From the NCBI RefSeq assembly GCF_038806765.1, contig NZ_CP152389.1, positions 2,852,001 through 2,916,000 of the forward strand: a stretch of DNA of 64,000 nt. Reading direction: 5' to 3'. This DNA is from Mucilaginibacter sp. CSA2-8R. GTDB taxonomy: Bacteria > Bacteroidota > Bacteroidia > Sphingobacteriales > Sphingobacteriaceae. The notes beneath the pieces were generated by a model. It worked only from the letters and a program-made list of their open reading frames with translations, was not told the DNA's origin and ran no database searches. Made by a program: the position numbers and the translations under genes. Below are positions 1 through 64,000 of the stretch, piece after piece (positions within the stretch are counted from its first letter, which is position 1; each line of letters starts with the position of its first letter).

Positions 1-220
1 GATTGAGCGTAAAGAAAATGTACCAAACCCATGGATTATTTTCCGGATCAGTCCTGGTATGGGTAAAATACGCAACCCTGAGTCGCAACTATATTTTGTA
101 ACGCAAGGCAGGCAAAACCTGTACAATAACTTTGTGGCGGTAAAAAAACAAATGCTTGGCCCATTATTTATCGACCAGTGGACACGCGTATTCAAAAACA
201 GCAAGCTAATTTACAAATAA
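1..220 (+). CDS. C-terminal fragment of an unrecognised protein
   Basis: An open frame enters from the left edge (first whole codon at base 2) and ends at a TAA at 218-220, giving 72 residues. The tail is basic and aromatic and ends in KLIYK. No family is recognised. A strong hairpin terminator follows 13 bases after the stop, which supports this being the real 3' end of a gene. The start and most of the protein lie outside the window. Confidence 0.7.
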   Translation, partial: IERKENVPNPWIIFRISPGMGKIRNPESQLYFVTQGRQNLYNNFVAVKKQMLGPLFIDQWTRVFKNSKLIYK

Positions 221-232
221 CCGAAATTACTT

Positions 233-277
233 AAACCAACAAGGCCCGGTTGCTTTCGCACCGGGCCTTGTTGGTTT
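233..277. terminator. Strong bidirectional intrinsic terminator
   Basis: An 18-base perfect inverted repeat (arms 233-250 and 260-277, GC-rich core GGCCCGGT/ACCGGGCC) has a 9-base loop. The arms begin with AAA and end with TTT. It lies between the convergent ends of the left-edge gene and the purF-like gene and probably serves both. Confidence 0.85.
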
Positions 278-295
278 AGTATAGTATGTTGGTGC

Positions 296-2203
296 TTACA
301 TATAGGCACGTTGGTTTTTACCTTCCATCCAGTTAGCAAAGGCGCGGTTAACAACCTTGTTGCCGCCGGGTGTAGGGTAATTACCCGAAAAGTACCAGTC
401 GCCCAAATGGTCGGGACATGCTGTATGCAAGTTGTCCAGTGTTTGGTAAATAACCTGCACCTCTGCTTTGATATTTTTAGGCGTGATGATCTGCGCTATC
501 CGATCTGAAATTTGCTGATCGGTAAACGGCTCGTAGATGGCTTTAACGTAGTTTTCTACTTCTTCTTTAGGCTGCGACAAGCTCGCTTTCGCCTTTTGAT
601 AAGCTTCTACCAAAATATTTTCCTGTCCGCTCTCTTTCAGCAAGCTCACTGCTGCTTCAAACGCCACAAACTCGCCCATACGCGACATATCAATGCCGTA
701 GCAGTCGGGGTAACGAATTTGCGGTGCTGATGATACCACGATAATACGTTTTGGGCCTAAACGGTCAAGTATCTTCAGAATACTTTGCTTTAACGTAGTG
801 CCACGTACTATAGAGTCATCCAAAACCACCAGTGTGTCAGCATCGCGGTTAATAAGGCCGTAGGTGGTATCGTACACGTGCGCCACCATCTCGCTGCGGT
901 CGGCATCCTGGGTGATGAAGGTACGCAGCTTAACATCCTTAATGGCAATTTTCTCCACCCGCGGCGCCATGCTCAGCACTTCGCCCAGCTCCTCATCACT
1001 AATCTTGTCTTCGCGGTTTAACAGGCGGTCGCGTTGGTATTGTTTAATGTATTTATTAACCCCTTCAACCATGCCGTAAAAAGCAATTTCGGCGGTGTTA
1101 GGAATGTAGGAGAATACCGTGTTCTTTACATCATAATTTACAGCTTCCAGTATCTGTGCACATAACAAACGGCCTAACTGCTTACGCTCACGGTAGATAG
1201 ATGCATCACTGCCGCGCGAGAAATAGATACGCTCAAACGAACATGATTTTTTTTCTTTAGGCTCGCTAAACTGCTGCTCGCTGAAACTGCCATCCTTTTT
1301 GATAATCAGTGCGTGACCGGGCTTAACTTCCTGTATTTTATCAAGCGGAATATTAAAGGCAGTTTGAATAGCCGGACGCTCCGAGGTAACTACTACAACT
1401 TCATCATCGTAATAATAAAATGCCGGACGAATACCGGATGGGTCGCGCATTACAAATGCATCGCCATGGCCCAAAATACCGGCTATGGTGTAACCGCCAT
1501 CCCAGTTTTTGGCTGATTTTCTTAAAATCTTGGCTACGTTTAAGTTGTCGCCAATCATTTTAGTGATCTCAATATTATCGTCGTTACCCTCGCGTTTAAA
1601 CTGGTCAAACAAACCCTGTACTTCCGAATCCAGGAAGTGGCCAATTTTTTCGAGTACCGTTACGGTGTCAGCTTTTTCTTTAGGATGCTGCCCCAGCGCA
1701 TACAATTGCTGCAGTAATTCGTCAACATTGGTCATGTTAAAGTTACCGGCAATTACGAGGTTACGGGTCATCCAGTTGTTTTGGCGCAAAAACGGGTGAC
1801 AGCTTTCAATACTGTTTTTACCGTGGGTGCCATAACGCAAGTGCCCCAGTAAAACCTCGCCGGTAAAGCTGATGTTTTCTTTGAGCCAATCGGCATCCTT
1901 CATCTTCTCGGGATGGAGTTTTTCTACCTCAGCAAACTTCTTCTGGATGTATTCGAAAATGTCGGCTACGGCGTTACTGGCCATTGAACGGTGGCGGCTG
2001 ATGTATCGGTTGCCCGGCTCCACGTTCAACTTAATAGTAGCCACACCGGCGCCATCCTGGCCGCGGTTGTGCTGCTTTTCCATCAATAAGTATAGCTTAT
2101 TTAAGCCATACATTGCCGTACCATATTTTTGCTGATAATATGAGAGGGGTTTGCGCAACCGTATAAAAGCTACGCCGCATTCATGCTTAATCTGATCGCT
2201 CAT
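296..2203 (-). CDS. Amidophosphoribosyltransferase-type enzyme (long Bacteroidota form)
   Basis: This 635-residue protein has an N-terminal class II (Ntn) glutamine amidotransferase domain and a C-terminal phosphoribosyltransferase domain. It should be a cytosolic enzyme transferring glutamine-derived ammonia to PRPP, the first step of purine synthesis. The nucleophile is Cys9 (HECGVAF), and HNRGQDGAG and GHLRYGTHG follow. The PRPP loop DDSIVRGTT starts at about residue 462. I chose the ATG at 2203 because it places the Cys close to the N-terminus; an in-frame GTG at 2221 would add six residues. It is over 100 residues longer than classical PurF. The usual HNGN turn reads GNFN, so Gly102 (E. 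coli numbering) appears to be Phe. It may be a paralogue rather than the main PurF, so no gene symbol is given. Confidence 0.85.
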   Translation of the reverse strand: MSDQIKHECGVAFIRLRKPLSYYQQKYGTAMYGLNKLYLLMEKQHNRGQDGAGVATIKLNVEPGNRYISRHRSMASNAVADIFEYIQKKFAEVEKLHPEKMKDADWLKENISFTGEVLLGHLRYGTHGKNSIESCHPFLRQNNWMTRNLVIAGNFNMTNVDELLQQLYALGQHPKEKADTVTVLEKIGHFLDSEVQGLFDQFKREGNDDNIEITKMIGDNLNVAKILRKSAKNWDGGYTIAGILGHGDAFVMRDPSGIRPAFYYYDDEVVVVTSERPAIQTAFNIPLDKIQEVKPGHALIIKKDGSFSEQQFSEPKEKKSCSFERIYFSRGSDASIYRERKQLGRLLCAQILEAVNYDVKNTVFSYIPNTAEIAFYGMVEGVNKYIKQYQRDRLLNREDKISDEELGEVLSMAPRVEKIAIKDVKLRTFITQDADRSEMVAHVYDTTYGLINRDADTLVVLDDSIVRGTTLKQSILKILDRLGPKRIIVVSSAPQIRYPDCYGIDMSRMGEFVAFEAAVSLLKESGQENILVEAYQKAKASLSQPKEEVENYVKAIYEPFTDQQISDRIAQIITPKNIKAEVQVIYQTLDNLHTACPDHLGDWYFSGNYPTPGGNKVVNRAFANWMEGKNQRAYM

Positions 2204-2486
2204 GATTTGAAATGAAGCCACGAAAGTACACTTTTTCGCGGGTTATACACGACTTAGTTTGTCATGAAAAAAGCATTAAAAACGCGGGATTTGATATAGT
2301 GTTTGTTATTAGTTAAGCAGCTGCTTGTTAGCTGATTATTAGTAAAGCGCTTATTTAACACATGAGGTGAGTAACCCTTAAAGTGATAAAAAACAGGTTA
2401 GTCTCTCACTTTTTCTGACCTTAAAATCGCGTATTTTCGTTATTTAAATTGCAGTGCACGTTGAGTAGATAAAGTATAAGAAAACT

Positions 2487-3983
2487 CTACATCAGGTTAG
2501 CAAGCAAATCGGGGAATATTCCTAACAGCACAACAATGGCCGATAACACAACTATGGTTACCAATATTTTTTTGTGCGAGGGATACTCCCGGCCTTCAGA
2601 TTCCTGATTTTTAAGAAACAAGTATAAGGGGATTTTGATATAATAAAACAGTGATACAACAGTAGTGACAGCGCCTGTTACCAATAAGGCCAGAAGCATA
2701 ACGTTATGCCCTTGCTGATAAACTTCATAAACGGCCGAAAACACAATGACCTTAGCATTAAAACCTGCCGAAACCGGTATACCGGTAAGTGATATGAGTA
2801 ATATTACGAAACAAACTGATGCCACCGGGTACTTAAAACCTAAGCCTTTATACTCATCAAGGCTTTCGGCCTTCATGGTGTTAGCAAAATAACCGGCCAG
2901 CATCAATGCACCTAAATTAGCCACAGCATATGCAGCCAGGTAAAAGTTTAAAGCCTTAATGCCTTGCGCACTAAATGTAACTACCGCCATAAGCGCAAAG
3001 CCAGTGTGGCCTATACCCGAGTAAGCCAGCAGTCGCTTTACGTTTTGCTGCCATACTGCAGCGAAGTTGCCTGCTACCATGGTAACGATGCCTGCTACCG
3101 ATAATAGCGTAATAAAGTCAACCTTGTTCCAGGCCAGATTGGCTATAAAAGGCGTTAAAAAGGTAACTAATAATCCAAAACCTGCAATTTTAGGTAAAGT
3201 AGACAGGTAAGCGGTAACCGGTGTGGCTGCGCCCTGATAAACATCGGGTACCCAGAAGTGTAATGGCACTACCGATAATTTAAAGCCAATGCCCGCCAAA
3301 ATTAAAACGACAGCCAGCGTTACCATGGCCGTGTCGGCCTGTTGCAAATAGGTAATTAGATTACCGTCAAATAAATTAAGCGTGCCGCTCAGGCCGTAAA
3401 ACAAGGAGATACCATATAACATCACGGCTGATGCCGCCATACCAAATAAGACATATTTTAAGCCGGCCTCTGCACTAAAGCCGCTTTCGGTACGGTAGGC
3501 TACCAGGAGATATGAGGCGATAGAAACCATTTCTACCGATATAAAGATGGTGAGCAAGGTGCCAGACATCACCATGAGGTGCAAACCTAAAACCGATGCG
3601 GTAATAATGGTATAAGCATCGCCCAAACCTTTGCCATGCTTGCGAAGCTGATCATCCCACGGGAAAAATAGTACAACGGCAAACGCGGCAGCATCAATAA
3701 TCATTTTAAGCACAATGTTGCTGTGATGCAAAATCAGGTTGCTGTTAAATAAAAACAGCACATGGTCATCCGTTTCGATATACTCGCCCCAATTGGCTAC
3801 CAGCACTAATAAAAAACCAGCGCAGGTGAGCATCCGGCTGGCGCGACCGCGATTGCTTGCATAAACTAAATCACAAGCCATTACCAGCAAAAACAGCACA
3901 CTGAGGCATAGTTCCGGACGGAACATGCTTAAACTATCAATGACGTTATTAAGCTGGTCTGATATAGGCAATAATTGCGGCAT
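2487..3983 (-). CDS. nuoN: NADH-quinone oxidoreductase subunit N
   Basis: NuoN is one of three antiporter-like proton-pumping membrane subunits of complex I. The 498 residues form about 14 hydrophobic helices. Family signatures visible are the TM5 glutamate (ISVEMVSIASYL) and the broken-helix lysine region around KLSVVPLHFWVPDVYQGA with TPVTAYLSTLPK. It starts at ATG 3983, three bases after the nuoM stop. It is the last gene of the nuoH-N block; 283 bases separate it from the purF-like gene on the same strand. Length is normal and no disruption is seen. Confidence 0.95.
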   Translation of the reverse strand: MPQLLPISDQLNNVIDSLSMFRPELCLSVLFLLVMACDLVYASNRGRASRMLTCAGFLLVLVANWGEYIETDDHVLFLFNSNLILHHSNIVLKMIIDAAAFAVVLFFPWDDQLRKHGKGLGDAYTIITASVLGLHLMVMSGTLLTIFISVEMVSIASYLLVAYRTESGFSAEAGLKYVLFGMAASAVMLYGISLFYGLSGTLNLFDGNLITYLQQADTAMVTLAVVLILAGIGFKLSVVPLHFWVPDVYQGAATPVTAYLSTLPKIAGFGLLVTFLTPFIANLAWNKVDFITLLSVAGIVTMVAGNFAAVWQQNVKRLLAYSGIGHTGFALMAVVTFSAQGIKALNFYLAAYAVANLGALMLAGYFANTMKAESLDEYKGLGFKYPVASVCFVILLISLTGIPVSAGFNAKVIVFSAVYEVYQQGHNVMLLALLVTGAVTTVVSLFYYIKIPLYLFLKNQESEGREYPSHKKILVTIVVLSAIVVLLGIFPDLLANLM

Positions 3984-3986
3984 AGC

Positions 3987-5585
3987 TTAACGAACCATGT
4001 GTTTAGTAAACTCAATTAATGCCAGCACTGAATCATTTATTTTACCAAATACCAATGAGGGCATCACACCTAAGGCCAGGGTCAAAGCAGCCAACGGGAA
4101 CAAGGCCAGTCTTTCGCGCACCTTTAACCCGGTAAGTGCCTGTTTCCAGCTATCACCACCTTTGAGTAATTCTTTGCCAAAAAACATACGTTGCAGGGTC
4201 CACAAAAAGTAGGCAGCGCTTAGTAATATGCCGACCGAGCCACACACAGCCATCCAATGCGGTACAAGGTCAGATCTGAATGTGCCTGCCAGCGTAAAGG
4301 CCTCAGCCACAAAAGCTGAGAAGCCAGGCAATCCAAGGGATGCAAAAAAGGCAATCATCACAAAGGTGGTATACTGCGGCATAGTAGTGGCCAACCCGCG
4401 GAAATTATAAATATCGCGGTCGTGCACCCGGTCGTAAATGATACCGACCAAAAAGAACAACATTGATGATAAAAACCCGTGACTCACCATTTGCATCATG
4501 GCACCACTAACGCCTTCGGCAGTTAACGAGGCTAAGCCCAGCAGCACAAACCCCATGTGCGAAACCGACGAATAAGCGATCAATCGTTTCAAATCGGGCT
4601 GTGCCAGCGCATTAAGCGCTCCGTAAATAATGGAGATTACGCCAAGCAAGCCAATCCAAAACGCACTTAATACGGCCACCTCGGGGAATATGCCCATACA
4701 AATACGGATAATGCCATAGCCCCCCACTTTAAGCAATACACCAGCCAATATGATAGATACCGGTGTAGGCGCCTCTACGTGTGCATCGGGCAGCCAAGTA
4801 TGCAACGGCACTACCGGTACTTTAATAGCAAAAGCAATAAATATAACCACAAAGCCCAGCACCCTTGCCGGTACGCCAAACAGCGTTTGATGACTTGCCA
4901 GCGAGAACACCGAACCATCGGTATAGTTGGCCGGGTTCATCATGCTGATAAGATTAAACGTATGGTTGCCGGTGGCAGGGTCGGTTACTGATAAATACAG
5001 ACCTACCATAATCAGCAGCATAAACACCGAGCCAAACAGTGTATACAAAAAGAACTTAATAGCCGCATACTCGCGCCTCACCCCTCCCCACATACCAATC
5101 AAAAAGTACAGGGGCAAAAGCATCAGTTCATAAAACAGGTAAAACAAAAAGAAATCAAGCGCACAAAACACACCGGCTACGGCCATGTCCAGCATTAAAA
5201 AGAGTACAAAAAAGCCTTTCAGATTTTGCTTTATCTCCCACGAGGCCAGCACGGCAATCACCATAACCACGGCCGTCATCACCAGCATCAACACTGATAT
5301 GCCATCAATGCCAACAAAATAATCTACCTGCATGCGCCCGGCGTTGCCCAAATTCAAACTTATCCAGGGCACCTTTTGTACAAACTGAAATTGTTGTTCC
5401 TGGTCGATCCCTGCAAACGTAGCCCCAGTTTTAAAATTCAGGTACAAATAGATGCTTAATGCCAGCTGTATTAACGTAGCCGTAAGCGTGATATACTTAA
5501 AGGTTTGCTTGAGGTTGTCGGGCAATACCAGTATGAGCAATCCAAAAAGAGCAGGTATAAATATGAAGAGCGTAAGTATGTTCAT
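3987..5585 (-). CDS. nuoM: NADH-quinone oxidoreductase subunit M
   Basis: NuoM is a proton-pumping antiporter-like subunit of the complex I membrane arm. The protein has 532 residues and about 14 transmembrane helices. The conserved glutamate (FYELMLLPLYFLIGMWGG) and lysine region (KVPVVPLHTWLPDAHVEAPT, then VLLKVGGYG) are intact. ATG at 5585. It is separated from nuoL by 5 bases and from nuoN by 3, so the genes are surely co-transcribed. Confidence 0.96.
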   Translation of the reverse strand: MNILTLFIFIPALFGLLILVLPDNLKQTFKYITLTATLIQLALSIYLYLNFKTGATFAGIDQEQQFQFVQKVPWISLNLGNAGRMQVDYFVGIDGISVLMLVMTAVVMVIAVLASWEIKQNLKGFFVLFLMLDMAVAGVFCALDFFLFYLFYELMLLPLYFLIGMWGGVRREYAAIKFFLYTLFGSVFMLLIMVGLYLSVTDPATGNHTFNLISMMNPANYTDGSVFSLASHQTLFGVPARVLGFVVIFIAFAIKVPVVPLHTWLPDAHVEAPTPVSIILAGVLLKVGGYGIIRICMGIFPEVAVLSAFWIGLLGVISIIYGALNALAQPDLKRLIAYSSVSHMGFVLLGLASLTAEGVSGAMMQMVSHGFLSSMLFFLVGIIYDRVHDRDIYNFRGLATTMPQYTTFVMIAFFASLGLPGFSAFVAEAFTLAGTFRSDLVPHWMAVCGSVGILLSAAYFLWTLQRMFFGKELLKGGDSWKQALTGLKVRERLALFPLAALTLALGVMPSLVFGKINDSVLALIEFTKHMVR

Positions 5586-5590
5586 CAGGT

Positions 5591-7651
5591 TCAGATCAGT
5601 AATTTAATAATAAACAGGGTGAGCATCAAAACCAGCATGCTGTAAAGGTAGTACTGCACCTTACCGCCCTGAAAGCTGCGGAAGAAACTACCGATACCCT
5701 TAACTACCTGTGTAAGCAGTAATAAAAAGCCATCAATTAAATAGCGGTCGGCCCAGGCACTTAAGCCAGCCAGTAGTTTACCTGCTTTGGTTAGCTGGTG
5801 TATAAATCCGTCGATGATTTGGCGGTCAAACCAAAATAAGGCTTTACTTAGAGCCGTTACAGCTTTAACAATAACCTGCTGGTAAAAAGTGTCGATATAC
5901 CAGTGGTGATATGACAACCTAAACAGAAAGCTTTTTTGAGAGAAAACCAGTTTACGTTGCTGAATATAAACGGCATAAGCCCAATACATAACAAAAACGC
6001 TCACTACAAGAATCAGAACCGGTATAATAGTGTGATATATGTTATCGCGGGCCAGGTAGTTGACAGGCAAAAAGCCTTTAAATAACCAGGCGTGTTCGTA
6101 TAAAAACGGATGCCACGAAAATAATGGGAATAACGAACATAGTGCCAGCAGAACGAGCGGCAAGCGGAACGCCCAGCTGCCGTCGCTAATGTGCAGGTGA
6201 ATATCCGGTAATATTTCTTTCAGTTTAAATTCACCAAAAAACACTTTAAATATTAAGCGGGCTACGTAAAAGGCAGTTAAACTGCTGGTAAGCATGATGC
6301 CTACCGGCAAAGTTTCGTAATACCAGGCCCGCGCTTCGGCCCATTCAAAGGCCTGGATCAATATACCGTCTTTTGATAAATAACCCGAAGTAAAAGGTAA
6401 ACCTACCAGGGCCAGGCAGCCAATTACTGTAGCTATAAAAGTTACCGGCATTTTTTTGCGCAGGCCGCCCATGTATAAAATATTTTGCGGATCGATATCT
6501 AACTGGTGCTCATCCTTGATGTGCTGCACTTCGTGGATGATAACACCGGCGCACAAAAACAACAGGCATTTAAAAAAAGCATGAGTAACCAGGTGGAAAA
6601 GCGACGATGCATAAGCATCAATGCCCATAGCCATAATCATGTAGCCCAACTGCGAAATGGTAGAATAAGCCAGTATGCGCTTTAAGTCGTTCTGGGTGAG
6701 AGCGATGGTTGCCGCCATAAAGGCCGTAAAGCATCCCACAAAAGCCAGTACATCCAGCTCAGTAGCGTTGAATAACGGGTATACCCGGCCCAGTAAAAAC
6801 ACGCCGGCAGCTACCATGGTGGCTGCGTGAATTAAGGCTGATACTGAGGTCGGACCTTCCATGGCATCGGGCAGCCAGGTATGGAGCGGGAACTGGGCCG
6901 ACTTAGCCGCCACTGCCAGAAACACACCAACAAAAGCAACATATTGCCACACCGCAGGCAATTGGTGAGCGGATGCCACCCAAATACCGTTGCGAATGGC
7001 AGAATTAAATACCAGACCGTTATGCCCAAAAAGCGCTGCGAGATCGAATGTGTTATATTGTACAAAGAGAATAATGATGGCACTGAGTAAGCCAATATCA
7101 CCGATGCGGTTCATGATGAAGGCTTTTTTGTTGGCCATTACGGCGCCATCGCGGGTAAACCAAAAGCCGATAAGCAGGTATGACGAAAAGCCCACCAACT
7201 CCCAAAAGGCGTACAGCATAATGAGGTTATTAACCACCACCAAGGCCAGCATGCTGAAACAGAAAAAGCTTAGATAAGTAAAATATCGGTTTTGCTCGGC
7301 TGCCTCGATGTAAGCCGTCGAATAGATGTGCACCGGCAAAGCAATAGCCGACACCAGCAACAGCATGAGTACCGAAAGATTGTTAAACAGCAAACCACCA
7401 TATACCGTAGTACGGCCAATAGTGAACCACTCTTTTTGCACCGACCACTCCCCTGCATTCCACACCTTGCTAAATACGAAACCCGCCAGAACAAGGCTAC
7501 TTAAAATAGCCAGTACCGAAAGCAAGCCAGATGCCTTGCCTGTTTTACCCGGCAGTAAAAAGTTAACGGCAGATGCCGCCAAAGGCAGCCCGGCAGCCAG
7601 CAAGGTGCAGGTTACAACTACAGAGTCAATATGTGGCGTGGTAGAAGTCAA
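5591..7651 (-). CDS. nuoL: NADH-quinone oxidoreductase subunit L
   Basis: NuoL is the distal antiporter-like subunit of complex I, with a lateral amphipathic helix and extra C-terminal helices. It has 686 residues, a full-length NuoL. Signatures seen are FWELVGFSSYLLIGFWF, PLHTWLPDAMEGPTSVSAL and IHAATMVAAGVFLLGR. An in-frame stop lies 12 bases upstream, and the only plausible start before the first helix is a TTG at 7649-7651, one base after the nuoK TGA. Translation is therefore probably coupled to nuoK. The C-terminal 90 residues alternate amphipathic and hydrophobic segments, as expected. Confidence 0.95.
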   Translation of the reverse strand: MTSTTPHIDSVVVTCTLLAAGLPLAASAVNFLLPGKTGKASGLLSVLAILSSLVLAGFVFSKVWNAGEWSVQKEWFTIGRTTVYGGLLFNNLSVLMLLLVSAIALPVHIYSTAYIEAAEQNRYFTYLSFFCFSMLALVVVNNLIMLYAFWELVGFSSYLLIGFWFTRDGAVMANKKAFIMNRIGDIGLLSAIIILFVQYNTFDLAALFGHNGLVFNSAIRNGIWVASAHQLPAVWQYVAFVGVFLAVAAKSAQFPLHTWLPDAMEGPTSVSALIHAATMVAAGVFLLGRVYPLFNATELDVLAFVGCFTAFMAATIALTQNDLKRILAYSTISQLGYMIMAMGIDAYASSLFHLVTHAFFKCLLFLCAGVIIHEVQHIKDEHQLDIDPQNILYMGGLRKKMPVTFIATVIGCLALVGLPFTSGYLSKDGILIQAFEWAEARAWYYETLPVGIMLTSSLTAFYVARLIFKVFFGEFKLKEILPDIHLHISDGSWAFRLPLVLLALCSLFPLFSWHPFLYEHAWLFKGFLPVNYLARDNIYHTIIPVLILVVSVFVMYWAYAVYIQQRKLVFSQKSFLFRLSYHHWYIDTFYQQVIVKAVTALSKALFWFDRQIIDGFIHQLTKAGKLLAGLSAWADRYLIDGFLLLLTQVVKGIGSFFRSFQGGKVQYYLYSMLVLMLTLFIIKLLI

Positions 7652-7652
7652 C

Positions 7653-7958
7653 TCAATCTTTTAACTGGTTAATTTTTCCGGGATCAATAGTTTTATAGCG
7701 CCGATACACGTTGAGCACAATGGCCAGTGCTACCGCGGTTGAGGCTGCCGCCAGCACAATGGCAAACAGTGCAAAGCTTTGGCCGCCGTTTTTAATCTTA
7801 TCAAACTTGCCAAAAGCCACCAGGTTTAAAATGGCGGCGTTAAGCATCAACTCGATACCAATCAGTATTTGTATAGCGTTTGGCTTTGATAAAATAACGT
7901 ATAAGCCGATGCTGAATAGTGCTGCGCTAACTATCAGGTAATGGGTAAGCGTAATCAT
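7653..7958 (-). CDS. nuoK: NADH-quinone oxidoreductase subunit K
   Basis: NuoK is a small three-helix subunit of complex I (101 residues) that carries part of the hydrophilic axis for proton movement. Glu36 is present (IGIELMLN). The second helix glutamate of the family (Glu72 in E. coli, motif AAAEA) is replaced: the aligned stretch reads AAASTAVALA, with Ser73 and no acidic residue nearby. The gene overlaps nuoJ by four bases (ATGA). The C-terminal tail KTIDPGKINQLKD is slightly longer than usual. Confidence 0.94.
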   Translation of the reverse strand: MITLTHYLIVSAALFSIGLYVILSKPNAIQILIGIELMLNAAILNLVAFGKFDKIKNGGQSFALFAIVLAAASTAVALAIVLNVYRRYKTIDPGKINQLKD

Positions 7959-8503
7959 GCTTCGGCTTCCTTTCTGGACAAATGGGCTGCCCCTACCAGG
8001 GCCATTAACAGCAAAATAGAAATTACCTCAAACGGGAGCAGGTAGGTCGTCATCAGGTTTACACCTAAGTGATTGATGGTGACATCCTGCGGCGTAATAA
8101 TATTTTGGTTGATGGCAGCTTCCTGCAGCCATGGCGCATCATCAATACGGGCGTGCAAAAACACGTAAGCTAACAGGCAAAAAAAAGCCAGTGCCACCAG
8201 CATGGCTGGTAACTTATTAACAGCAATGAGCCGGTTGGTTTGCTGCGCCAAAACTGCAAGCGACTCGCGGCCGGATAACATAAAAGCAAATAAGATGAGC
8301 ACCAATATACCGCCCACATACACCACTACTTGTGTTACAGCAACAAAATCAGCCAGCGATAATACATATAACCCGGCTATGGCAAACAACGTAGCAAAAA
8401 ACATAAATACAGAACGCACCAGGTTTTTACTGGCTGCTACATATAATGCTGACCCAATAGCAATTAAAGCCATTAAGTAAAACATCATGGTAGTTAAACT
8501 CAT
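7955..8503 (-). CDS. nuoJ: NADH-quinone oxidoreductase subunit J
   Basis: NuoJ is a five-helix membrane subunit of complex I (182 residues). The helix with the family's conserved pattern is visible as DFVAVTQVVVYVGGILVLILFAFML; TM3 of this subunit undergoes pi-bulge transitions in known structures. The start ATG at 8503 overlaps the nuoI stop by four bases, and the stop overlaps nuoK in the same way. The last residues, LSRKEAEA, form a short cytosolic tail. Confidence 0.94.
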   Translation of the reverse strand: MSLTTMMFYLMALIAIGSALYVAASKNLVRSVFMFFATLFAIAGLYVLSLADFVAVTQVVVYVGGILVLILFAFMLSGRESLAVLAQQTNRLIAVNKLPAMLVALAFFCLLAYVFLHARIDDAPWLQEAAINQNIITPQDVTINHLGVNLMTTYLLPFEVISILLLMALVGAAHLSRKEAEA

Positions 8504-9129
8504 GCGCCGCCCTCCTTACTTCTCAGAGCTGCTTGTTTGGCCGCCAAGCGTTCGGCTTGCTGTTTGTCAAACTCTTCTTTTTTCTCGGCTACCAGCTCGG
8601 GGCTCATATCCGAAAAATGATAAGTCAGATCGCCTAATTGGTATACCGTGCGGTCGTACTGGTTAGTCATGGTAATGCACTCGGTTGGGCACACCACGGT
8701 GCACAAGCCACAATACAGGCACTTGGCCATGTCAATATCAAACTTAGCCGCATACAGCCTTTTTGTTGAGCCGTCAGATGTTTGTCCGATGGCCTGCGTG
8801 GCTTTAATTGATTCGATATCGATACAGTCTACCGGGCATATCTTGGCGCACAAATCGCACACAATACAATCGTCAATTTCTACCTCTAACTGGTAACGAC
8901 CAACTTCGGGTACAGGCAGTTTCTGTTTTGGGTACTGTATGGTGTTGGTGCCGTTCTCTATACTTTCAAAGTAATTGTCGGCTTTTACAGGCAAAATTTC
9001 GCGTTTACGCTTACCGCCAAAAAAATGGCGCAGCGTAAGCAGCATGCCCTGGCAAGCTGTTACAAAACCTTTATATGTACTTTTTAATAACAATTTTATC
9101 TTATCTGAAAGCCGCAAAATAAACGGCAA
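8500..9129 (-). CDS. nuoI: NADH-quinone oxidoreductase subunit I (two 4Fe-4S clusters)
   Basis: NuoI is the ferredoxin-like subunit that carries electrons through clusters N6a and N6b toward N2. The two binding motifs are CIVCDLCAKICPVDC and CLYCGLCTVVCPTEC. The 209 residues include a long C-terminal acidic/basic helix (AEKKEEFDKQQAERLAAKQ). The frame is closed by a stop 9 bases upstream of a TTG at 9127-9129, which is the likely start; an internal ATG at residue 29 (MLLTLRHFF) is possible but would remove the membrane-anchoring amphipathic part. It lies 46 bases after nuoH and overlaps nuoJ. Confidence 0.93.
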   Translation of the reverse strand: MPFILRLSDKIKLLLKSTYKGFVTACQGMLLTLRHFFGGKRKREILPVKADNYFESIENGTNTIQYPKQKLPVPEVGRYQLEVEIDDCIVCDLCAKICPVDCIDIESIKATQAIGQTSDGSTKRLYAAKFDIDMAKCLYCGLCTVVCPTECITMTNQYDRTVYQLGDLTYHFSDMSPELVAEKKEEFDKQQAERLAAKQAALRSKEGGA

Positions 9130-9175
9130 TACCTTTAATTATTTTCTGATCCTCACTCGCTTAACAAACGATGCA

Positions 9176-10255
9176 CTACATCACCCATAAACGCCACACA
9201 CCCGATATTATCATGCATAAAAATGCCAGTGGCGTAAGTACCTTCCAGCATAAATCCATCAGTTTATCTACCCGCAACCGTGGTAAGGTCCAGCGTATCC
9301 AAATCTGAACGCCGATTAACAGCAATGTTTTAACAAACGTCCACATAATGCCCCAAACAATGCCTGTCGTCCAGTCGGCCAGTTTTACAGCACCAATATT
9401 TGGCAGCGGCGTGTTCCATGCCCCTAAAAACAGGATAACGGCTACCATCGATACTAAAAACATCATCGAATACTCGGCCAAAAATACAAAACCAAAGTTC
9501 ATCCCCCCCAGCTCCGTATGAAATCCGGCCACCAGTTCCGATTCCGCTTCCGGAATATCGAAGGGTGCACGGTTACTTTCGGCAAGTGACGATATAAAGT
9601 AAATTACAAACGCCACCATCAAATGCGGGGCCTGAAAAATATTCCAGCTTAGCAACCCGCCTATGTGCGTTACATCAATCAATCCAAAAAATTTAGCAGT
9701 TTCGGTGGTCAATACGCCTTGTTGCAAGGCAATTTGCTGCAAATCGAGCGTGCGGGATATCATCACCACCGCTATGAGGGCAAAGCCTGCCGGAATTTCG
9801 TAAGATATAATTTGTGCAGCCGACCGCATGGCACCCAAAATAGAGTACTTATTATTTGAGCCCCATCCGGCCATAAGTATACCCAACGTTTCGATAGATA
9901 CAATGGCGAATACATAATATAAACCAATGCTAATTTTAGAAGGTACCACGCCCGGTGCCCAGGGCATGCAGGCAAAGCCCATATAAACCGATACAAAAAT
10001 AATGACCGGCGCCAGGATGAACATCACCTTATCGGCTGCCTGCGGAATGATTGATTCTTTTTGCAGCAGTTTAAGCGCATCAGCCAAGGTTTGCAGCAGG
10101 CCAAACTTGCCCGTTTCGGTAGGCCCCAAACGGTCTTGTATAAAGGCCGACACCTTACGCTCGGCGTATACCCCAAACAGGGCAAACAGCGCGGCAAAGG
10201 CAAACAGCCCAATGGCTACAATGATATAGATGATGTAAGTGCTCAATGGCAACAC
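9176..10255 (-). CDS. nuoH: NADH-quinone oxidoreductase subunit H
   Basis: NuoH lines the quinone-binding cavity and links it to the proton channels. It has 359 residues and eight or nine helices. Seen are the ERKVSAFIQDRLGP motif near the N-terminus and the cavity loop with FDIPEAESELVAGFHTE. The start is probably GTG 10253-10255. It is the first gene of the block. The upstream 222 bases hold no nuoG or other nuo gene, only AT-rich sequence with short AGTTAAC repeats, so nuoA to nuoG must be elsewhere. Confidence 0.95.
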   Translation of the reverse strand: MLPLSTYIIYIIVAIGLFAFAALFALFGVYAERKVSAFIQDRLGPTETGKFGLLQTLADALKLLQKESIIPQAADKVMFILAPVIIFVSVYMGFACMPWAPGVVPSKISIGLYYVFAIVSIETLGILMAGWGSNNKYSILGAMRSAAQIISYEIPAGFALIAVVMISRTLDLQQIALQQGVLTTETAKFFGLIDVTHIGGLLSWNIFQAPHLMVAFVIYFISSLAESNRAPFDIPEAESELVAGFHTELGGMNFGFVFLAEYSMMFLVSMVAVILFLGAWNTPLPNIGAVKLADWTTGIVWGIMWTFVKTLLLIGVQIWIRWTLPRLRVDKLMDLCWKVLTPLAFLCMIISGVWRLWVM

Positions 10256-10477
10256 AGATTTGCGTTTGTTGCAAACTTACTATTTCTGCCTTAAATTGAG
10301 GCCCTCTATTTAGAATAATTCCTATTTAATTGGTGGAGATTAGTTTGTTGGTTGAGTAGTTGAATGTTTCTTGTTTCTAAAGCAGTTACCTTTATTTTAG
10401 CATTTCACTAATCAATAATATACCAGTTAACTAATAAACAAGTTAACCAAACAGCCTATCAACTACTTTCCTAAACC

Positions 10478-11518
10478 CTAACTTTTCTTAAACTTATTCG
10501 CCAGCATTTGCAGCATGTCTTCGTTTACCGGCTGGGCGGGCTCTTCGGGCTTGCGGTAGGGCTTTTGCTGATCGCCTCCCTGTGGCTGCTGCGGCTTGTT
10601 ACGCTGCTGCTGTTGGGGTTTATTAAATGGCTTTTGGAATGTTTGTTTTTTGGGTGCTCCCTGCTCACCGCCTGGTGCTGGTGCCGGCTTATTGGCCGCC
10701 GGGCGGGTAGCTTTATTTTGGTTCCAGCGCTGATAAATTTCTTTAGCTTTTTGCTTGGTGTAAAGTGAAAAGTCGCCATTCATGATCCAGGCATAGTAGC
10801 TTGGCTCAACATCAAACACATCCTCTACCCGCTTGCCTTTATGCTTGCCAAAGTTAAATACTTCTTCGCCAGCCTCGTTGTACACCATACGGCCTACAAA
10901 ATCAACCGCGCGCTGCATATTGGTAAATTCATGCAGAGCCGCCACCTCATTTTGCACAGGTACGGTACGGTTTCCTTTTTTATCAATAAACTCGGTTTCC
11001 TTATATTTTTCTACCTGCGCAAACAGTACTTCCATGGTTGCACGGGTATCTGCCTCGGCCGAGTGGGCATTCTCAATGTCTTTTTGGCAATAAAATTGGT
11101 AGGCTGCTTTAAGGGTACGCTGCTCCATCTGGTGAAAAATGTTCTGCACATCCACAAAATGGCGTCCGCTTAAATCAAAGGCAATACCGGCGCGCAAAAA
11201 TTCCTCCATCAGCATTGGGATGTCAAACTTGTTGGAGTTATAACCGGCCAGGTCACAATCAGTTAAAAATTCTGCAACCTCGGTACCAACAGCGCTAAAC
11301 AATTGCAACTCTTTTACATCCTCGTCGTAAAAGCCATGAATCAGCGATGTCTCGAGTGGTATAGGCATTCCCGGGTTCACTACCCATCTTTGGGTTTGCT
11401 CAGTACCATCGGGTAACAGCTTAATAACGGCAATTTCTATGATGCGGTCGATAGCCAGATTAGTTCCGGTAGTTTCCAGGTCAAAGAAAGCGAGCGGACG
11501 TTTTAAGTTTAATTTCAT
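10478..11518 (-). CDS. DnaQ-like 3'-5' exonuclease with ExoX-type C-terminal domain
   Basis: This cytosolic DEDDh-family exonuclease has 346 residues. Exo I is FFDLETTGT (Asp13, Glu15), Exo II includes GYNSNKFDIPML, and Exo III includes HSAEADTRATMEV. After about residue 200 comes a second small domain, FNFGKHKGKRVEDV with YYAWIMNGDF, typical of ExoX-like C-terminal domains. A Pro/Gln/Lys-rich low-complexity linker follows (about 270-325), then a short conserved-looking tail NEDMLQMLANKFKK. I chose ATG 11518 because longer readings would run into the divergent gene at 11629. It could act in repair or as a polymerase III epsilon-like proofreader; the family alone does not tell. Confidence 0.9.
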   Translation of the reverse strand: MKLNLKRPLAFFDLETTGTNLAIDRIIEIAVIKLLPDGTEQTQRWVVNPGMPIPLETSLIHGFYDEDVKELQLFSAVGTEVAEFLTDCDLAGYNSNKFDIPMLMEEFLRAGIAFDLSGRHFVDVQNIFHQMEQRTLKAAYQFYCQKDIENAHSAEADTRATMEVLFAQVEKYKETEFIDKKGNRTVPVQNEVAALHEFTNMQRAVDFVGRMVYNEAGEEVFNFGKHKGKRVEDVFDVEPSYYAWIMNGDFSLYTKQKAKEIYQRWNQNKATRPAANKPAPAPGGEQGAPKKQTFQKPFNKPQQQQRNKPQQPQGGDQQKPYRKPEEPAQPVNEDMLQMLANKFKKS

Positions 11519-11628
11519 TAGCGGGACGTTTTTACAAAGGTCGTAATTATCGTTTAAATCTTTTGTCAGAAAGTTTTTTATATTTATCCACGCGGTAGTG
11601 CTAACTGCCGTCCTAACCTTTTTCATAC

Positions 11629-13608
11629 ATGAAAAAAATTTTACTCTCTTTATGGTGCAGCCTGGCACTTCATGCTGCCCCTGCCCTCGCCGACAATTTT
11701 CCATACGGCCAGTTTAGCCACGAACAGCTTAAAATGAGCAATTATGCCAAGGATGTTACAGCAAACGCACTGGTGCTGAACGAGTATGGCAAAACATGGA
11801 TCAGCAGTAACGATGGTTTACCTTTGATACATGAATACCACGTAAAAATCAAAATTTTTAACGCTAAGGGGTTTAAAGAAGGTAATGTCAGCATTCCTAT
11901 CTATAAATCTGATAATAACAGTTTTGAAGAGGTAAGGGAGATTGAGGGCATCACATACTATACTGATGAGCAGGGTAATGCACAGCAAACTCCTCTCGAC
12001 GCAAAAAAGGTAATTACCGAAAACACCAATAAGTACTGGAGCCACGTTAAATTTGCCATGCCTAATCTGCGCAATGGCTGCATAATTGAATATAAATACA
12101 CCCTGCAGTCGCCTTACAGCCTGCAGTTTAAGGACTGGGATTTTCAGAGCGAAATTCCTAAGCTTTATTCGGAGTATGAAGCCCGTATACCAGCGTATTT
12201 TAATTTTAAAGCGTCATTGAGGGGGAATTTAAAACTGACTAAAAATGTTGGCGAGATTGATAGAGAATGCTTTAATGTTAGAGGTAACAAATGTGACTGC
12301 TCAAAACTGGTATATGCCATAAGTGATATACCGGCCTTTATTGAGGAAGACCACATGACGGCGCCAAAAAACTTTATATCGGCCATCAACTTCGAACTTA
12401 ACGACTACGTTGACCCTTATGACGGCACCAAGCATGTAAAGACGCAGACTTGGGCAGATGTTGACCGCAGCCTGAAGCAAAGCGATGAGTTTGGCAGCCA
12501 ATTAAAAAAAACCAGCCTGCTTAAAGAAAAAATTACGCCCGTTATTGCCGGATTAACTAACGATTTGGCTAAGGCGCAAGCAATCTACGCCTTTATACAA
12601 CACTCGGTAAAGCACAACGAATTCATTGGCATTTATTCTGACAATGGCATTCGCAAAATGTTTGATACCCACAGTGGCAGTGTAGCCGATATTAACCTGG
12701 GTCTGGTAGTGGCGCTCAATGCTGCTGGTATTAACGCCGAGGCTGTGCTGTTGTCTACACGTGCCCACGGCCTTATTAATAAACTGTATCCGGTGGTAAG
12801 CGATTTTAATTATGTGATAGCCAAGGCCAACATAGGCGACCAAACCTACCTGCTGGATGCTACCGATGCCATGTTACCTTTTGGTTTACTGCCCGAGCAT
12901 TGTTTAAATGACCAGGGACGAGTGATGAGCCTGAATAAACCGTCGTACTGGATTGATCTGACTACCGTGCAAAAGTGGAGTAAGACTATGCTGCTTGATC
13001 TTACACTGCAAACCTCGGGTAAGTTAACGGGTACGCTTACCGAAATTTCGTCGGGCTATGAGGCTTTGCGCAAACGCCGCGGCATCAAGAAATTTAACAG
13101 CATTGAAGAGTATGTAGAGGATCGGGATGAAAAGTTGCCAAAGGTGAAATTCTTAAAATCGGAAATTAAAAATCTGGATACGCTGGACAAGGCATTAATG
13201 GAAGTATACAACGTTGAGTTGGATTATTACGACGGTGTAAATGGAGGCCGCGTAGCATTTAACCCCTTCCTTTTTAATAACATCACCGAAAACCCGTTTA
13301 AACTGGCAGAACGCAGTTATCCAGTTGATTGGGGTGCCGCTACCGATACCCGGGTTATTCTAACATTGCACTTGCCCCAAGGATATACCGTCGAAACACC
13401 ACCAACCTCTCTTGGTATGGCACTGCCTAACCAGGGCGGCGAGTTTATCACCGAGTTTGCACCGCGCGATGATGCTTTTACATTTTCGCACGTTATACGA
13501 CTAAGCAAGCCCATTTATTACCCTGAAGAGTACCCTTACCTTAAAGAGTTATTTAACAAGGTAATACAAGCAGAAAAGTCAGACATTATCCTGAAGAAAA
13601 AATCATGA
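11629..13608 (+). CDS. Secreted DUF3857/transglutaminase-like protein, catalytic residues lost
   Basis: A 659-residue exported protein with a signal peptide (MKKILLSLWC, cleavage near ALA-DN). Residues about 55-230 match the DUF3857 beta domain, and about 290-420 the transglutaminase-like fold. The expected nucleophile motif GxCxD reads GSVADINLGLV, and the usual histidine reads FNYVIA, so Cys and His are both missing, while LDATDAMLPFG remains. It is therefore probably a binding or structural relative rather than an enzyme. The last four bases overlap the start of the next, catalytically intact homologue, suggesting a two-gene operon and a joint function at the cell envelope. Confidence 0.87.
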   Translation: MKKILLSLWCSLALHAAPALADNFPYGQFSHEQLKMSNYAKDVTANALVLNEYGKTWISSNDGLPLIHEYHVKIKIFNAKGFKEGNVSIPIYKSDNNSFEEVREIEGITYYTDEQGNAQQTPLDAKKVITENTNKYWSHVKFAMPNLRNGCIIEYKYTLQSPYSLQFKDWDFQSEIPKLYSEYEARIPAYFNFKASLRGNLKLTKNVGEIDRECFNVRGNKCDCSKLVYAISDIPAFIEEDHMTAPKNFISAINFELNDYVDPYDGTKHVKTQTWADVDRSLKQSDEFGSQLKKTSLLKEKITPVIAGLTNDLAKAQAIYAFIQHSVKHNEFIGIYSDNGIRKMFDTHSGSVADINLGLVVALNAAGINAEAVLLSTRAHGLINKLYPVVSDFNYVIAKANIGDQTYLLDATDAMLPFGLLPEHCLNDQGRVMSLNKPSYWIDLTTVQKWSKTMLLDLTLQTSGKLTGTLTEISSGYEALRKRRGIKKFNSIEEYVEDRDEKLPKVKFLKSEIKNLDTLDKALMEVYNVELDYYDGVNGGRVAFNPFLFNNITENPFKLAERSYPVDWGAATDTRVILTLHLPQGYTVETPPTSLGMALPNQGGEFITEFAPRDDAFTFSHVIRLSKPIYYPEEYPYLKELFNKVIQAEKSDIILKKKS

Positions 13609-15512
13609 TCCGCATTTTTTTGCTGGCTTGCCTTAACCTGGCTTGGTTAGGTGCAGCCGCCCAAAACTTTTACCCCGTTGCCGATATTCCTAAAAACCTG
13701 TTGCCGTATGCCAGCGCCGTGGTGCGCAACATGGAAACAGTGACCGAGGTTAAAGACGTCAATACAACGGTCAATCATTACAAAGTGGCGGTTACTATTC
13801 TTAATAAAAATGGTGAAGACAATACTGACATGGTAGTATGGCACGATAAAGGACGGCGGATTAAATACATTAAGGGCATAATTTATGACGAATACGGCAA
13901 ACAGGTTGACAAATTTTCGGAGAAAAACTTTTTAGATTTTAGCGCGGCAGATGGTTTTTCGATGTTTGTAGATACCCGCCTTAAGCATTACAAACCATCG
14001 GTGATGACCTACCCGTACACGTTAGAGTATGAGTATGAGGTGCAGTCGCGCCAAACGTTAAACTTTGAAGACTGGAACCCTAATGGCAGTACCGGAACCG
14101 CCGTACAACATAGCGTTTACAAATTTATCTGCCCGGCAGATTTTGCCATCCGTTATAAAGAAATGAACTATGCGGGCAAGGCAGACATCAGCGCAGGGCC
14201 GGCCGGTCAGAAAGTGTATACGTGGGAAGCTAAGAATCTCACTGCTCAGCGAAACGAACCTTACAGCCCACGCCCTGATACTTACGAAACCGTAGTAAAA
14301 ATTGTGCCCGAAAAATTTATGTACGAAGGCTACAGCGGTTCGTTTACCAACTGGAATGATTTAGGCAAATGGATTTACGATAAATTGCTTACCGGCCGCA
14401 CCACCCTGCCACCGGCCACCATTGCCGATATGCACAGCCTTACCGACACTATTAAAGAGGCAAAGCTGAAAGCAAAAGCCATTTACGAGTACATGCAGCG
14501 CAAAAGCAGGTACGTAAGTATACAGGTGGGCATTGGCGGTTATCAGCCTTTTTCGGCAGCTGATGTAGATAGATTAAGCTATGGTGATTGTAAAGGTTTG
14601 GTGAATTACACTCAGGCATTATTAAAGGCGGTTAACATTGATTCGTATTATTGCGTAGTGAATGCAGGCAGCATGAAGAAAAGCTTACTGCCCGACTTTG
14701 CCAGCATGACCCAAGCTAATCATATCATTTTATGCCTGCCGCTTAAAGGCGACACCACCTGGATGGAGTGCACCAGCAAAGACATCCCCTTTGGCTACCT
14801 TGGCGATTTTACCGACGACCGCTGGGTGCTGGCCTGTACCGGCGACGGCGGCAAGTTGATGCACACCCCTAAATACGGAACGGCCGACAGTAAACAGATA
14901 AGGAAAGCGATGCTGACATTGAAAGACGATGGTGAACTGAGTGGCAGCATGGCCACCACCTTTGAGGGTTGGCAATACGAAAACCGCCCTAATGTACCCG
15001 GCGAAACCAGCGATGAGATTAAAAAGGCACAAGAACGTTACGCCATTAACAACCTGGAGATAGGCAAATTATTACTGAAACCCGTTAAAACGCAGCAACC
15101 GGTAAACCACGAAGAAATGCAGTTTACGGCACGAGATTATGCGGCTTCGTCATCAGGGCGATTGTTTTTTATGGCTAACCTGGCCAACCGTTACACTTCG
15201 GTTCCGCGCGAAGTACGTAACCGCACTACTGATGTTTATATTAACAGAGGTTACACCGATGTAGACGAAATCGTATACCAAATTCCGTCGGGTTACAAAC
15301 TGGACAGTGCACCACTTTTGGTGAGCCTGCATAAACCGTTTGGCAATTTTACAGCCACGGCAACACTTAACGATAAAAACCAGGTAGTTTATAAGCGTAC
15401 GCTCGAAATAAAAGACGGTACTTATGCAAAATCGGCTTATGAAGATTTAGTAAATTTTTACCAGCGTGTAGCTGATGCCGATAGTTACAAGATTGCGCTA
15501 ATTAAAAATTAA
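13605..15512 (+). CDS. Secreted DUF3857/transglutaminase-like protein, catalytic residues present
   Basis: A 635-residue exported protein with a signal peptide (MIRIFLLACLNLAWLG, cleavage near AAA-QN). It has an N-terminal DUF3857 domain followed by a transglutaminase-like core. The triad-like positions are Cys in LSYGDCKGLVNY, His in QANHIILCLP and an acidic residue in WMECTSKDIPFG. Members of the fold are cysteine proteases or acyltransferases acting on peptides; the substrate here is unknown. It overlaps the upstream paralogue by ATGA, so the two are translationally coupled. Its TAA overlaps the stop of a small gene on the other strand. Confidence 0.88.
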   Translation: MIRIFLLACLNLAWLGAAAQNFYPVADIPKNLLPYASAVVRNMETVTEVKDVNTTVNHYKVAVTILNKNGEDNTDMVVWHDKGRRIKYIKGIIYDEYGKQVDKFSEKNFLDFSAADGFSMFVDTRLKHYKPSVMTYPYTLEYEYEVQSRQTLNFEDWNPNGSTGTAVQHSVYKFICPADFAIRYKEMNYAGKADISAGPAGQKVYTWEAKNLTAQRNEPYSPRPDTYETVVKIVPEKFMYEGYSGSFTNWNDLGKWIYDKLLTGRTTLPPATIADMHSLTDTIKEAKLKAKAIYEYMQRKSRYVSIQVGIGGYQPFSAADVDRLSYGDCKGLVNYTQALLKAVNIDSYYCVVNAGSMKKSLLPDFASMTQANHIILCLPLKGDTTWMECTSKDIPFGYLGDFTDDRWVLACTGDGGKLMHTPKYGTADSKQIRKAMLTLKDDGELSGSMATTFEGWQYENRPNVPGETSDEIKKAQERYAINNLEIGKLLLKPVKTQQPVNHEEMQFTARDYAASSSGRLFFMANLANRYTSVPREVRNRTTDVYINRGYTDVDEIVYQIPSGYKLDSAPLLVSLHKPFGNFTATATLNDKNQVVYKRTLEIKDGTYAKSAYEDLVNFYQRVADADSYKIALIKN

Positions 15513-15631
15513 CTAAAAAACACGATACCGAGGATGATGCCGACAATCATGATTACGTACAGCAATATCTCGTTACCAGCAAACTGCTTGTACTTGGTCC
15601 AAAACGAGTAATCTTCTTTAGGCTTGCTCAT
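15509..15631 (-). CDS. 40-residue single-pass membrane peptide
   Basis: A short frame with ATG at 15629-15631 encodes MSKPKEDYSFWTKYKQFAGN followed by a strongly hydrophobic helix (residues 21-39) and a final Ser. The polar, Lys/Tyr/Trp-rich N-terminus and one transmembrane helix are typical of small bacterial membrane proteins, with the N-terminus probably cytosolic. Its stop overlaps that of the convergent transglutaminase gene. It lies 116 bases from the end of msrB, on the same strand and downstream, with a hairpin between. No function is known to me. Confidence 0.65.
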   Translation of the reverse strand: MSKPKEDYSFWTKYKQFAGNEILLYVIMIVGIILGIVFFS

Positions 15632-15698
15632 GATTCCGGCAAAGATACAGCTTAGCGGCAGAAACAAAAACGGCGCGTAAATATCACTATTAAACTAA

Positions 15699-15732
15699 AA
15701 ACCCTGCGCACATCGCTGTACGCAGGGTTAAA
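15699..15732. terminator. Intrinsic terminator after msrB
   Basis: A 9-base perfect stem (AACCCTGCG / CGCAGGGTT) has a 12-base loop and A/T runs on both sides (AAAA before, TTAAAAA after). It lies just downstream of the msrB stop on the minus strand. Confidence 0.75.
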
Positions 15733-15746
15733 AACAACAACTCTTA

Positions 15747-16130
15747 TTATTTTTCGTCGGCAATGGGTACAAACTTCATCGATACGGAGTTAACACAGTG
15801 CCGGGTATTTTTAGCAGTAAAGCGTTCGCCTAAAAATACGTGCCCTAAATGTGCACCGCAGTTAGCACACAATATTTCTATCCGGCGTCCGTCGTCATCA
15901 GTTTCGCGCCTAACGGCACCTGGTATCTCATCATCAAAGCTCGGCCAGCCGCAAAACGATTCAAACTTATCTTCGCTGCGGTATAAAGGTGCATCGCAAC
16001 GCCGGCACACATAAAGTCCTTGTGCTTTATTGTTCAGCAATTCGCCTGTAAACGGCCGCTCCGTCCCTTTGTATAAAATTACCCTTTCTTCTTCGGGTGT
16101 TAAGATGTTATATTTTTCTTGATCTGCCAT
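15747..16130 (-). CDS. msrB: Peptide-methionine (R)-S-oxide reductase
   Basis: MsrB repairs methionine-R-sulfoxide in oxidised proteins in the cytosol. The 127 residues contain the whole domain: zinc ligands Cys42/Cys45 (CRRC) and Cys88/Cys91 (CANC), the substrate region [11 protein letters not shown] and GHVFLGERF, and the catalytic Cys112 in RHCVNSVSM. Length and motifs are those of a one-domain MsrB without MsrA fusion. ATG at 16130. A hairpin follows, and an inverted repeat lies 46 bases upstream of the start. Confidence 0.96.
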
Positions 16131-16175
16131 ATATTTACCTCACCGATGGTATGGTGATTACGACAATATACGTAT

Positions 16176-16208
16176 AATACTCAGCTTGGTTTTTACAAGC
16201 TGAGTATT
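16176..16208. repeat. Perfect 13-base inverted repeat upstream of msrB
   Basis: The arms AATACTCAGCTTG (16176-16188) and CAAGCTGAGTATT (16196-16208) flank a 7-base loop. There is no T-run on either side, so it is either a non-canonical terminator for the SDR gene or a protein-binding site in front of msrB. Confidence 0.6.
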
Positions 16209-16281
16209 GACTTTACTTTGACTAAACAACAGCAGGTCGTGCTTAATCGTCGTTAATTATCATCAAGCTATCTCTAAAAAG

Positions 16282-17043
16282 CTAAAAAGACTTTTGAGCA
16301 GTTGGGCGCACCACCAGTTCATTCACATCTACGTCTTCGGGCTGCTCAATGGCAAATGCAGCGGCACGAGCAATTGCTTCGGCAGGCAGCGTGTTCAATC
16401 GAAATTGTTCTACTGCAGCTTTTCTCAGTTCCGGATCAGAAATGCCATTAGCCAGTTCAGATTCAGTTGCGCCTGGCGCTACAACGGTCACGCGTATCTT
16501 GTCGCTTACCTCCTGGCGTAAACCATCGCTTAGGGCACGCACTGCAAATTTAGTAGCGCTATACACCGAAGAGGTTGGGCCTACCCACCGGTCGCCTACC
16601 GAGGTAATGTTAATAAACTGTCCGCTGTTGTTGGCTTCAAAGTGCGGTAATGCCGCGGCTATGCCATGCAATACCCCTTTAATGTTTACGTCTATCATTT
16701 GGTGCCACTCGTTTACTTTATACTGATTGAGCATTGATAGAGGCATCACACCGGCATTGTTCACCATTACATCAACGCTGCCAAACGTTTGCAGCGCAAA
16801 TGCTGCAAAAGCTTTAAAGTTTTCGGCATCGGTAACATCGAGGCTAAATACGGCGGCGGCTCCGCCTTTGGCAATTATATCCTGTTTAATAATTTCGAGC
16901 CGGTCGGTGCGGCGCGCACCCAAAACCACCCTGGCACCCTTAGCAGCTAAATGCCGGGCTATAGCTTCGCCAATACCGCTGCTGGCACCGCTAATTAATA
17001 CTACTTTGTTTTGCATGGAAAGATTTTGATTTGCTGTGTTCAT
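16282..17043 (-). CDS. Short-chain dehydrogenase/reductase (classical SDR)
   Basis: This 253-residue cytosolic NAD(P)-dependent oxidoreductase has the Rossmann nucleotide motif SGASSGIG, GARRTDRLE (the arginines suggest NADP preference), NNAGVMPLS and the catalytic Ser/Tyr/Lys set in TSSVYSATKFAV. I took ATG 17043 (MNTANQNLSMQNK); a longer frame to 17094 adds a Cys-rich, non-homologous extension, and ATG at MQNKVVLI is also possible. It is divergent from an AraC-type regulator starting at 17200, a common pairing in which the regulator controls the reductase. The substrate cannot be told. Confidence 0.92.
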   Translation of the reverse strand: MNTANQNLSMQNKVVLISGASSGIGEAIARHLAAKGARVVLGARRTDRLEIIKQDIIAKGGAAAVFSLDVTDAENFKAFAAFALQTFGSVDVMVNNAGVMPLSMLNQYKVNEWHQMIDVNIKGVLHGIAAALPHFEANNSGQFINITSVGDRWVGPTSSVYSATKFAVRALSDGLRQEVSDKIRVTVVAPGATESELANGISDPELRKAAVEQFRLNTLPAEAIARAAAFAIEQPEDVDVNELVVRPTAQKSF

Positions 17044-17170
17044 GGTTATGTTTATTTGCTGATACAAAGGTACCGCAGCACTACAGCAGCTCAATTGCCC
17101 GCATCAAAGCAATCATTGCAAAAAACAAAGGTTATACAAAACACCACCTATTTCTACACGTTTAGCGTTG

Positions 17171-17178
17171 TATATTTG
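17171..17178 (+). promoter_or_regulatory. Candidate Bacteroidota -7 promoter box
   Basis: TATATTTG is an exact match to the Bacteroidota -7 consensus TAnnTTTG and lies 22 bases before the AraC-type gene's ATG. A clear -33 TTG at the usual distance is not seen (TTT at 17151-17153). The short leader supports the chosen start of the regulator. Confidence 0.45.
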
Positions 17179-17199
17179 ATAAATCAAACGCCAACAGCT

Positions 17200-18123
17200 A
17201 TGAACGAGATAGAAACCCTGGAAGACTTTTACGAGATCAAGTTTTCTGACCGGCCGGTAGTACGCCAGCAAGGCATCGGAGATTTTAATGTTTTCGTGAT
17301 GGAAGATGTAATTCATAGTGGCGGGCGTGTAGCCATTAAATATACACGCCGCGATTTTTACAAAATTTGCCTCTGCACCGGCGCAAACCTGTTTCATCAT
17401 GCCGATAAAACCGTTCGGGTAGATGGCACTTCGCTCCTGTTTTTTAATCCGCAAACACCTTACAAATGGGAGCCCTTGTCTGATAATCAAGCCGGCTATT
17501 TCTGCATTTTTAAAGAAGCTTTCTTTTCCGAAAAGCTGCGTAGCAACTTAGGTACATTGCCGGTATTTAATGCCTCGGGTAAGCCCTCCTACCTTTTAAA
17601 TAACGAGCAAGGCACATTTGTGGCCGATATATTTAAAAAGATGGTTGCCGAAATGAACAGCGATTTTAAGTATAAGCAGGATTTATTATTGAGCTACGTA
17701 ACCGAGCTTGTATATTATGCATTAAAACTCGATCCGTCCGAAAATCTTTATCAAACGCCCGATGCCAAATCGCGCATTACTAACCTGTTCACCGACCTAC
17801 TCGACCGGCAGTTTCCTATTATTTCGCCACAAGAACGGCTGCATTTACGATCGCCGAAGGACTATGCACAACACCTGTATCTGCATGTTAACTATTTAAA
17901 CGATGCCGTTAAAACAACCACAGGCAAAACCACCAGTAAACTGGTTGCCGAACGGGTAATAACAGAGGCCAAAATTATGCTTAAGCATTCTGACTGGAAT
18001 GTTGCCGAAGTAGGTTACGCTCTTGGGTTTGAAGATGCAGCGCACTTTAATAATTTTTTTAAAAAGAACACCAAAATTTCACCGGCAAAGTTTAGGGTAA
18101 AAGAAGCTGCCTTGGTTGGGTAG
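17200..18123 (+). CDS. AraC-family transcriptional regulator
   Basis: This 307-residue DNA-binding protein has an N-terminal cupin-like sensing half (about 1-190, with RVAIKYTRRDFYKICLCTG) and a C-terminal AraC double helix-turn-helix (about 210-305). The DNA-binding end has the usual pattern: AERVITEAKIML, VAEVGYALGFEDAAHFNNFF and KKNTKISPAKFR. The ATG at 17200 follows a -7 box; a longer reading from 17011 would cross into the divergent SDR gene. It probably regulates that SDR. It ends with TAG, which shows TAG works as a stop in this genome. Confidence 0.92.
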   Translation: MNEIETLEDFYEIKFSDRPVVRQQGIGDFNVFVMEDVIHSGGRVAIKYTRRDFYKICLCTGANLFHHADKTVRVDGTSLLFFNPQTPYKWEPLSDNQAGYFCIFKEAFFSEKLRSNLGTLPVFNASGKPSYLLNNEQGTFVADIFKKMVAEMNSDFKYKQDLLLSYVTELVYYALKLDPSENLYQTPDAKSRITNLFTDLLDRQFPIISPQERLHLRSPKDYAQHLYLHVNYLNDAVKTTTGKTTSKLVAERVITEAKIMLKHSDWNVAEVGYALGFEDAAHFNNFFKKNTKISPAKFRVKEAALVG

Positions 18124-18129
18124 AAATCA

Positions 18130-18900
18130 TTAACACCGGTTTTTAAGCCCATCCGGCACGTCGATCATTAATTTGGGGTCAAAGCCCAGATCACGGTCGT
18201 GTATGTAGCCATGCGGATTACACAAGATCACTGTTTTGCCAATCGTGTACCTGGACGGTTGATGAATATGGCCATGAACCCAGTAATCAGGTTGATGCTT
18301 TGTAATAAAATATTCGAGGTTGGAAGTGTATGCTGCTGAGACCAGATCATCCCGGTAAACATCAGGAATTGACCGAGCGCTTGGCGCATGATGAGTAACG
18401 ACGATGTTATAAGGGGTTAATGATTCGGCCAGGCTTTGCTCCAGCCATTTCATCGAAGCTTGATGAATATTATAGGTATCAACCGAACGTAGTTTTGAGT
18501 ACGAAGGCTCCTTTCTAATCATCCGGTAGTCGTTCATTTGACCTTGACAGAAACTGCCGCTAACTCTTGGATTACCAAAAAGTTCAAAATTGGTCCACAG
18601 CGTGGCGCCATGAAACGTGATATCATCAATCACCAGTGACTTATTCTCGAGCACATGGATATTAGAACCCTCGGCGGCGGCAACGATTTTGTTTAATGTT
18701 TTAGGATAAGCGCCCTTGTAATATTCGTGGTTACCTAATATGTAAATCACCGGAACATCTTTTATCCGCGCCTTTATCCACTCAATACCTTTTATGCCTA
18801 AGTTAGTGTCGCCTGCAAAAACAATTAGGTCGGCGCCGGAAAATGATAACTCTCTAAAACCAAACTCCTGATGCAGGTCACTGATTACTTGTATTTTCAC
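18130..18900 (-). CDS. Calcineurin-like metallophosphoesterase
   Basis: This 256-residue cytosolic phosphoesterase (no signal peptide) has the binuclear metal-binding motifs in order: SDLHQEF, FAGDTNLG, GNHEYY, VTHHAPS and GHIHQP. The overall pattern resembles YkuE/Icc-type proteins that act on nucleotides or phosphoesters; the substrate is unknown. The start is probably the GTG at 18898-18900 directly before KIQVISDLH. The gene stands alone, convergent with the AraC-type gene (6 bases between stops). Confidence 0.92.
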   Translation of the reverse strand: MKIQVISDLHQEFGFRELSFSGADLIVFAGDTNLGIKGIEWIKARIKDVPVIYILGNHEYYKGAYPKTLNKIVAAAEGSNIHVLENKSLVIDDITFHGATLWTNFELFGNPRVSGSFCQGQMNDYRMIRKEPSYSKLRSVDTYNIHQASMKWLEQSLAESLTPYNIVVTHHAPSARSIPDVYRDDLVSAAYTSNLEYFITKHQPDYWVHGHIHQPSRYTIGKTVILCNPHGYIHDRDLGFDPKLMIDVPDGLKNRC

Positions 18901-19020
18901 GTATACGTATCGCTAACGCAGCAATATAGAAATTTACACCTATGCAATTAACCCGGAACGGAACGTTAATTATCGTTTTAATCGCATGTTATCAAACTTA
19001 ACCGCCTCGAACCTGCGGCT

Positions 19021-19992
19021 TTATACCCAATGTAAAACGGCGTACAGAGCCGCTACCGAAATTGCAACCCACAAAGCCACGCCCTGCAACAATGGCTTAA
19101 CGCCTACCGCTGCCAACACCCGGCGAGATAAACCGGCACCTATTAAAAATAAGGTAAGCGTTAAGCCGGCTTTGGCGCCGGCTACAAAAACAGGACTTAC
19201 CATTTTTACGGCAGGCAGGTACGTATTGGCCACCATAGCCAGCACAAACCACCCAATAAAGTAGGGTATTTTAATTTTTGCAGACGGGCTTTTAAATAAA
19301 GCCGTAGATATTAACGCCACCGGAATGATCCACAAGGCACGGGCGAGTTTAACGGTGGTTGCTATCTCGAGTGCCTGGTTGCCGTATTTGCCAGCCGCAC
19401 CAACCACCGAGCTGGTATCATGTATGGCAATGGCACACCATAAACCAAACTGCGTTTGCGATAAATTAAAATAATGACCAGCCACCGGAAATAAAAATAA
19501 CGCAACTGCATTTAAAATAAAAACGCAACCTAAGGCCACCGAAATTTGCTTTTCTTCGGCCTGTATAACTGGTGATATAGCTGCTATGGCGCTGCCGCCG
19601 CAAATGGCAGTTCCGGCAGAGATAAGGTAGGATGATTTAGCATCTACCTTTAACCAGCGGCCTAAAAAGTACCCGAAGGTTAGTGTGCTGCAAATAGAAA
19701 CTACTGTAAAAAGAAAGCCTTGTTTACCGGCCTGCAGGGCACTGTGCGCATTCATGCCAAAGCCCAAACCAATCACCGATAGCTGCAGCAGCCAATGCGT
19801 TGCTTTGTGATTAAGCGCTATGTAGGGGTGCCCGGTTAGTTGCGCCACCCCAATACCGGCCAGCAAGGTTAATGCAGGGCTTACCCAAGGTGTAAGGCAA
19901 AACGCAATACAGGTGATAAAAATAATTTTTTGTACGTTTTGACCTACGGGCAGTATAAAATCAGATGGTACTACAGTTTGTTGAGTATTCAT
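19021..19992 (-). CDS. YeiH/PSE-family putative sulfate exporter
   Basis: A 323-residue inner-membrane protein of about ten helices. The UPF0324/YeiH signature is recognised from stretches such as LLQLSVIGLGFGMN, SAGTAICGGSAIAA and AIHDTSSVVGAAG, and a C-terminal helix FLIGAGLSRR. Family members are proposed sulfate or sulfonate-related exporters. In many bacteria a LysR regulator lies next to yeiH; here one is encoded upstream on the same strand with a metallo-hydrolase between. ATG at 19992. Confidence 0.9.
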   Translation of the reverse strand: MNTQQTVVPSDFILPVGQNVQKIIFITCIAFCLTPWVSPALTLLAGIGVAQLTGHPYIALNHKATHWLLQLSVIGLGFGMNAHSALQAGKQGFLFTVVSICSTLTFGYFLGRWLKVDAKSSYLISAGTAICGGSAIAAISPVIQAEEKQISVALGCVFILNAVALFLFPVAGHYFNLSQTQFGLWCAIAIHDTSSVVGAAGKYGNQALEIATTVKLARALWIIPVALISTALFKSPSAKIKIPYFIGWFVLAMVANTYLPAVKMVSPVFVAGAKAGLTLTLFLIGAGLSRRVLAAVGVKPLLQGVALWVAISVAALYAVLHWV

Positions 19993-20051
19993 ATCCTGAA
20001 GAATTAATACTCAAAGTTGCGTTAAACACGCACTGGTTTTATATCACCAAT

Positions 20052-20088
20052 AGGCATCATCAATAACCGGAAGTTATTGATAATGCCT
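20052..20088. terminator. Hairpin between the MBL hydrolase and yeiH-like genes
   Basis: The arms AGGCATCATCAATAAC and GTTATTGATAATGCCT pair over 16 bases with one mismatch around a 5-base loop (CGGAA). It lies 16 bases after the MBL gene's stop on the minus strand. The T-run is weak, so termination may be partial. Confidence 0.5.
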
Positions 20089-20103
20089 TTAAAAAGTGTT
20101 GTC

Positions 20104-20763
20104 TTATATTTCGATGAAGCTGCCCGGCTCTGTTAACCGGTGAAATTTAATGCATTGTTTTTCGAAATGCGCGGCATAGTTGGCTTGTCGCGATTGAACA
20201 AAAAACGGTTTGGCAAAACCATCATGGACGGGTAATATCTGCTTGGGCTGCAAGCGATCGGCAAAGTCGGCCACCTTAATTTCGTTGGTAAAGGGAGCCA
20301 TGATGGGTAACAGCAACAGTTCTATATTTTTGTAGGTCAGCAGCTTCTCTTCAAAAGAATCAACAGGATGCAATATGCAGTCATCAATAACTAAAGCCGT
20401 CATTTCTGGGGCCGGAGCATCCAGCAAGGGCTCATGCTTTACGCTAATGGCTTCTATTTTAAAAGGACCTATGTTAACTGTACCTTCATGCAATAAAACG
20501 GCATTAATACCAGCCTTCTCCATCTCCTGCTTAACCTGGGCATTGGCATACACTTCGGCATTACCGGCAGCCAGTATTTTCTTGAGATTTTCTACGTCGA
20601 GATGATCTGGATGATTATGAGTTATAATGATAGCCGATACGTCGCTGAAAATTTCCGGCTTAACCAAACCTTCGGCAAAACTGAACATGCCAGGGTCGAC
20701 TAATAACTTAAAGTCGTCTTTTTCAAACGTGAGGCAAGAATGCAAATACTTCGATATTTTCAT
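20104..20763 (-). CDS. Metallo-beta-lactamase-fold hydrolase
   Basis: A 219-residue cytosolic hydrolase of the MBL superfamily (UlaG-like/YtkL-like group). The zinc motif is THNHPDHLD, with further ligands likely in VKHEPLLD, HPVDSF and LPVHDGFAK. I chose ATG 20763 (MKISKYLHSCL), which begins the first beta strand; the upstream extension to 20835 is unlike the family. It lies between a LysR regulator and the yeiH-like exporter, all on the minus strand. The substrate is unknown. Confidence 0.88.
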   Translation of the reverse strand: MKISKYLHSCLTFEKDDFKLLVDPGMFSFAEGLVKPEIFSDVSAIIITHNHPDHLDVENLKKILAAGNAEVYANAQVKQEMEKAGINAVLLHEGTVNIGPFKIEAISVKHEPLLDAPAPEMTALVIDDCILHPVDSFEEKLLTYKNIELLLLPIMAPFTNEIKVADFADRLQPKQILPVHDGFAKPFFVQSRQANYAAHFEKQCIKFHRLTEPGSFIEI

Positions 20764-20853
20764 GGTGCAATAAACTTGTTTAGGCAACAGGCCGACTGTA
20801 CATAAGTTTTTAAAGATGACAGACTCAGTTTGCACTGTACGCCGTATAAAAAA

Positions 20854-21747
20854 CTAACTTTTACTGCGCTTGCAAAAACGCATAAATGACGTAGCCAGGG
20901 CCGGTAACTGGCCATGTGGCTGCACAAAATAAAAAGGGCGGGCAATGGTCAGGTCTTTAATATCAATAATCTTAAGCGTACCGGTCTTCAACTCGTTTAA
21001 AATAGCCTGCACCGACAAAAATGCGAAACAGTTACTATGCAGCAGGTAAGATTTAATGCTTTCGGTACTGCCTAACTGCATCACGGGCTTAAGGTCGGCC
21101 AGATAAATGTCGAGCGGTTTAAAGGCATGGGCTATCACATCTAAAGTACCCGATCCGGGTTCGCGCAGCAGTAACGGTAAAGTTTTGAGCTGTTCGGGTT
21201 TTATAGCATCAGTTTTAACCAGCTTGTTGCCAGCGCTGCAAACCAGTACCAATTCATCATTCAAAAAAGCCTCGTATTTCAATTGCGGGTTACGGTGTAT
21301 ACCTTCTACAATACCCAAATCAATTTCTTTTTTTAATACGGCCAGTTCAACCTGTTCGGTATTGGCGGTCAGTAAACTGACTTTTACATCATTAAACCGA
21401 TCATGAAACTGTGCCAGTATGGGCGGAATAACGTACTGCGCTACGGTATTACTGCCTCCAATACGCAGGGTTCCGGTATGCTGGTTTTGTAACTGGTTCA
21501 TGTCAAAGTCAAGCTCGTTATAGGTTGCTATAATTTGCTCGGCATACTTAAGCAACAGCTGACCGGCAGGTGTAAGCTTAATTTTTTTGTTACCGCTGCG
21601 CTCTAACAAAGTAGTCTTAAAATGCGTTTCTAACTCGCGTATGTGCTTGGTTACTGCCGGCTGGCTAATGAACAACTCGGCCGAAGCACGGGTAAAGTTA
21701 AGCCGCTTTGCCACTGTATAAAACACCTGTAAACGAAAATCGAACAT
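20854..21747 (-). CDS. LysR-family transcriptional regulator
   Basis: A 297-residue regulator. The N-terminal winged helix-turn-helix is clear (RLQVFYTVAKRLNFTRASAE, then LFISQPAVTKHIRELE), followed by a periplasmic-binding-protein-like effector domain (about 90-295, with GTLRIGGSNTVAQYVIPPIL). The pattern is close to the CysL/YeiE group often found beside yeiH. ATG 21747 gives the standard MFDFRLQ start. It probably controls the two downstream genes on the same strand. Confidence 0.92.
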   Translation of the reverse strand: MFDFRLQVFYTVAKRLNFTRASAELFISQPAVTKHIRELETHFKTTLLERSGNKKIKLTPAGQLLLKYAEQIIATYNELDFDMNQLQNQHTGTLRIGGSNTVAQYVIPPILAQFHDRFNDVKVSLLTANTEQVELAVLKKEIDLGIVEGIHRNPQLKYEAFLNDELVLVCSAGNKLVKTDAIKPEQLKTLPLLLREPGSGTLDVIAHAFKPLDIYLADLKPVMQLGSTESIKSYLLHSNCFAFLSVQAILNELKTGTLKIIDIKDLTIARPFYFVQPHGQLPALATSFMRFCKRSKS

Positions 21748-21790
21748 AGCAGGGCTAAGATAACACAACCTGTTAGTTAACGAAACTTTG

Positions 21791-22186
21791 TTAATGCAAA
21801 CCGGGCAGCAGGTACCAGATAAGCAGTCCGCTAATGAGCACCATACCCAAGGTAAGCGAAAACGACAGCAAATTACCTGGCTGATATGTTTTTTGAAGTA
21901 ACTGCTGTTCTGTACGGCGGTACTGCAAATAAGCCAATACGGCCAGTATAGCCCCTATAGCTACCAGTACCACACCAATGGCCGACGAAAACCCTTTACT
22001 CGCCAGGACCGCCTTTTCGCCCAATGCCAAAGAGATCTGCTTCACAAACAAAGAAAACTTTACCACTACAAAGCCAAAGCCCATCAGCGCAATGCTGGTA
22101 CGTATCCAGGCTAAAAAAGTACGCTCGTTAGCCAAATGGTCGCTGGCGTTGGCCGGTGGTCGAAGTTGCGGTGTATTATTATCCAT
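21791..22186 (-). CDS. DUF202 (YidH-like) inner-membrane protein
   Basis: This 131-residue membrane protein has the DUF202 signature LANERTFLAWIRTSIALMGFGF at the start of helix 1, then two more helices (about 65-85 and 105-128). The function of the family is unknown. It lies 43 bases upstream of the LysR gene on the same strand and could share its transcript. Confidence 0.88.
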   Translation of the reverse strand: MDNNTPQLRPPANASDHLANERTFLAWIRTSIALMGFGFVVVKFSLFVKQISLALGEKAVLASKGFSSAIGVVLVAIGAILAVLAYLQYRRTEQQLLQKTYQPGNLLSFSLTLGMVLISGLLIWYLLPGLH

Positions 22187-22323
22187 TGATGCTTTATAAA
22201 CTCAAGTTTAAAAATTAACACCAACTTAGTATCAGCAGTTTTGCTGTAATGCCGGAGGGCGCAAAAACTTAAATTGATATTGATGATTATTAATTATAAA
22301 TTGCTCATCATAAACCTCATATC

Positions 22324-22542
22324 ATGAAAATGATTACCCTGTTAAACATCACGCTCATCATTTATATTTTAGTATTGGCGGCTGATGTTGTGCTTATCAC
22401 CTTTAACCCTGTAAAACATGATGTTGGCAGACTGGCATTGCCTTTACTAATGTTTGTACTCGTGTTTTACGCGAGAAATTTGCAGGCAAAGAAGCAGAGC
22501 TGGTGTAATAACCTAAAATCATCTGTTATAACAAAGTCTTAA
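22324..22542 (+). CDS. Small two-helix membrane protein
   Basis: A 72-residue protein with two hydrophobic stretches (about 4-27 and 37-50) and a basic, polar tail (KKQSWCNNLK). No family is recognised. It is divergent from the DUF202 gene with 137 bases between, and its last four bases overlap the convergent ABC permease stop. The hydrophobic pattern and free-standing start support a real gene, but codon evidence is limited by its size. Confidence 0.55.
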   Translation: MKMITLLNITLIIYILVLAADVVLITFNPVKHDVGRLALPLLMFVLVFYARNLQAKKQSWCNNLKSSVITKS

Positions 22543-24974
22543 TCATTCCGCAGTGTTTTTACCGGGTTGCTCAGGGCTGCCTTAATGGCCTGATAGCTTA
22601 AGGTACTTAAAGCAATAAGCAACGATGTACCTGCAGCAGCTACCGGCACCCACCAATGTATAGCGGTGCGGTAAGCAAAACCCTGAAGCCAACTTTGCAT
22701 ACTTAACCATGCCACAGGTATGGCTATAATTACGGCTAAAACAATTAGCTTCATAAAATCGGTGCACAACATGGCGGTAACGCCTGCTACCGATGCACCG
22801 AGCACCTTACGGATACCGATCTCGCGCGAACGTTGCTCAGCTGCATAGGTTATTAAACCGAACAACCCCAGACAGGCTATTAATATGGCAAAGCCGGCAA
22901 AGGTCGTAAATATGCGACCGATTCGCTGGTCGGCTTCATAAAGCTTGTTAAAATCATCGTCCATAAACGAATAAACAAACGGCTGCCCAGCCATTGCGCT
23001 GTTAGCCGCATGGTAGCGGTTTTCAATTTTTTGCAGCAATTGGTTAAGGTGGTTTGACTTAACACGAAAGGCAAACCTGCCGCCGCCTCTGCTCAAACTA
23101 AAAACTACCGGCTGCACCGCATGGCGCATGGAGCCCGCATTAAAATCTTTGATTACCCCGATAACGGACAGACCACCGGACTGACTGTTGCCAAACGACT
23201 TATAGATTTTTTGCTGCAGCGGATGTTTAAGCCCCAGCATGCGCGCTGCTGTTTCGTTTATCAAAACGGCTCCGGAGTCGGTTGGCATCTGCGCAGAAAA
23301 ACCTCGCCCCTGTAATACATTCATTCCTAAAGTATTCAAGTAATCAGCATCAATTTGCCAATCGCCAAATACAAAAGATTTACTGGCGCTCATAGTAGCA
23401 TCTTTAGCGTAGGCATTGGTAGACCATTCAATTTCTTTTGAAGTAGGCAGCGTAGAGGCACGCGTGCCAGCTACCACCCCCGGCATTTGCAGCACATCGT
23501 TTTTAAAAGCTTTAGCACCGTCGCCCAAAGCGTAAGCATTGTTGATGACTACTACCTGCTCACGATTATAACCGGCATCTTTACTACGTATATAGTTTAA
23601 CTGGTTATAAATAACCAATGTACAAATCATCAACACAATAGCCGTAGCAAACTGAAATACCACCAACCCGTTACGCAGCCAACTACTTTTAAAGCCAGAT
23701 GAAACACGTCCTTTAAGCACTTTAACCGGCTCAAAAGCCGACAAATACAACGCTGGATAAAGACCAGCCAGTGCACCAATAATCACTGTAATCAATAACA
23801 GAGCGGCCGTTGGTAGCGGATTTACCAAACTCCATAAAGAAATCTCTTTGCCAGACAGTTGATTAAAATATGGCAAAAACAACCAAGCCAATACTAAAGC
23901 GCCCGCTAATGCCACTAAACTGGTTACTACAGATTCGGTTAAAAACTGTATAACTAAATTGCTTTTGGCCGAACCCAGCACCTTGCGCACGCCCACCTCT
24001 TTGGCACGCCCCGCCGAGCGGGCAGTTGATAAATTCACAAAATTTACGCAGGCCAACAGCAAAATAAACACGGCAATCATCACGAAAGTATATACATAAA
24101 CGATGTTACCCGGTTGCTCATGTTCCTTTTCGAAATCGGAACGAAGGTGAATGGAGGTTAACGGAATAGCAGAGTATTTAAGGTAATCGCCTTTTTTAGC
24201 CATCTCGGCAAAATTGCTGTGAAAGGCAGTTTGTATTTGTGGTTCTGCATAAAGATGGGCTATCTTTTGCAAATAAGCATTCAGCTGAGCGGCATCAGCA
24301 CCTGGCCGTAACATGATGTAGGTATCATAATCATTGCTGAGCCAAAAATTAGCGTCATCATCTTTTACGCTCGACATCGACCGCAAAAAACTGAAGTGCA
24401 CATGCGATTGCCGAGGCATATCTCTAATTACTGCAGTAATCTTGTAGTCGTCGGAGTTATTAAGGCGCAGCGTTTGCCCCACCACATTGGTGGTCTTAAA
24501 ATATTTTAAAGCAATAGCTTGTGATATAACCAAAGAGTACGGCTGAGTAAGCGCAGTCCCGGCGTCGCCGGCTAAAACTTTTAGATCGAACATGGTAAAT
24601 GCGGTTGCATCGGCCAGATAGGCATTATGTTCGTTAAGTGTTTCGGTGCCTTTGCGAACCAGTAAGCCATTGTCGCCATAGGCACGCAAACGTGTTACCT
24701 GCTGTACCGCCGGGAAACTTTTCAAAGCGTCTGCCATAGCCCCCGGAGTGAGACTCATTTTGGTCTGGGTGCCGTTGAGTTGAATGTTGGTATTGATGCG
24801 ATAAATACGATCAGCCTTTTCGTTATAATGGTCGTAACTCAACTCATCCATTACAAACATACAAATAAGCAGGCACGTAGCCAGCCCTACGGCCAGGCCA
24901 AATACGTTGATAGCAAAATAGCCTTTATTCTTCAGGATGTTCCGCAAGGCGGTTTTAAGTTGATTTTTAAGCAT
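22539..24974 (-). CDS. MacB/FtsX-type ABC transporter permease
   Basis: An 811-residue inner-membrane permease of the Bacteroidota two-FtsX type. The N-terminus is LRNILKNKGYFAINVFGLAVG, followed by a large periplasmic MacB-PCD domain (about 45-245), three helices (about 290-420), a second periplasmic domain (about 455-650) and three final helices ending in PVKTLRND. Each FtsX region shows the AREVGVRKVLG-like motif (AKEVGVRKVLGSAK and SREIGIRKVLGAS). Such permeases work with a separate ATPase to drive efflux or envelope mechanotransmission. No ATPase gene is adjacent, so this one is an orphan. Confidence 0.93.
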   Translation of the reverse strand: MLKNQLKTALRNILKNKGYFAINVFGLAVGLATCLLICMFVMDELSYDHYNEKADRIYRINTNIQLNGTQTKMSLTPGAMADALKSFPAVQQVTRLRAYGDNGLLVRKGTETLNEHNAYLADATAFTMFDLKVLAGDAGTALTQPYSLVISQAIALKYFKTTNVVGQTLRLNNSDDYKITAVIRDMPRQSHVHFSFLRSMSSVKDDDANFWLSNDYDTYIMLRPGADAAQLNAYLQKIAHLYAEPQIQTAFHSNFAEMAKKGDYLKYSAIPLTSIHLRSDFEKEHEQPGNIVYVYTFVMIAVFILLLACVNFVNLSTARSAGRAKEVGVRKVLGSAKSNLVIQFLTESVVTSLVALAGALVLAWLFLPYFNQLSGKEISLWSLVNPLPTAALLLITVIIGALAGLYPALYLSAFEPVKVLKGRVSSGFKSSWLRNGLVVFQFATAIVLMICTLVIYNQLNYIRSKDAGYNREQVVVINNAYALGDGAKAFKNDVLQMPGVVAGTRASTLPTSKEIEWSTNAYAKDATMSASKSFVFGDWQIDADYLNTLGMNVLQGRGFSAQMPTDSGAVLINETAARMLGLKHPLQQKIYKSFGNSQSGGLSVIGVIKDFNAGSMRHAVQPVVFSLSRGGGRFAFRVKSNHLNQLLQKIENRYHAANSAMAGQPFVYSFMDDDFNKLYEADQRIGRIFTTFAGFAILIACLGLFGLITYAAEQRSREIGIRKVLGASVAGVTAMLCTDFMKLIVLAVIIAIPVAWLSMQSWLQGFAYRTAIHWWVPVAAAGTSLLIALSTLSYQAIKAALSNPVKTLRND

Positions 24975-25171
24975 GGCAAATCCGGTTTAATGCACTCCTG
25001 CAAATAACACCTGCAAAATCATTCCGGTATTATAAACCTTTTATAAACAATTACTTACCATTATATAATTACAAGCAGCTGTAACGTAACCGTACATCGG
25101 GTGTTCTATGACGGACTATTGATTGATAATTTGGCTAAGGCAAAATATTGCTCATTCAACATGCGGTTTTA

Positions 25172-27052
25172 CTACTTATCGTTTTTACGCTCGCCATTAA
25201 ACTTAACCTGTATAGCTTTAGCGCCTTCATTGGCAGGGCGGTAGGCTTTGGGTATGTTAAGCTCGTGGCCGTCTCGCAGTGCGTAAAAATGCGGCGACAT
25301 CAATTCAATGCCTGCTTCGTTAAACACATCCTGTACGTTTTCAAAAAGCCTGGAATAAATAGCGGCCTGCTTGTTTGGCTGTTTAGTGTAAGCATTAAGC
25401 TGGTAGGTAATATAATAATCATCTAAACTTAGCTGTAATACAAACGGCGGCGGATCGTTTTCTACCAGTTCGGTACGGCTGGCAGCAGTGGTAAGCAAGT
25501 CATATACTGTACGCCATTCTATATCATAACCAACGGTAACGTTGGTGTATAAGATAAGGCCTTTCTCGGGCGCATCACTACTGTAGTTAACAGTGTGGCT
25601 ATTCATCACCGTAGAATTGGGGATGGAAATAATCTCATTTTTGGTAGTCCGGATGCGCGTTACCAATAACGAGCGCTCAATAATATCGCCGTGAACCTCT
25701 CCTATTTTCACCCGGTCGCCTTTATGAAATGCTCTCATATAAGTAAGTACCAACCCCGCTACCACATTACTTAAAGCACCGGCCGAACCAAATGTAAAAA
25801 GCACACCTACAAATACAGACACCCCCTTAAATATTGCCGAATCAGACCCCGGCATGTAAGGAAAAATGACGATGAGCATAAACGCCAGAATAAGCACTCT
25901 GATAATTTGATAAGTAGGATTAGCCCAATCAGAGTAAAAACCCGGCAAACTAAGCGCACCCCGTTCAATCTCGTTTTTAAAGAATCTTAAAATACGCAGT
26001 ACATACCTGAAAACAAGCACCAGCACCACGATGGTGAAAAAGTTAGGCAGGTAATTCCATACAGAAGTTAGTATTCGCTTCACGGGCGTGGTAACGTAGC
26101 TCAGCAAAACCTGCGAAAAATTTTGCGTCCAGGGGAAGATGCCAAATAATACCGGCAGTGCCAGGTATACAGCTACCAATATTACTAGCCACTTAAAAAA
26201 GGTAAGCACCGAGATGATAAATGCAGCCTCCTGCTTGCCATCTAACAGCTCGTACGTACGAATATGCACCCCGTTGAGCCAGGTGCCGGTGAGCGAATCA
26301 ATCCAGCGGTTTAGTTTACGAAAAAGCCTGTTAATAAAATAAATAACCAGCAATAATATGGAGATTACGAGCAAGGCTAAGCCAGCCTCCCGGAGCAGGG
26401 TACGCCAGCTGGTTTGCTGCTGGTAATTGATAACGGCTTTGCCTATAGCTGTTTTGTATTGCTGTGCCAGCATCTCGCGCGACTGGTTCATCCAAAGGGC
26501 ATCCTGCTCAGAAACGGAAATGATAAGATCGCCTTTATACACGATGTCGGTAGTGCTTTCGGCAGGTATAATTTGCAGCGAATCTGGCGAGAAACGAAAA
26601 TCGTCATGTAGTTTGCGGATACGGTTTACCACGGCATCTGCCCGCTCGCCGGCAGTAAAGCTGCCCTGCTTGCTGTAGAGTAAAAACAAGGTATCTAAAA
26701 ACGGCTTTACCGGAAAACCCTTTACAATACTTCGGAGCGAGTCTACCTGCCTACGTTGCCGCGATAGCCGCAGGGAGTCTGCCGAACGCAAAGCGGCCAG
26801 CTCTTTAATCAAAGCTTCCTTTTTTAAGTAATTGGTAGATTGTACTGCGTTTAGCTGAAGTTGCAATTGCTGCTCACGCAGGGAGTCGGCCAGGTGGGCG
26901 TTTTTTAGCCGCTGCAGTTCTATTGATTGCTGATCTAAAGCGGCGTTACGAAATGAGTCCACTTGTTTAACAGAAGTATCGGGCACTTGGGCAAATAGTG
27001 CAAACGGCAGTATCAGCAGCAACGAAAAACATAGTACAAGTATCGGACGCAT
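25172..27052 (-). CDS. MscS-family mechanosensitive channel with periplasmic N-terminal region
   Basis: A 626-residue protein: signal peptide (MRPILVLCFSLLLILPFALF, cleavage near FAQ), a long coiled-coil periplasmic stretch rich in LADSLREQQ-type heptads (about 25-110), several transmembrane helices (about 215-430) and the MscS core. The pore helix and beta domain are FGSAGALSNVVAGLVLTY, GDRVKIGEVHGDIIE and IPNSTVMNSHTVNYS. It should release solutes on hypo-osmotic shock. It resembles the larger MscK/YbdG-type channels and has a longer N-terminus than E. coli MscS (286 residues). Confidence 0.93.
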   Translation of the reverse strand: MRPILVLCFSLLLILPFALFAQVPDTSVKQVDSFRNAALDQQSIELQRLKNAHLADSLREQQLQLQLNAVQSTNYLKKEALIKELAALRSADSLRLSRQRRQVDSLRSIVKGFPVKPFLDTLFLLYSKQGSFTAGERADAVVNRIRKLHDDFRFSPDSLQIIPAESTTDIVYKGDLIISVSEQDALWMNQSREMLAQQYKTAIGKAVINYQQQTSWRTLLREAGLALLVISILLLVIYFINRLFRKLNRWIDSLTGTWLNGVHIRTYELLDGKQEAAFIISVLTFFKWLVILVAVYLALPVLFGIFPWTQNFSQVLLSYVTTPVKRILTSVWNYLPNFFTIVVLVLVFRYVLRILRFFKNEIERGALSLPGFYSDWANPTYQIIRVLILAFMLIVIFPYMPGSDSAIFKGVSVFVGVLFTFGSAGALSNVVAGLVLTYMRAFHKGDRVKIGEVHGDIIERSLLVTRIRTTKNEIISIPNSTVMNSHTVNYSSDAPEKGLILYTNVTVGYDIEWRTVYDLLTTAASRTELVENDPPPFVLQLSLDDYYITYQLNAYTKQPNKQAAIYSRLFENVQDVFNEAGIELMSPHFYALRDGHELNIPKAYRPANEGAKAIQVKFNGERKNDK

Positions 27053-27125
27053 ATAGGTAAATCAAAAAATGGCAAGTATTTGTTTCAGTACAACAACATT
27101 GCGTTGCATCTGTACTCTTCCGCTT

Positions 27126-28598
27126 TTAGTTTTGGGCACCCGTCACATTACTGATCTTGAGTGTATAAGCAACCGATGGTGTGATGTCTTTCAATCCGCT
27201 AAAATCTACAATGATGTTCCCTTTACTTTTTGTCCAGGTTAACGGCTTTGTATGCCCAAGCAGCGTTACGGTGCTACTTTGTTGCACCGGTACATTTTGC
27301 AAAACAAATTTGCCGCCGGTTAACTGCGGCAGTATAGCATAAAGTGTATTGTTTTTATGGGTAAAAAAAGCTTGTTTAACAGCGTAACCGGCATCAGGTG
27401 TTACCGTTTGCTTCAATATAAAATTGCCGGAAACACCACCCTCGGCCACGGGTTTGGTATCGCGTTTCCCGGCCGACCACTGGCTGGCCACCGTCCAGCG
27501 GTGGGTACCGTAAATGGCTTCGCCGTTTACCTTTAACCACTCGCCTATCTGCAGCAAACGCTCCTGCATTACCGGTGGTATTTTACCACCGGCGGTAGGG
27601 CCAATATCCAGCAGCAGGTTGCCACCGTTGCTCACAATATTGGCCAGCATTAGTATCAGGGACTGTGCCGAATTATAATCCTGCAGGTCTTCGTTTTGGT
27701 TATAGCCAAAAGACTGACCAATGCCCCGGCATTCTTCCCAGGGATGGTTAGAGGCAAAGTCGGCTCCATACTCGGTAGTATAAAAACCGCCATGATGCTT
27801 ACGGATGTCTTTACCCCAGCGGTCGTTCACAATCAGGTTTGGGTTGGTGTTATGATTGTAAATCCAGGCGAGCAGTTCTTTTGATTTCCATTGCTCGTCG
27901 GTCAGTTCCCACTCGCCGTCAGCCCACAAGATATCCGGGTTGTAGCGGGTCACCAGGTCTTTGGCTTGTGGCAAAAAATGCTCGTTTACAAAGCGGTTTT
28001 TATCCTGGTTGTACATCGGATTAAACCACTCGAATAACGAATAATAAAAACCCATTTTCAGGCCGGTACTTTTTACCGCCTTAAACAAATCGCCGGCCAG
28101 GTCGCGTTTTGGACCAGCTACGGTGCTGTTCCAGGGGCGGTTAAAAGCCTTTGACGCTTCGGCACTTGGCCACAAAGCAAAACCATCATGGTGCTTGGAA
28201 GTTAACACCACATATTTTGCACCCGAGGCCGCAAATAGTTTAGCCCAGTCATTGGGTTCAAAATCTTCCGCCTTAAACATATCGCCAAAATGGCTGTAGG
28301 CAAAATCTTTACCGTAAACCTGCTCATGGTGTTTTTTAAAGGCTGCGTACAAATCCTTTTGCCCCTCGGTTGCTTTACCCTCTACCCAATACTGGTACCA
28401 TTCGGAGTAATTACCTTTGGGTGCCCAGGCAGGCACAGCATATGGCCCCCAATGTACAAATATGCCAAACTTAGCATCCGAAAACCAGGGCGGTGCGGGC
28501 CGGCTATCTAACGAAGCCCAGGTAGCCTCGTACCGCTTTGGTTGTGCAAAAGCTGACAACATGATACAGAAGCCAATTAAGGTAAACAGGTAACGCAT
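27126..28598 (-). CDS. Secreted alpha-L-fucosidase (GH29)
   Basis: A 490-residue secreted glycoside hydrolase. The signal peptide is MRYLFTLIGFCIMLSAFAQ. The GH29 barrel shows KFGIFVHWGPYAVPAW, LTSKHHDGFALWPS and the nucleophile Asp227 in DILWADGEW. The C-terminal part (about 370-490) is a beta-sandwich typical of the family. It hydrolyses terminal alpha-L-fucose from glycans, in the periplasm or outside. No SusC/SusD pair is next to it, so it is not part of a visible polysaccharide utilisation locus. ATG at 28598. Confidence 0.95.
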   Translation of the reverse strand: MRYLFTLIGFCIMLSAFAQPKRYEATWASLDSRPAPPWFSDAKFGIFVHWGPYAVPAWAPKGNYSEWYQYWVEGKATEGQKDLYAAFKKHHEQVYGKDFAYSHFGDMFKAEDFEPNDWAKLFAASGAKYVVLTSKHHDGFALWPSAEASKAFNRPWNSTVAGPKRDLAGDLFKAVKSTGLKMGFYYSLFEWFNPMYNQDKNRFVNEHFLPQAKDLVTRYNPDILWADGEWELTDEQWKSKELLAWIYNHNTNPNLIVNDRWGKDIRKHHGGFYTTEYGADFASNHPWEECRGIGQSFGYNQNEDLQDYNSAQSLILMLANIVSNGGNLLLDIGPTAGGKIPPVMQERLLQIGEWLKVNGEAIYGTHRWTVASQWSAGKRDTKPVAEGGVSGNFILKQTVTPDAGYAVKQAFFTHKNNTLYAILPQLTGGKFVLQNVPVQQSSTVTLLGHTKPLTWTKSKGNIIVDFSGLKDITPSVAYTLKISNVTGAQN

Positions 28599-28747
28599 AT
28601 ATTAATCGGGAGCTTTTGATCAGCAAGTTATTAAATCCGGCTCATCTATTCAAATGGCCAGCTTCGTGAGGCATCATCACCCTCAACTTAACTGTAAACT
28701 TATTAAGTTGGTAGTGCATTAGCGTTAAATCTTACTATCGGCGATGA

Positions 28748-29200
28748 ATGTATCACCTCAAATTGGTAAATTTGGCTATGCAACCTATGTTTATCATGCA
28801 GGGCAGGGTAATGTGGAGTTTTGATTATGAAATGGCCCAAATTGCACCGGGCTACAAAATGATGTCGGGCTTAACAGGCATTGGTGGTCCGCTGCACCAT
28901 CACCGCGGGTTGATAGCCCTGAGCAGCACTGAGTTGATTATTGAAGGTGATAATGACGAAGAGGACGAATTTTTAAGCATCTCGTTATCTGCCATCAGCG
29001 AATTATATCATGGCTACGATGATGTTTATCAGGCTTATTCGGTAAAAAATGCCGGTTTGTTCTGGCAGCCCTTACGCATTACATTTTACAGCGCACCCAA
29101 TCAGCTGCAAACCATTTATCTTATTGTAGACTATCTGGGCATGATTACCCAAAATAAAAAGTGGTATTACGCATTGACCGAAATGTTAGCTGAGGACTGA
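28748..29200 (+). CDS. Uncharacterised 150-residue protein, possibly PH-like
   Basis: No clear family is recognised. The core (about 15-140) alternates short hydrophobic and polar strands (GLIALSSTELIIEGD, SISLSAISELYHGYDDVY) and ends in a helix (YYALTEMLAED), reminiscent of PH-like or GRAM-like lipid-binding folds; this is inference. There is no signal peptide. The start is uncertain between ATG 28748 and ATG 28778 (MQPMFIMQG); the shorter one removes only LKLVNLA-like residues. It is divergent from the fucosidase. Confidence 0.65.
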   Translation: MYHLKLVNLAMQPMFIMQGRVMWSFDYEMAQIAPGYKMMSGLTGIGGPLHHHRGLIALSSTELIIEGDNDEEDEFLSISLSAISELYHGYDDVYQAYSVKNAGLFWQPLRITFYSAPNQLQTIYLIVDYLGMITQNKKWYYALTEMLAED

Positions 29201-29350
29201 TACAATGAGTTTACCTTCTTGTTTCTTAATCTATTTTTAGGTTACTTATACGGGTACGACTAAAAATATTCATTTTATTTAAAATCTTTTTTTACTTCAA
29301 CCGTCTACCCTACTAGCTTACCTGTATTGTGGTAGCTCGTAATTTTATAA

Positions 29351-30532
29351 ATGGCAAACCGACTTCCGCTAATCTTCCTGCTTTGGGTGATTACCGATTT
29401 TTATTTTTATCAGGCTGTTAAAACCCTAAGCGGCTCTGATGTATATTCATGGCTTTACTGGCTGATTAATGTACTGCTGATAGGTTTTATGATAGCCGCT
29501 GTGTTTGTACGCCGGGGCTCAAACGTGCAGCAACGGGTGATTAACTGGCTGATGGGATTGATGCTGTTAGCCTTTGTACCACGACTATTTTCGGTACCGG
29601 TATTACTGATTGAAGATCTTACCCGACTTTTTCGCGGCTTTCCGCCGCGGGCCTATTGGGTAAGCGAACTAACTATGGGCATTGCTGCTATTTTAAGTTT
29701 GGTGGTACTGTTCGGCATCACACGCGGCAAGCACTTTTACCGCGTAAGGCGCGAAACACTGTCGTTCCCCGATCTGCCTGAGGCTTTTGACGGTTTCACG
29801 ATCACCCAAATTACCGATGTGCATTCGGGCAGCTTTAGCAATGTTGCCGGTGTGCAGAAAGGGCTTGATTTAGTAAACGCACAACAAAGCGACGTCATAT
29901 TGTTTACCGGCGATTTGGTTAACAACCAGGCTACCGAAATGGACCCATGGATACCTGCCTTTGCCCAATTAAAAGCGCCAATGGGCAAATATTCCATTTT
30001 GGGTAACCATGATTATGGCGACTACATCCGCTGGGAATCTGCCGATGCCAAGCAAGCCAATTTAACCCGGCTTAAACAAGTACACCAGGAGATTGGCTTC
30101 AGGCTATTACTAGACGAGGCCATAACGCTACAAAAAAACGGCCAAGCCATCACCTTAATAGGCGTTGAAAACTGGGGAAAGGGAGGCTTTCATAAATATG
30201 GTAACCTCAGCAACGCTACCGAAAGCGTACCAGACAACGCGTTTAAAATTCTGCTATCGCATGACCCATCGCATTGGGAGGGCGTAACGCTCGATCATGA
30301 TAAGCACATTCACCTCACGCTATCGGGCCACACTCATGGCATGCAGTTTGGCATCGAGCTGTTTGGCTTTAAATGGAGCCCTATTAAATATGTTTACAAG
30401 CAATGGGCAGGCCTTTACAAACAAAAGGGGCGCTACTTGTATGTAAACCGTGGTTTCGGATTTCTGGGATTGAAAGGCCGTATCGGTATCTGGCCCGAGA
30501 TAGCGGTGATTACTATGAAAAAAAGTAATTAA
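29351..30532 (+). CDS. Membrane-anchored metallophosphoesterase (YkuE/YaeI-like)
   Basis: A 393-residue protein with about four N-terminal transmembrane helices (up to about residue 125) and a C-terminal calcineurin-like domain. The metal motifs are ITDVHSGSF, FTGDLVNN, GNHDYGDY, LSHDPSHW and SGHTHGMQFG. Relatives such as YaeI cleave lipid-linked phosphoesters (e.g. UDP-diacylglucosamine) or act at the membrane; the substrate here is unknown. A weak terminator follows. Confidence 0.93.
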   Translation: MANRLPLIFLLWVITDFYFYQAVKTLSGSDVYSWLYWLINVLLIGFMIAAVFVRRGSNVQQRVINWLMGLMLLAFVPRLFSVPVLLIEDLTRLFRGFPPRAYWVSELTMGIAAILSLVVLFGITRGKHFYRVRRETLSFPDLPEAFDGFTITQITDVHSGSFSNVAGVQKGLDLVNAQQSDVILFTGDLVNNQATEMDPWIPAFAQLKAPMGKYSILGNHDYGDYIRWESADAKQANLTRLKQVHQEIGFRLLLDEAITLQKNGQAITLIGVENWGKGGFHKYGNLSNATESVPDNAFKILLSHDPSHWEGVTLDHDKHIHLTLSGHTHGMQFGIELFGFKWSPIKYVYKQWAGLYKQKGRYLYVNRGFGFLGLKGRIGIWPEIAVITMKKSN

Positions 30533-30536
30533 AGTG

Positions 30537-30566
30537 TGGGTAGTTTAACTGCAAAACTGCCCTTTA
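30537..30566 (+). terminator. Weak terminator after the metallophosphoesterase
   Basis: GGG(T)AGTTT and AAACT(G)CCC form an imperfect stem with a 6-8 base loop, followed by TTTAATTA. It begins 5 bases after the stop. Confidence 0.5.
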
Positions 30567-30752
30567 ATTAATGCCATTTCAACGGGCCGGCTTTACTGAC
30601 TTGCTTTATCTAACAGATTGTTTACAGAATATCGCCAATCGACTTATTAATTCTGATTTAAAGCTATCATGAGAATAATTATTTGACTAAGCGATTTTGC
30701 TTTATGCTGATGATTTGTAAGACGCCGCATGCTTGTTATCAGTCAATCACAT

Positions 30753-31208
30753 TCAATCCTGAAGATTAACACGCATCAAAAACGGCATTTCAACAAATAC
30801 TCGCTTGCCGGCGCATTTGCCGGGCGTCCATCGGGGCATCAGTTTAAATACCCTGAAAAATTCGCGCTCTAAAAGTGAATCGTTAAGTGGTGCTTTTTGT
30901 ATAATTTTTAAGTCCTTAAAACGTCCATCAGCATCTATCCAGAGTCTTAAATTGATGGAGCCACGAGCAACTACAGCCTCGGGATAGTGTATTTTTTTTG
31001 ATAGAAACGCTAACAAAACTTGCATCCCTCCGCGGAACTAAGGGAATACGTCAAGGTTTTGGTAGATATCAGCTTTGAATTTTCGGCTGTAAATGGATTG
31101 GCATTTGGCAGGCCCAAGATTAGCCGTACGCACCTTTGGGCTACAGCCATACAGCACCGCAATAAAGCAGCAAAACATGCATAAAAACAACCATTTGTTG
31201 CTAAGCAT
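30753..31208 (-). pseudogene. TonB C-terminal-domain lipoprotein gene interrupted by an in-frame amber codon
   Basis: ATG 31208 opens a lipoprotein reading frame (MLSNKWLFLCMFCCFIAV, lipobox LYGC). It reaches a TAG at 31038-31040 after residue 56 (NLDVFP), then continues in the same frame through FRGGMQVLLAFLSKKIHYPE to the end of a TonB C-terminal-like domain (MPRWTPGKCAGKRVFVEMPF) at 30753. The family's motif at this place is PEFxGG, so one base change (GAG to TAG) explains the break. TAG ends other genes in the window, so recoding is unlikely. It would have been a small periplasmic lipoprotein with a TonB-like fold. A GGM start at 31025 could still give a 90-residue fragment lacking a signal peptide. 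Confidence 0.75.
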
Positions 31209-31242
31209 AATGTCGGGGTTGAATTTAAAACCGGCATAAACC

Positions 31243-31270
31243 AAAAAAGCCCCGAAATTTCGAGGCTTTT
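31243..31270 (-). terminator. Terminator of the tRNA-Val transcript
   Basis: AAAAAGCCCCGAAATTTCGAGGCTTTT: a near-perfect stem with one G/A mismatch directly follows the tRNA 3' end on the minus strand and ends in T residues. It separates the tRNA from the lipoprotein gene. Confidence 0.75.
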
Positions 31271-31276
31271 GTGTTG

Positions 31277-31351
31277 TGGGAGCTACTGGGTTCGAACCAG
31301 TGACCCTCTGCTTGTAAGGCAGATGCTCTGAACCAGCTGAGCTAAGCTCCC
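31277..31351 (-). tRNA. tRNA-Val (anticodon TAC)
   Basis: The minus strand reads a 75-nucleotide cloverleaf. The acceptor stem is GGGAGCT/AGCTCCC with discriminator A. The D-arm includes GCTCAGCTGGTTCAGAGC. The anticodon loop CTTACAA has anticodon TAC, and the T-arm contains GGTTCGAACC. CCA is not encoded. A terminator follows. Confidence 0.95.
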
Positions 31352-31532
31352 TTTTAAACGACTTGATTTTGCAACCCGTTCGTTCCGTTTGGGGATGCAA
31401 ACATAACAGGATGATTGAATTTTTCAAAATATTATTTCAAGTTATTTCTTCAATTATTTTCATAGCGCTGCTAAGTAACTAACGGTCAAATAAATAATTT
31501 TCAATGCGTGCTTAATAAGCTTGGCCAACATA

Positions 31533-31580
31533 AAAGCCGGCTTTAAACAATGATGGTGGTCATTGGTCAAAGTCGGCTTT
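31533..31580. repeat. Long imperfect inverted repeat downstream of the lipase-like gene
   Basis: The arms AAAGCCGGCTTTAAACAATGA and TCATTGGTCAAAGTCGGCTTT pair over about 20 bases with a few mismatches around a short loop (TGGTGG). It lies 58 bases beyond the stop of the minus-strand hydrolase gene and could be its terminator, although no T-run is evident. Confidence 0.5.
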
Positions 31581-31637
31581 CCGTAATGTCAGAATGTTAA
31601 GTAACAGCGTCTATAAGCTACCTACTGAGCAATTTTA

Positions 31638-32834
31638 TCAAAATCCTTTAAACCATTGCAAGGCATCCACCATCATGGGCGTAACGCTGGTTTCGTGGGT
31701 ACCGTTGGGTATGGGTATTAATGTAAGCTGCGATGAACCGGCCGCTTTAAATTTATTAAAAGTTGACTGACTGGTTTCAAAGTACACGTTTTGATCGGCC
31801 GTGCCATGGTACAGGCGGGTGGGGCTTACCGGATACCAGTTAGGGAAGCTGTTGGCCGCTACCTGCGCTTTAAAAGCGGTTTCGGCAGTCGGGTTACTCA
31901 AAGCCGCATAAAAGGTTGGGTTAAACAAGGCAGGAAGTGTGGCCGGTAAAGCCGCATTAATCTGGTCGCTGTTTTTGCTGCCGTCCAGCAACGAAGGGAT
32001 ATTGGTAGCCGCAGGTTGTGTAAAAAAGTCGGTTAACGGGCGGTTGTAATTGTAAGTGGTATTATAAGCCTGCATAAACAACGCAAAAAACGACGGATCG
32101 GGATAAGTGGTTACCGTAGCCACTTTAGCCAGCATGCCGGTTACATCATAACCACCCGCACCTTCGGCTGCAGCGGTGAGGGTCAGGTTATCCGTTGTGT
32201 TGGTTTCAATTTCCTTTTGGGCTGCCATAGTTACGTAACCACCTTCTGAGTATCCTACTAAAAACAACTTGTTGCTAAAGGCAATGTTCTTGTCTTTTAA
32301 ATAATACTTTACAGCCTGCAGCATATCTGTTACCGCCAGCGCCGAAGTTTGCATGTCATAATAAGGGTGTACAATATCTTTTGATACGCCATAGCCCACA
32401 AAATCCGGAATAACCGTGATAAAGCCCGTAGAGGCGAACAACTCAAACCCGGTAAATGAATTTGGAAAGTTGGATGGTGCATCCGCATCGCTAAACATTG
32501 TGCCATGCTGGGCGCTCAGTAAAGCCGGGCTGCTGGTCATGCCTTTAGGTATACACAACAAGCCAGAGGCATTAATTTTGTTGCCTTTGTAAGTAGTTTT
32601 ATAAGTGATCTGGTAAAAATCAACATCGTATTGTACCAAGGCAGCATAAGCACTGAAACCTTTGAGTGTTGCGGCAGCTTGCAACTGCAGTTTAGTTAAG
32701 TTGGCAAGCGATGTGGCCGAAACAAAGGCATCTTTGCCAATGTCGATAGTTTCGGTATCCCGGTTCTTTTTACAACCCGTAGCTACAATGAGCAGGGTTA
32801 AAATGCAAAATGCATAGTGTAGATGTTTTTTCAT
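31638..32834 (-). CDS. Alpha/beta-hydrolase (secretory lipase-like) lipoprotein
   Basis: A 398-residue exported lipoprotein: MKKHLHYAFCILTLLIVATGC with lipobox ATGC. The hydrolase has SAQHGTMFSD in the oxyanion region, the nucleophile elbow GYSEGGYV, Asp in LYHGTADQNVYF and His in PNGTHETSV. This matches esterases of the secretory lipase group; it probably hydrolyses esters at the outer face of the envelope. An inserted cap region lies between about 230 and 330. No polysaccharide genes are adjacent. ATG at 32834. Confidence 0.9.
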   Translation of the reverse strand: MKKHLHYAFCILTLLIVATGCKKNRDTETIDIGKDAFVSATSLANLTKLQLQAAATLKGFSAYAALVQYDVDFYQITYKTTYKGNKINASGLLCIPKGMTSSPALLSAQHGTMFSDADAPSNFPNSFTGFELFASTGFITVIPDFVGYGVSKDIVHPYYDMQTSALAVTDMLQAVKYYLKDKNIAFSNKLFLVGYSEGGYVTMAAQKEIETNTTDNLTLTAAAEGAGGYDVTGMLAKVATVTTYPDPSFFALFMQAYNTTYNYNRPLTDFFTQPAATNIPSLLDGSKNSDQINAALPATLPALFNPTFYAALSNPTAETAFKAQVAANSFPNWYPVSPTRLYHGTADQNVYFETSQSTFNKFKAAGSSQLTLIPIPNGTHETSVTPMMVDALQWFKGF

Positions 32835-33134
32835 GATGCGTTGATATATAAAATTAAAATTGATGGCAACGGGGTAAAATATGGGCAGTTCAGGTTGACG
32901 TGATTAGGTTTGGTTTGCTTGCGTTAAAATTATAATTATTATCTTAAAATACGTTTATTTATCTGATATTTAATTACATATACATGTCGCAATATTTTTA
33001 TAACTTAAAGTAGATATTGACATCTTTTGATACTTGGCTTGGTTCGAACTATGCTTCAACCGCTGCACCACTATAAACAAAAAAAGCCCCTCTCATTGAG
33101 GAGCTTATTAACAAAAGCAGTGGCTTTACAAATT
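32835..33134. other. 300-base intergenic region
   Basis: It lies between the SDR stop and the hydrolase start (both minus strand). It is AT-rich and contains the SDR terminator at its right end. A short stretch with GGTTCGAAC and TGCACCA resembles tRNA pieces but does not fold. No gene is seen. Confidence 0.6.
33077..33106 (-). terminator. Terminator of the SDR gene
   Basis: On the minus strand AAGCTCCTC and GAGGGGCTT pair around ATGA with a one-base bulge, followed by seven T residues. It begins 29 bases after the SDR stop. Confidence 0.75.
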
Positions 33135-33926
33135 TTATACGTTGCCGTAAGCGTTAGACTGGCCGCCATCAATGGCAATAACCTGTCCGCTCACATAACT
33201 GCAATCTTCGCTTAGCAAAAAAACCACTAATTTTCCAACCTCTTCGGGCAAGCCCAAACGTTTGGCGGGGTTAGCCTGGGCGTAGTCGGTTTCGGCATGT
33301 TTAGGGTCTGCCGGGTTAACCTGCTTAAAGGCTTCAGCAACCATCGGCGTTAAAATAGCGCCCGGTGCAATGGCGTTAGTTTGTATACCGTAACGGCCAT
33401 ACTCCAGTGCTGCATTTTTGGTAATGCCGGCTACGGCGTGTTTAGTTGCCACATAAGCGGTTTGGTTGGCCACGCCTCTGATGCCCCCTACTGATGCCAC
33501 ATTTACAATACGACCATACTCCTGCTTTTGCATTACCGGTATTACATACTTTAAGCCATAGTATACGCCCATCAGGTTAATGTCTACTACTTTTTTAAAT
33601 ACAGCTAAATCGTAATCTACAAGTGGTGCCTGGCGGCCTTCAATACCTGCATTGTTGTAAAAGCCATCAATACGGCCAAAGGCCTGCACAGTGTCATCCA
33701 CATATTTCTTTACGGCGGCCTCGTCAGACACATCAGCCACGGAGGTCACTATTTTTGCCTGTGCATACTGAGTTTGTATTTCGGCTTTTGCCTTTTCGAG
33801 CAACTCTGCGTTGTAATCTATTAATGATAGCAAAGCTCCGTTTTTAGCGGCTTCGAGTGCGGCTGCAAAGCCCAAGCCCATCGCTGCTCCGGTAATAACA
33901 ATTACCTTATTTTCTAACCTGTTCAT
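33135..33926 (-). CDS. Short-chain dehydrogenase/reductase with Gly motif TGAAMGLG
   Basis: This 263-residue cytosolic SDR has the cofactor motif TGAAMGLG, NNAGIEGR, the catalytic set VASVGG...AYVATKHAV (Ser/Tyr/Lys), and APGAILTPM, ending in SGQVIAIDGGQSNAYG. The Asp after beta-2 (LIDYNAE) suggests NAD rather than NADP. This is the FabG/2,3-butanediol-type SDR length. It lies 122 bases downstream of an AraC regulator on the same strand, a likely regulatory partner. Confidence 0.93.
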   Translation of the reverse strand: MNRLENKVIVITGAAMGLGFAAALEAAKNGALLSLIDYNAELLEKAKAEIQTQYAQAKIVTSVADVSDEAAVKKYVDDTVQAFGRIDGFYNNAGIEGRQAPLVDYDLAVFKKVVDINLMGVYYGLKYVIPVMQKQEYGRIVNVASVGGIRGVANQTAYVATKHAVAGITKNAALEYGRYGIQTNAIAPGAILTPMVAEAFKQVNPADPKHAETDYAQANPAKRLGLPEEVGKLVVFLLSEDCSYVSGQVIAIDGGQSNAYGNV

Positions 33927-34048
33927 ATCTGTCGGTTTTGTTTATAATAAAACTTTATGTATCATACAAAGTTCTGTGGCCACGAGGCAGATTAGCCGCA
34001 CAAAACACACCATCATTAGCACAATTTGAACATATAGTGTGTTGGATG

Positions 34049-34882
34049 TCAGGTTTTATATGCAGAATGCTGCGACTCTCTGAACTGCTCGGGTGTGAGG
34101 CCGGTATGTTTTTTAAAAAACCTGGCAAAATAAGACTGATCCGAAAAACCGAGCTGGTAAGCAATTTCTTTAATGGATAACCGGTTGTGATAGATTTCGC
34201 GTTTAGCTTCGATCACTAAAAACTGGTACAGCAGCTGACTGATGGTAAAACCTGTCCGTTGACGCAAAATCTCATTAATCCGTTTGGCCGTAAGGCCTAT
34301 TTGTGCTGCGTAGTAGCTGGCCGACCTGCCTTCTTTATAATGAACCTCCATCAGCTGAAACAGTTTAACCATCCGGTGGTCCTCTCCTGCTTCCAAACTG
34401 AAACGCTGCGCTGAAAAGCGATACAGATGCCACAGAAAAGCCGTGGTGTATTTCAATAACAAGTTGATATCAGCCTGTCCTTGATTTTCGAGCAAGATCA
34501 GGTCAAATAATTTCTCCAGCGGCACTTGCATGTGGCCTGGAATAGTGATTCCAACATTATCAAAAGGCAAAAATAGTTGCCGGAGGAACGGCTCCTCTAC
34601 CCGATGAAAAAAATCGGTAGAAAACACCATTACTTTAGCACGGGGCAGTTGCTGCGACGGAATGGCGTGCACCTGGTTTTTGCTCAACAGGTAAACAGTG
34701 TTTTTACAGATAGGATAAGCCTCGAAATCAATATAGTGTTCGCCATCATCCTGAGTAAACCAGATCACTGCAAAAAAATCAATGCGGTGATCGGCACTAT
34801 GCTCACCAAAAGCCGTTTGCTCGTCCGAAGCCAGAAATGGCAGTTCGGGTAGTACATGCAGTGGGATATCAGTGTCAGGCAT
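34049..34882 (-). CDS. AraC-family transcriptional regulator
   Basis: A 277-residue regulator with a cupin-like N-terminus (EHYIDFEAYPICKNTVYLLS) and a C-terminal AraC helix-turn-helix pair (about 175-270). The second helix region is IKEIAYQLGFSDQSYFARFF, followed by KKHTGLTPEQFRES. I took ATG 34882 (MPDTDIPLHVLPEL); the longer reading to 34966 is less like the family. It is divergent from the SnoaL-like operon, and a perfect palindrome lies between the two starts. Confidence 0.92.
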   Translation of the reverse strand: MPDTDIPLHVLPELPFLASDEQTAFGEHSADHRIDFFAVIWFTQDDGEHYIDFEAYPICKNTVYLLSKNQVHAIPSQQLPRAKVMVFSTDFFHRVEEPFLRQLFLPFDNVGITIPGHMQVPLEKLFDLILLENQGQADINLLLKYTTAFLWHLYRFSAQRFSLEAGEDHRMVKLFQLMEVHYKEGRSASYYAAQIGLTAKRINEILRQRTGFTISQLLYQFLVIEAKREIYHNRLSIKEIAYQLGFSDQSYFARFFKKHTGLTPEQFRESQHSAYKT

Positions 34883-34998
34883 GGCAAATTTAACTAAGAG
34901 CAGTGCAATAAGCTGATTAACTTCTTTAGTTATAAAAGTGTTTGCAATTTGATCTGTGTACACCACTACCTCACTTCTTTCGGCCGCTTGTTTATTTT

Positions 34999-35024
34999 AA
35001 AACGTTTAACCAGTTAAACGTTTT
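34999..35024. promoter_or_regulatory. Perfect 12-base palindrome in the AraC/SnoaL divergent region
   Basis: The arms AAAACGTTTAAC and GTTAAACGTTTT have 2 bases between them. It lies 29 bases before the SnoaL-like ATG and 117 bases upstream of the AraC start. This arrangement suits an operator; a terminator role is less likely because no gene ends here. Confidence 0.55.
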
Positions 35025-35052
35025 TGCGCTTACCGGCACCGACCTTTGAGCT

Positions 35053-35409
35053 ATGGAAAACACACAAAGTATTGAAGAAACCATCCTGACTTATACCAGC
35101 GCATGGAACGAAACTGAAAGGAAGAACATTGCCGGAAAAATCAGGCAGTGCTGGTCGCCCGATGCAAGTTATACCGACAAACTCACAGACACCATTACGG
35201 GACAAGAGGCCATTATTGACCTCATTGTGAATTCATATCTGCAAATGGGGCCGCGCACTTTTAGAGTATTAGGCAAGCCCGACGTTCATCACCAGAGCGG
35301 GCGTTTCCACTGGCTGGCCATCAGGCCCGATTGTTATCCAATAGAGGGCATAGATTATTTTGAATTTGACAATCAAAACCGCATTACACGCATTGTAGGC
35401 TTCTTTTAA
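35053..35409 (+). CDS. SnoaL-like (NTF2-fold) protein
   Basis: A 118-residue cytosolic protein with the NTF2-like pattern: an N-terminal helix (IEETILTYTSAWNE), then WSPDASYTDKLTDTITGQEAI, and late strands HWLAIRP and GIDYFEFDNQNRITRIVGFF. Such proteins are binding or isomerase-like domains; substrate unknown. It is the first gene of a likely three-gene operon (18 bases to the DUF1330 gene). ATG at 35053. Confidence 0.85.
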   Translation: MENTQSIEETILTYTSAWNETERKNIAGKIRQCWSPDASYTDKLTDTITGQEAIIDLIVNSYLQMGPRTFRVLGKPDVHHQSGRFHWLAIRPDCYPIEGIDYFEFDNQNRITRIVGFF

Positions 35410-35427
35410 CATTTAAAATTGAAATTC

Positions 35428-35775
35428 ATGAATATTCCCGAAGCAGAAATGGGCAAAGGCCCCATACTAATGTTAAACCTTTTAAAATTTAACAACAGGC
35501 AGCATTATTTTGAAAAATATATCCCAGCGTTTAATGAAGTAGTGAGCCTTTTAGGAATACAAGGTGTAAAAGTAGCCATGGTAAGCAAGGTGATTGCCAG
35601 CATTATAACTACCGAAGGTGAAAGCTGGGATGAAGTTGCGATGATTGAATATCCGGACGCCGCAGCCTTTAAAACCATTGCCGAAAGCCAGGAATACCAC
35701 ACCATTGCCGAAGCGCACCGCTTACATGCTTTAGCCGACCTGAAATTACTGATGACCCGGCGCTACGAGCTGTAA
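35428..35775 (+). CDS. DUF1330-domain protein
   Basis: A 115-residue protein with the dimeric ferredoxin-like alpha/beta fold of DUF1330: PILMLNLLKF at the first strand, a helix with YFEKYIPAFNEV, and the WDEVAMIEYPDAAAF motif. The function is unknown. I used ATG 35428; an upstream in-frame TTG (35419) would add three residues. It lies 18 bases after the SnoaL-like gene and 15 before the Crp/Fnr gene. Confidence 0.85.
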   Translation: MNIPEAEMGKGPILMLNLLKFNNRQHYFEKYIPAFNEVVSLLGIQGVKVAMVSKVIASIITTEGESWDEVAMIEYPDAAAFKTIAESQEYHTIAEAHRLHALADLKLLMTRRYEL

Positions 35776-35790
35776 GCTGTATATTGCACG

Positions 35791-36366
35791 ATGCATAACC
35801 TCATACTAAGCAATTTTTCCATGCATATTACGCTTAACCCGCACGAACAGCGGCAAGCGCTGGCACTGCTGCAGCAAAAAAGCGTTAACAAACGTACTTT
35901 TTTGCTGCAGCCCGGTGAGGTTAACCGGCAGATTTATTTTGTAACCAAAGGATGCCTACGCATGTTTTACACCGACCAGGCAGGGCAACAACACAATATT
36001 TGCTTTTACCCCGAAAATTGGTGGGCTTGTGATATTGTAAGCTTTTTTAAAGAAAAACCTGCCATTAACGCCATACAAGCGTTAGAAGATACTGAAGTGT
36101 CTTATTTTACACTGTCACGCCTGGAAGAACTGTTTGCAAACGTGCCAAAATTTGAGCGTTTTTTTCGCATCCTCACTCAAAATGGCTTTGAGCTTTATCA
36201 GCGTCGTATTACGGCTAACCTTTCAAAAAACGCCGAAGAACGATACCGTCAGTTTCGGAAGCAATATCCGGGGCTGGAACAACGCATTGCGCAAAAGCAA
36301 ATTGCTGCCTACCTGGGTATCACCCCTACTTTTTTAAGCCTGTTACGTAAAGACTTTGTGGCGTAG
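35791..36366 (+). CDS. Crp/Fnr-family transcriptional regulator
   Basis: A 191-residue regulator. The cNMP-binding beta roll spans about 15-130 (LLQPGEVNRQIYFVTKGCLRMFY, then CFYPENWWACDIVSFF). The C-terminal part is a Crp-type winged helix (QRIAQKQIAAYLGITPTFLSLLRK). There is no iron-sulfur cysteine set. It closes a three-gene co-directional group with the SnoaL-like and DUF1330 genes and may respond to the same signal. ATG at 35791; the internal ATG at residue 11 is also possible. Confidence 0.88.
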   Translation: MHNLILSNFSMHITLNPHEQRQALALLQQKSVNKRTFLLQPGEVNRQIYFVTKGCLRMFYTDQAGQQHNICFYPENWWACDIVSFFKEKPAINAIQALEDTEVSYFTLSRLEELFANVPKFERFFRILTQNGFELYQRRITANLSKNAEERYRQFRKQYPGLEQRIAQKQIAAYLGITPTFLSLLRKDFVA

Positions 36367-36390
36367 CAAGTAGCAAAACATACAGTGCAA

Positions 36391-36418
36391 ACAAAAAAGC
36401 CCTTAAACGCTTTTTATT
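36391..36418 (+). terminator. Weak hairpin after the Crp/Fnr gene
   Basis: AAAAAGC and GCTTTTT pair around an 8-base loop. The stem is poor in G+C, so it is only a possible terminator before the next cluster. Confidence 0.35.
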
Positions 36419-36446
36419 CCTGCGGTCTACATCGGGCCGGATATCT

Positions 36447-37583
36447 ATGTTTTTACCTGCAACGCAAACCTTAACTCCTGAACAGGCATTTCAGTTTATT
36501 GCTCAAAACGCTTCTTCTGTTGATTATGACGGCGCTTTTCCGAAAGAAGAATTTGATAAGCTACGGGAGGCCCGATTGATGAGTATCAGTTTACCTGATC
36601 AGCCGCTGGACTCCTCTAAAAAGCATACCGCTAAATTGCTGCAACTTTTAAAAGCAATTGGCAAAGCCAGCTTACCTGTAGGCCGTGTTTATGAAGGCCA
36701 TATTAATGCGTTGCTACTAATTGAGTTATACGGCAACCAACAGCAGCAGCAGCAATGGTTTGCTGACGCCACCGAACAACATTTGTTTGGCGTGTGGAAC
36801 ACACAAGCACAAGACGGTGTAAAAATACACGATTTAGGCCAAGGCCGTTACCGGCTGGAAGGCTGCAAAACGTTTTGCTCGGGTGCTGGTCAGGTAACCA
36901 GGCCGGTTATTACCGCCGATTGGATTTCGCCGGAACGCAAGGGCTGGCAGATGTGCGTGTTGCCGATGGAGCGTTTAGCACAGCCCACCATTGACCGCGA
37001 ATTTTGGAAACCACTGGGTATGCGCGCTTCGGCCAGTTTTAAGGTTGATTTTACAGGACTGGAGATTACAGATGATGAACTTTTAGGCCTACCGAACGCT
37101 TACTACCAGCAACCTTACTTTAGCGGCGGCGCTATCCGCTTTGCAGCCGTGCAGTTGGGCGGCGCCGAAGCCGTACTGATAGCTACGCACGCTTTACTGC
37201 GCCAAATGAACCGTACGGATGATGCCTTTCAGCGTGCACGGGTGGCCGAGATGACCTATTTAATAGAGAGTGGAAACCTTTGGCTAAAACAAGCGGGCAA
37301 AAAAACAGACCGGTGGCTGAAACAGCCCGAGGCCACCGAAAAGCTATTGGCTTACGCCAACATGACCCGCACCGTTATTGAAGATATTTGCCTGCGCTGC
37401 ATGCAGCTGGCCGAACGCTCGGTGGGCTCACGCGGATTAATACGCCCGCAAGCGCTGGAGCGTATACACCGCGACTTAACCACTTACCTGCGCCAGCCCG
37501 CACCCGACGCAACTTTAGTAGCCATTGGCGAATACGTACTGAAGCAGGAAAACACTAACCAACTTTGGCATGCTGCAAAATAA
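36447..37583 (+). CDS. Acyl-CoA dehydrogenase-superfamily flavoprotein
   Basis: A 378-residue cytosolic flavoprotein. The N-terminal helical domain (about 1-110) is followed by the beta domain (GVWNTQAQDGVKI, YRLEGCKTFCSGAG, WKPLGMRASASFKVDF) and a C-terminal helical bundle. The usual YEGT-type ending of classical dehydrogenases is not seen; instead there is RIHRDLTTYLRQPAPD, somewhat like flavin-dependent hydroxylases of this fold. It could be a dehydrogenase of an acyl or acyl-carrier group, or a hydroxylase. It overlaps the PIG-L gene by 14 bases and opens a cluster with a methyltransferase and a glycosyltransferase. Confidence 0.85.
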   Translation: MFLPATQTLTPEQAFQFIAQNASSVDYDGAFPKEEFDKLREARLMSISLPDQPLDSSKKHTAKLLQLLKAIGKASLPVGRVYEGHINALLLIELYGNQQQQQQWFADATEQHLFGVWNTQAQDGVKIHDLGQGRYRLEGCKTFCSGAGQVTRPVITADWISPERKGWQMCVLPMERLAQPTIDREFWKPLGMRASASFKVDFTGLEITDDELLGLPNAYYQQPYFSGGAIRFAAVQLGGAEAVLIATHALLRQMNRTDDAFQRARVAEMTYLIESGNLWLKQAGKKTDRWLKQPEATEKLLAYANMTRTVIEDICLRCMQLAERSVGSRGLIRPQALERIHRDLTTYLRQPAPDATLVAIGEYVLKQENTNQLWHAAK

Positions 37584-38316
37584 TTGGATACAGCAGGCAC
37601 AACCTTTAACCCATGCCGAGTTAAAGGCTTTTGGCCCTACCCTGGTAATTGCACCGCATGCAGATGATGAATCTTTAGGTTGCGGCGGTACTATTGCTTT
37701 GTTGCGGCAAGTAGGCATACCGGTTTTTATTTTATTGGTGAGCGATGGCTCTATGTCGCATCCCAACTCAAAAAAATATCCGGCCCAAAAACTAACGCAG
37801 CTTCGGGATAATGAATTACTGGCCGCTGCAGCGATCTTGGATGTACCGGCAAGTTATGTGCACTTTATGCATTTAAAAGACAGCCAGGTGCCGCACCAAG
37901 CTGATACCGGCTTTGAAGAAGCCTCTGCAGCTATGTCTAACATCATCTCTGGCATCAGCCCGCAAACTGTTTTAGTGCCGTGGCGGCGAGATCCGCATCC
38001 CGATCATCGGGCTACCTGGCAACTGGTTAAAAAAGCCATGAGCGTTTCAGCTTTAAAATGCCGCGTACTCGAATATCTGGTATGGCTATGGGAACGGGCC
38101 GATGCACAAGACTTACCCCTTACCGGAGAGATGAAAACTTTTAAAGTTGATATTGCTTCGGTTTTAGAAAAAAAACACCAAGCCATCGCCGCACATTTAT
38201 CGCAAACCACATTATTGATTGATGACGATCCGCAGGGCTTTACTTTATCCCAGTATATGCTGTCCCACTTTGATCATCCGGCCGAATATTTTTTAGAACA
38301 ACTACCTGCATCATGA
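37570..38316 (+). CDS. PIG-L/LmbE-family deacetylase
   Basis: A 248-residue cytosolic zinc-dependent N-deacetylase. The metal motif APHADDESLGCGG is present, with MSHPNSKKYPAQKLTQ and the second-metal region PWRRDPHPDHRATWQL. Family members deacetylate GlcNAc-containing lipids, GlcNAc-inositol and related amino sugars. It overlaps the upstream dehydrogenase-like gene by 14 bases and the methyltransferase by ATGA, so the three are translationally coupled. Confidence 0.92.
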   Translation: MLQNNWIQQAQPLTHAELKAFGPTLVIAPHADDESLGCGGTIALLRQVGIPVFILLVSDGSMSHPNSKKYPAQKLTQLRDNELLAAAAILDVPASYVHFMHLKDSQVPHQADTGFEEASAAMSNIISGISPQTVLVPWRRDPHPDHRATWQLVKKAMSVSALKCRVLEYLVWLWERADAQDLPLTGEMKTFKVDIASVLEKKHQAIAAHLSQTTLLIDDDPQGFTLSQYMLSHFDHPAEYFLEQLPAS

Positions 38317-38927
38317 ACAAACCAGCACAAACCCTAACCGAAAGTTACTTTGACGATGTCTATCGCCATAATGACGACCCCTGGCAGTTTGAAACCAGCG
38401 AATACGAACGCCGCAAGTACGAGGCAACTGTGCAAGCTTTACCGCGGTCATCGTACCGGCAAGGGTTTGAAATTGGCTGCTCTATTGGTGTGTTAACCGA
38501 ACTATTGGCTGGGAAATGTCAGTCGTTGCTTTCTGTAGATACCTCCGAGAAGCCACTCATCCGTGCAAGGCAACGTTTAGCCAAGATGCCGCACGTTACG
38601 TTACAGAAAATGGAAGTACCCGATCAGTTTCCGGATTATAGCTTAGATCTGGTTGTGATGTCTGAAGTAGGCTATTACTTATCTATGCCCGATTTGCAGC
38701 GGCTTGCACAAAAAATCATCAATCAATTAAACGAGGGTGGTCAGTTGCTGCTGGTGCATTGGACACCCTTTGTGCATGACTACCCATTAACGGGCGACCA
38801 AGTGCACGAGACGTTTTTACAACTGAGCGGAGAAGAAAAACAATTTAAGCACTTAACCGGCCTGCGGGAAGATACCTACCGGCTTGATTTGTTTGAAAAA
38901 CAGGCTCAGGCGGAAAATGCAGAATAA
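38313..38927 (+). CDS. NodS-like SAM-dependent methyltransferase
   Basis: A 204-residue class I methyltransferase. The N-terminal block YFDDVYRHNDDPWQFETSEY with YERRKYEAT is that of the NodS family. The SAM motif is GFEIGCSIGVLTELLAG, the acidic residue after strand 2 is SVDTSEK, and VVMSEVGYYLS and LLLVHWTPF are also typical. NodS methylates the amino group of the de-N-acetylated glucosamine in Nod factor. It follows the PIG-L deacetylase with a 4-base overlap. Its last 83 bases overlap the end of the convergent glycosyltransferase. Confidence 0.92.
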   Translation: MNKPAQTLTESYFDDVYRHNDDPWQFETSEYERRKYEATVQALPRSSYRQGFEIGCSIGVLTELLAGKCQSLLSVDTSEKPLIRARQRLAKMPHVTLQKMEVPDQFPDYSLDLVVMSEVGYYLSMPDLQRLAQKIINQLNEGGQLLLVHWTPFVHDYPLTGDQVHETFLQLSGEEKQFKHLTGLREDTYRLDLFEKQAQAENAE

Positions 38928-40056
38928 ACTGCCTCAAAGCTGTTATTGCTTCTGCTACCGGCTGGTGTTCCTGGTGCTGCAACAGCGCCTGCCGGTGTAT
39001 CAAGGGTTCGACCTGGGCCCACAGAGCACCAAAATAATTTGCTTTGCCAACCTGTTGGTAAAGCCAGCCCGCCGAACTGCCGATTAATTGCGATACGGCC
39101 AGTAATTCAGAACAAGGCCCGGCGGCAATTGCCTTGCGTTCCCAGCAAGTGCGCAACCGTTTACGAGCAAAATATTTGGCCAGCAACACAGCGGCCGAAT
39201 CAACCATTTGCAGCTTACCCGATTGATGATCGGTTACCCATTTGTTAAGTTGCTCCGAAAAACCAACGGCCACCCGCCCTTGTAACCGCGCTGAGGTGTA
39301 CACTTTTACATCAAAGCTTTTCCGTATGCGGGCATCGTGTTTGAGCAGTGCTTCGTAAAATGCCATATCTTCCAGGTGTGGTACGCGTGGTAACCGGCCA
39401 ACATGCTTATACATCTGGCAGGTTACAGCCATGCTGGCTCCAAAAAACTGGAAATGCCTTGGCATCGGGTCGTGTTCCTGCGGATCAATCAGCGCTTCGG
39501 CTTTGGCCAAAAGGCACCGGTAAGTTACATCACGGAGGTGAAACTGCCTTGCATCACTGTACCCGGAAAGCGTTAGTATACGCCCGCCAACAGCATCATT
39601 ACCAGCCTCAATAGCGGCAATATTAAAATGCAACCACTGCCCATCCACTACCGTATCCCCATCGGTTGAAGCAATGATGCCGGCATCATTACCACTGATG
39701 GTTAGGCGATGATAAGCCGCATCCATCAATAGCCGCCGGGCGGTACCCACGTTGGCACAAGGCTTGGGCAAGTTAACTTGTTCAATAAGTAGTTGAAATT
39801 CGGGATACTGTTGCTGATAGTTTTTAGCAACCCGGTATGACCCGTCGTTGGAATTATTAATGAGTAGCAACACCTCATATATGTTAGCCGGATAGGTATT
39901 TCCTGTCGCATCCCGCTGGCAACGCAGTGCATTTAAGGTATGCATCAATCCTGCAGCCTCATTTTTTACGGGCACCACTACACACACTTTAACTTTGGGC
40001 TTAAGCGGCACATCACGAAACAGCGAAACGTTAATTTGCGGCAGGTCTATATTCAT
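38845..40056 (-). CDS. Family 2 glycosyltransferase
   Basis: A 403-residue cytosolic (no transmembrane helix apparent) GT-A enzyme. It has the nucleotide-binding strand KVCVVVPVKNEAAGL and SNDGSYRVA, the metal motif STDGDTVVDGQW, and a product region with GASMAVTCQM and PHLEDMAFYEALLKH. I used ATG 40056, one codon after a TTG. It is convergent with the three-gene set, and its end overlaps the methyltransferase gene by 83 bases; both tails are in frame and unbroken. Its donor and acceptor are unknown. It probably adds a sugar to the same product. Confidence 0.9.
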   Translation of the reverse strand: MNIDLPQINVSLFRDVPLKPKVKVCVVVPVKNEAAGLMHTLNALRCQRDATGNTYPANIYEVLLLINNSNDGSYRVAKNYQQQYPEFQLLIEQVNLPKPCANVGTARRLLMDAAYHRLTISGNDAGIIASTDGDTVVDGQWLHFNIAAIEAGNDAVGGRILTLSGYSDARQFHLRDVTYRCLLAKAEALIDPQEHDPMPRHFQFFGASMAVTCQMYKHVGRLPRVPHLEDMAFYEALLKHDARIRKSFDVKVYTSARLQGRVAVGFSEQLNKWVTDHQSGKLQMVDSAAVLLAKYFARKRLRTCWERKAIAAGPCSELLAVSQLIGSSAGWLYQQVGKANYFGALWAQVEPLIHRQALLQHQEHQPVAEAITALRQFILHFPPEPVFQTNQAGRYLPAGRLSA

Positions 40057-40250
40057 CAACTATCGGCTATCGGCTTATTTTACAAACCGTATACACAACG
40101 CAAGGTGATAATTATAGTTTGATATCAGTGGTAATTTGAACAAAAAATAAAATATTAATACAATTTTGTTCTTATTAAATAAAGAAGTCGCTGTGCGGTT
40201 TGAGTACCGAAGCACGCAAAAAGGGTGAAGATTTACTTCACCGCCCATTG

Positions 40251-40820
40251 TTAAACAGTGCAATCTAATTTCTTACCGTCCCAACCGGTAACCAACGGTT
40301 GATGTAATTCGTGCCACCGGTTTACAGACCGGTCGATGTTTTTCATGTCTTTTTCTATCAACTTACTTAACCGGCTGATACTTCGCTGGTAGCCCCGTTT
40401 GGTGTAGTATGATTTCAATTTATGCTGTACAGTGTTAAAAAGCGGCATTCCTTTAAAATCATCGCTGCGCAATTGCATCCGAGTAAAAGAGTTTGGTAGG
40501 AGGTGAAATTGCAAACCGTCTTCAGATTTCAATTTGTCTAAGGATTCTAATCTGGGTTTTACATCAAAAATATTTAAAAAGACTTTTATCCAACGGTCGC
40601 CTCGTGAGACTTGTGTTCTGATCATTTCTAAATGTCCTTGGACGTTTAATCTGTACAAAGTGTAATCATAACTCCCTACATTATTTCGCCCAAACCAATC
40701 TACAGGAAATGGTGACTTCTGAAAGCCATTTCTTTCGAGCGCTGGAATGCCAATATTTACGAAAATATCTTTCCGGTCTTGTTGTAGTTGTTTAAGAGGT
40801 ACTTTGTAAAACAGGCACAT
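40251..40820 (-). CDS. Uncharacterised 189-residue protein (possibly DUF4304-like)
   Basis: The frame is unbroken, with ATG at 40820. It is a soluble protein without signal peptide. The N-terminal half, with LERNGFQKSPFPVDW and LEMIRTQVSRGDRWIKVFLNIF, resembles the DUF4304 pattern of small accessory proteins; this is a tentative match. It is richer in A+T than its neighbours, which may mean recent acquisition. It stands alone, 194 bases from the glycosyltransferase start. Confidence 0.7.
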   Translation of the reverse strand: MCLFYKVPLKQLQQDRKDIFVNIGIPALERNGFQKSPFPVDWFGRNNVGSYDYTLYRLNVQGHLEMIRTQVSRGDRWIKVFLNIFDVKPRLESLDKLKSEDGLQFHLLPNSFTRMQLRSDDFKGMPLFNTVQHKLKSYYTKRGYQRSISRLSKLIEKDMKNIDRSVNRWHELHQPLVTGWDGKKLDCTV

Positions 40821-40948
40821 ATGGGTTTAGATTGATGGCATAAATCTCTACAAAATAACGAATTCAAAAACTATGAGTCATTTAAAAGGCACTGATTGCT
40901 TAATATATAAAACCATAACCTCAATCCCGACTTCTATCAAACCATCAT

Positions 40949-40956
40949 TACATTTG
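40949..40956 (+). promoter_or_regulatory. Candidate -7 box upstream of selU
   Basis: TACATTTG matches the Bacteroidota -7 consensus TAnnTTTG exactly and lies 42 bases before the selU ATG. No TTG is visible at the usual -33 distance. Confidence 0.4.
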
Positions 40957-40998
40957 TACAAGCGCTACAGGTTTTGTTAATTGCAGCCATAGCCACTT

Positions 40999-42042
40999 AT
41001 GAGTCGTTCTGTAACCATCACTGAGTATTTTGACCTGCCCGAAACGGTGCCATTGATAGACGTGCGCACGCCTGCCGAGTTTGAGCATGGACATGTGCCC
41101 GGCGCTTTTAACATTCCGTTGTTTACAAACGAAGAACGGGTAAAGGTAGGCACCACTTACAAACAGCAAAGCCGAGAGGATGCCATATTGCTGGGGTTTG
41201 ACCTGACGGGCAATAAATGGTCGGGGTTTATACGCACCGTATTGCAAATAGCGCCGCAAAAAAAGGTGGCCGTGCATTGTTGGCGCGGCGGTATGCGGAG
41301 CGGTGCCATGGCCTGGGCGCTTGGTTTATATGGCTTTGAGGTATACCTTATTCAGGGTGGCTACAAAAATTACCGCCGCTGGGTGTTACAGCAGTTTAAT
41401 ACGCCTTATAAACTGCTCGTTTTAGGTGGTATGACCGGCTCTGGTAAAACACACATTTTGCATCAACTTGCCAGTCAGCATCAGCAGGTTATTAATTTGG
41501 AAGATCTAGCGCAGCACCAGGGATCATCATACGGCACTTTAAATAAAATGGTGCAGCCCACACAAGAGCAATTTGAAAACAACCTGGCCCAACAGCTTCA
41601 CCGGCAAAACAAAGTACAACCCATCTGGCTGGAAGACGAAAGCCAAACCATCGGCAAACGCTTTATCCCTAAACCGTTATGGGTGCAAATGCGACAGTCG
41701 GTATTGATTAATTTGCAAGTTCCTCACGAAGAACGTATCACTGCATTAGCTACCGAATACGGCTCTCTTGACAAAGCATTTTTAATTACCTGCACCGAGC
41801 GCATACATAAGCGCCTGGGGCCCGAACAAACCAAACACGCTATTGCTGCCATACAAGAAAACCGCATGGAAGATTTTGTGCGGCTGGTGCTGGTATACTA
41901 CGATAAAACTTACCGCGCCGGCCTGTCTAAACGCGAGCAAGGAATGGTATTTAATATACAAGCCGACAGTAACGATGCGGTACACAATGCCAAATTGAGT
42001 TTAAATTTTGTAAACCAAAATGCAAGCTTGCACAAAGCTTAA
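40999..42042 (+). CDS. selU: tRNA 2-selenouridine synthase
   Basis: SelU (YbbB/MnmH) converts 2-thiouridine in the wobble position of certain tRNAs to 2-selenouridine through a geranylated intermediate, using selenophosphate from SelD. The 347 residues comprise an N-terminal rhodanese domain with active Cys94 ([12 protein letters not shown]) and a P-loop domain ([12 protein letters not shown] at 143-154). It lies 5 bases upstream of selD, so the pair is an operon. No selA or selB is in this window, so selenium use here may be restricted to tRNA. Confidence 0.95.
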
Positions 42043-42047
42043 CCGAT

Positions 42048-43088
42048 ATGGATCAACCCAAAATTAAACTTACCCAATACTCACATGGTGCCGGCTGCGG
42101 CTGCAAAATCAGTCCGGCCGTGTTAGATAAAATACTGCACAGCAATACAACCTACCCGCCCGATGCCCGGCTGCTGGTAGGCAATGATAAACGTGATGAC
42201 GCAGCAGTGCTTGATTTGGGAAACGGCACAGCACTAATATCGACCACTGATTTTTTTATGCCCATAGTAGATGATGCTTTTGATTTTGGCCGCATTGCCT
42301 CGGCCAATGCCATAAGCGATGTTTATGCTATGGGCGGCAAACCAGTGCTGGCCATTGCTATCTTAGGGTGGCCCATTGATAAATTACCGCCCGAGGCAGC
42401 GCAACAGGTACTGGAGGGCTCGCGTGCTGTATGCGCGCAGGCAGGCATCACACTGGCAGGCGGGCATAGCATTGATTGCCCCGAACCGGTGTTTGGCCTG
42501 GCCGTTAATGGGATTGTGCAGTTAAATCAGCTTAAGCAAAACTCAACCGCTACCGCAGGCTGCCGCCTGTATATAACCAAGCCATTAGGCGTTGGTATAC
42601 TGTCAACCGCACAAAAGCGAGGCTTACTACAGCCTGAGGACGCCGCCATTGCGTTAAAAAGCATGACCACGCTAAACAGCTTAGGAGAATTGTTGGGTAC
42701 TATGGAAACTGTGAAGGCTATGACCGATGTAACCGGGTTTGGTTTGTTAGGCCACTTGAGCGAGATGTGCGAGGGTAGCGGCTTATCGGCAGTTATCGAG
42801 TACAAAAAGGTTCCGGTGATATCGTCCATTCCGCAATATTTGGCGCAAAATTGCTATCCGGGTGGCACCGGGCGAAACTGGAATAGCTATGGCCAAAAAA
42901 TCAGTACCCTGACCCACGAGCAAAGGTACATTTTGGCAGACCCGCAAACCAGCGGTGGCTTACTGGTTGCCGTGGCTGAAGAAGGCGTGGCCGAATTTGA
43001 AGCTGTATTAAAGCAGCATGGCTTATCGGTGCAGTCTTTCGGGTATTTAACATCGCAAAGCCCTGGGCCTTTAATTCAAGTAAACTAA
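42048..43088 (+). CDS. selD: Selenide, water dikinase
   Basis: SelD makes selenophosphate from selenide and ATP. The 346 residues have the catalytic segment [11 protein letters not shown] with Cys17 and Lys20, as in E. coli. No selenocysteine codon is present; the nucleophile is a TGC Cys. The ATP/metal regions are [10 protein letters not shown] and [11 protein letters not shown], and [16 protein letters not shown] follows. Translation starts at ATG 42048, right after selU. Confidence 0.95.
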
Positions 43089-43120
43089 CCTATACTAATC
43101 TAATACTACTTAAATAAGCT

Positions 43121-43600
43121 ATGAAAACGACAGCACACGGTTTAATTTGGGCATTGGCGGTCTGCCTGTTTGCAACCCTAACCACTCAGGCACAAACATC
43201 ACCCGGTAAATTAAGCGGGTTAGGAAAAAACGTGATTTGGACACCTGCCGATTTGGTTGAACCGGCAGAGCTGGCGGCAAGCATTAACAAGCCCGGCGTT
43301 ACTCAGCCAGTCATTTTTAATATTGGTGCAGTCGAAGATATTGAGGGTGCCGTTCACGTTGGTGCAGCCAATAACGCCGAAAACCGAAAAAAACTGAATA
43401 AACTTGCAGAACGTTTGCCTAAAAACAGAACAGTAGTGATTTATTGTGGTTGCTGCCCTTTTGGTAAATGCCCTAACGTTGCCCCAGCTTTTACAGACTT
43501 AAAAACACTAGGCCTAACCCAGGTTAAAGTACTCGATTTGCCGGTAAATTTAAAAACCAATTGGATAGCCAAAGGATACCCATTGGCTACCGTTAAGTAA
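43121..43600 (+). CDS. Secreted cysteine-rich rhodanese-like protein
   Basis: A 159-residue exported protein: signal peptide MKTTAHGLIWALAVCLFATL, cleavage near TQA-QT. The rest has a rhodanese-like fold (VIFNIGAVEDIEGAVHVGAA, then NRTVVIYCGCCPFGKCPNV). The active-site loop carries four cysteines (109, 111, 112, 117) in CGCCPFGKC instead of the usual single one. The protein would be periplasmic. It lies 32 bases after selD on the same strand, so it may share the transcript and have a role in sulfur or selenium handling; this is inference. Confidence 0.8.
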   Translation: MKTTAHGLIWALAVCLFATLTTQAQTSPGKLSGLGKNVIWTPADLVEPAELAASINKPGVTQPVIFNIGAVEDIEGAVHVGAANNAENRKKLNKLAERLPKNRTVVIYCGCCPFGKCPNVAPAFTDLKTLGLTQVKVLDLPVNLKTNWIAKGYPLATVK

Positions 43601-43616
43601 GCTTAAACAACACTGC

Positions 43617-44504
43617 TTACATGATATAGTAAGTAGTAGGCGGCTCAATTTTGTTTGCAGGTGGCTCCCCTACCATTTCCATTAAATTATTTTCGATGGT
43701 TTTGGCCAGGGTAGTCATGGGCGTATCTGTTGGGCGGTTCTCGAACGGATCTTGCATAAAAATGGCGGTTTGCTCAATAGCAATGAACAGTGCCGGAATA
43801 ATTACCGTTAAAGCTACTTCAACAATCTTGCTTTGATCTTCTAAACCAAAAGGCAGCAAAGTCATCAACGCATAAATTAACACATGGATGAGCAGACTGT
43901 AAGCCCGCGGAAAAACGGTGTTTTTAATACGCTCGCACCTACCCATCGAGTCGCAAAGCTTTACAATGGTATTATCAATCTGTACCTGCTTGTTTGGGTC
44001 AATGTTAAAACGTTCACAAGCCTCGGCCAGCGCATCCGAGTGATGATTGAGCATTAAATTTGGCTTGTTTGTACTATCGTCGCCGGTATTTTTAAAGTAA
44101 TCCAGCACTTTAGTGCTATGATCGCATTTACGTAATGATTCGCCCAAGGCAAAACACCACACACCCTGGCGCCGTGCAAAATCTTTAGCCACTTCCAAAC
44201 CTTCGGCGTTGTTAGGCATATACTGCTTCACCTGGCGGATGAGCGAACGGCTGTCGTTTACAATGGCGCCCCATACAATACGCGCTTCCCACCAGCGCTC
44301 GTAAGACTGCGATGTACGAAATGCCAGCAACAAAGACAAAATAGTGCCGGTAAAAGAAGTGACGGCCAAAGGTATCTTAACTTCTCTTAACACGCCAAAA
44401 TGATCGAACATGCCGGCCAACACCGCAAAGCAAAGGATGGCAATCAAGTCCCACATAATGTGGCGCATAAAATAAGCTACAGAAATACGTTTTTTAATGA
44501 GCAT
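43617..44504 (-). CDS. Bestrophin-like (RFP-TM) anion channel
   Basis: A 295-residue inner-membrane protein of the bestrophin/UPF0187 family. The N-terminal helices are RISVAYFMRHIMWDLIAILC and AVTSFTGTILSLLLAF; the family's signature RTSQSYERWWEAR comes next; a later helical hairpin is SLLIHVLIYALMTLLPFGL and a C-terminal tail contains FENRPTDTPM. Relatives form pentameric channels for chloride or other anions. A 13-base inverted repeat lies 31 bases upstream. Confidence 0.92.
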   Translation of the reverse strand: MLIKKRISVAYFMRHIMWDLIAILCFAVLAGMFDHFGVLREVKIPLAVTSFTGTILSLLLAFRTSQSYERWWEARIVWGAIVNDSRSLIRQVKQYMPNNAEGLEVAKDFARRQGVWCFALGESLRKCDHSTKVLDYFKNTGDDSTNKPNLMLNHHSDALAEACERFNIDPNKQVQIDNTIVKLCDSMGRCERIKNTVFPRAYSLLIHVLIYALMTLLPFGLEDQSKIVEVALTVIIPALFIAIEQTAIFMQDPFENRPTDTPMTTLAKTIENNLMEMVGEPPANKIEPPTTYYIM

Positions 44505-44535
44505 AACAGATGCCTGAAAAGAATGATGGTTAGTG

Positions 44536-44581
44536 TTTGTTGCCGTAAATATATATTTTCAATAGGAATTACGGCAACAAA
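44536..44581. repeat. Perfect 13-base inverted repeat upstream of the bestrophin gene
   Basis: The arms TTTGTTGCCGTAA (44536-44548) and TTACGGCAACAAA (44569-44581) flank a 20-base A/T-rich loop. It lies 31 bases ahead of the bestrophin start on the minus strand, where an operator or leader structure would lie. Confidence 0.6.
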
Positions 44582-44600
44582 GTAAAAGAACGCCACAAAT

Positions 44601-44629
44601 AAAAAAAGCTCCGTTTAGGGAGCTCTTTT
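44601..44629 (-). terminator. Terminator of the 47-residue peptide gene
   Basis: On the minus strand GAGCTCC and GGAGCTT pair around CTAAAC and are followed by seven T residues. It is 35 bases after the stop of the small gene. Confidence 0.8.
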
Positions 44630-44663
44630 GTTTCATAGGGTAGATGATAGAAATATATGTAGA

Positions 44664-44807
44664 TCAGGCAGCTTGTTTTACCACAGCAGCCTGTGTAGTT
44701 GCGCTTTGTTTTTTGGCTTTGAATGCAGCCAAATCTTGTTGAATCATTTTTTTTAATTCTAAATCAATTGATTTAAGGATAACGGTTGTAGATGTTGATG
44801 CTTTCAT
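44664..44807 (-). CDS. 47-residue Lys-rich peptide, unrecognised
   Basis: A short frame with ATG at 44807 encodes an amphipathic, Lys-rich peptide (STTVILKSIDLELKK, then MIQQDLAAFKAKKQ and a short Thr/Gln/Ala tail). There is no signal peptide or hydrophobic helix. It has its own strong terminator, which supports a separate gene. No family is known to me; possibly a small regulatory or ribosome/RNA-associated protein, not assignable. Confidence 0.6.
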   Translation of the reverse strand: MKASTSTTVILKSIDLELKKMIQQDLAAFKAKKQSATTQAAVVKQAA

Positions 44808-45091
44808 AATTAGATGTTTGATGTTATGATATAAACCAACATTGTGCCAAAGCCAATCAGCGCGTAGAAAAAATTGTTAGATAACATTATCAACGACTGA
44901 TTTACAGCACTTTGATTTTAAAAAACTATTAACCTAATAACTTATTTCCGACAGTTTGCGGGTGGAATTGTCTAAACTTTGAAATTTTAGTCGAACCGGA
45001 AATGGTACACCGGATATGCGATTGAAGATTTTATACTTAAAAACAGACACCAGTGAACTGAATAACTATGCCACCTTAAGTCTGATACTGG

Positions 45092-45760
45092 TTAAAAGAA
45101 ATAGCCGAGCGAAACAGTTGCTGTTTGCAAACGACGGGCAACATTATCATAGCTGATGTTAGCTAGCCCCATATCATAACCTGCGTTTACAAAAAACCCA
45201 TTATTCAATATAAACCCTGCATGGCCGGTCAGTCCGTAATCCATGCGTTTGGTGCTGTAATTAGCGACATCTTCATATTGCTCATTTTTCCCAATAGTAA
45301 GTTTAGACATGTACTCACTCCTCCCGTCCTTAAGATTAAGTGGCGCAGAAGGAGCGTAATGTAGCCCAACATTAAATTGTTGGCTAGATTTAACCCATCC
45401 GCTTAAAGCCACTGCCATATACGGCCCTGCGCCAATATACAGATGGCCCGCTTTAACTTTTATTAAGTAATTTATGTAAAGTGGTACCTGCAGATAGTTA
45501 ATGCGGATTTCTGAGCTATGAGTTATCCCTTTGTTTGCCCAGCCTTTACCGTTGTAAAATAATCCTGTTTGAAAATTTAGTTTTTTACTAAACGGAAAAA
45601 CTGCCGATAAACCGCCGGAAAACTGGGTAACGCCTTGATTAGATTGAGTAGCTATAGCCCTGCTTACACCAGCCTGCACTGCAAAAGAAGCTTTTTGCTG
45701 GGCGCGTAGTGTTGCACAAAAAATGGCCATAAATAGGCATAAAACGATCAAACGTAGCAT
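45092..45760 (-). CDS. Outer-membrane beta-barrel protein (PorT-like)
   Basis: A 222-residue exported protein: signal peptide MLRLIVLCLFMAIFCATLRA, cleavage before QQ. The remainder alternates strands and turns (LNFQTGLFYNGKGW, INYLQVPLYINYLI, LYIGAGPYMAVALSG) and ends in the aromatic SLGYFF, the outer-membrane insertion signal. It matches the small porin/OmpA-like barrels abundant in Bacteroidota. ATG at 45760. Confidence 0.85.
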   Translation of the reverse strand: MLRLIVLCLFMAIFCATLRAQQKASFAVQAGVSRAIATQSNQGVTQFSGGLSAVFPFSKKLNFQTGLFYNGKGWANKGITHSSEIRINYLQVPLYINYLIKVKAGHLYIGAGPYMAVALSGWVKSSQQFNVGLHYAPSAPLNLKDGRSEYMSKLTIGKNEQYEDVANYSTKRMDYGLTGHAGFILNNGFFVNAGYDMGLANISYDNVARRLQTATVSLGYFF

Positions 45761-45896
45761 GTGATAAAGTTTACAACATATTACGCAAGCGAAATTGATA
45801 TTGAAACAACGCTGCTTAAATAAATTAGAAAAAGCCGCGAAGCTGCCGTTTTACTAAATCTATTAAACGGCCAATATCTACCCTTTTTGTTTGATA

Positions 45897-46472
45897 CTAT
45901 GCCAGTTGCTTAGTTAGCTTTTCTGCAATATCTTTTGGCGTTAATACATAGTCAGGATGATCGTAAGCGATCAGGTTTTTAGGCATCAGCGGAAACTGTG
46001 CCGTTTCCGGATCTTGTACAATTACAATACCTTTAGCATCCTCAATCTCCTTAGCCCCTTCGAGGCCATCAAAACCCGCACCCGACAATATGATACCGAT
46101 GCTTTGGCTACCGGCATCACCAGCCAACGATTTGAAAAATTTATCGATGGTTTTATTAATCTTTTCTTCGGGATTGCGCTCGTGCATTTCTAAAAAGCCG
46201 TTTTGTATTCTCAGTTCTTTACCGGCATCCATCACATAAATGTTACCCGGTTCTACCTGTTCAATTGTGCTTACCGGAACTACATTTATCGCCACTTTCT
46301 GACTTAATATTTGGTGCAGTTTACTCGACGCATTGATGGGTAAATGCATTACAACCACTATTGCCGCATTGAGTTGAGCCGGTAAATCTTCTAAAATCTC
46401 AAGCAGCGGAGTCATTCCACCCGCCGATAAACCAAAACCAACAATTTTAAAATCGTATGCCATCGTAGTCAT
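45897..46472 (-). CDS. Stand-alone CheB-type methylesterase domain
   Basis: A 191-residue protein with only the catalytic CheB domain and no receiver domain. The serine nucleophile is in GLSAGGM, the histidine in VMHLPINASSKLHQIL, and the aspartate in ILSGAGFDGLEGAKEI. CheB domains remove methyl groups from glutamates of chemoreceptors. No chemotaxis gene is near, and relatives in Bacteroidota are often fused to CheR-PAS-kinase proteins. I chose ATG 46472 (MTTMAYDF); ATG 46463 is equally possible. It lies just before a cluster of sensor kinases on the opposite strand. Confidence 0.88.
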   Translation of the reverse strand: MTTMAYDFKIVGFGLSAGGMTPLLEILEDLPAQLNAAIVVVMHLPINASSKLHQILSQKVAINVVPVSTIEQVEPGNIYVMDAGKELRIQNGFLEMHERNPEEKINKTIDKFFKSLAGDAGSQSIGIILSGAGFDGLEGAKEIEDAKGIVIVQDPETAQFPLMPKNLIAYDHPDYVLTPKDIAEKLTKQLA

Positions 46473-46845
46473 TGTGATAAGCAAAGGTTCGAAAGCTTAA
46501 ATAGTTTAAATTAAGCCGCATAATTAATGCAAATGCCGTTAAAACGCTGTTAATGATGTTGCATTTTGTACACCAGCATAAAATATAGGGCTATGTATTT
46601 AATGTAAACTCACCGTTTTGAAAGGCAAGCATAACTAAATTTAACCGAATCTAATTATATTTTAATTATTGAGTAAACCATCCAGTCAACTTATAGTTAT
46701 AGTTTATTGAATCTCAGAAAATTAAATAGTTTTGTACGGTCTAAACTAAGTTTAAGCAACAGTAAAATCTATTCAAAACAAACCTGTTAGGCTTAAGTTT
46801 ATTAATTTAATTATAAGCACCACGATCTTACTTTTTTTCCGGCCT
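46473..46845. other. 373-base intergenic region between divergent signalling genes
   Basis: It is AT-rich and separates the CheB-like gene and the PAS kinase. It must hold both promoters, but no clear TTG/TAnnTTTG pair was found. No open frame of interest. Confidence 0.6.
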
Positions 46846-49080
46846 ATGTTAATAAACAGTGTAAACTCAACATCTTATGGAGACTATAATCCGTCGTTCC
46901 ATGCTTTTTTTGAGAACAGCACTGAAGCCATGCTCATTGTTGCACCCAATGGAAGTATCGTAGATGCCAATGCACCGGCCTGTCTTCTCTTTAAAACGAC
47001 CAATGAGCAGCTTTGCAAAGCTGATTACAGGGCAATTACTGAAATTCAAAGCACAACTTTAACACAGCTTTACGAACAGGCGGCGAACAGCGGCAAAGTA
47101 AGCGCAAAACTGCATTTTAAACGCAGCGAACTGAGTTTTTCTTACGGATGGGTAAACGTTTTTTTATTAGATAGTAAACTCAGCTCAGAGTCGCTAATGG
47201 GTTTTATTATTCACGATACGACCGAAATTGCGACCGACGATGCCGTAACCGAAGAATCGTACCAGCAAATAGTACAGTTGGCTAAAGAGGGCATATGGGT
47301 TTATAACGAAGAATACATTACCACTTTTGCCAGCCAGGCCCTTTGCGACATGCTGGGTTACGAACACCAGGAGATGGTTGGCCGGGACATATTTTACTTT
47401 ATTGATGAAAGCAGGCGAAAACAAGCGGTTGAAAATGCAAAACGCCGTAAAGACGGCATAGCCGAAAAATATGACTTTGCGCTACAAACCAAAAGCGGCA
47501 GCCTGATTTGGACCATTATTAATACGACCCCTGTTTTTAAAGACGGCGTTTACACCGGAGCCATTGCCGTTATTACTGATGTAACTGCCCGTAAAAAGCT
47601 GGAAGATGAAATGTATAGCCGTGCAGACCGGTTCCGGGTTATGGTTGAAAATAGCTACGATGTGATATTGTTGCTCGACAAAAACATGCATACCTTTTAC
47701 CGTAGTCCGTCTACCACCAATATTATGGGCTTTAGCGATGACGAGCGTTTAGGTCATAGTTTTTTAGAGCTCACTCACCCTGATGATATAGAAAAACTAA
47801 AAGGCCTCCAGCAATGGGTAGCTAATCATCCGGGGCAGTCTGTACCCATCACCGTAAGGGCCAGGCACACTCAGGGGCATTATTTGTGGTTTATGGGCGT
47901 GGCAACCAACTTGCTGAATAACAAAAATGTGCAGGCCGTAGTGGTTAACCTGCGCGACATTACCGAGCGCAAAAAAGTTGAAGATGATTTAAAACAATTA
48001 TCCAATCGTTTACAGTTAGCTACGCAGGCAGCCAATGTCTGTATTTCAGACTGGGACATTATCAACAATCACGTAACGTATGATGACTGTATGTTTGATC
48101 TGTACAAGGTAAAACCTGAGGAATTTAAGAAAACATACGAATCATGGACAGAACGTTTACACCCCGACGATCTTGACCGGATTAATCAAGAAGTAGCCGA
48201 TGCTCTAAGAGACAAGAGCGAGGTTAAGATGAAGTTTAAAATTTTGCTCCCAGGCAATGAAATAAGGCACCTGGTATCTATGTCAATTATTGAACGTGAT
48301 GCCAGTGGCCGGGCCGTTAGAATGGTAGCAACTAACCGCGATGTAACTAAACAGATTGTAGCTGCCAAAGAACGCGAGAAGCTGATTGCTGAACTAATTG
48401 AACGCAACAAGGCGTTGGAACAATTTGCCTACATCGTATCGCACAATTTGCGTGCACCTGTAGCCAATTTGGTAAGCCTTACCGAAATGATTACGGATAC
48501 CGACCTTGACGAAGCTGACCATAATGAAGTAGCCAGGGGTATAAATAAATCAGTTGCTAAAATTGATCAAATCATTTCCGACCTCAACGAAATTTTCCAG
48601 TCGGGGCAACACCTGTACGACCATAAAGAAGTTGTGGAGCTACAGGCCCTCATCAACGACATCAGGTTTAGCATAAACGACCTCATGATGCGCGAAAAAG
48701 TGACGTTAAATTGCAACTTTAGTAAAACGTGTACCATTTATACTACGCGGCTTTATTTGTACAGCATTTTATATAATCTTGTTTTAAACGCTATCAAATA
48801 TCGCAAACAAGATGTTTTGCCCGTTATTAACGTAACAGGCACTCACCAGAATGGCCGACTGAACATTACTATTGCCGATAATGGCCGCGGTATTGATTTA
48901 GATCGTCATGGCGATAAATTATTTGGCCTATACCAACGTTTCGACAATACCGTTGTGGGCCGCGGTATTGGCTTATATATGGTTAAAACCCAGGTTGAGG
49001 CCTTGGGTGGCCATATTACAGTTAAGAGCGAGCCAGGCATAGGCTCACAGTTTAGTTTCTATTTACCGCTAAACGAGTAA
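46846..49080 (+). CDS. Multi-PAS sensor histidine kinase
   Basis: A 744-residue cytosolic kinase without transmembrane helices. It has four PAS-type domains (about 18-130, 140-250, 260-380, 385-500; ITDVTARKKLE and LRDITERKKVE mark PAS ends), a dimerisation domain with His533 in YIVSHNLRAPVANL and a HATPase domain (LVLNAIKYR, ADNGRGIDL, GRGIGLYMVK). The SHNLRxPVAN form is shared with the kinase at 53442. The input signals are unknown. The partner response regulator is not adjacent; the nearest is at 55440. Confidence 0.92.
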   Translation: MLINSVNSTSYGDYNPSFHAFFENSTEAMLIVAPNGSIVDANAPACLLFKTTNEQLCKADYRAITEIQSTTLTQLYEQAANSGKVSAKLHFKRSELSFSYGWVNVFLLDSKLSSESLMGFIIHDTTEIATDDAVTEESYQQIVQLAKEGIWVYNEEYITTFASQALCDMLGYEHQEMVGRDIFYFIDESRRKQAVENAKRRKDGIAEKYDFALQTKSGSLIWTIINTTPVFKDGVYTGAIAVITDVTARKKLEDEMYSRADRFRVMVENSYDVILLLDKNMHTFYRSPSTTNIMGFSDDERLGHSFLELTHPDDIEKLKGLQQWVANHPGQSVPITVRARHTQGHYLWFMGVATNLLNNKNVQAVVVNLRDITERKKVEDDLKQLSNRLQLATQAANVCISDWDIINNHVTYDDCMFDLYKVKPEEFKKTYESWTERLHPDDLDRINQEVADALRDKSEVKMKFKILLPGNEIRHLVSMSIIERDASGRAVRMVATNRDVTKQIVAAKEREKLIAELIERNKALEQFAYIVSHNLRAPVANLVSLTEMITDTDLDEADHNEVARGINKSVAKIDQIISDLNEIFQSGQHLYDHKEVVELQALINDIRFSINDLMMREKVTLNCNFSKTCTIYTTRLYLYSILYNLVLNAIKYRKQDVLPVINVTGTHQNGRLNITIADNGRGIDLDRHGDKLFGLYQRFDNTVVGRGIGLYMVKTQVEALGGHITVKSEPGIGSQFSFYLPLNE

Positions 49081-49169
49081 TGTTTTCGGACATCATTTGA
49101 AAACAAGCCAGACAGTTTTTAATTTAGTAGGCTGCAACAGAGCTCATATGCTCGCAACCTTTACAATAC

Positions 49170-50150
49170 ATGCTGCTCAATTTAAAAAAACGTTCTCTGC
49201 TCTTCGTTATAATTCTACTAAATAATTTTCACCTGCTTGCGCAGCCCATTAGTAAATATCGTGTCTATTTCGGCACAGCTGCCAACAATCTGCTGGTCAT
49301 GCGCTCCTTTGAGCGTGGTGGCCAGGCTTTTTATTTAGCTGCAGATGCGACCACACTAACAACCCGCCTGTATCCAGCTTCACAACTCAAGGTAACGCCC
49401 GGCACATTAACGCAATCACTCGCTAAGTTAAGCAACAGTGCATACAGCCGCGCCATTGCTGCGGCGCAACAGCAATCTAACAGTTTACAGGATGCTGGTA
49501 TTGCACACGGCTTTCCGAAAGAAAAAGGCATTAGTCTTACCATCGATCTTTGTCCATCGCACAAACCGCTTGATCGTGTAATCTTCACTTCACTTATTAA
49601 CGCCTTTAAAAAAGTAAAAACGCCTGTTCCGGTGGCGTTGTCCATCACCGGCCGGTTTATGCTTACCCACGGTGATGACATCGAATGGTTGAAAGGTCTG
49701 CAAAATACTGGAGACCTGGATATCACCTGGATAAACCATACTTATAACCATCATTTTAACCCCCGGATACCACTAAAGGAAAACTTTTTACTCGAACCGG
49801 GCACCGATGTAAATTTCGAAGTATTAGGTACCGAAACAGCCATGCTACAACATGGCCTTACTCCCTCTGTTTTTTTTCGCTTTCCAGGTTTAGTATCAGA
49901 TCATTCGCTGGTAGAAAAGATAACCGACTATGGTTTGATTCCGGTAGGTAGCGATGCGTGGTTGGCTAAAGGGCAAAATGCGGCCTCAGGTAGTATCGTG
50001 CTTATTCATGGCAACGGCAACGAGCCTGTTGGCGTTAAAGATTTCATCAAACTGCTGTCTACTCAAACGCCCGAAATCATGAACAAACAATGGCTTTTAT
50101 ACGACTTAAGCGAAACCGTTGAAGATGAGTTTAGCCTTAACCATCGTTAA
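49170..50150 (+). CDS. Exported NodB-fold polysaccharide deacetylase-like protein
   Basis: A 326-residue exported protein (signal peptide-like MLLNLKKRSLLFVIILLNNF, cleavage near LLA-QP). The deacetylase domain has motif 1 TIDLCPSH in place of TFDD, motif 2 NHTYNHHFN with the two histidines, FFRFPG and IHGNGNE. The first Asp is kept but the usual second Asp (metal ligand) is Leu, so activity or metal binding may differ. The N-terminal 110 residues form an extra region. The substrate could be a surface glycan. Confidence 0.8.
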   Translation: MLLNLKKRSLLFVIILLNNFHLLAQPISKYRVYFGTAANNLLVMRSFERGGQAFYLAADATTLTTRLYPASQLKVTPGTLTQSLAKLSNSAYSRAIAAAQQQSNSLQDAGIAHGFPKEKGISLTIDLCPSHKPLDRVIFTSLINAFKKVKTPVPVALSITGRFMLTHGDDIEWLKGLQNTGDLDITWINHTYNHHFNPRIPLKENFLLEPGTDVNFEVLGTETAMLQHGLTPSVFFRFPGLVSDHSLVEKITDYGLIPVGSDAWLAKGQNAASGSIVLIHGNGNEPVGVKDFIKLLSTQTPEIMNKQWLLYDLSETVEDEFSLNHR

Positions 50151-50214
50151 CATAACGCTCCACGAAGATCAAATTAAACCGCCTTACACCTGCATATAAA
50201 ATCAATCCACAACC

Positions 50215-50864
50215 ATTAACTTCAACATCGAGATATAATTCGCTTTTTTTTGGCTTTACTTTAGGGCGGCCTGGTGGGCGCCGAAAGGGAGTACCGGGAT
50301 AAGGCGGCCGGTTTTCGCACCACCATCATGATCTCGTTTGGGGCATGTTTTTTTACGCTGATGCCTATTGCCATTGGCGGCTCTAACCCCGATCGTATTG
50401 CTGCTAACATCGTAACCGGCATTGGCTTTTTGGGTGCAGGCATTATTTTTAGAGGTGATAGCAGGGTTAATGGTATAAACACAGCCGCCACCATTTGGGC
50501 CGTAGCAGCGGTTGGTATAGGTTTAGGTGCCGGCTTCTATTTAGCTTCCGGGTGTGCCAGTGCGCTAATTTTGTTTGTGCTTTCGGTGTTACCGGCAGCC
50601 CAAAAAACAAATTAATAAGCTTAATCAGTATCGCATCATTACGTAAAAGCTGGCCTCGATAGAAACCTAAAGCCGCATATTCAAGATAACTTAGATACCT
50701 CAAACATAAAAAGCAAGGTGCTAAAGCAAATCATCGAAAAACAAACCTTGTCGGTAACCTGGCAGCTGCACGGCAGAGCCATAAGAATGGAAGCATTTCT
50801 CGATTTGTTAGCTTCCGCAGGCTACATAGACAGGGTGGAAATATGGGGAAATATAATACACTAA
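50215..50864 (+). pseudogene. Decayed mgtC/SapB-family gene
   Basis: An MgtC-type membrane protein is recognisable in pieces. ATT AAC TTC starts a region in another frame (NFNIEI, no ATG). After a frameshift near 50235 comes IIRFFLALL, a TAG at 50262-50264, then GGLVGAEREYRDKAAGFRTT and the whole conserved core (DRIAANIVTGIGFLGAGIIF, GINTAATIWAVAAVG) to a TAA at 50613. A compensating pair of shifts (near the A-run at 50602-50607 and near 50638) leads back to the C-terminal domain (YVKAGLDRNLKPHIQDNLD, TLSVTWQLHGRAI), ending at 50864. With a missing start, a nonsense codon and three shifts it is a pseudogene. The remaining long open piece starts at GTG 50274. Confidence 0.8.
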
Positions 50865-51060
50865 GTGTGAGTTAGAATTGAGTTTTACAGACCGTTATAC
50901 TAAATTTATTAAATTAGTAAAAATGCGGGTATTTACATTCAGAACGGTAATGATATTAGCACTTTAATTTATTATAATACAACGCTTTAACGGTTTATAT
51001 TAAAAGTTGTTATTTTAGCCGTTTACGGTTAGAAAAGACGTAAATCATTTTCGTTAAAAC

Positions 51061-51093
51061 TTGGTTTATTGGTTAATATTCTTCGTAACTTTA
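51061..51093 (+). promoter_or_regulatory. Possible Bacteroidota promoter of the DoxX gene
   Basis: TTG at 51061-51063 and TAACTTTA at 51086-51093 are 22 bases apart; consensus is TTG, 19-21 bases, TAnnTTTG. The -7 box has one mismatch. The DoxX ATG lies 22 bases further, which supports the start chosen. Confidence 0.35.
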
Positions 51094-51114
51094 TTACACC
51101 AATTTAACCGTATT

Positions 51115-51561
51115 ATGAAAATGATCAATAAAATCCAGAACTGGGGCGATCATCATCATCCCAAATGGCTCGACTTTTTCCGTATTGCACTAGGTGCTGT
51201 TTTAATATGGAAAGGTATAGCTTTTACTTTAAACTTTCATGCCATTACCCGTTTAATGATGGAAGTGGGTTTCGGAACAGCAATCTCTATCAGCCTTATT
51301 GCACACGTGGTGATTGGCCTGCACTTAATAGGCGGCCTGTTTATTGCTGTGGGCTCATTAACCCGCTTGTTTTGTTTACTTAACTTACCTGTACTATTAG
51401 GCGCCGTATTTTTAGTAAACCTGCAGCCAAGCATATTTGCACCTTATGCCGAACTATGGTTATCGGTAGCGGTACTATTAGGTTTAATCTGCTTTTTGAT
51501 AGAAGGCGATGGCGTAATATCAGTTGAGTATGATGGTGAACCAACTCCGTTACAAAATTGA
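51115..51561 (+). CDS. DoxX-family membrane protein
   Basis: A 148-residue inner-membrane protein with four helices. The DoxX pattern is visible (WLDFFRIALGAVLIWKGI, then IGLHLIGGLFIAVGSLTRL and LPVLLGAVFLVN). Functions in the family include redox and quinone-linked roles, none certain here. I used ATG 51115; the longer frame to 51061 adds a hydrophobic piece unlike the family. A terminator follows. Confidence 0.87.
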   Translation: MKMINKIQNWGDHHHPKWLDFFRIALGAVLIWKGIAFTLNFHAITRLMMEVGFGTAISISLIAHVVIGLHLIGGLFIAVGSLTRLFCLLNLPVLLGAVFLVNLQPSIFAPYAELWLSVAVLLGLICFLIEGDGVISVEYDGEPTPLQN

Positions 51562-51599
51562 ACTAAATCTGTTTTCATTAAGTAAGTGTTATATAGTTG

Positions 51600-51632
51600 A
51601 ACCTGCCTGGTGTTATGCCGGGCAGGTTTTTT
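51600..51632 (+). terminator. Terminator of the DoxX gene
   Basis: AACCTGCC and GGCAGGTT form an 8-base perfect stem with a 13-base loop, followed by TTTT. It starts 39 bases after the stop. Confidence 0.8.
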
Positions 51633-51760
51633 AATTAGGTGAGACGTGACACTAAAATACGCGTTGGGAAAGCGCCTGCGCATAATTTCACCATATCATG
51701 GCAAACATAAACAGTGTTTATTTATTCTAATTATAAGAAAGAGACTTATACGTTTTTAAC

Positions 51761-53401
51761 ATGCCGAACAATAGGATATTAAGTAAAGATACATTACTTG
51801 ATATATTAACATTATCTGCCGATGCTACTGCGATATACACAGGCGACGACATCATCATTGAAATGGCTAACGATGCCATGCTTGCTTTTTGGGGTAAACA
51901 AAGAGAAATTATAGGTTTGCCGCTTTATGATGGTGTGCCCGAACTGCATGGGCAGCCCTTTAAGCAGATGCTACAAGCTGTTTTACGCACCGGAACTACC
52001 GACTCCGGCGTTACCACTGCAGAAACTCGCATCAATAACCAGTTGCAAACCCATTATTACGAATATGAGTACAGGCCCATTTTTGATAATAAGGGTGAAC
52101 CATACGCCATTTTGCACCGTGCAGCTAACGTAACCGAACGCGAAACCAGCAAACGGCAACTCACCATACGCGAAACGGAGATAAAAGCATTAAACAAAGA
52201 ACTGGCCGCCAGCAACGAAGAGTTGATGGCTATGAACGAAGAGCTGTGTGTAACTAACGAAGATTTACTGGCTACCAACCAGCATGTAACACGGCTAAAT
52301 ACGGAGTTGCGCAAAAATGAACAACATTTAAAGCAGATGGTGCAAAACGTAACCGAGAGCGAACAGCGCTTTAGGATAATGGCGGAAGGCACAGATGTAA
52401 TGATTGCCGTAGGAGACGAAACCGGGGACGCCACTTACTTTAACGAGGCATGGGTTAAAGCTACCGGCCGTACCAGAGAGGAACTATTAAACCACGGATG
52501 GATTGATTTAATGCACACTGATGATAAAGACCGTGTAGTAAAAATATTTACTGATGCTTTTAGTAAAAGAGCACCATGGGAATGGGAGTTTAGGATGCCC
52601 GATATAAAAGGAGGCTACCGCTGGCTGCTGGCCCGCGGCCAGCCGAGACTTAGCACCGACAATACGTTTGCAGGTTACATCAGTTCAACCATTGATATAA
52701 CCGTTATAAAAGAGAATGAGCAGCGCAAAAACGATTTTATAAGCATGGTAAGCCATGAACTTAAAACACCGCTTACCTCGCTAAGTGGATATATGCAATT
52801 GCTCAAGTCAAGAGCCGTTAAAAGTCAGGATATGCAAACCACCGGCATGGTTGAAAAAGCCATACGCCAGGTTAGCCGGATGACCACACTCATCAATGGA
52901 TTCTTGAACGTATCAAGGCTGGAATCGGCCCATATCCATATTGATCGCATCAGGTTTGACATGGCTAAGCTGATAAACGAGGTAGAAGATGAAGTACTAT
53001 CAACTATTGGTAGTCATCAAATTGTTTTTGCTCCAGTTGAGGCAACATGGATTCACGCAGATCGGGATAAGATAGGCCAGGTCATCAATAACTTTATCAG
53101 CAACGCTGTTAAATACTCACCTCCAGGCAGTAACATCAACATAACGTGCGAAGCAACAAGTAATAAATTAGTGTTAAATGTGCGGGACGAAGGCATTGGT
53201 ATAAACCAGGAAGATCAGCCCCGATTATTTAAACGGTATTTTAGGGTAAACAATTCCGGCTATCAAAATGTAGCCGGCTTTGGCATAGGCCTGTACTTAT
53301 GTGCCGAAATTATTAAACAGCACGGTGGCAAAATTGGTGTAGAAAGTAAAATGCGCAAAGGCTCAACGTTTTACTTTGAATTGCCACTGGCTGAATTGTA
53401 A
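51761..53401 (+). CDS. PAS-coiled coil-PAS sensor histidine kinase
   Basis: A 546-residue cytosolic kinase. PAS 1 (about 15-128) ends in AANVTERETS. A 7-residue repeat coiled coil (about 140-190) has NEELMAMNEEL and NEDLLATNQHV. PAS 2 (about 205-310) follows, then the dimerisation domain with His332 (SMVSHELKTPLTSL) and the HATPase (NNFISNAVKYSPPG, DEGIGINQED, GFGIGLYLCAE). The NEEL-type coil is typical of CheB/CheR-PAS kinase fusions. It belongs to the SHELKTPL subtype with those at 59120 and 61572. Confidence 0.93.
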   Translation: MPNNRILSKDTLLDILTLSADATAIYTGDDIIIEMANDAMLAFWGKQREIIGLPLYDGVPELHGQPFKQMLQAVLRTGTTDSGVTTAETRINNQLQTHYYEYEYRPIFDNKGEPYAILHRAANVTERETSKRQLTIRETEIKALNKELAASNEELMAMNEELCVTNEDLLATNQHVTRLNTELRKNEQHLKQMVQNVTESEQRFRIMAEGTDVMIAVGDETGDATYFNEAWVKATGRTREELLNHGWIDLMHTDDKDRVVKIFTDAFSKRAPWEWEFRMPDIKGGYRWLLARGQPRLSTDNTFAGYISSTIDITVIKENEQRKNDFISMVSHELKTPLTSLSGYMQLLKSRAVKSQDMQTTGMVEKAIRQVSRMTTLINGFLNVSRLESAHIHIDRIRFDMAKLINEVEDEVLSTIGSHQIVFAPVEATWIHADRDKIGQVINNFISNAVKYSPPGSNINITCEATSNKLVLNVRDEGIGINQEDQPRLFKRYFRVNNSGYQNVAGFGIGLYLCAEIIKQHGGKIGVESKMRKGSTFYFELPLAEL

Positions 53402-53441
53402 GAAATATAATATTTGACTGGTGCGAAGTACTTACCCGTGT

Positions 53442-54926
53442 TTAACTAGAAGCTTCAACGCTTACATCAGCCGGAAACGCAATTTTAAAGGTGCTGCCAT
53501 GGCCCGGTACACTTTCTAAACTGATAGTTCCATGCAAAACCTCAATATGGCTTTTTACTAAAAATAAGCCAAGCCCCTTACCGCTTTTGGTTGCCGTAAA
53601 ACGCCTGTAAGGCTTAAACAAGTCGCCTTCATGTCGCCCTGTATCAATGCCGATACCGTTATCTGCTACCGTTATCCGTAAGGTGTTATCAGTAACCAGA
53701 AAGTCAATCTTTATTATCGGCGCCTGTTCAGACCGGTATTTGATTGCGTTGCTAATCAGGTTTAAAAATATACTATACATGTAGGCTCGGTGCGTTAACC
53801 AAACCAACGGCCCCTTCGGCACAATAATATTAGCCTGTGTTTGAGCAATCTGGTCGCTTAGCACAGTTACAACCTTTTCAATAATTTCTACGACGTCAAC
53901 GTTCTCTTTGTGTATTTCGGTGGAGCCATCGGTAATTGACAGTATCTCGCTCAAATCCGTAATTACTTCATCCAGGCTATTCATAGATACCTTGAGGTGT
54001 TCAATACAAAAATCTATGGCAGTCGGGTCGCTTTTATCTTCCTCAAGCATATCAACCAGGCCAATAATGTTAGCTACCGGCGACCGCAAATTGTGCGACA
54101 CAATATAGCCGAATTGCTGTAACTCGCGGTTGCGCTTGTAAAGGTCACTGGCCAATTGTTTAAGTTCGGCCAAGGTTTTGTTTCGTTGCGAAATGTCATG
54201 TTGTGCACCCACCATGCGTATCGCCTTACCAAGATCGTTACGAATTACAAAACCACGGTCAACTACATCGGCATAGCTGCCATCGCCACGCCTAAAACGG
54301 TACTCCTTTTTCCAAACGGTTTGTTTGCTTTCTATCACCTCCCAAATACTGCTTACCACATCAGAGGCATCATCGGGGTGTATAAAATCTGTCCAGGTAC
54401 CCACATCAGTACGCGCATGGGCCAGCGAGTGCCCAAATATAGATTTAAACCCATCGCCCCAAAATAAGGTGTTCTTATTTAAATCCCAGTCCCATATCGC
54501 ATCCGAAGTTGCCTTCGTTACATATTCATACCGTAAATTGCTGGCTTCTAATGATTCGCGCAGTTTAGCGGATTGCTGCCTGTCTTTACCATCGCGGGCA
54601 GTTACGTAAATTAACTGATCTTCTTTATCAAAGTTAAAACTCCAAAGCATAGGAGCTTCGGTGCCGTCTTTACGGCGGCAGTTGTTGGCATATTTTACTA
54701 CAGTTTTGCCCTGCAACACCCGCTTTAAAACATCTTGCGAACCTTCTGCATCCCCAACACAAACAAAATCAATAAATGGCTCACCTGTAAGTTCGTCCGG
54801 ATGGTAGCCTAACAAGGGTTGTACTGCATCACTTACCCTCACAAATCGTCCGTTGGCGTCAATTACGCAGATTAAATCAAGTGAGAAAGTAAATATTTTG
54901 TTGAGTTCGTTAGTAGTAGTATTCAA
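53442..54926 (-). CDS. PAS-type sensor histidine kinase (SHNLRxPVAN subtype)
   Basis: A 494-residue cytosolic kinase with two PAS domains (about 8-120 and 125-250; PAS 2 includes a PAC end, QHDISQRNKTLAELK), then the dimerisation helix with His278 (YIVSHNLRSPVAN) and the HATPase (LNLISNAIKYRS, ADNGIGIDTG, GKGLGLFLVKSH). The frame is closed by a stop 12 bases upstream, so the start is the TTG at 54924-54926. It is a paralogue of the kinase at 46846. It is divergent from the NarL-type regulator, with 513 bases between. Confidence 0.9.
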   Translation of the reverse strand: MNTTTNELNKIFTFSLDLICVIDANGRFVRVSDAVQPLLGYHPDELTGEPFIDFVCVGDAEGSQDVLKRVLQGKTVVKYANNCRRKDGTEAPMLWSFNFDKEDQLIYVTARDGKDRQQSAKLRESLEASNLRYEYVTKATSDAIWDWDLNKNTLFWGDGFKSIFGHSLAHARTDVGTWTDFIHPDDASDVVSSIWEVIESKQTVWKKEYRFRRGDGSYADVVDRGFVIRNDLGKAIRMVGAQHDISQRNKTLAELKQLASDLYKRNRELQQFGYIVSHNLRSPVANIIGLVDMLEEDKSDPTAIDFCIEHLKVSMNSLDEVITDLSEILSITDGSTEIHKENVDVVEIIEKVVTVLSDQIAQTQANIIVPKGPLVWLTHRAYMYSIFLNLISNAIKYRSEQAPIIKIDFLVTDNTLRITVADNGIGIDTGRHEGDLFKPYRRFTATKSGKGLGLFLVKSHIEVLHGTISLESVPGHGSTFKIAFPADVSVEASS

Positions 54927-55439
54927 AACGTAATAAGGTTAAAGTATTATCTGAATGCGTTGCTATCAAGCAGCCTCAACACAGATAATAATTAGGGCAA
55001 TACACTTGGAGGCCTATCAAAGCATCCATAAATCAGGCAACAATATACCACAAATGCGTGTAATTAGTCAACATAATTTATTTATTGATAAATATCCTTT
55101 GTCTGTTGAAATTAAAGTGATTATCATATAACTTAATCTTTGTTAAAAGAGTGTTATGTTCCACTTTGTAAAAAATTATAAAGCAAAAACGCAGATTTTA
55201 GCGTTTTAAGTATCAATTAAAACATAAATGACAAGCAGTCACCTTAAAAAAGTAATATTAGATGATCAATGCCATAGTTGCTTTGCACCTCTTTTACTTA
55301 TAAGTTTATATATAACAAACGTTTCAATTGTAATTAACTGATTTTGTATTGATATTGTGACAGCAGGCGTTTAAGGCTGCATTGCCCGTTTTTGAACAAT
55401 ATCTGTACATTTACCTGAAATCAAATTTGGCCGGCTTGT
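54927..55439. other. 513-base AT-rich intergenic region
   Basis: It separates the divergent kinase and response regulator genes and must contain both promoters. A 37-codon open frame from ATG 55228 has no recognisable features and is probably chance. No hairpin with a T-run was seen. Confidence 0.55.
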
Positions 55440-56090
55440 ATGATCAGAATTATTTTGGTTGAGGACCATACTATTGTTCGAGACGGACTAAAAATTATAT
55501 TGCAGAGTAATCCTGAATTTGTGATTGCGGCTGAAGCGGCGAACGGGCAAGAGGCGTTAAAACTGCTGAAGAATGGTGTTACCGCCGATGTTATACTAAC
55601 CGACCTGAATATGCCCGTAATGGGAGGATTAGATTTGGCAGCCAGCATTGCTGAACGCTACCCGACTATCCGGCTCATTGTACTTAGCGGTTTTGATAAC
55701 GAGAAGTTTTTACTGCAAGCATTTAAAGCCGGAGCCAAAGGTTACCTGCTTAAAAACGTGCAGCCACGCGAATTAAAGTTTGCCATCAGCCATGTGCACG
55801 AAGGTGCAGAATATATTTGCAGCGAGTTAACCAGCCGCTTTATGCACCGAATGCTTAGCCTGCCCGATTTGCGTAACGAGGCCCCGATTGACGATGTTAA
55901 ATTTTCTGACCGTGATATAGATGTACTCAACTATCTGGCCGAGGGTTTGACCAACCAGGAAATTGCTGACAAGCTTTTTACCAGTAAAAGAACGGTTGAA
56001 GGGTACCGCGAAAACATGATAAACCGCACCGGCGTACGCAACACAGTTGCGCTGATTAGATACGCTATAATTCACGGTATTATCAGTTAG
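55440..56090 (+). CDS. NarL/FixJ-type response regulator
   Basis: A 216-residue regulator: a CheY receiver (about 1-118, phosphoacceptor Asp55 in VILTDLNMP, LSGFDN and KGYLLKN) and a LuxR-type helix-turn-helix (SDRDIDVLNYLAEGLTNQEI, ADKLFTSKRTVEGYREN). It has no histidine kinase in the same operon, but lies divergent to the PAS kinase at 53442 and near four others, so several inputs may converge on it. ATG at 55440. Confidence 0.94.
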   Translation: MIRIILVEDHTIVRDGLKIILQSNPEFVIAAEAANGQEALKLLKNGVTADVILTDLNMPVMGGLDLAASIAERYPTIRLIVLSGFDNEKFLLQAFKAGAKGYLLKNVQPRELKFAISHVHEGAEYICSELTSRFMHRMLSLPDLRNEAPIDDVKFSDRDIDVLNYLAEGLTNQEIADKLFTSKRTVEGYRENMINRTGVRNTVALIRYAIIHGIIS

Positions 56091-56235
56091 CCCTTACATA
56101 GAAAAACACCATCTACTTACTGCGAGTTGTTAAATGCCAGCTTAAAGAGTTGGATGACACTTTGCCTAACATTCGTCAGTATTTGTTAGCTAAATAGCAT
56201 GTAAACAAAGTTGCTTAGCGGAATGCATGAAAATT

Positions 56236-56266
56236 TTGCCCTGACAAAAAATTTATTTTACATTTA
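56236..56266 (+). promoter_or_regulatory. Candidate Bacteroidota promoter of the DoxX-like gene
   Basis: TTG at 56236-56238 and TACATTTA at 56259-56266 are separated by 20 bases, as in the consensus TTG, 19-21 bases, TAnnTTTG, with one mismatch in the -7 box. The ATG at 56292 lies 25 bases further. Confidence 0.45.
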
Positions 56267-56291
56267 CTTTTATTTTAAAAGTACTTTTATA

Positions 56292-57002
56292 ATGATAATA
56301 TCAGACAAATTAGATGACCTGCATGCCCGAATAAAACACAACCGGTGGATGTATTATTTTTGGATATTTTGCCGTTTTGCATTGGCCGCTGGTTTTTTGC
56401 CGTCGGGCTATGTAAAAATAATCGGCGAACGCTTTACAAGTCTTTCCAACAATCATCCAATGGGGCATTACTTGGAGGCTTTGCATCACACCGGCTTTTA
56501 TTACACGTTTATTGGCGTGGTACAAATGATGGCTGCACTCTTATTGCTCTTTCGTCGCACGGCCTTGCTTGGTGCGATTTTGTATTTTCCCATCATCCTC
56601 AATATCTGTTTACTGTCCATTGCCGTGCGTTTTGACGGATCGTTGATATCGTCGCCATTGATGGTTTTAGCCAATGCCTATTTGCTTTGTTGGGATTATG
56701 ATCGCATTAAGCCATTATTGCCATTCAGGCAACCAAAATTGTTAACACCTCAGCCTATGAGCAACCGCTTCCCTACCCTGTTTTTTGCAGGTGTGTTTAC
56801 CACTATGGTTGCAGTTATCATCGTACTTACGCAATTGGTGTTCGACATCAGGCCACGAAACACGGACGCAGACTGCAGGCTGCAGTGCCGACGAAGTAAA
56901 AACCAGAGCGCTTGCGAGATATTTTGCGATGACATTCATCGGGAGGGCAAGCCTTTAGAGCAAGCTTTAGAGAGCTATCATCAAATAGTGGGTAAAAAAT
57001 AA
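56292..57002 (+). CDS. DoxX-like membrane protein with cysteine-rich tail
   Basis: A 236-residue membrane protein. Four helices of the DoxX-like type (WIFCRFALAAGFLPSGYVKI, YTFIGVVQMMAALLLLF, ILYFPIILNICLLSIAVRF) precede a further helix (TLFFAGVFTTMVAVIIVLT). The tail (about 195-236) has four cysteines in DADCRLQCRRSKNQSACEIF and after, and looks extracytoplasmic. I used ATG 56292, 25 bases after a promoter-like pair; a longer frame from 56211 is less likely. Function unknown. Confidence 0.8.
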   Translation: MIISDKLDDLHARIKHNRWMYYFWIFCRFALAAGFLPSGYVKIIGERFTSLSNNHPMGHYLEALHHTGFYYTFIGVVQMMAALLLLFRRTALLGAILYFPIILNICLLSIAVRFDGSLISSPLMVLANAYLLCWDYDRIKPLLPFRQPKLLTPQPMSNRFPTLFFAGVFTTMVAVIIVLTQLVFDIRPRNTDADCRLQCRRSKNQSACEIFCDDIHREGKPLEQALESYHQIVGKK

Positions 57003-57102
57003 AAGCGTCCATTAGTCGCTTCAGCTGTTATTGACAATTAAACCATAACCGAAACGTTAACTCCTACGTATATAAAAAAATTATAGGCAAAATATTGTAC
57101 CC

Positions 57103-57597
57103 TTGGTTAAAAACGTATTGCTTTTTGTTTTAGTTGTGTTAAGTGCCTGCAGCAGTGATGCTGATTACCGCGAGCAAGTACGGGCTGTAATTGAAAAGCA
57201 GGCATCTAAAGGCAACACCCTGCAAGAGGTAGCCATTGAGGTTGCAGAACCAGTGGCGCCCTCCTACTTCGATACACGGCAGTACCGCGATATTAACGCG
57301 CGCGTTAAAACACTTCAGCAAAAAAACCGCGGGTACCAGCAACAGCTTAGGGTAACGTCCTCGCCCTTGCAACGCAACATGTATCTTACGTTAATTGAGC
57401 GCAATGCTGCCAATATTGTGCAGCTTTGCAATATTATTGAGGGGGGCGATAAGCGCTTTAAAGGTTCTAAAATGATAAAGTGGAAGGTTAACGCCTTTTA
57501 CACCCTCAAAGACAAAAACGAGCGCGAACATAAATATGCCGGCACTTTTGCCGTAGATGAAAATGGCGTTACCGTGCTTGAGAACAAAAAGATTTAG
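57103..57597 (+). CDS. Uncharacterised lipoprotein
   Basis: A 164-residue protein with a lipoprotein signal peptide (MVKNVLLFVLVVLSACSS, lipobox LSAC). The rest is hydrophilic with a helical coiled-coil-like stretch (DINARVKTLQQKNRGYQQQL) and a terminal strand region (HKYAGTFAVDENGVTVL). No family is recognised. The start appears to be a TTG at 57103, as no ATG or GTG precedes the signal sequence. It ends in TAG. It would sit in the periplasm or outer membrane. Confidence 0.7.
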   Translation: MVKNVLLFVLVVLSACSSDADYREQVRAVIEKQASKGNTLQEVAIEVAEPVAPSYFDTRQYRDINARVKTLQQKNRGYQQQLRVTSSPLQRNMYLTLIERNAANIVQLCNIIEGGDKRFKGSKMIKWKVNAFYTLKDKNEREHKYAGTFAVDENGVTVLENKKI

Positions 57598-57723
57598 TCT
57601 TGCTCACTACTCTAAACTATCTTTAACCAATAAGGCTCCACATCAATCTTTCTACATATCTGCTAGACAGTTATATACATCTTTTTATTTATAATTATAA
57701 ATTGCAATTTAACTTTTTCAGTT

Positions 57724-57755
57724 TTGCACAACTGTAAAAATTTAATATAAATTTG
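57724..57755 (+). promoter_or_regulatory. Strong Bacteroidota-type promoter of the XRE gene
   Basis: TTG at 57724-57726 and TAAATTTG at 57748-57755 (exact match to TAnnTTTG) have a 21-base spacer. The ATG at 57805 lies 49 bases downstream. It is the best promoter match in the window. Confidence 0.6.
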
Positions 57756-57804
57756 TTATTCATAAAACAAATCGCTAACTGTGTAAGTTAGCTTAAAGTA
57801 AGTT

Positions 57805-58218
57805 ATGGGTAAAGAAAAGTTTTCGGCAGCAGATATTGCCGCCAATCAAAAAATTGGCTCTAAGTTGCGCTATTTTAGAGAGAGTCTTGGATGGACTTTA
57901 GATGAAACGGCGGCTAAACTTAGCCGTTCTAAAGGGCATATTTTTAACCTCGAAAAAGGCGTCACCTCCCTATCGGCCAAAGATCAGGAAGTATATTTTA
58001 GCCTTGGCTTTAATTTAGCCTGCCTTTACAGCGACGACGAACCCATCGAAAGAGTTGAACCTACCAAACGCGATTTATTACTTGATACCAAAACAATCAT
58101 CAATCGCCTAAGCCAGGTGATTGAACAAAATAACGGCCTGCGCACCGCCGTGCATAATCTTACTAACCGCGTTGAACAGCTGGAAAAGCAATTTAAAAAA
58201 GCCGAAATCAGCCATTAA
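57805..58218 (+). CDS. XRE-family helix-turn-helix regulator with coiled-coil tail
   Basis: A 137-residue regulator. The N-terminal HTH (about 15-70) has LRYFRESLGWTLDETAAKLS and SKGHIFNLEKGVTSLS. The C-terminal third (about 100-137) is a coiled coil (TIINRLSQVIEQNNGLRTAV and VEQLEKQFKKAE), probably for dimerisation. There is no enzymatic domain. The gene has a strong upstream promoter and is convergent with a small coiled-coil gene. Confidence 0.85.
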   Translation: MGKEKFSAADIAANQKIGSKLRYFRESLGWTLDETAAKLSRSKGHIFNLEKGVTSLSAKDQEVYFSLGFNLACLYSDDEPIERVEPTKRDLLLDTKTIINRLSQVIEQNNGLRTAVHNLTNRVEQLEKQFKKAEISH

Positions 58219-58259
58219 GATCAAAAAGCACAAGTGATCATTTAAACTTTGAAACTACA

Positions 58260-58460
58260 TTACATACGCATTAATCGATTGCCAATTTGCAGAATAGCTT
58301 CTGATAACGAATTGATTTGACCCTGCATTTCGTTACGTTGATGTGCTTGCTCGGTAATCATCTGCATTTGATTTACCAAAGCCTGGTAAATCTCTTTGAG
58401 TAATTGTTGTTGCTCTAACACCGTATTTTCCAAGTCACTGATGCGCTGTTCGTCTGTCAT
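58260..58460 (-). CDS. 66-residue coiled-coil (SlyX-like) protein
   Basis: Almost the whole protein is a coiled coil of Gln/Glu/Leu heptads (ISDLENTVLEQQQLLKEI, then QMQMITEQAHQRNEMQ), like small SlyX-type proteins. There is no signal peptide. ATG at 58460. It lies 15 bases after the stop of the adjacent membrane protein gene on the same strand, so the two may be one operon. Function unknown. Confidence 0.65.
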   Translation of the reverse strand: MTDEQRISDLENTVLEQQQLLKEIYQALVNQMQMITEQAHQRNEMQGQINSLSEAILQIGNRLMRM

Positions 58461-58475
58461 GCGGATAAATGTAGA

Positions 58476-59033
58476 TTAAATTTTACGTATTTTTTCAGTT
58501 GATGCGCTATCTGTAAATTTTTGAAGCTTGCGCAAATCTGGCTTGATGTTTAAATCAGCTAAAAATTCAACTAAGTAGCTTTTGAGCTGATACAATGTAT
58601 ACTTTACATTCAGTAATAAAACGCCTGCCATAAGCAAACCTGTCGTAATTATCAGCCAAAGATGGCTATGAAAAATGAATGGGGAGATAATTATTGCGTA
58701 AGCAAAAAATATGGACAGCAGCAGGCTAAAAATAAATAAACCATTTAACCGGGGTTTTATTACACAATGAAGTAATGTATGTTGAGCATCCTGGCTGACT
58801 AAAGAAACAATTATAATTCCATACAGATTGTTAGGAAACCTCAAGGCGATGACATTTTCCTCAATGTTTACTTTGGAGTAGTCAATTGCTGTATCGCTCG
58901 CCAAAAGTAAAAATCTGTATAAGGGAGCTTCGTTTTGCTTAAAATGCTTGATGCGATCATTCAGCAATTTAAAAATATCTTCTACGGATTGAGATACCTT
59001 AACATCATAACTTTTACTACCGAACAAAATCAT
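58476..59033 (-). CDS. Uncharacterised two-helix membrane protein
   Basis: A 185-residue protein with a soluble N-terminal half (about 1-100, mixed alpha/beta, with EENVIALRFPNNLYGIIIVS), two helices (about 100-125 and 130-150) and a cytosolic-looking basic tail. No family is recognised. I used ATG 59033; an in-frame TTG 6 bases upstream is possible. It is followed by the coiled-coil gene. Confidence 0.7.
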   Translation of the reverse strand: MILFGSKSYDVKVSQSVEDIFKLLNDRIKHFKQNEAPLYRFLLLASDTAIDYSKVNIEENVIALRFPNNLYGIIIVSLVSQDAQHTLLHCVIKPRLNGLFIFSLLLSIFFAYAIIISPFIFHSHLWLIITTGLLMAGVLLLNVKYTLYQLKSYLVEFLADLNIKPDLRKLQKFTDSASTEKIRKI

Positions 59034-59119
59034 GGTCAAAATTAGTTAATTCTGCTTAACCGGTGTTTTAGCTATTCCTGTTAATACTTATGTTATGAAA
59101 CAACATTGAACATGTAACG

Positions 59120-61186
59120 TTATTGCGCTGCTGCCTGCAGCGAAAAACTAAACGTACTCCCCTTTCCCAATTCACTTTCTACCCAGATACGACCCTTGTG
59201 GCGCTGAATTATTTCCAGGCACAGGTACAAGCCTATACCAAAGCCTAATATGGTTTTAGAGTGTGTATCTTCTACCCTGTAATACCGGTCAAACACTTTT
59301 TGCTGATGCTGTGGTGATATACCAGGGCCGTAGTCGGTCACACTAATGGTCGGTTGGCTTTCTAATAAATTACAATGCAAATCAATCTCATGGCTTTCGG
59401 GCGCATATTTGACCGCGTTAGAGACGAAATTGGTTATTACTTGGCCTATTTTATCCCGGTCGGCATAAACTTGAAAGGAGCCGGAACAATTTAAATTAAT
59501 TTGATGATTAGGATAGATCTCTTTACTTTCTTCCACAATTTCGGCCGCCAGTTCGCTTAAGTCAAAAGTTTCGGGATCCAAGTGTATTTTGCCGTCTTTA
59601 ATCCTTGATACACTTAAAAAGCTTTGCACCATCCGCGACATCTTGGCTACCTGTTTATTAGCTTTTTTCAAGGCGTTGGCCTGGTAGTCGTCGCCCGCTT
59701 TTTCAGCTTTCATCTGTAATAGCTGTAAATAAGCACCCATTGAGGTAAGCGGCGTTTTAAGCTCGTGACTTACAATGCCTATAAAATCGCTTTTACGTTC
59801 TTCAACCTTTTTCCGGTCGGTTACATCCAGTACCGTACCCGACAGGTAGGCCTTCGTTTCAGCATCACCGTTAAAAAACCGACCGGTAGTGCGAATCCAT
59901 CTAACATCCTGCGTGCCACGCGGTGTCATGGTATATTCCAGGTCGTAACTTTTACCCTCGTTTAACGCTGCATCTAATGCATCAGCTATTATTTGTCTGT
60001 AATCGGGTGTAACATGGCCTAATGCAACAGGTAAATTCAAATCTTCATCTGGCAAGTAGCCAAATATTTCTTTAAACCTTTGTGAGGCAATAAACTCATG
60101 GGTATCGGGCTCCATATACCAAGTACCTATCTGTGCTGAGGCCAGTGCCTGGTTAAGCAAAAGTTTGGCACGTGCCGCTTCTTGCCTGGCCACCAGCTGC
60201 TGGCGGTTGGCTTTTGTTATTTCCTGATTAATAAGCAAAAGCTTTTCGCTGGCTGCTTCTGCGTCCATACGCGCTTTAACCAGCTCCGTCACATCAGCAG
60301 CCATATTTATTACGCCGCTTACTTTACCGTCTTCCAGCAAAGGCGCGCAGGTAAAATTATAATAACCTATCTCTTCGCGGCCATTTTTGTTAAGTAGTAT
60401 CGGCGTATTAACGCCTTGCCGGCGCGTTCCGGTTTCATAGACTTCTTTAATTTGCTGGTAGGGTTGCTGCCATTCTAATTCGGGCAGGGCTTGCAGCAAA
60501 GGTTGGTTAATAATATCGGCCGTTTTACCCAGCAAGGCGAGCATAGGCTGGTTAACAGCATCAATACGATAATCGGCACCGCGCAAAATAATTATCGCTA
60601 CCGGAGCTTGCTCAATGAGTGCCAGGTTGCGGTTTTGTTCGATGCTTTGGTAAAGCCGGCGGTTTAGCTGACCGGCCTCCTGCAGTTGTATAACTTTGCG
60701 GCGCAGCTCAAGCTTATCCATTACCTGCCGGGCCAGTATTTTTAGCGATTGCTTTTGCTGGCCAGTTAATTCTCTTGGATGGTCGTCAGCAACACAAAGC
60801 GTTCCCAAAGCAAAACCTTCGTTGTTAATAAGCGGCACACCGGCATAAAAGATGAAAGGTGTTTCGGTATCGGTTATGGCGATATGGCTAAAGCGCTGAT
60901 TAGACCGGGTATCGTCTATGATAAATATATCATCGGTGCTTTGTATAGCCTGCGCGCAAAGCGATTGCCCGAGGGGTGTTTCGGTAACAGCTATACCATG
61001 CTTTGACTTAAACCACTGCCTGTCGCGGTCAACCAGCGAGATGAGTGCAATTGGCACCTGGCATATACTTGCTGCAAGACTGGCAATATCGTCAAAATCC
61101 TTTTCTTCAATGGTATCCAGCACCTGGTAAGACTGCAAAGCTTGCAGCCGGTGAGGATTATTGATTATAGAAGAGCTTTCACTCAT
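59120..61186 (-). CDS. GAF-PAS-PAS sensor histidine kinase
   Basis: A 688-residue cytosolic kinase. The N-terminal GAF domain (about 10-165) has the pattern LQSYQVLDTIEEKDFDDIAS, IALISLVDRDRQWFKSKHG and LGTLCVADDHPREL. Two PAS domains follow (about 185-310 and 340-460, with TVLDVTDRKKVEE). The dimerisation domain has His474 (IGIVSHELKTPLTSM) and the HATPase TNFVSNAVKYAPES, DYGPGISPQHQ, GFGIGLYLCLE. It belongs to the SHELKTPL subtype. ATG at 61186. Confidence 0.93.
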   Translation of the reverse strand: MSESSSIINNPHRLQALQSYQVLDTIEEKDFDDIASLAASICQVPIALISLVDRDRQWFKSKHGIAVTETPLGQSLCAQAIQSTDDIFIIDDTRSNQRFSHIAITDTETPFIFYAGVPLINNEGFALGTLCVADDHPRELTGQQKQSLKILARQVMDKLELRRKVIQLQEAGQLNRRLYQSIEQNRNLALIEQAPVAIIILRGADYRIDAVNQPMLALLGKTADIINQPLLQALPELEWQQPYQQIKEVYETGTRRQGVNTPILLNKNGREEIGYYNFTCAPLLEDGKVSGVINMAADVTELVKARMDAEAASEKLLLINQEITKANRQQLVARQEAARAKLLLNQALASAQIGTWYMEPDTHEFIASQRFKEIFGYLPDEDLNLPVALGHVTPDYRQIIADALDAALNEGKSYDLEYTMTPRGTQDVRWIRTTGRFFNGDAETKAYLSGTVLDVTDRKKVEERKSDFIGIVSHELKTPLTSMGAYLQLLQMKAEKAGDDYQANALKKANKQVAKMSRMVQSFLSVSRIKDGKIHLDPETFDLSELAAEIVEESKEIYPNHQINLNCSGSFQVYADRDKIGQVITNFVSNAVKYAPESHEIDLHCNLLESQPTISVTDYGPGISPQHQQKVFDRYYRVEDTHSKTILGFGIGLYLCLEIIQRHKGRIWVESELGKGSTFSFSLQAAAQ

Positions 61187-61417
61187 GGTTAAAGGATTAG
61201 GTAATTCAAATATATTAAAACAGATGCAAAACTGTTTTAATGATGGCTGATAAAATAAGCATTATATCAATAATATGACACAGAATGGCATGTATAATGC
61301 AACACATGCAAAATATTCTAAGTTTTACTTTTTATTAATGGGTAGCGATTATCTGCAAGGCGTTAAACCGCTGCATCAACAGCGAATGTACTTTGAATGA
61401 TTAATTTGATTCAGCAT

Positions 61418-61450
61418 TACATGTATCAGATAAATTAATCACTACATGTA
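61418..61450. repeat. Two TACATGTA palindromes 25 bases apart
   Basis: TACATGTA occurs at 61418-61425 and 61443-61450, about 2.4 helical turns apart, and lies 122-154 bases upstream of the LOV kinase start. Such spacing suits a dimeric regulator bound to one face of DNA; this is inference. Confidence 0.4.
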
Positions 61451-61516
61451 TGGCTATTATCCATTATAATATCAATATTTAAAACAAGTAGCTCATTTTT
61501 AACTTTAAGCAAAGGC

Positions 61517-61561
61517 GGTATCAAATTAGCTGCAATGTTTTAGAATCTGATACCTGCTTTT
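61517..61561 (+). promoter_or_regulatory. Leader hairpin with T-run before the LOV kinase
   Basis: GGTATCA (61517-61523) and TGATACC (61548-61554) pair around a 24-base loop, followed by TGC and seven T residues ending about 10 bases before the ATG at 61572. It resembles an intrinsic terminator or attenuator in the leader. The loop and the start region share TTAGCTGC(A/T)ATG. Confidence 0.45.
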
Positions 61562-61571
61562 TTTAGCTGCT

Positions 61572-63113
61572 ATGGACATGTCTCAACCCGAAATACCTGG
61601 CTCATTGGGCCAAACAACGTTAAAACTATTTGAAGCGGCGGTTAACGCTACCAGCAACGGCGTTGTGATTACCGACCACCAGCAGCCCGACGAACCTATT
61701 ATTTACTGCAACCAGGCGTTTATGAGCCTTACCGGCTATGCTTATGAAGACATTATAGGCCATAACTGCCGTTTTTTACAAGCCGACGATCGTGACCAGG
61801 CCGCGCGCGATATACTGCGTGATGCCATCGCTAAAGGCGAGCACTGCAAAATTGAGTTGCGCAACTATAAAAAGAACGGAACTCTGTTTTGGAATGAATT
61901 GATTATGTCGCCCGTGAAAGACGAGCAGGGTAACATCACTCATTTTATTGGGGTACAAAATGATATAACCGGCCGTAAAGAAGCTGAACGTGCCTTAAAA
62001 AGCGAACAGGAACAACTGGAACAACGTGTACGTGACCGCACCTATGAACTTGAAGTAAACGAAGCCTACCTGGCAAGCATTGTTGAAACCGTGCGTGAAA
62101 GTTTGGTAGTACTCAATCAAGAGTTGATGATATTAAGTGTGAATGATCATTTTTGCCAGTTCTTTAAGCTAGCAGAAGATGAGGTACGCGGAAAACGATT
62201 GTTTGATATAGGCCGGGGTGAGTGGAATGGCCCTGAACTGGAAGACCTTTTGCGCAATGTATTGCCAAGTAACAACCCATTTGAAGGTTTTGAATTTGAC
62301 AACACCTTTGCGCATATAGGCCGTAAGGTATTAGTGCTTAATGCCAGGCAGGTTACACTACGTGGTAAATATCAGGATCGTATTTTGCTGGCCATTGAAG
62401 ATAAAACCGATGAGCGTGATGCCGAACAACGCAAAGGCGATTTCGTAAGCATTGCCAGCCACGAAATGAAAACGCCGCTTACCAGCATCAAAGGCAATAT
62501 ACAGATGATGCAACGGCGTACCGAAAAAAATAACGACGGAGACTATGCCGGCTTTTTAGAGAAAGCAGACCGGTCTATTCACCGCCTTGAAAAACTGGTA
62601 TCCGACTTGTTGGATGTGGCTGGCTTACAAGAAGGAAATGTAGTGTATGACTACCGCCGTTTTGACTTTGATAAGTTTATGCGAGATGTTATCGACAGCA
62701 TCCAGGTAGCACAGCCCAGTCATCAAATCATTATAAGCGGAGAAACAAACAAACAGCTAGAAGGAGATGCCTCCAGGTTGGAACAAGTGGTAATTAACTT
62801 GTTAAATAATGCTATTAAATACTCGCCAGAGGCAAGCCAGGTTCATATTTATCTGAGTGTGGTGAGCAATTACGTAAAAGTATCTATAACCGATTATGGT
62901 GTGGGCATTAAGCCCGAAGATCAGAAAAAGATATTTGGCCGGTTTTACCGTGCAGGCCAATCGCCGGGCAATTTTCAGGGTGTGGGCATAGGGCTGTATA
63001 TTTCCAACAAAATTATACAAGAGCATCGCGGTTCATTATGGGTGGAAAGCAATGAAGGCGAAGGTTCGGTATTTAATTTCACCGTGCCAGTTGACCGGCC
63101 TAACATATCGTAA
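61572..63113 (+). CDS. LOV-domain (blue-light) sensor histidine kinase
   Basis: A 513-residue cytosolic kinase. The N-terminal LOV domain (about 18-138) has the photoactive motif GHNCRFLQ with Cys66, LTGYAYEDIIG, NYKKNGTLFWNELIMSPV and the flavin-binding glutamine in FIGVQNDITGRK. A coiled linker (LEQRVRDRTYELEVNEAY), a second PAS domain (about 165-280), the dimerisation domain with His297 (SIASHEMKTPLTSI) and the HATPase (NLLNNAIKYSPEA, DYGVGIKPED, GVGIGLYISNK) follow. It should bind FMN, form a Cys-flavin adduct in blue light and change autokinase activity. The ATG follows a hairpin with a T-run. No response regulator is adjacent. Confidence 0.95.
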   Translation: MDMSQPEIPGSLGQTTLKLFEAAVNATSNGVVITDHQQPDEPIIYCNQAFMSLTGYAYEDIIGHNCRFLQADDRDQAARDILRDAIAKGEHCKIELRNYKKNGTLFWNELIMSPVKDEQGNITHFIGVQNDITGRKEAERALKSEQEQLEQRVRDRTYELEVNEAYLASIVETVRESLVVLNQELMILSVNDHFCQFFKLAEDEVRGKRLFDIGRGEWNGPELEDLLRNVLPSNNPFEGFEFDNTFAHIGRKVLVLNARQVTLRGKYQDRILLAIEDKTDERDAEQRKGDFVSIASHEMKTPLTSIKGNIQMMQRRTEKNNDGDYAGFLEKADRSIHRLEKLVSDLLDVAGLQEGNVVYDYRRFDFDKFMRDVIDSIQVAQPSHQIIISGETNKQLEGDASRLEQVVINLLNNAIKYSPEASQVHIYLSVVSNYVKVSITDYGVGIKPEDQKKIFGRFYRAGQSPGNFQGVGIGLYISNKIIQEHRGSLWVESNEGEGSVFNFTVPVDRPNIS

Positions 63114-63260
63114 TTGATTTTACAATAGCTTTTGATGGTTAGTAATACAAGACGCAACGCATCGAGATAGCGATACTTAAAAAAGTCGGAAGAGAATAAG
63201 CAAACATTTCTGCAATTTTTGAAGTGTTTATGTACCTTCGGATACTACATGTGCTAACCG

Positions 63261-64000
63261 ATGAACCTTATCAACGACCTTATGCAAGCCGGCGTTATTA
63301 CTGCCGACGATGCTCAGCAACTGGTTAAACATTTGCAGCGTGAGGCAAGTAACAGCAAGATATTAGCGACACTGTACACCTTTATGCTGGACAAGGCTTT
63401 TCCGGAGCAATCTAAAGGTGGCTTTAGGGTAACCCTCTACAAAGAAGATCCTAACCTTAAAAAGAAAGATATTAATGTAGATAAGCCTAACATTCTGCTC
63501 TTGATCCTGCTTTCACACCAAATTATAACTGACGAGGTTTATAAAAAGCTGCACAAGCATGCCATACCCGATACAGCAGACGGAAATGTAATTATACTGC
63601 ATCTTGCCGGAGAACTCACGGCATATGCCGAAAATTTTACTATTGAGCAACAGCTTGCTTTTGCCAACACTTTATTAGGCGAACGCAAGCCTATACTTTA
63701 CAATGGCATCTTAAACGAAGAACAGTTTGAACAGCTTAAAGCTGACATATACTCAGCAGAATTAGATACATACCTTGATTTTTTTAATTACAGCTACTGT
63801 TGCACAGGGCTGAGAATGCAGGAATCGGATACCGAACGCCAGGTAATTGACGTTGTTACGCCGGCATTAAACAAATTGATTTATGACAGTTTTAGTATAA
63901 GAAGCATCGAAATTGAGCAGGGAGATTTTAACGGCCATCCAACTTACGATAATCACCTGATAAAGATACTGCTGGACACGGGTGTGCGAAAATATAAGCG
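63261..64000 (+). CDS. Unrecognised protein, cut by the right edge
   Basis: ATG 63261 opens a frame of at least 246 codons running off the window. There is no signal peptide. Early residues are MNLINDLMQAGVITADDAQQ and a helical region; several Cys (YCCTG) and Asp/Glu-rich stretches follow. It is not a known kinase or regulator from what is visible. It lies 147 bases after the LOV kinase on the same strand, so it could be part of the same transcript. Confidence 0.75.
   Translation, partial: MNLINDLMQAGVITADDAQQLVKHLQREASNSKILATLYTFMLDKAFPEQSKGGFRVTLYKEDPNLKKKDINVDKPNILLLILLSHQIITDEVYKKLHKHAIPDTADGNVIILHLAGELTAYAENFTIEQQLAFANTLLGERKPILYNGILNEEQFEQLKADIYSAELDTYLDFFNYSYCCTGLRMQESDTERQVIDVVTPALNKLIYDSFSIRSIEIEQGDFNGHPTYDNHLIKILLDTGVRKYK

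Follow-up and report, generated by a model that had tools for sequence, protein, structure and literature searches.

What do four tightly packed genes of Mucilaginibacter sp. CSA2-8R make, and do they belong together at all? They occupy positions 36447–40059 of the window, the stretch of 64,000 nucleotides that was analysed as a whole, as determined by ORF analysis (Table 1). A preliminary description had read the cluster as a pathway to an N-methylated amino-sugar conjugate, possibly a lipid or a glycan. Its four family assignments were confirmed by Pfam, and none of the four proteins reached an NCBIfam equivalog cut-off.

Table 1. Genes of the cassette, in window coordinates.
Product	Position	Strand	Features
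Acyl-CoA-dehydrogenase-fold (ACAD-fold) flavoprotein	36447..37583	+	378 aa; Acyl-CoA_dh domain matches (about 28–34 bits, Pfam); DszC/MsuC closest in PDB
PIG-L (LmbE) family N-deacetylase	37570..38316	+	248 aa; PF02585 98.6 bits (cut-off 28.2)
NodS-like class I SAM methyltransferase (MT)	38313..38927	+	204 aa; PF05401 63.9 bits
GT2-family glycosyltransferase	38845..40059	-	convergent; Glycos_transf_2 PF00535 38.1 bits (cut-off 23.3); STDGD and LEDMAF motifs

The overlaps described earlier, 14 bases between the flavoprotein and PIG-L genes and 4 bases (ATGA) between the PIG-L and MT genes, agreed exactly with the ORF coordinates. The GT2 gene, said to meet the others tail to tail, is indeed convergent; rather than merely meeting the MT gene, however, its 3′ end overlaps it by 83 bases (38845–38927). 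A convergent overlap of these two genes was seen again in several relatives, for example at loci L010, L020 and L028. The GT2 start was placed at a TTG at position 40059, and an alternative ATG at 40056 corresponds to the end given before. With 49.0% GC compared to 43.9 ± 1.9% in 3.6-kb windows, the cassette showed the highest value within the window and stands out in its composition. Promoter and terminator scans of the region gave results scarcely above shuffle expectation.

By the preliminary description's own criterion, the pathway idea would fail if the four genes rarely co-occurred. They do co-occur: in a sample of 395 genomes drawn evenly from the Bacteroidota, the MT was present in eight (2%), and all eight carry the four genes side by side. 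The cassette-type flavoprotein was found in 13 of 15 cassette genomes and in none of ten cassette-free congeners (Fisher 2e-5). Cassettes occur in at least five phyla (Bacteroidota, Deinococcota, Cyanobacteria, Alpha-, Beta- and Gammaproteobacteria, Actinobacteria). Replicons that carry it come from Acinetobacter, Bradyrhizobium, Comamonas, Deinococcus, Jiella, Komagataeibacter, Nostoc, Pandoraea, Paracoccus, Roseomonas, Sphingobium, Streptomyces and Sulfitobacter. Location on plasmids is frequent, and the carriers include desiccation- or radiation-tolerant as well as clinical genera. Furthermore, three genomes (L022, L024 and L057) encode PIG-L and MT as a single fusion protein, which fits deacetylation followed by methylation on the same amine. 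With this co-occurrence, the spread to other phyla and the fusions, the four genes are a genuine unit, as had been proposed, and form a real, patchily distributed cassette.

The composition of the cassette varies. One Rubrobacter cassette carries a NodB-type CE4 deacetylase in place of the missing PIG-L, and no GT2 is linked to the Roseomonas cassette. The flavoprotein gene was absent from the fetched flanks of L011, L012, L014, L015, L022 and L023, with L022 and L023 lacking it in their entire genomes, and L016 retained only a short remnant. Its absence from some cassettes suggests that the oxidation step may be dispensable. A selenouridine-synthase-like gene that flanks the cassette, followed in cassette-free congeners, was itself detected in no more than 17 of 61 genomes.

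A further gene, X, which was out of view for the preliminary description, encodes a GH1-like glycosidase, as judged by fold. Within the 395-genome sample it was detected in 8/8 cassette genomes compared to 9/387 others (p = 1.8e-12), and it is fused to the flavoprotein gene in two Deinococcus. X could nevertheless have been co-inherited for another reason. In the Mucilaginibacter genome it stands alone, encoded away from the cassette; a fixed GT4-glf-X module, an arrangement that holds in L019, L025 and L058, was rejected.

Sequence alignment showed conserved key residues in the deacetylase and the glycosyltransferase. The metal-site residues H30, D32, D33, E34, H143, D145 and H146 of PIG-L (PHxDDE ... 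HPDH) were invariant in 22 copies, so that the zinc and catalytic residues are intact, in agreement with the family assignment. Its nearest structures in the PDB were diacetylchitobiose deacetylase (94 bits) and also BshB. Likewise, D133, D135, E230 and D231 of GT2, including a DXD-type motif, were invariant in 20 copies.

The MT had been described as a member of the NodS family. The Pfam NodS match bears this out, whereas identity with NodS itself does not hold, since the protein scored 72.6 bits against the NodS equivalog NF041650 (cut-off 300). The nearest PDB entry in the profile search was 4isc (199 bits), followed by NodS (3ofj). Because of this 199-bit match, 4isc likely belongs to the same MT family; it is a deposited structure named 'Methyltransferase', for which we found no function. 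In a phylogenetic tree with long branches, four NodS proteins formed a clade of their own (100/100) outside the cassette MT group (91/90). Judged from this sequence tree, NodS is a separate sister clade of the cassette MTs and no offshoot of them. Since NodS is not nested among them in this tree, a Nod-factor origin was rejected.

The flavoprotein had been suggested to act on an acyl group or on an amine. In 21/21 cassette copies a glutamine, Gln350, stands where the Y-E-G-T motif has its catalytic glutamate, a residue that five of five canonical acyl-CoA dehydrogenases have, and the closest PDB relatives were DszC (122 bits) and MsuC (111 bits). For these two reasons an acyl dehydrogenase role is very unlikely and the identity as a canonical acyl-CoA dehydrogenase was rejected, which disfavors the acyl group as substrate and keeps an amine as a possible one. 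An acyl-CoA dehydrogenase fold, DszC and MsuC as nearest relatives and the missing catalytic glutamate together match the cassette protein, as a putative oxygenase, to the group D flavin monooxygenases, to which it is closest. Group D enzymes have the acyl-CoA dehydrogenase domain in common and include N-hydroxylases (PMC6165268). The amino-sugar nitrososynthases KijD3 and DnmZ matched at about 78–81 bits and ranked below several acyl-CoA dehydrogenases among the PDB profiles. An AlphaFold model built from five sequences was too poor for use (pLDDT 56.6).

In the scheme that we infer, including the sugar, the acceptor, the order of steps, the N-oxidation and the physiological role, GT2 would transfer an N-acetylated amino sugar (HexNAc) onto an acceptor, PIG-L would then strip off the N-acetyl group, and the MT would methylate the exposed amine. 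Oxidation of the product would fall to the flavoprotein, whose most likely role is that of a group D-type monooxygenase with nitrogen as its target, and X may trim or transglycosylate the glycan, the end product being a putative stress-protective glycoside. The product is probably a sugar compound bearing an N-methylated amine, even if the MT could methylate oxygen and not nitrogen. That the cassette as a whole is mobile or patchily inherited and makes a stress-protective glycoside with an N-methylated amino sugar, oxidised by the flavoprotein and processed by X, we regard as an even call. It is unlikely, in our view, that the cassette is a cross-phylum stress-protection pathway to an undescribed, N-methylated and N-oxidised amino-sugar glycoside, possibly with a trehalose or galactofuranose-containing core, in which the Gln-for-Glu flavoenzyme is an amino-sugar N-oxygenase and rhizobial NodS a sister lineage.

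The proposed role is based on neighboring genes. Stress genes, among them one for an HPII-type catalase, adjoin the cassette in several proteobacterial lineages, and a catalase gene does so in one Dyadobacter. In Comamonas, the order otsA-ACAD-PIGL-MT-GT-otsB forms one tightly packed run; other trehalose genes were seen in Legionella (otsB/GH65) and Acinetobacter (otsAB). LigD/Ku lie beside the cassette in Bradyrhizobium, and a general stress protein in Komagataeibacter. Most of these counts were taken on plasmids, where such genes may be overrepresented, and they have no matched random background; the neighbors of the copy in the window are not stress genes. A link of the cassette to symbiosis was not found, and stress protection is the most likely of the two roles.

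An N-methylated amino-sugar lipid or a decorated surface polysaccharide, for which an acyl chain would be the substrate of the flavoprotein, is possible but rather doubtful. Lipid-linked and surface glycans are common targets of GT2 and PIG-L enzymes, genes for GT4 and glf (UDP-galactopyranose mutase) adjoin the cassette in L025, L028 and L058, and the Sphingobium cassette is preceded by three further glycosyltransferases. However, a membrane or export gene is not consistently attached, and the glutamine at the catalytic position argues against an acyl substrate. Moreover, nothing supports a lipid product, because no acyltransferase was seen and, apart from the cassette flavoprotein, this genome encodes neither an acyl-CoA dehydrogenase of PF00441 nor a canonical one. 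The interpretation in the preliminary description is supported in part, for the gene unit held together by co-occurrence and fusions.

A tailoring cassette for a secondary metabolite (antibiotic or signal), travelling on plasmids and islands as cargo and with no tie to stress, would fit the patchy spread and a GC content that is high for the window. N-oxygenases with the ACAD fold typically belong to natural-product pathways, and KijD3 and DnmZ were among the PDB matches. This reading is nonetheless improbable: PKS, NRPS and nucleotide-sugar genes are not consistently attached, the same minimal set persists across several phyla free of other biosynthetic genes, and catalase and trehalose neighbors recur.

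Considerably less probable still is a modified low-molecular-weight thiol akin to bacillithiol or N-methyl-bacillithiol, with GT2 and PIG-L in the roles of BshA and BshB and the MT in that of NmbA. N-methylated bacillithiol exists (PMC12719100), the stress context would fit, and the best NCBIfam matches of PIG-L were BshB2 and BshB1. Both scores, however, were far below the cut-offs (BshB1, TIGR04001, 68.9 compared to 182.5; BshB2, TIGR04000, 71.6 compared to 195.25), and nearly all of the genomes compared encode a second, BshB-like PIG-L separate from that of the cassette (E <= 5e-82 compared to >= 8e-23). In addition, the cysteine ligase BshC is not nearby, and the MT occurs in 2% of the sampled Bacteroidota genomes, whereas NmbA is reported in 63% of bacillithiol-making Bacteroidota species (PMC12719100). 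N-methyl-bacillithiol was rejected on the cut-offs, the separate PIG-L and the distribution.

Finally, a signalling lipo-chitooligosaccharide analogous to Nod factor, as suggested by NodS being, among characterised proteins with a solved structure, the closest to the MT, by the parallel of deacetylase, N-methyltransferase and GT2 to NodB, NodS and NodC and by the Rubrobacter CE4 deacetylase, is barely conceivable and largely refuted: GT2 gave no NodC-like match, genuine NodS branches separately, hosts such as Deinococcus, Nostoc and Acinetobacter are non-nodulating, and NodA and NodIJ were absent among the window ORFs and the annotated cassette regions, as the preliminary description had noted for acyltransferase, Nod exporter and symbiosis genes.

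A gene set held together across five phyla very likely makes one specific molecule; our literature search found no account of the cassette or its product. With only three or four enzymes involved, the product could be findable by expression in a laboratory host, and the cassette would give a biochemical context to some proteins labelled 'NodS', 'PIG-L' or 'acyl-CoA dehydrogenase'.

Several known systems resemble parts of the cassette. Diacetylchitobiose deacetylase belongs to the PIG-L family and acts on N-acetylglucosamine oligomers, although its sequence similarity to the cassette enzyme is low. The flavoprotein shares the K-x-F-C-S-G-A motif with DszC and, like group D flavin monooxygenases, has no glutamate at the catalytic position; it differs from them by strong divergence with an invariant glutamine at that position, by scores that miss the equivalog cut-offs of SfnB and DszC and by the lack of an adjoining flavin reductase gene in most loci. 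With the bacillithiol pathway (BshA/BshB/BshC, NmbA) the cassette has in common a deacetylase of the PIG-L family and, presumably, chemistry on GlcN, whereas it lacks BshC and is distributed unlike NmbA. With Nod-factor biosynthesis (NodC/NodB/NodS) it shares the proposed order of glycosyl transfer, N-deacetylation and N-methylation. In contrast to the genuine nod locus L128, however, the annotated cassette regions are devoid of the NodA acyltransferase and the NodIJ exporter, and they combine a PIG-L enzyme in place of the CE4 deacetylase NodB with an unrelated GT2 and an added flavoprotein.

The four genes of the cassette, encoding an acyl-CoA-dehydrogenase-fold flavoprotein (ACAD), a predicted N-deacetylase (PIG-L), a NodS-like methyltransferase (MT) and a glycosyltransferase (GT2), are grouped beyond chance. 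The MT profile was run against 395 Bacteroidota genomes drawn evenly from the phylum. It gave eight strong matches (241-297 bits), each with ACAD, PIG-L and GT2 encoded no more than a few kilobases away; three weak matches (102-124 bits) were other proteins. In these eight genomes, and on public plasmids and megaplasmids, the four genes do co-occur, contrary to the rare co-occurrence that the preliminary description named as refuting the pathway idea. MT was present in 8 of 121 family genomes and, the window's genome aside, had PIG-L and GT2 nearby in 7/7 and ACAD in 5/7. Among 25 chosen genomes, cassette ACAD was found in 13 of 15 carriers versus none of 10 non-carriers. PIG-L scores were bimodal (cassette copies E <= 5e-82; a second copy, in nearly all these genomes, E >= 8e-23). 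The cassette genes lie together on plasmids or megaplasmids of Deinococcus, Nostoc, sphingomonads, Roseomonas, Komagataeibacter, Sulfitobacter, Paracoccus, Jiella, Bradyrhizobium, Acinetobacter, Pandoraea, Comamonas, Cupriavidus, Legionella, Streptomyces and Rubrobacter. In Cupriavidus no PIG-L gene separates ACAD from MT, and C. basilensis carries one ~3 kb away; the Legionella cassette is without ACAD. The cassette almost certainly represents one functional unit.

The host is a Bacteroidota member with a 5.34-Mb, single-contig genome, of which the window covers 2,852,001-2,916,000. None of the four proteins reached an NCBIfam equivalog cut-off. The predicted overlaps of 14 (ACAD/PIG-L) and 4 bases (PIG-L/MT) were confirmed; GT2, described as meeting MT tail to tail, is convergent yet overlaps it by 83 bases. 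No other 3.6-kb stretch of the window is as rich in GC as the cassette (49.0% versus 43.9 +/- 1.9%). Among named relatives, the nearest found was an uncultured Mucilaginibacter (L010), with 72-82% identity across the cassette. All sampled same-genus genomes (12 congeners listed) are without the cassette, which points to acquisition by transfer or to loss on several occasions. A Crp/Fnr-like regulator gene is located directly upstream; homologues lie near the cassette in loci L010 and L021, and annotated Crp/Fnr genes near several alphaproteobacterial and Rubrobacter copies.

Cassette features and related loci
Feature	Position	Strand	Remark
Crp/Fnr-like regulator	window 35791-36366	+	assigned by sequence appearance
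ACAD	window 36447-37583	+	ORF; family confirmed by Pfam
PIG-L	window 37570-38316	+	ORF; family confirmed by Pfam
MT	window 38313-38927	+	ORF; family confirmed by Pfam
GT2	window 38845-40059	convergent to other three	ORF; family confirmed by Pfam
X, window's genome	2,980,724-2,981,851 (L116:8679-9869)	-	~90 kb from cassette
otsA-ACAD-PIGL-MT-GT-otsB	L069:3972-8968		Comamonas antarctica plasmid
1318-1335-aa protein	L021:13765-17766; L022:1079-5086; L023:3801-7757		one genus (g3)
Arsenic-resistance genes	L036:14392-16564		Rubrobacter indicoceani plasmid
Arsenic-resistance genes	L071:196-3047		Sphingomonas parapaucimobilis
Annotated glycosyltransferases, ~970-1000 aa	L129:3504-6416; L130:2378-5380		rhizobial

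Metal and catalytic residues of PIG-L are invariant in the aligned cassette copies; among solved structures it is closest to diacetylchitobiose deacetylases and BshB enzymes. The Rubrobacter cassette lacks PIG-L and has a CE4 polysaccharide deacetylase at that place; this apparent replacement supports deacetylation as a cassette step. The METHYLTRANSFERASE (MT) is closest in the PDB to 4isc, then NodS. Three genomes encode PIG-L and MT as a single open reading frame (L022, 451 aa; L024, 441 aa; L057, 468 aa). A cassette-like methyltransferase domain also occurs in the rhizobial proteins annotated as glycosyltransferases (L129, L130), which form a separate, well supported clade.

The flavoprotein had been proposed to act on an acyl group or an amine. 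A profile built from 21 cassette ACADs matched DszC (122 bits) and MsuC (111) ahead of acyl-CoA dehydrogenases (94 and below) in the PDB; the amino-sugar N-oxygenases KijD3 and DnmZ scored about 78-81 bits. Aligned with five canonical acyl-CoA dehydrogenases, all 21 carry Gln in the catalytic Glu column, and no other Acyl-CoA_dh_1 (PF00441) protein was found in the whole genome, so that classical beta-oxidation may be missing from this organism. These features make acyl-CoA dehydrogenation by the flavoprotein unlikely. Group D monooxygenases share the acyl-CoA dehydrogenase fold and include N-hydroxylases (PMC6165268); we infer that ACAD may oxidise nitrogen.

A candidate fifth gene encodes protein X, which was present in 8/8 cassette genomes versus 9/387 others of the 395-genome sample (Fisher p = 1.8e-12, kinship ignored). 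It adjoins PIG-L in several Dyadobacter and forms the N-terminal half of a 780-aa protein in two Deinococcus (L027, L028), the C-terminal half being the flavoprotein. X has no Pfam match; its sequence matches beta-glucosidases and beta-galactosidases, with N143-E144 and E299 conserved. Its AlphaFold model (pLDDT 77.5, pTM 0.84) best matched GH1 beta-glucosidases in the PDB (Foldseek E about 1e-14, TM 0.69). By sequence and model, X is a predicted GH1-like glycosidase.

In the proposed pathway, GT2 would transfer a HexNAc to an acceptor and PIG-L would remove its acetyl group; MT would methylate the liberated amine, as the PIG-L:MT fusions suggest. The flavoprotein would oxidise the product, and X would trim or transglycosylate it. 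The complete scheme has roughly an even chance of being correct. One possible acceptor is a small glycoside, with trehalose a candidate in view of the Comamonas antarctica operon, in which otsA and otsB enclose the cassette and several junctions overlap. Its OtsA scored 526.9, just under the equivalog cut-off of 564.85, so that its product may differ from trehalose-6-phosphate. Alternatively, the acceptor could be a galactofuranose-containing core, since GT4-glf-X adjoins the cassette in loci L025 and L058, and GT4-glf in a Deinococcus (L028).

An HPII-type catalase is encoded no more than ~7 kb from the cassette in Sphingobium, several Novosphingobium and Sphingomonas replicons, Acinetobacter, Sulfitobacter, Cupriavidus basilensis and Dyadobacter bucti, and LigD/Ku genes neighbour that of Bradyrhizobium. 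Trehalose genes occur beside further copies: besides the C. antarctica run, otsA adjoins the cassette in a second Comamonas, Acinetobacter has otsAB downstream, and Legionella otsB and a GH65 gene upstream. Because no such stress genes flank the window's own copy and the counts lack a matched background, a stress role is suggestive only. In two unrelated bacteria, the arsenic-resistance genes (arsM, arsH, arsC, arsR) lie within ~6-8 kb of the cassette. In one genus it is flanked by a large protein reminiscent of epsilon-poly-lysine-synthetase-like NRPS, with AMP-binding, carrier-protein and hexapeptide-repeat domains (checked in L021).

The enzyme families of the cassette are known; none of the terms tried turned up a description of their arrangement in 5.39 million open-access papers. 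The suggested Nod-factor-like logic would apply to the proposed amino-sugar deacetylation and N-methylation but does not extend to membership: in a maximum-likelihood tree, which has some long branches and whose bootstrap values had not fully stabilised, four rhizobial NodS proteins group apart from the cassette MTs in a separate clade. In its proposed working the cassette resembles one part of Nod-factor assembly, yet is not a member of that system.
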